In this document: positions 1 through 11,156 of the stretch, piece after piece
Numbering within the stretch: the first letter of the stretch is position 1
How the letters are laid out: each line of letters begins with the position of its first letter
Source of the DNA: an uncultured Eubacteriales bacterium
Lineage (GTDB): Bacteria; Bacillota; Clostridia; Peptostreptococcales; Anaerovoracaceae
Reading direction: 5' to 3'
NCBI GenBank assembly: GCA_902803185.1
Contig: CADCOV010000111.1
Location: 1 to 11,156 of the forward strand
DNA length: 11,156 nucleotides
Translations under genes and position numbers: made by a program
Notes under the pieces: model-generated
What the model was told of the DNA's origin: nothing
Database searches by the model: none
What the model saw: only the letters and a program-made list of their open reading frames with translations

Positions 1-22
1 GCCGCTCCCGGGACGTCCGTTC

Positions 23-739
23 TCACAGCAGGATCTCCGCCCCGGCGCCCCAGAAAAACACCAGGTAGAGCCCCGCGCAGACCGCGATATACGGCACCAT
101 CGGCAGGGTATCCGTCCGCTTGATCTTCCGCCGCGCCAGCAGGAAGACCATGTGCCCGGCGGACAGCAGCGCTGTCGCCAGGAAGATCAGGATCACCCCG
201 CTCGGCCCCGTGATCAGCCCCAGCGCCGTGAACAGCTTGATGTCGCCGCCCCCCAGTGCCTCTCTCTTATATGCCAGCTTCCCCAGCAGGGCGATGGCCC
301 CCATGAAGCTGAAGCCCACGGCCGCCCCCAGGGCGCACTCCTTCAGGCTGAGGTACGGGAAGAACCCGAAGCCCGTCACCGCCAGCAAAGCGATCAGCTG
401 GTCCGGCACGATCCGGTACTTCCTGTCCGCGATGGCCATCTCCAGCAGCAGCCAGAGCGCCGCGGTGGCCGCCAGCGCGTACTGCGGATCCAGCAGCACC
501 AGCCGGATGTTCAGCACCACGAACAGCATGCTGAAGATGTACTTCCACGGCACGCTCTTCACCCGCTGCGTATACGGGTCCCTGAGCTCCGCCGACGGCT
601 CCTCCCCGTAGTCGCAGAGCCACTTCGCCGGCAGGTGGTTGAAGGCGTAGACCGCCCCGTTCCCCTCCAGGACCCCGACGAAGATCGCCGCCAGGCACGC
701 GATGACGATGTAGATGGTGCTCCCGTATGCTCCGAACAT
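23..739 (-). CDS. A24 family prepilin peptidase (GxGD aspartyl protease)
   Basis: Predicted polytopic membrane protease of 238 aa that would cleave leader peptides of type IV pilin-like or Tad/Flp pilin precursors at the cytoplasmic membrane. The two catalytic aspartates of the family are visible: Asp105 in ADRKYRIVPD and Asp166 in GGGDIK. Around them lie about six or seven hydrophobic segments, roughly residues 8-26, 67-83, 88-104, 114-130, 136-153, 180-200 and 214-232. Residues 27-36 (NGAVYAFNHL) resemble the conserved N-terminal stretch of PilD-type enzymes. The CxxC pairs of the PilD zinc/methyltransferase domain are absent, only Cys42 being present, so N-methylation activity is doubtful. 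The start is set by GGAGGAG four bases upstream of ATG 739. No pilin or secretion genes lie in the window, so its substrate is unknown. Confidence 0.88.
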   Translation of the reverse strand: MFGAYGSTIYIVIACLAAIFVGVLEGNGAVYAFNHLPAKWLCDYGEEPSAELRDPYTQRVKSVPWKYIFSMLFVVLNIRLVLLDPQYALAATAALWLLLEMAIADRKYRIVPDQLIALLAVTGFGFFPYLSLKECALGAAVGFSFMGAIALLGKLAYKREALGGGDIKLFTALGLITGPSGVILIFLATALLSAGHMVFLLARRKIKRTDTLPMVPYIAVCAGLYLVFFWGAGAEILL

Positions 740-743
740 GTTT

Positions 744-764
744 CTCCTCCCGCCCCCTATTATA
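744..764 (-). promoter_or_regulatory. Possible -10 element and ribosome binding site of the prepilin peptidase gene
   Basis: On the minus strand a perfect TATAAT lies at 764-759 and a strong GGAGGAG about 15 bases downstream, just before the ATG at 739. No convincing -35 hexamer is present at the usual distance (TTACCC at a 19-base spacing is the nearest), so the promoter call is tentative. The transcript would have a very short leader. Confidence 0.4.
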
Positions 765-826
765 TATCAAAGCCTGGCGCAGCGGGTAAGGGGATTTTCG
801 GCGGGGTGGGGGCGGGCTGAGGTGCT

Positions 827-894
827 TGGCGCAGAACGGCAAAATCGCCTCATTTGTTATCTCAAATCGCCGTCTTTTCGGGTTCTGCGACAAA
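827..894. repeat. 68-bp hairpin-forming repeat, copy A
   Basis: First of two copies that match at 63 of 68 positions (copy B at 919-986). The outer arms CGCAGAAC (830-837) and GTTCTGCG (882-889) are perfect inverted repeats. Inside, GGC (838-840) can pair with GCC (869-871) and ATTTG (852-856) with CAAAT (863-867). There is no supported coding frame: the 92-bp repeat period is not a multiple of three. Function unknown; it looks like a dispersed intergenic element or a structured RNA. Confidence 0.8.
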
Positions 895-918
895 TCAGCG
901 CGCCCGACCGTCGTTTTT

Positions 919-986
919 TGGCGCAAAACGGCAAAATCACCTCATTTGCTATCTCAAATCGCCGTCTATTCGGGTTTTGCGACAAA
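919..986. repeat. 68-bp hairpin-forming repeat, copy B
   Basis: Second copy of the repeat at 827-894, with five substitutions. Its outer arms are CGCAAAAC (922-929) and GTTTTGCG (974-981). Relative to copy A, a G-to-A change in the left arm is matched by a C-to-T change in the right arm, so pairing is preserved. It ends about 20 bp upstream of the proposed promoter of the nitrogenase-like operon, so it could influence transcription there, but nothing in the sequence proves this. Confidence 0.8.
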
Positions 987-1007
987 CCGCCGGCACCCCC
1001 GCCGCCC

Positions 1008-1036
1008 TTGCGAAGCCGCGCTTCCCGTGATAGCAT
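1008..1036 (+). promoter_or_regulatory. Probable promoter of the nitrogenase-like operon
   Basis: TTGCGA (1008-1013) and TAGCAT (1031-1036) are separated by exactly 17 bp. Each matches the sigma-70 consensus at four of six positions. Transcription would begin near 1043, giving a leader of about 35 nt before the ATG at 1079. No obvious operator palindrome is seen between this promoter and the start codon. Confidence 0.4.
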
Positions 1037-1078
1037 GGAGTCAGTGGGAACAAACCCGCGGAAAAGATGAGGAGAACC

Positions 1079-3289
1079 ATGAGAGAGATCGCGATCTACG
1101 GCAAGGGCGGCATCGGCAAGTCCACCCTTTCCGCGAACATCACGGCCGCCCTGGGGCAGGCCGGCAAGAGAGTCCTGCAGATCGGCTGCGACCCGAAGCA
1201 CGACTCCACCAAACTTTTGACGGGCGGCCGCAGGATCACCACGGTGCTGGACCACATGAGGGAGAACGGCGCTTTGGACTACCGGCTGGATCAGGTTTTG
1301 TTCACCGGGGAATACGGCTGCGGCTGCATCGAGACCGGCGGGCCGAAGCCGGGCGTGGGATGCGCCGGCCGGGGGATCATCTCCGCCTTCGAGCTGCTTG
1401 AGAAGTTCCACGTCAAGGAGGAGTACGATATGGTCCTCTACGACGTGCTGGGGGACGTGGTCTGCGGCGGGTTCGCCGTGCCGATCCGCCGGGAGTACGC
1501 CAATACCATCTTCCTGGTGACCAGCGGGGAGTTCATGTCCCTGTATGCGGCAAACAACATCCTCCGGGGCATCGCCAACTACGACACCGGCCGCAGCCGG
1601 GTCGCCGGGATCCTTTACAATTCCCGCAACGTCAGGGATGAGGACGAGAGGGTCCGCACCTTCGCCGAGGCGGTAGGGCTCCCGATCTTCGCGAAGATCC
1701 CGCGGAGCGACGCCTTCGCCCAATGCGAGCGCCGGAACTGTACCATCGCAAGCCTGGGGCCGGAGGGCTTCCCGGAACTCTACGACCTCTTCACCGGCAT
1801 CGCGGCGCGCATCATCGAAGGCCCGGTCCTCTACCCGGCCGCGCCTCTGACCGACGAGGCTCTGGAGGAACTGCTCCTCTACGGGACCAGGACGGCCCCT
1901 GCCCCGGACGCCGCAGACCCACAGGCCCGAGCGTCTCAGGCCCCGGACGCCCACTACGATCCGGGCACCCTCTCCAAAAACGTCATCCGCAATGAACCTC
2001 TGCACGGCTGCGCCTTCAGCGGCGCTACCAGCACGGCGGTCCACATCCGGGACGCGGTGATCCTCGCCCATTCACCGAAGAGCTGCACCTACCTCGCCTA
2101 CCAGAGCATCAGCTCCACCAACCGGCGCCGCCTGTTCGAACGGGGCGTCCTGCTGCCCTACGGCATGACCCTGAACCTCGCCTCCACCGAGATGGAGGAC
2201 GAAGACATGGTCTTCGGCGGCACCGACAAACTGCTGGACGCCGTCCGGCGCTTCCGGGACCTGCCGCCGGGGGAGCGGCCGAAGGCGGTCATCATCGTGA
2301 GCTCCTGCCCTTCCGGCATCATCGGAGACGACATCGACGAGGCCAAAGCCCTGTCCCTGCCGGACATGCCGGTCATCCCGATCAAAGCCGAGGGCAACCT
2401 GACCGGCGACTACCTCCAGGGCATGCTCAGCGCCTACCGGGAGCTGGCCCTGCAGGTCATCGACCGGAGCGTCACCCCGCAGCCGAAGACGGTGAACGTC
2501 GTCTTCGAGAAGGTGGGCGTCCGGAACACCGAGCAGAACTTCCGCATCATGAGCGGGTTCCTCGCCCGCATGGGCATCCGGGTGAACTGCCGGTTCCTCT
2601 GCAACACGGACTTCGCCTCCCTGCGGAACTTCCTGAGCGCGGAGCTGAACCTGCTGGCCTACCAGGATTACACGGGGAAGCTCCTCCGGGACTTCTTTGC
2701 CGGGGAGTACGGCTGCCGGTTCTTTGACCGCCAGTTCCCGATCGGCTTCCCGGAGACCGCCGAATGGCTCAGGGGCGTGGGCGCCTTCTTCGGCGGTGAG
2801 TCCGCGGCGGAGGCGGAGGCCATCATCGCCGAGAACCGGGCCCGCTACGAGGAGGAGATCGCCGCCTGCCGCAGCGCCCTCGCCGGCAAGCGCCTGATGG
2901 TCTTCACCTACAACCACGACATCGACTGGATCCTGTCCGCCGCCCTGGACGCAGGGATGGAGATCGCGAAGGTCTGCATCTTCAACTTCTCCCAGGACGA
3001 GGGTTTTCGCACCCGGCTCCCGGAGATCCGGGACATCCCGGTGGAGGAGAACTACGACGGCGCCAGGCGGGCCGGGGACATCGCCGCCTTCCGTCCGGAC
3101 ATCATCCTCTCCAACTACGAAAACGCCGCCGCCGGCAAGGGCGTCATCGCGGACACGATCCCGATGTGCCCGGACAACGGCTTCTTCGCCGGGCTCAGCA
3201 TGATGCAGCGCTGGGTCCGCCTGTTCGGAAGGAGCCAGAAAGGAGAATGGCAGAATGACAGAGCGCTATTTGAAAAATATTTTGCCTGA
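1079..3289 (+). CDS. Nitrogenase-like fusion: NifH-type Fe protein joined to NifD-like catalytic subunit
   Basis: Protein of 736 aa. Residues 1-265 are a complete Fe protein of the NifH/BchL/CfbC family: P-loop GKGGIGKS at 8-15, the two [4Fe-4S] ligands Cys95 (PGVGCAGRG) and Cys129 ([10 protein letters not shown]), and the Arg that is ADP-ribosylated in some nitrogenases (Arg98). An Ala/Pro-rich linker covers about 268-298. Residues 300-736 are a NifD-like component-1 subunit with the three P-cluster-type cysteines Cys311 (GCAFSG), Cys336 (SPKSC) and Cys410 (CPSGIIGDD). The FeMo-cofactor Cys region is replaced by NLLAYQDY (524-531), and no clear equivalent of the cofactor His is found near PMCPDN (695-700). 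Normally these subunits are separate proteins. ATG 1079 is chosen over ATG 1067 because AGGAG (1070-1074) precedes it and [11 protein letters not shown] matches NifH starts. Family assignment is strong; substrate unknown. Confidence 0.9.
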
Positions 3290-4568
3290 CAGCCTGACCG
3301 GCCTGATCTTCGGCTTTGAGGGCGTGGAGAAGGCGGTCACGATCCTGAACGGCCCGACGGGCTGCAAGTTCTACCATTCCTCCGTCTCCGACAGCCGCAT
3401 GATCCGGCAGGAGGAGTTCGACCCGCTGAACTTCCCGGAGCTTTGGTACTTCGGCCAGCCCCGGGTGCCTTGCACCTATCTGGACAAGAAGGACTACGTC
3501 TACGGCAGCGAGGGCAAGCTGACGGAGCTGATCGGCTTCATCAAAAGTGAGCTCGCCCCGCCCCTTCTCACCGTGGTGAACTCCCCGGGCGCCGCTTTGA
3601 TCGGCGACGACCTCGAGCGCATCGTCTCCGCGGCCGTCGGCGACATCCCCTTCCTCACCGTGGAGACCCCGGGCTACTCCCGGCCGGTCTGGGAAGGCTT
3701 CTCCGAGGCCTGCTGCCGGCTGATCCGCCTCCTCGCCGCGGAGCAAAACAAAGCGCCTGCCGCCCGGCCCCGGGTCAACCTGCTGGGGCTCTCCCTCTTC
3801 CACCGAAACTATGAGGGCGACCTGGAGGAGCTGAAGCGGGACCTGGCTCTCTGCGGGATCGATGTGAACTGCGCCCTCGCCTGCGGGTGTACACCGGAGG
3901 ATATCCGGCGCCTGCCGGCCGCGGACCTGGATCTGGTGATCGACCCTCTGTACGGCAAGGCCGCAGCGGATCTTCTGGAGGAGCGGTTCGGCATCCCGCA
4001 GCTGACCGCAGAGGGCCTGCCGGTGGGCTTTCAGGCCATGGAAGAGCTGATGGACCGGGTCTGCGAGGCGCTGCAGGGCATGGGCTTTGCGGCCGATCCC
4101 ATGCCATTCCGGGAGGCCAGTGAACGGGCCAGGGCGAGGAGCTTCGTCTTCCTCTCCCGGACCAATTCCCTGACCGGACTGCCAAAGGGGACCCCCTTCG
4201 GCGTCCAGGGCACGCTGCCGGAGGTGCTGGGCTATACCCGGTTCCTGGTGCGCTACTTCGGCATGACCGCAGCCGCGGCGGAGGTCCTGAGCCCGTTGGA
4301 GGGCGAAGCCGGGGATGCGCTCCTTTCGCTCCTCTCGGAGAACGGCATGGAAGCAGCGCTTACGGCAGACATCCTGGAGGCGCCTGCAGAACTCGTCTTC
4401 GGCGACGGCAACCTCATCGCCATGCTGAAGGCCCGGGGCCGCGCCTTCGCCGGCATCGAGACCGCTCTGCCGACCCTCGGGTATAACGATGTGATCCCGA
4501 AGACCCACCTGGGCATCCGGGGCGGCCTGCTCCTCTGTGAGCAGGTCCTGAACGGGCTTCTTTACTGA
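3255..4568 (+). CDS. Nitrogenase-like component 1, NifK/BchB-like subunit
   Basis: Protein of 437 aa, expected to pair with the D half of the upstream fusion protein to form the catalytic component of an ATP-dependent reductase. It shows the component-1 hallmarks NGPTGC (32-37), [11 protein letters not shown] (83-93), IGDD (116-119), [12 protein letters not shown] (254-265) and a closing [14 protein letters not shown] segment. Of the NifK P-cluster cysteines only the one at Cys37 remains. The position of the first is occupied by PDSLTG (11-16), and the third by [10 protein letters not shown], where Ser110/Pro111 replace Cys. The ATG at 3255 lies inside the end of the upstream gene (35-bp overlap), with AGGAG at 3241-3245 nine bases before it, indicating translational coupling. 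It is shorter than NifK (about 520 aa) and closer to the length of BchB/Cfb/Mar-type proteins. Substrate unknown. Confidence 0.88.
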
Positions 4569-4572
4569 CACG

Positions 4573-4612
4573 AAAAAAGAAGGGCCGACTCCCATCGGCT
4601 CTTCTTTCTTTT
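4573..4612. terminator. Bidirectional rho-independent terminator
   Basis: A 13-bp stem (AAAGAAGGGCCGA at 4576-4588 with TCGGCTCTTCTTT at 4595-4607, one G-U type pair) encloses a 6-nt loop. It is followed by CTTTT on the plus strand and by a run of T on the minus strand. It lies five bases after the NifK-like stop codon and just after the Rrf2 gene stop on the other strand, so it should end both convergent operons. Confidence 0.85.
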
Positions 4613-4614
4613 GT

Positions 4615-5049
4615 TCAGATCACATAATCGTCGCCCTTGCTCGGTCCCCAGCTCAGGAGGTCCTCCAGGGTGGTATTGTCCAGGATGCCGTTCACCGCGT
4701 CGGTGACCTGCTGCCAAAGCTTGCGGGTCACGCAGCTGGTGGTCCTGGCGCAGAAGTCGCTGCCCTCGGAGATGCATTGGACCGCGGAGAGATCGCCCTC
4801 CGTAAGCCTTAGGATCTGCCCTGCGGTGTACTGGGACGGCGGACTGGCCAGGAGATACCCTCCCTGGGCGCCCCGGACGCTTCGGACGTAGCCGGCTTTG
4901 TTCAGGATCGCGATGATCTGCTCACAGTATTTCTCGGAGATGTACTGCCGGGAAGCGATGTCCTTGAGCTTCACCGGTTCCCCGGTGTCGTTCTGGGCCA
5001 GGTCCAGCATCATGCGCAGGGCGTAGCGCCCCTTGGTCGAGATCAGCAT
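4615..5049 (-). CDS. Rrf2 family transcriptional regulator (CymR/IscR-like)
   Basis: DNA-binding regulator of 144 aa, the usual Rrf2 length. The N-terminus MLISTKGRYALRMMLDLA and the winged helix-turn-helix with SEKYCEQI and VRGAQGGYLLA (58-68) are family hallmarks. The tail LDNTTLEDLL matches CymR. Three cysteines, Cys92, Cys100 and Cys106, lie where IscR has its [2Fe-2S] ligands (Cys92, 98, 104), before the shared TRKLW motif. The spacing is C-x7-C-x5-C instead of C-x5-C-x5-C, so cluster binding is possible but unproven. The gene starts 3 bp after the cysK stop, with AGGAG inside the end of cysK, so the two are co-transcribed and translationally coupled. In Bacillus and Staphylococcus CymR acts with CysK to repress cysteine-uptake and sulfur genes; the same pairing here supports a CymR-like role. 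Confidence 0.88.
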   Translation of the reverse strand: MLISTKGRYALRMMLDLAQNDTGEPVKLKDIASRQYISEKYCEQIIAILNKAGYVRSVRGAQGGYLLASPPSQYTAGQILRLTEGDLSAVQCISEGSDFCARTTSCVTRKLWQQVTDAVNGILDNTTLEDLLSWGPSKGDDYVI

Positions 5050-5052
5050 GGC

Positions 5053-5985
5053 TCACTCCTGGAACAGCGGGGTCGAGTAGTAGCGGTCGCCGCTGTCCGG
5101 CAGCAGCGCCACGATGGTCTTGCCCTCGTTCTCCGGCAGCTTCGCCAGATCCAGCGCCGCCTTCAGCGCCGCGCCGGAGGAGATGCCCACCAGGATGCCC
5201 TCCTTCTTCGCCAGGAGCTTGGCCGCCGCGAACGGATCCTCGTTATTGATGGCGATGATGCCGTCATAGATCCCGGTGTCCAGCGTCGCCGGCACGAAGT
5301 TGGCGCCGATGCCCTGGATCTTATGCGGGCCTGCAACGCCCTTGCCGAGGACCTGGGAGGTCTCCGGCTCCACCGCATAGACTTTGACGGATGGCTTCTG
5401 CGCCTTCAGATATTTGCCGACGCCGGTCAGGGTCCCGCCGGTACCGACGCCCGCGACGAAGATGTCCACCTCGCCCGCCGTGTCCTCCCAGATCTCCGGG
5501 CCGGTGGTCGCCTCATGCGCCGCCGGGTTCACCGGGTTGTCGAACTGGCCCGGGATGAAGCTGCCCTCGATCTCCGCCGCCAGCTCGTTCGCCTTCTCGA
5601 TGGCGCCCGCCATGCCCTTCGCCCCTTCGGTCAAAACGATCTCCGCGCCGTAGGCCTTGAGGATGTTGCGGCGCTCCACGGACATGGTCTCCGGCATGGT
5701 CAGAATGGTGCGGTATCCCTTGGCCGCCGCGATGGAGGCCAGGCCGATGCCGGTGTTGCCGCTGGTCGGCTCGATGATGGTGCTGCCCGCCTTCAGAAGG
5801 CCCTGCTCCTCCGCGTCCTCGATCATCGCCTTGGCGATCCTGTCCTTGACGGAGCCCGCCGGATTGAAATACTCCAGCTTGACCAGGAGCCTTGCCTTGA
5901 GGCCCTCAGCCTTCTCGATGTTCCTGACCTCCAGCAAAGGGGTCTTCCCGATGATCTCTGTTGCGCTCTGATAGATCTTCGCCAT
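5053..5985 (-). CDS. cysK: Cysteine synthase A (O-acetylserine sulfhydrylase)
   Basis: PLP enzyme of 310 aa, the usual CysK length, that makes L-cysteine from O-acetylserine and sulfide in the cytoplasm. Visible motifs are the PLP-lysine segment NPAGSVKDRIA (about 41-51), the substrate loop PTSGNTG (about 72-78), the phosphate-binding GTGGTLTG and the ISSGAAL segment near the C-terminus. It ends in YYSTPLFQE. The reading frame extends upstream to 6063, but ATG 5985 is preferred. It has AGGTG six bases before it, and the product MAKIYQSATEIIGKTPLLEV matches CysK starts, whereas the upstream extension has no family similarity. The gene is first in an operon with an Rrf2/CymR-type regulator gene and has a long leader with its own promoter. 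Confidence 0.96.
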   Translation of the reverse strand: MAKIYQSATEIIGKTPLLEVRNIEKAEGLKARLLVKLEYFNPAGSVKDRIAKAMIEDAEEQGLLKAGSTIIEPTSGNTGIGLASIAAAKGYRTILTMPETMSVERRNILKAYGAEIVLTEGAKGMAGAIEKANELAAEIEGSFIPGQFDNPVNPAAHEATTGPEIWEDTAGEVDIFVAGVGTGGTLTGVGKYLKAQKPSVKVYAVEPETSQVLGKGVAGPHKIQGIGANFVPATLDTGIYDGIIAINNEDPFAAAKLLAKKEGILVGISSGAALKAALDLAKLPENEGKTIVALLPDSGDRYYSTPLFQE

Positions 5986-6033
5986 ACTGTTCACCTGTTT
6001 CCTTTCTATGTGGATGTGTGATGGTCTTTGGAG

Positions 6034-6124
6034 ACGGACCGCGAAACGGCGGATGCCCTTCATGCTCTATTCAAGCCGCGTCTAAGATGCCTCACATGCC
6101 GGCTGTTCCGCCGGTCCGGTCCGT
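6034..6124 (-). promoter_or_regulatory. Structured 5' leader of cysK (candidate cis-regulatory RNA)
   Basis: Between the proposed promoter and the cysK start lie about 175 untranslated bases. In the transcript ACGGACCG (6124-6117) can pair perfectly with CGGTCCGT (6041-6034). This closes a 91-nt domain that holds a hairpin CCGGC-6 nt-GCCGG and another CCGC-6 nt-GCGG. I do not see the T-box sequence GGGTGGTACCGCG nor an S-box core, so no known riboswitch class is assigned. It may be a novel leader or chance pairing in GC-rich sequence. Confidence 0.3.
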
Positions 6125-6142
6125 TGCCGCATAATCCCTACT

Positions 6143-6156
6143 ATTCCGATAGGAAT
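6143..6156. promoter_or_regulatory. Palindromic putative operator in front of cysK
   Basis: ATTCC-GATA-GGAAT is a perfect 5-bp inverted repeat lying just downstream of the proposed cysK transcription start. The right half, ATAGGAATT, fits the ATnGGAATT half-site that I recall for CymR. A repressor bound here would block early elongation, which is consistent with autoregulation by the Rrf2 protein encoded in the same operon. This is inference from one site. Confidence 0.4.
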
Positions 6157-6169
6157 TACCGACAAACAA

Positions 6170-6199
6170 AGCATACACCCTCTGCAGCCCTCCTGTCAA
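6170..6199 (-). promoter_or_regulatory. Promoter of the cysK-Rrf2 regulator operon
   Basis: On the minus strand a perfect -35 TTGACA (6199-6194) and a -10 TATGCT (6175-6170, four of six matches) are 18 bp apart. Transcription should start near 6163. Confidence 0.6.
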
Positions 6200-6237
6200 C
6201 CGCCTTGCGCAGATCCATTGGCCTGTTTCTTTTAGGG

Positions 6238-6313
6238 ATTCTTTACTTTTCACAGTATAATCAGGAGAAAATCTTTACTTTTTTGTCCTTTTCGTCCGGA
6301 AAAAGTAAAGATT
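6238..6313. repeat. AT-rich cluster of three CTTTACTTTT motifs
   Basis: ATTCTTTACTTTT (6238-6250) and AATCTTTACTTTTT (6270-6283) are direct repeats. AAAAAGTAAAGATT (6300-6313) is the exact inverted copy of the second. The 14-bp inverted pair flanks a 16-nt centre. The cluster is strikingly AT-rich for this GC-rich window and lies about 40-110 bp upstream of the cysK -35. It could be an operator array or a weak terminator-like hairpin; no gene is seen in it. Confidence 0.55.
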
Positions 6314-6353
6314 CTTTGCCTTTGCGTCCGGCCTTCTTGCCGCCTTCAGTATG

Positions 6354-6387
6354 AAAAAACCGCACATCCTGCTCTGATGATGTGCGG
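6354..6387 (-). terminator. Rho-independent terminator after the flavodoxin-family gene
   Basis: A perfect 9-bp stem CCGCACATC (6360-6368) / GATGTGCGG (6379-6387) with a 10-nt loop is followed on the minus strand by six T residues (6359-6354). It lies 49 bp beyond the stop codon of the gene at 6437 and is oriented to stop its transcript before cysK. Confidence 0.85.
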
Positions 6388-6436
6388 CGATCCATTAAAC
6401 GATGAGATTCGATCGTGAACGTGTGAGGGCATACCT

Positions 6437-7075
6437 TCAATCCCTGCCCAGCGCCGCGCCCTTCTCGAACGCCGCCTTCCGCTCCAGCGGGAAGACGGTC
6501 TCCCGGCGGGCCTTCTTGGCTTCCGGATCGAACATGCTCCACGGCCAGTCCGTTTTGCTGTAATCGTTCAGCTGCAGGGTATTGCCGCTGACGAAGACCT
6601 CCGCCGGTCCCACGAACCGGCTCAGAGTCTGCTGATAATTGCCGAGCAGCGGCAGATAGGCGGTGTCCGGCGCATTGCTGGTCATGACCAAAAGCACCGG
6701 GATCGGCCGCTCGTTGCAGCACGGCGTCTCCATGTTATAGGTGAGGTTTTGGAAGATCAGCCGCTCGTACAAAGCCCGGAAGGACGCCGTCAGCTCTCCC
6801 AGGTAATTCGGGGAGCCGATGATCAGCCCGTCCGCCTCCCGGATCGCGTCCAGCACCGGCGTCAGACCGTCCCTGCAGACGCAGTGGCCCTTGAACCGCT
6901 CCTTCTTGCAGCCGAAGCAGGAGATGCAGCCCGTATACTTCTCTAATTTGAACAGGTCGAACCGGATGATCTCCGCCCCTTCAGAGGCGGCGCCCTCTGC
7001 CGCAGCAGTCAGGATCATGTCCGTGTTCCAGCCCTTCCGCGGCCCCGCGTTGACCACGACGATCTTCTTACTCAT
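6437..7075 (-). CDS. Flavodoxin-family NAD(P)H-dependent oxidoreductase / iron-sulfur flavoprotein-like
   Basis: Cytosolic flavoprotein of 212 aa with a flavodoxin-like fold. The N-terminal beta strand KKIVVVNAGPRKGWNT contains the FMN phosphate-binding loop (about 10-18). GSPNYLGELTASFRALYERL (starting at residue 87) is the conserved flavin-contact segment of the NADPH-dependent FMN reductase/ISF family. Five cysteines cluster at 50, 53, 56, 65 and 67 (CxxCxxC then CVC). This is the region where archaeal and clostridial iron-sulfur flavoproteins bind a [4Fe-4S] cluster, so an electron-transfer role is plausible. The physiological partner is unknown. ATG 7075 overlaps the end of the preceding short ORF by 8 bp, suggesting coupled translation. 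The Cys pattern could instead bind zinc or be redox-active without a cluster. Confidence 0.85.
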   Translation of the reverse strand: MSKKIVVVNAGPRKGWNTDMILTAAAEGAASEGAEIIRFDLFKLEKYTGCISCFGCKKERFKGHCVCRDGLTPVLDAIREADGLIIGSPNYLGELTASFRALYERLIFQNLTYNMETPCCNERPIPVLLVMTSNAPDTAYLPLLGNYQQTLSRFVGPAEVFVSGNTLQLNDYSKTDWPWSMFDPEAKKARRETVFPLERKAAFEKGAALGRD

Positions 7076-7190
7076 CCTTCTTCTCTTTCTTTGCCGACTT
7101 GCGGACTTCCTCGTGATAGAAATAGTTGCAGACCACCGGCAGATTCGTCTTCGTCATGATGCCCTTGACATCGATCTCCTTGACGACCAT
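7068..7190 (-). CDS. 40-aa ORF resembling the N-terminus of a radical SAM protein (probable remnant)
   Basis: ATG 7190 is preceded by AAGGATAGGG, a reasonable ribosome binding site, and the frame overlaps the next gene by 8 bp. The first 19 residues, MVVKEIDVKGIMTKTNLPV, closely resemble (from memory) the N-terminus of radical SAM proteins of the SPL/mobile-pair type. In those, this stretch is followed by NPYVGCxHxCxYCYA. Here that cluster motif is missing, and the rest is a Lys/Glu-rich tail (CNYFYHEEVRKSAKKEKKDE). It therefore looks like a gene deleted internally or cut off just before its catalytic motif, leaving a leader-like ORF. The frame could be opened further, to 7292, but that adds only repeat sequence. 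It may alternatively be a genuine small protein. Confidence 0.45.
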   Translation of the reverse strand: MVVKEIDVKGIMTKTNLPVVCNYFYHEEVRKSAKKEKKDE

Positions 7191-7215
7191 ATCCCTATCC
7201 TTTCCATTCAACAAA

Positions 7216-7241
7216 GCGCGCAGCCCCGAAGAACCGCGCGC
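7216..7241 (-). terminator. UUCG-capped hairpin, possible terminator of the Hsp70 operon
   Basis: In the minus-strand transcript GCGCGCGGUUC / GGGCUGCGCGC forms an 11-bp stem (with G-U pairs) around a UUCG tetraloop closed by C-G, a very stable fold. It is followed by UUUGUUG, a short U-rich stretch. It lies between the repeat mosaic and the short ORF at 7190. The weak U-tract leaves open that it is a leader hairpin and not a terminator. Confidence 0.5.
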
Positions 7242-7243
7242 CA

Positions 7244-7271
7244 AATATATCCAAAATCTGCGCTCTGTCAG
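7244..7271 (-). promoter_or_regulatory. Possible promoter of the short ORF/flavodoxin genes, with its -35 inside a repeat
   Basis: On the minus strand CTGACA (7271-7266) and TATATT (7249-7244) are 16 bp apart, each one mismatch from consensus. The -35 is part of the first copy of the 21-bp repeat described separately. The start point would fall at the edge of the adjacent hairpin, so the call is tentative. Confidence 0.35.
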
Positions 7272-7278
7272 ACCCCCT

Positions 7279-7310
7279 GGGTTGATCCCCAACGAGCGAT
7301 CCCAACCCCA
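7279..7310. repeat. 32-bp hairpin element, copy 1
   Basis: Identical over 32 bp to 7449-7480. It begins GGGTTGATC and ends GATCCCAACCCCA, so its ends can pair (GGGTTG with CAACCC and ATC with GAT, with a 2-nt bulge) around a 10-nt loop. It follows repeat copy 1 and runs into copy 2. Confidence 0.8.
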
Positions 7311-7385
7311 GATTCGCGCTCTGTCAGACTCAAAATCTGCGCTCTTTCAGACACCCTGGGGTGGTCTCCGGCGAACGCCTCCGCA

Positions 7386-7400
7386 GGCGCTGCAAGCGCC
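7386..7400. repeat. Short hairpin of the first composite module
   Basis: GGCGCT-GCA-AGCGCC, a perfect 6-bp stem with a 3-nt loop. It is flanked by CCGCA on the left and GAGGAC on the right, both shared with the hairpin at 7533-7547. The stem sequence differs between the two copies but both are fully paired. Confidence 0.65.
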
Positions 7401-7448
7401 GAGGACTTAGCGAGCAGAACCCAAGATCTGCGCCCTGTCAGACTCGCA

Positions 7449-7480
7449 GGGTTGATCCCCAACGAGCGATCCCAACCCCA
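7449..7480. repeat. 32-bp hairpin element, copy 2
   Basis: Exact second copy of 7279-7310, 170 bp away, again lying between two copies of the 21-bp motif. Exact identity beside diverged neighbours suggests recent duplication or selection on the whole element. Confidence 0.8.
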
Positions 7481-7500
7481 AATCTGCGCCCTTTCAGACA

Positions 7501-7580
7501 CCGTTAGGCTATCCTGCCTGAACGATTCCGCAGGCAGCTTCGCTGCCGAGGACCAAGTGAAGGCAGGACTAGCCTAACGG
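7501..7580. repeat. Large imperfect palindrome with nested hairpin, overlapping the Hsp70-like stop codon
   Basis: CCGTTAGGCTATCCTGCCT (7501-7519) pairs with the sequence at 7561-7580 over 19 bp with a single bulged base. Inside is GGCAGC-TTC-GCTGCC (7533-7547), the counterpart of the hairpin at 7386-7400. The right arm contains the TAG stop and the last codons of the Hsp70-like gene. It may act as a transcript 3'-end structure, although it lacks a T-tract. Confidence 0.7.
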
Positions 7581-9479
7581 AATCTCTACCACTTCCGCCA
7601 TCTTCTCCAAACACATCTCGATCTGCGCCGAGATATCCTCCACCATGCGTTTGGTGATCTCGTCGCTCTTATCCTTCTCCAGAGACTTGTAGAAGTTCTC
7701 TTTGACGCCGTCGCTGATGGCATCCATCCGGGAGCGGAAGGCCGCCTTCGGGACGACTTTGCGCATCGGGCCCGGGATATCCATGTTCAGCAGGGCTTCC
7801 TCCATCTTCCGGCGTCCCAGGATCAGGACGATGAAGGACAGGGTGATGCCCGCCAGGATGCCGATCGGCCCCTCCAGCACCAGGGCCGCGCCGCTGCCGC
7901 CGCACAGGAGGCCGATGATGATCGAGATGATCGAGTCGATCATCAGGGTGATCTCCTCCACCGCAAAGATGTTGCGGGCGTCCAGGCTGATGTCCAGGTC
8001 GGAGACCTGCAGGAAGGAGCGCAGGCTCATCGAGGAGTACGGCACGTTGTGGCGCACGCAGATCGGCACCGTGTACTCCTCCAGCTCCTCCGCCACCGGC
8101 TTCAGCCAGCTGGTGATCGGCTTGACCAGGAGCGCCCTGGCCTCCTCGCTGCGGACGAAGGCGGCGATGTCGTTCTTCAGCACCTCATCCGCGTCGGAGA
8201 GCTTGCGGAGCTCGCCGTTCCGCCAGCGCAGGAAGACCGGTTCCGCCACCTTTTCCAGGATCGGGTCGATCAAAGCGTCCACCGTCCCCTTATACAGCTC
8301 TTCGATGTGCCGCTCCACGATGTCCTCCACCTTGGCGGACTTCATGAGCTGGTCCACTTCCTCCCGGAACTCCCGCATGTCCTCGTCGATGCGGCCGCTC
8401 CAGGCCAGACCCTTGGAGACGGAGAACTCCGGCTCCGAGCCCCGGATCACGATGGCCTCCGGGAACACCTCGGCGCACCATTCCCGGATCTCCGGGAGTT
8501 TGGAGACGCCGCCGGTCAGGAACAAAAGCTCCGGCTTGCTGCCTTTGATGTTGTCGCGGACGTCGTAGAGGCTCTGGACGAAGACCTCGCGGAAGGACCG
8601 GTTCCCCAGCCGTTCCACCTTCTTCTCCAGGAGCTTCTTCGCGATCTTTTCGTCCATGGTGATCGTGAGCTTGAGGGGCTCGCGGTAGCGGATCATGACG
8701 CTCTCTTTGCAAGGGTTCACCTTCCAGTAGGCCTCGTCGGAGAAGTACTTCTCCTTTAGGCGCCGGGCCGCGAACTCGCAGTAGTTCTTCCAGGCCTCGC
8801 TGTTCTCCAGGGTCTGCCGGATCCGGCGGGAGAACAGAGAGCCCTCGATGGCCTCGTCCAGCAGGATCTCGTCCATGATGCCGCCGCCCAGCACCACCTC
8901 GCCGGCGGTCTGCATCTCCACTTCCTTGCCGCCCATGATGTAGGCGAAGTCCGTGGTGGAGGAGCCGATGTCCACCACCAGCACCGGCTTGGACATGATG
9001 TCGTGGCCGATCTGCAGGTGCCTGGACTGGCAGGCGCTGATCAAAGCCGCCCGGGACTCTGAGACGATCTTGGCCGGCGGATAGCCCGCCTGCTCGAAGA
9101 TCGAGCGGTAGAACTCCCTGGTGTTGCCGTCCCAGCCCGCCGGACAGCCGATGTAGAAGCTGGTATCGTCATTTTTGATGAGGGCCGCGCTGCCGTAGAG
9201 CTCCCCCAGCACGCCCGCCGCAAAGGTCTTCACGTCGTCGGCGCAGCCCGGGTCCGTCAGGAAATGGCTCTTGAAGCGGAGCTTTCTTTTGATCGCGTCC
9301 GCATGGTAGCAGGCCTGCTCGCCCACCAGGATCTCGCCGGTCCTGAGCTGGGCGTAGGCGGAGATGAAGCTCTTGGCCCCGCAGATCTCCAGCTGCTCCG
9401 GTGCCTCCGCCGATCCCTTTTCCAGCCTGGAGACCGCGCTTTCCGCGTCCCCCAGGTCAAATCCGTAAAAACGTTCCAT
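7569..9479 (-). CDS. Membrane-anchored Hsp70-like ATPase
   Basis: Protein of 636 aa. Residues 1-370 form an actin/Hsp70-type ATPase domain: phosphate-1 loop near GFDLGDAESAV (6-16), the GCPAGWDGNTREFYRSIFEQAG segment (from 111), VSESRAAL (139-146), phosphate-2 VDIGSSTTDFAY (169-180), GGGIMDEIL (198-206) and adenosine motif LTGGVSKLPEI (321-331). The second half is not a DnaK substrate-binding domain. It is a charged, helical region (about 370-505) followed by two hydrophobic segments (about 509-528 and 533-555) and a 75-residue basic, helical tail. The protein is thus probably held at the membrane with both large parts cytosolic. ATG 9479 directly follows the stop codon of the upstream gene, with GGAGG inside that gene's end, so the two are tightly coupled. 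Substrates and function are unknown; assignment to the Hsp70/actin ATPase superfamily is confident. Confidence 0.85.
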   Translation of the reverse strand: MERFYGFDLGDAESAVSRLEKGSAEAPEQLEICGAKSFISAYAQLRTGEILVGEQACYHADAIKRKLRFKSHFLTDPGCADDVKTFAAGVLGELYGSAALIKNDDTSFYIGCPAGWDGNTREFYRSIFEQAGYPPAKIVSESRAALISACQSRHLQIGHDIMSKPVLVVDIGSSTTDFAYIMGGKEVEMQTAGEVVLGGGIMDEILLDEAIEGSLFSRRIRQTLENSEAWKNYCEFAARRLKEKYFSDEAYWKVNPCKESVMIRYREPLKLTITMDEKIAKKLLEKKVERLGNRSFREVFVQSLYDVRDNIKGSKPELLFLTGGVSKLPEIREWCAEVFPEAIVIRGSEPEFSVSKGLAWSGRIDEDMREFREEVDQLMKSAKVEDIVERHIEELYKGTVDALIDPILEKVAEPVFLRWRNGELRKLSDADEVLKNDIAAFVRSEEARALLVKPITSWLKPVAEELEEYTVPICVRHNVPYSSMSLRSFLQVSDLDISLDARNIFAVEEITLMIDSIISIIIGLLCGGSGAALVLEGPIGILAGITLSFIVLILGRRKMEEALLNMDIPGPMRKVVPKAAFRSRMDAISDGVKENFYKSLEKDKSDEITKRMVEDISAQIEMCLEKMAEVVEIPLG

Positions 9480-10352
9480 CTATCTTCCTCCGGCAGCCAT
9501 GCCCTTCTTCAGCAGCTTGCCCTCCGACACCAGCGCAGGGCGGATCGTTCCGCCGCCGCCCGGCATCAGATCAAAGTACTCCCGGTTGGTGCCGTCGTAT
9601 TCCACGGCCTCCACCCCGTATCCGTGCAGGAAATATTTGAGCTCGGACAGCTTGTCCAAAGCGAACTCCCCGTCCCCGGTCTGGGCCGCCTCCAGCAGCC
9701 CCGCGTAGAGGTCGAGCTCCTTAGCGCCCAGCATCCGCCGGCCGGTCTCCACGGTCTCGGCCCGCTGGGCCCGCTTCTCCTCGGCGTCGATCTTGTCCAG
9801 CTCCTGGTCCATGGCCAGGGTCAAAGAGGACAGGCACCGCCAGATGCGGCCCGCGTCCACCCGAAGCTCCGTCTGGCGCTCCTTCTTCCGGGAGGCCGCC
9901 TTCTGCTTCGGGAACCGGGCCCGGCCCGCCGCGTACAGGGCGACGACGCCGATGGCGAGGAACACGTAGGTCAGCGGGCTTCTGTTCGCCGTCTGGTCCA
10001 GCGCTCCCATCATCAGGGAGAAGGCACCCAGGCACATCAGGCCCAGCAGGGCCAGGTACAGGGTGGTGAACGGGAACCGGCGCTGCTTCACGCCGGCGTC
10101 CGCCTCAGGGTCTCTTTCCCAGACCCTCGTCTCACCCACGCTGTCCACCAGCATGGCGGTGAGGCTCGCCGCCCGGACCATCCGGGAGGCCGTCTCTCTG
10201 CCCCGGGCCGTGTCGCAGTCCTCGTTGTATCGATACAGGATCCGCTCCAGCTCATCGGTGATGACCTTCTCCGCCCGTTCCGGCGTTCCCGCCGATTCCA
10301 GCTCGGAGAGGAGCTTCTCCTTGTCGCTTTCCAGATAATCGTGCATCTTCAT
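9480..10352 (-). CDS. Two-helix membrane protein with GrpE-like C-terminal domain
   Basis: Protein of 290 aa. An N-terminal charged helical region (1-90) is followed by two hydrophobic segments (about 95-117 and 125-144) and a Lys/Arg-rich stretch. A cytosolic helical domain (about 160-245) then leads into a short beta-like end. The tail, with YGVEAVEYDG (245-254), then TIRPALVSEGKLLKKG (269-284), resembles the end of GrpE, the nucleotide-exchange factor of Hsp70, where a GVE.I..G motif is followed by RPA.V and a Lys. The similarity is by eye and needs profile confirmation. Placed directly before the Hsp70-like gene with no gap, it is a good candidate for that ATPase's membrane-bound partner. 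Its ATG shares an ATGA overlap with the pyrC stop, with AGGAGGAG eight bases upstream. Cellular role unknown. Confidence 0.7.
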   Translation of the reverse strand: MKMHDYLESDKEKLLSELESAGTPERAEKVITDELERILYRYNEDCDTARGRETASRMVRAASLTAMLVDSVGETRVWERDPEADAGVKQRRFPFTTLYLALLGLMCLGAFSLMMGALDQTANRSPLTYVFLAIGVVALYAAGRARFPKQKAASRKKERQTELRVDAGRIWRCLSSLTLAMDQELDKIDAEEKRAQRAETVETGRRMLGAKELDLYAGLLEAAQTGDGEFALDKLSELKYFLHGYGVEAVEYDGTNREYFDLMPGGGGTIRPALVSEGKLLKKGMAAGGR

Positions 10353-11156
10353 AGATGTCTCTCCTCCTCAAATACGACTTCGCCGCCGCAGACCGTATAC
10401 CGTACGCGGCCGGTCAGCTTCGTCCCGATGAACGGGCTGTTCTTGCTCCTGGAGGCGAAGGACTCTTCCGTCACCGTCCACTCCTCCTCCGGATCAAAGA
10501 GCACCAGGTCCGCCGGCCCGCCCTCCTGCAGCCTCCCTCCCGGGAGCCCGTAGAGTTCCGCCGGCTGGGCGGTCAGCTTATCCAGCATCTCGCTCATGGT
10601 GAGGTGGCCCGGCTTCACCAGGTTGGTGATGGCGAGGGCCAGGGCCGTCTCCAGACCCACGATGCCGCTCGGGGCCTCGAACAATCCCCGGTCCTTCTCC
10701 TCCTTCGAATGAGGCGCGTGATCCGTGGCGATGAGCCTGAGCGTCCCGTCCCTGAGGCCCTCGATGATCGCCTGCCGGTCCGCCTCCGTGCGCAGCGGCG
10801 GGTTCATCTTCGCGTAGGCCCCGTGGGTGAGCACCGCCTCCTCCGTCAGGGAGAAGTGGTGCGGGGTGGCTTCGCCCCAGACGTCGGCGCCCAGCGCCCT
10901 GGCCCGGCGGATCGCCTCCACCGCTCCCGCGGAGCTGATGTGCTGGAAATCCACCCTGGCGCCGGTCTGCAGGGCAAGCCTGGCGTCCCTCGCCACCATG
11001 GTGTCCTCCGCCGCCCGGTCCGCGCCCGGGAATCCCAGCGCCGCGCTGACGGCGCCCCGGTTCACGCCGGCCCTGGCCACGAAGGCCGGGTCCTCCTCGT
11101 GGAGGCTGATGACCGCACCCAGCTTTGCCGCCCTCTCGAAGGCGGTCCTGAGCAGC
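10349..11156 (-). CDS. pyrC: Dihydroorotase, C-terminal part (start beyond window)
   Basis: Zinc amidohydrolase of de novo pyrimidine synthesis, interconverting carbamoyl-aspartate and dihydroorotate. The C-terminal 268 residues are present; a complete class I enzyme is about 425 aa, so the N-terminal HxH metal motif lies outside the window. Visible signatures are LHEEDPAFV near the right edge, the metal-binding His in DFQHIS, ATPHHFSLTEE, the MNPPLR segment and the catalytic ATDHAPHSKEEK (about 10700). The frame continues without interruption to the window edge, and an internal GTG at 11080 is not the true start. The stop TGA overlaps the next gene's ATG by 4 bp, so pyrC and the two membrane chaperone-like genes are likely one transcript. 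Whether the other pyr genes lie upstream cannot be seen. Confidence 0.93.
   Translation of the reverse strand, partial: LLRTAFERAAKLGAVISLHEEDPAFVARAGVNRGAVSAALGFPGADRAAEDTMVARDARLALQTGARVDFQHISSAGAVEAIRRARALGADVWGEATPHHFSLTEEAVLTHGAYAKMNPPLRTEADRQAIIEGLRDGTLRLIATDHAPHSKEEKDRGLFEAPSGIVGLETALALAITNLVKPGHLTMSEMLDKLTAQPAELYGLPGGRLQEGGPADLVLFDPEEEWTVTEESFASRSKNSPFIGTKLTGRVRYTVCGGEVVFEEERHL

Follow-up and report, generated by a model that had tools for sequence, protein, structure and literature searches.

What does a nitrogenase-like enzyme reduce when its Fe protein is fused to its catalytic subunit? The question is raised by a locus in the window analysed here (the whole 11,156-nucleotide stretch of DNA from an uncultured Eubacteriales bacterium), for which an earlier note had described two genes, with NifH fused to NifD in one and an overlapping NifK-like sequence in the other. 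Open reading frames and Pfam matches confirmed this arrangement (Table 1). Hereafter, the fused gene is called HD, its two domains H and D, and the NifK-like gene K.

Table 1. Features of the HD-K locus and two neighbouring genes (positions in the window; residues in the encoded protein).
Feature	Position	Strand	Basis
Shine-Dalgarno-like GAGGAGA	1069..1075	+	ahead of ATG at 1079, read directly
Fused NifH-NifD-like gene (HD), 736 aa	1079..3289	+	ORF, Pfam and homologues
H domain, Fe-protein type, residues 1-266	1079..1876	+	PF00142, residues 2-266, 1.5e-89 (Pfam)
P-loop GKGGIGKS, residues 8-15	1100..1123	+	every position at least 90% conserved, n = 109 sequences
Cys95 of H	1361..1363	+	invariant in 109 sequences
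Cys129 of H	1463..1465	+	invariant in 109 sequences
Pro/Ala-rich linker, residues 268-297	1880..1969	+	pLDDT <50 at residues 274-291
D domain, residues 299-736	1973..3286	+	PF00148, residues 311-713, 1.3e-67 (Pfam)
Cys311 of D (NifD Cys62 position)	2009..2011	+	invariant in 109 sequences; aligned
Cys336 of D (NifD Cys88 position)	2084..2086	+	invariant in 109 sequences; aligned
Cys410 of D (NifD Cys154 position)	2306..2308	+	invariant in 109 sequences; aligned
NifK-like gene (K), 437 aa	3255..4568	+	overlaps HD by 35 nt; PF00148, residues 21-435, 8e-43 (Pfam)
K Cys37 (NifK Cys95 position)	3363..3365	+	invariant in 101 sequences; aligned
Rrf2-family regulator, CymR-like	4615..5049	-	PF02082 2.8e-42; neighbour, candidate member only
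Cysteine synthase CysK	5053..6063	-	TIGR01139 435.9 bits, above cut-off; neighbour, candidate member only

In the AlphaFold model of HD, H and D are each predicted with confidence on either side of a low-confidence stretch, which shows the linker to be real; its length and letters differ among homologues. H is 41-45% identical to solved Fe-protein chains (50 chains among the Foldseek matches listed), and from what is known of NifH we take Cys95 and Cys129 to be the counterparts of the first and second Fe-protein [4Fe-4S] ligands. Cys37 is the sole P-cluster-type cysteine remaining in K, and the pattern of three cysteines in D and one in K recurs in 16/16 fused forms aligned. We propose a clade, with a probable link to corrinoid salvage, marked by an H-D fusion followed by a K with this 3+1 pattern; the window pair has both features, and the anatomy and the conserved ligand-type cysteines are observed directly. 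In 27 of the 36 fused loci examined (35 distinct, as L016 and L160 are from the same organism), K has an in-frame start that overlaps the last 32-38 nt of HD, and translational coupling would keep HD and K in step. A 1:1 ratio of H to D and a restricted Fe-protein cycle would follow from the fused architecture.

A frameshift or misassembly might have created a chimera, as the assembly of this genome consists of 304 contigs and is 79% complete. However, the fusion was present in 120/120 homologues among the matches listed (55-97% identity; the search took proteins of 0.55-1.75 times the query length only), and it also occurs in genomes assembled into no more than two contigs each (G004, G008, G936 and G1051). 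Since the fusion is conserved, a sequencing error joining two ORFs, which the earlier note had named as a possible refutation, is excluded for practical purposes. The fused form is widespread. Fused relatives extend down to 41% identity for the D part, and the carriers of the clade are Firmicutes, treponemes, methanogens and one Myxococcota genome (L014), in which the chain has two H domains (H-H-D). Eubacterium callanderi is among the carriers. In the 79%-complete genome of the window, no PF00148 match was found beyond HD and K; outside HD, PF00142 gave only weak hits of 34 and 19 bits, and therefore no second NifH was found there.

The view of the fused arrangement as unprecedented is outdated. 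Dos Santos et al. 2012 mentioned, as "data not shown" and in a section that gives no function, that nifH/nifE-like ORFs occur fused, with nifN-like genes after them, in Archaea, Firmicutes and Deltaproteobacteria (PMC3464626), and a methanogen "fused nifH/nifE" appears in a table of PMC4153887. The fusion itself is thus already known, and the gene context of the fused loci is the new result; in the open-access literature searched, we found no corrinoid link of fused HD-K.

The window pair belongs to none of the characterised Nif, DPOR, COR and Cfb families according to the NCBIfam cut-offs. The best NCBIfam score of H was obtained with the CfbC model (303.3 bits, cut-off 402), and nifH was a close second (299.5, cut-off 394.35). 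The remaining scores were 101.7 bits for nifD (cut-off 653.55), 198.2 for bchL (345.15), 42.1 for bchN (419.95), 91.9 for BchB (490.35), 203.4 for BchX (331.2) and 30.3 for BchZ (529), all of these and nifH being equivalog models, and the CfbD model gave 32.7 bits for HD and 34.5 for K (cut-off 268.4). Moreover, neither FeMo-co ligand (Cys275/His442) is matched by a Cys or His in the corresponding columns of 16/16 fused D sequences, and at His442 all of them are gapped.

The fold of K is most like DPOR chains, and the full-chain HD search with Foldseek gave only Fe proteins among the matches listed, since matches to the H domain took up every place. DPOR (BchL/BchN/BchB) differs from HD-K in its separate BchL dimer and in its fourth cluster ligand, which is an Asp instead of a Cys; in our alignment, taken alone, the BchB row has a gap at the position of the K cysteine and an adjoining Asp. 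CfbC/CfbD resembles HD-K in the CfbC score of H and in its tetrapyrrole chemistry, but is not fused, and CfbD is a single homomeric subunit. MarBHDK is likewise a nitrogenase-like HDK enzyme, with H as a separate protein, and a chain of the Mar complex (9d9u_C, 129.6 bits) is the best match of the K profile among PDB sequences. The Cys275 column holds a Cys in L176, which our own reading of gene neighbours suggests is Mar-like, but in none of the 16 fused D sequences; Mar is described as using nitrogenase metalloclusters (PMC12552129). IsrBHDK, as described in PMC11423573, is a three-part nitrogenase-like enzyme without FeMo-co ligands reported in intestinal bacteria, but it has a separate H, an essential radical SAM protein IsrB and a reversed cysteine distribution (one in IsrD, three in IsrK). 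On the cysteine pattern and the absent cofactor ligand we reject membership in Isr and Mar. In separate trees the fused forms grouped apart from the chosen references, with support of 99 for K but weaker support for D (78) and H (66), and many branches are long. The reading that HD-K has no place in a characterised clade holds among the clades tested.

The clue to the substrate comes from the relatives. An RF00174 cobalamin riboswitch was detected in 13/35 distinct fused loci (L160, the duplicate of L016, left out) versus 0/11 other nitrogenase-like loci that we chose from 61 (Fisher p 0.020). For bacterial loci only, the counts were 13/29 and 0/9 (p 0.016), and without L016, L011 and L159 they were 10/35 and 0/11 (p 0.088). 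In the Peptococcaceae locus L007, HD is the first gene after the riboswitch, at a distance of 166 nt. In Sporobacter L006 and in L152, L016 and L155 the riboswitch lies upstream on the same strand, with 1, 1, 4 and 4 intervening ORFs >110 aa, respectively, none on the opposite strand; the L016 hit, at 34.6 bits against a gathering score of 31.5, is marginal. Opposite-strand genes separate riboswitch and HD in L011 and L159, and the riboswitch is divergent from HD in L144, L147 and L148. No riboswitch was found in 22/35 fused loci, including all six archaeal ones. Of the 23 HD loci in 22 genomes, 11 lie within 10 kb of a riboswitch versus 1.7 expected from the density in each genome, a rough expectation because riboswitches cluster in those genomes.

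Genes for B12 uptake and salvage adjoin several loci. In L016 the order is riboswitch, CbiQ, ECF ATPase, SLH protein, DUF4430 protein, HD, K and ECF S component. The nearest unfused relative, L049, has two riboswitches, TonB receptor, ExbB, TonB, Peripla_BP_2, FecCD, H, D and K. Methanococcoides L012 has CbiZ, ChlI, a second chelatase-type AAA+VWA protein, Peripla_BP_2, FecCD, ABC ATPase, HD, K, CbiK and CobN; a similar CbiZ/CobN/chelatase/BtuCD operon of Dehalobacter is reported as 346-fold induced under corrinoid starvation (PMC4285132). Because many relatives' genes sit with such uptake and salvage genes, the fused enzyme probably acts on B12-type molecules, not nitrogen. DUF4430, which is no proof of B12 binding, occurs in 22/22 HD-positive and 20/32 HD-negative genomes. 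CbiC is equally frequent in both (18/22 versus 23/32, p 0.52); HD-K is therefore no marker of salvagers, and we dropped CbiC as such a marker.

An AP_endonuc_2 TIM-barrel protein adjoins HD in L006 and has relatives in L012, L150 and L155. The superfamily includes the remodelling enzyme CbiR (PMC7733943); we do not claim that identity, the L012 member scoring 26 against a Pfam cut-off of 31.1 with no NCBIfam CbiR match.

The window itself is silent on corrinoids. The eight window proteins scanned with Pfam and NCBIfam (the cut-off ORF at 10349-11155 on the minus strand left out here and below) include no nifB/E/N-like or tetrapyrrole gene, in agreement with the earlier note, and no salvage gene. 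RF00174 gave no hit at gathering score in the window or in the same-genus relatives L142 and L143, and none at E <= 5 in window positions 600-1200. We infer a corrinoid role of the window pair from its relatives, as the genes around it give no sign of one. The relatives' gene context indicates corrinoids as the probable substrate, a question that had been left open.

Reduction of another tetrapyrrole (haem, a chlorophyll breakdown product or a nickel tetrapyrrole), or reductive demetallation as partner of a CobN-type chelatase, appears unlikely: CobN, ChlI/D and CbiK next to archaeal HD-K, the DPOR-like K and the archaeal fused loci without RF00174 agree with it, whereas RF00174 and CbiZ indicate corrinoids. 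An Isr- or Mar-like enzyme that reduces carbon-sulfur bonds to assimilate sulfur would suit the CymR-like regulator (133.5 bits on the NCBIfam CymR model, below the cut-off of 195) and cysK after HD-K in the window, the homologue of this cysK upstream of HD on the opposite strand in L154, the PLP-dependent enzyme downstream in L142/L143, the intestinal occurrence of Isr and the Mar match of K. The cysteine pattern, the Cys275 column, the riboswitch contexts and the lack of an isrB-type radical SAM gene among the eight window proteins scanned are at odds with it. As the CymR-like gene and cysK are convergent and seldom common to relatives, we keep this quite unlikely function only as a rival. 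Cobalamin riboswitches also govern B12-independent isozymes such as metE (PMC11260477), as would befit a B12-sparing isozyme induced under B12 shortage to stand in for a B12-dependent reaction. We give this a slim chance: in L016, L049 and L012, HD-K (or H-D-K) lies within runs of uptake and salvage genes, not beside alternative metabolic enzymes.

Taken together, the balance tips slightly towards HD-K as a nitrogenase-like reductase, with its Fe protein tethered to the catalytic subunit, that acts on a corrinoid in B12 salvage or remodelling. Two H domains would pair around one [4Fe-4S] cluster, each contributing Cys95 and Cys129 as ligands. With ATP hydrolysis, the pair would deliver low-potential electrons one at a time to a DPOR-like [4Fe-4S]-type cluster, putatively held by the three D cysteines and the one K cysteine. 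The electrons would then reach the substrate at the site of nitrogenase's FeMo-co, where the ligands are missing. In the fused family, the likeliest substrate is a corrinoid taken up from outside, either a cobamide or cobinamide; our first guess for the reaction is reduction of Co to Co(I), and our second is ring reduction.

More tentatively, with somewhat less than even confidence, we hypothesize that fused HD-K is a B12-metabolism enzyme of the nitrogenase superfamily that is self-tethered in one chain, its Fe protein no longer leaving in each cycle, in which case the H-H-D chain of L014 would carry its own Fe-protein dimer. If true, corrinoids would join the substrates of nitrogenase-like enzymes, and a function would be assigned to an uncharacterised clade of Firmicutes, treponemes, methanogens and one Myxococcota genome. 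HD-K would also offer a natural tethered reductase for asking whether turnover needs Fe-protein dissociation, and a candidate low-potential reduction step in cobamide salvage.

The two genes, which the earlier note had read as a nitrogenase-like system with NifH- and NifD-like parts fused in one chain (HD) beside an overlapping NifK-like gene (K), stand as described: PF00142 and PF00148 lie in a single ORF, and K overlaps its end by 35 nt. An in-frame start recurs 32-38 nt ahead of the HD end in 27 of 36 fused loci, which suggests translational coupling of HD and K. The AlphaFold models gave a mean pLDDT of 86.9 and a pTM of 0.78 for HD, with residues 274-291 below 50, and 89.9 and 0.90 for K. 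In the source genome (G000:C111; 304 contigs, 1.73 Mb, 79% complete), neither another PF00148 gene nor a second clear NifH was found.

Features of the window and of nitrogenase-like loci from other genomes (L-numbers)
Feature	Location	Strand	Description
HD	window:1079-3289	+	736 aa; PF00142 residues 2-266, PF00148 residues 311-713
K	window:3255-4568	+	437 aa; PF00148 residues 21-435
Direct copies	window:826-894, 918-986		two of 69 nt, 93% alike, upstream of HD
Short motif	window:7240-7510		several scattered intergenic copies around AATCTGCGCTCTGTCAGAC, spotted by eye
Hsp70-like region	window:7569-10352	-	636-aa protein with Hsp70-like part; 290-aa neighbour without Pfam match
H-H-D gene	L014:2627-5884		Myxococcota MAG; single 1085-aa ORF, two tandem NifH domains then NifD domain; K gene next
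Split H and D	L019:4329-6817		Lachnospiraceae MAG; two ORFs in overlapping frames, by frameshift or secondary split
Second nitrogenase-like pair	L007:8736-10828		separate K-like gene and NifH gene, few kb downstream of fused HD-K
TIM-barrel proteins	L006:845-1882, L012:5423-6472, L150:16774-17499, L155:17960-18949		AP_endonuc_2 superfamily, in HD-K loci

The H-D fusion itself is known and widespread across bacteria and archaea; it was already published by Dos Santos et al. 2012 (PMC3464626), and a passage of PMC4153887 names a 'fused nifH/nifE'. A protein search with HD, with candidates restricted to 0.55-1.75 times the query length, returned 2549 matches at E <= 0.001; all 120 listed carry both domains, at 55-97% identity, and the closest of these, at 97%, bears the name Eubacterium sp. 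A search with only the D part still gave fusions down to 41% identity among the matches listed (Oxobacter 42%, Treponema 42-44%, Eubacterium callanderi 46%), and 19 of the 120 listed, of 284-536 aa, lack PF00142 and may include contig-edge pieces. The same fusion, which the earlier note had proposed seeking in related genomes, was found scattered in the order (17/297 genomes) and in the phylum (5/398), the own genome counted in both, and in 2 of 12 other genomes examined in the genus (G004, G008). Fused loci also occur in archaea, among them Methanococcoides, Methanoregula and Methanomethylophilaceae, and at a single bacterial locus from Myxococcota.

Quick trees were built separately for D and K (35 rows) and H (38 rows), again as the earlier note had advised. 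The rows comprised 16 fused loci, Nif sequences of annotated plasmids, BchXYZ, BchLNB, one CfbD recognised with TIGR03282, and unfused loci that we labelled in part ourselves, in a reference set without Isr. Fused rows fell on one side of a branch, with SH-aLRT of 78 (D), 66 (H) and 99 (K); support is weak for D and H, and several branches are long. HD-K has intact Fe-protein motifs and the set of three cysteines in D and one in K, and lacks the FeMo-co ligands. The nearest unfused locus by profile score, leaving out L019 and two partial loci (L023, L024), is L049 (D 172 bits, K 192 bits). Its K still has NifK-type cysteines; thus, in this sample, cysteine loss goes with the fused group.

Genes around the 36 fused loci were called by a simple longest-ORF script, and K alone was a general neighbour. 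A cobalamin riboswitch (RF00174) at gathering score was present at 14 of the 36 fused loci scanned, or 13 of 35 without L160, a duplicate of L016. None was found at four fused loci that are partial or split (L157, L162, L163, L019; 0/4), nor at 11 other nitrogenase-like loci of our choice out of 61 (L022, L027, L037, L047, L048, L056, L059, L060, L063, L065, L073). The difference between 13/35 and 0/11 gave a Fisher p of 0.020, and that among bacterial loci only (13/29 versus 0/9) a p of 0.016. The riboswitch lies directly upstream of HD (166 nt) in L007; upstream on the same strand in L006, L152, L016 and L155, with 1, 1, 4 and 4 intervening ORFs >110 aa, respectively; immediately 3' of K in L150-L153; and divergently in L144, L147 and L148. 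Opposite-strand genes separate it from HD in L011 and L159, and L016 passes the gathering score only narrowly (34.6 bits versus 31.5); a stricter comparison minus these three gave 10/35 versus 0/11 (p 0.088). The 22 carrier genomes hold 213 riboswitch matches in 62.1 Mb, and 11 of 23 HD loci have one within 10 kb versus 1.7 expected from genome density, a comparison that is only indicative because riboswitches cluster.

Genes for corrinoid uptake and salvage adjoin HD-K in relatives. L016 runs riboswitch, CbiQ, ECF ATPase (these two identified via their L149 homologues), SLH protein with a toroid match below its cut-off, DUF4430 protein, HD, K and ECF S component. The Methanococcoides locus L012 runs CbiZ, ChlI, a second chelatase-type AAA+VWA protein, a TIM-barrel protein, Peripla_BP_2, FecCD, ABC ATPase, HD, K, CbiK and CobN in two ORFs; L013, L017, L018 and L020 likewise have FecCD with its ATPase, and the first two of these have CobN as well. 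The unfused L049 runs two riboswitches, TonB receptor, ExbB, TonB, one protein without assignment, Peripla_BP_2, FecCD, H, D and K. In Dehalobacter restrictus, a CbiZ/CobN/Mg-chelatase/BtuCD operon that follows a cobalamin riboswitch is described as induced 346-fold on corrinoid starvation (PMC4285132), in a text where the term "nitrogenase" was sought and is absent. DUF4430, described as forming the C-terminal part of transcobalamins in vertebrates (PMC4350170), occurs in 22/22 carrier genomes versus 20/32 non-carriers of our choice (p 0.0007), although the genomes are not independent by descent. CbiC, however, is no commoner in carriers (18/22 versus 23/32), which counts against a corrinoid link.

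Two further proteins were observed in these loci. In L150, L151, L153 and L155, a Dph6-like ATP pyrophosphatase (PF01902, matched in L150) immediately precedes HD on the same strand and is a possible partner for amidation or adenylation; the AP_endonuc_2 TIM-barrel protein may be related to CbiR, an enzyme of cobamide remodelling.

In the window, the neighbours are a prepilin peptidase-like gene, a CymR-like regulator and cysK. No cobalamin riboswitch was found near HD, nor in the same-genus carrier loci L142 and L143, and the own genome has four elsewhere, one of them near a DUF4430 protein; we therefore propose a corrinoid role here by kinship with relatives. Homologues of genes on that DUF4430 contig lie close to HD-K in related genomes: a putative MoxR-type ATPase at four loci, and a putative DUF58-type protein at one. 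An Rfam search of the 69-nt copies gave no match of weight.

The H domains would dimerise, because each Fe-protein cluster needs two subunits, and in an (HD)2K2 particle both halves would depend on one Fe-protein dimer, unless there is sharing between two particles. In the tree, the two H domains of L014 are closest to one another but have clearly diverged, and a simple assembly duplicate was rejected on that ground. This H-H-D chain is possibly a covalent Fe-protein dimer, and such a chain would give one Fe-protein dimer per half.

An association of fused HD-K with corrinoids was not found in the open-access literature, as far as searched. We propose that HD-K carries out a reaction on corrinoids, and it is this association, rather than the known H-D fusion, that makes the system interesting.
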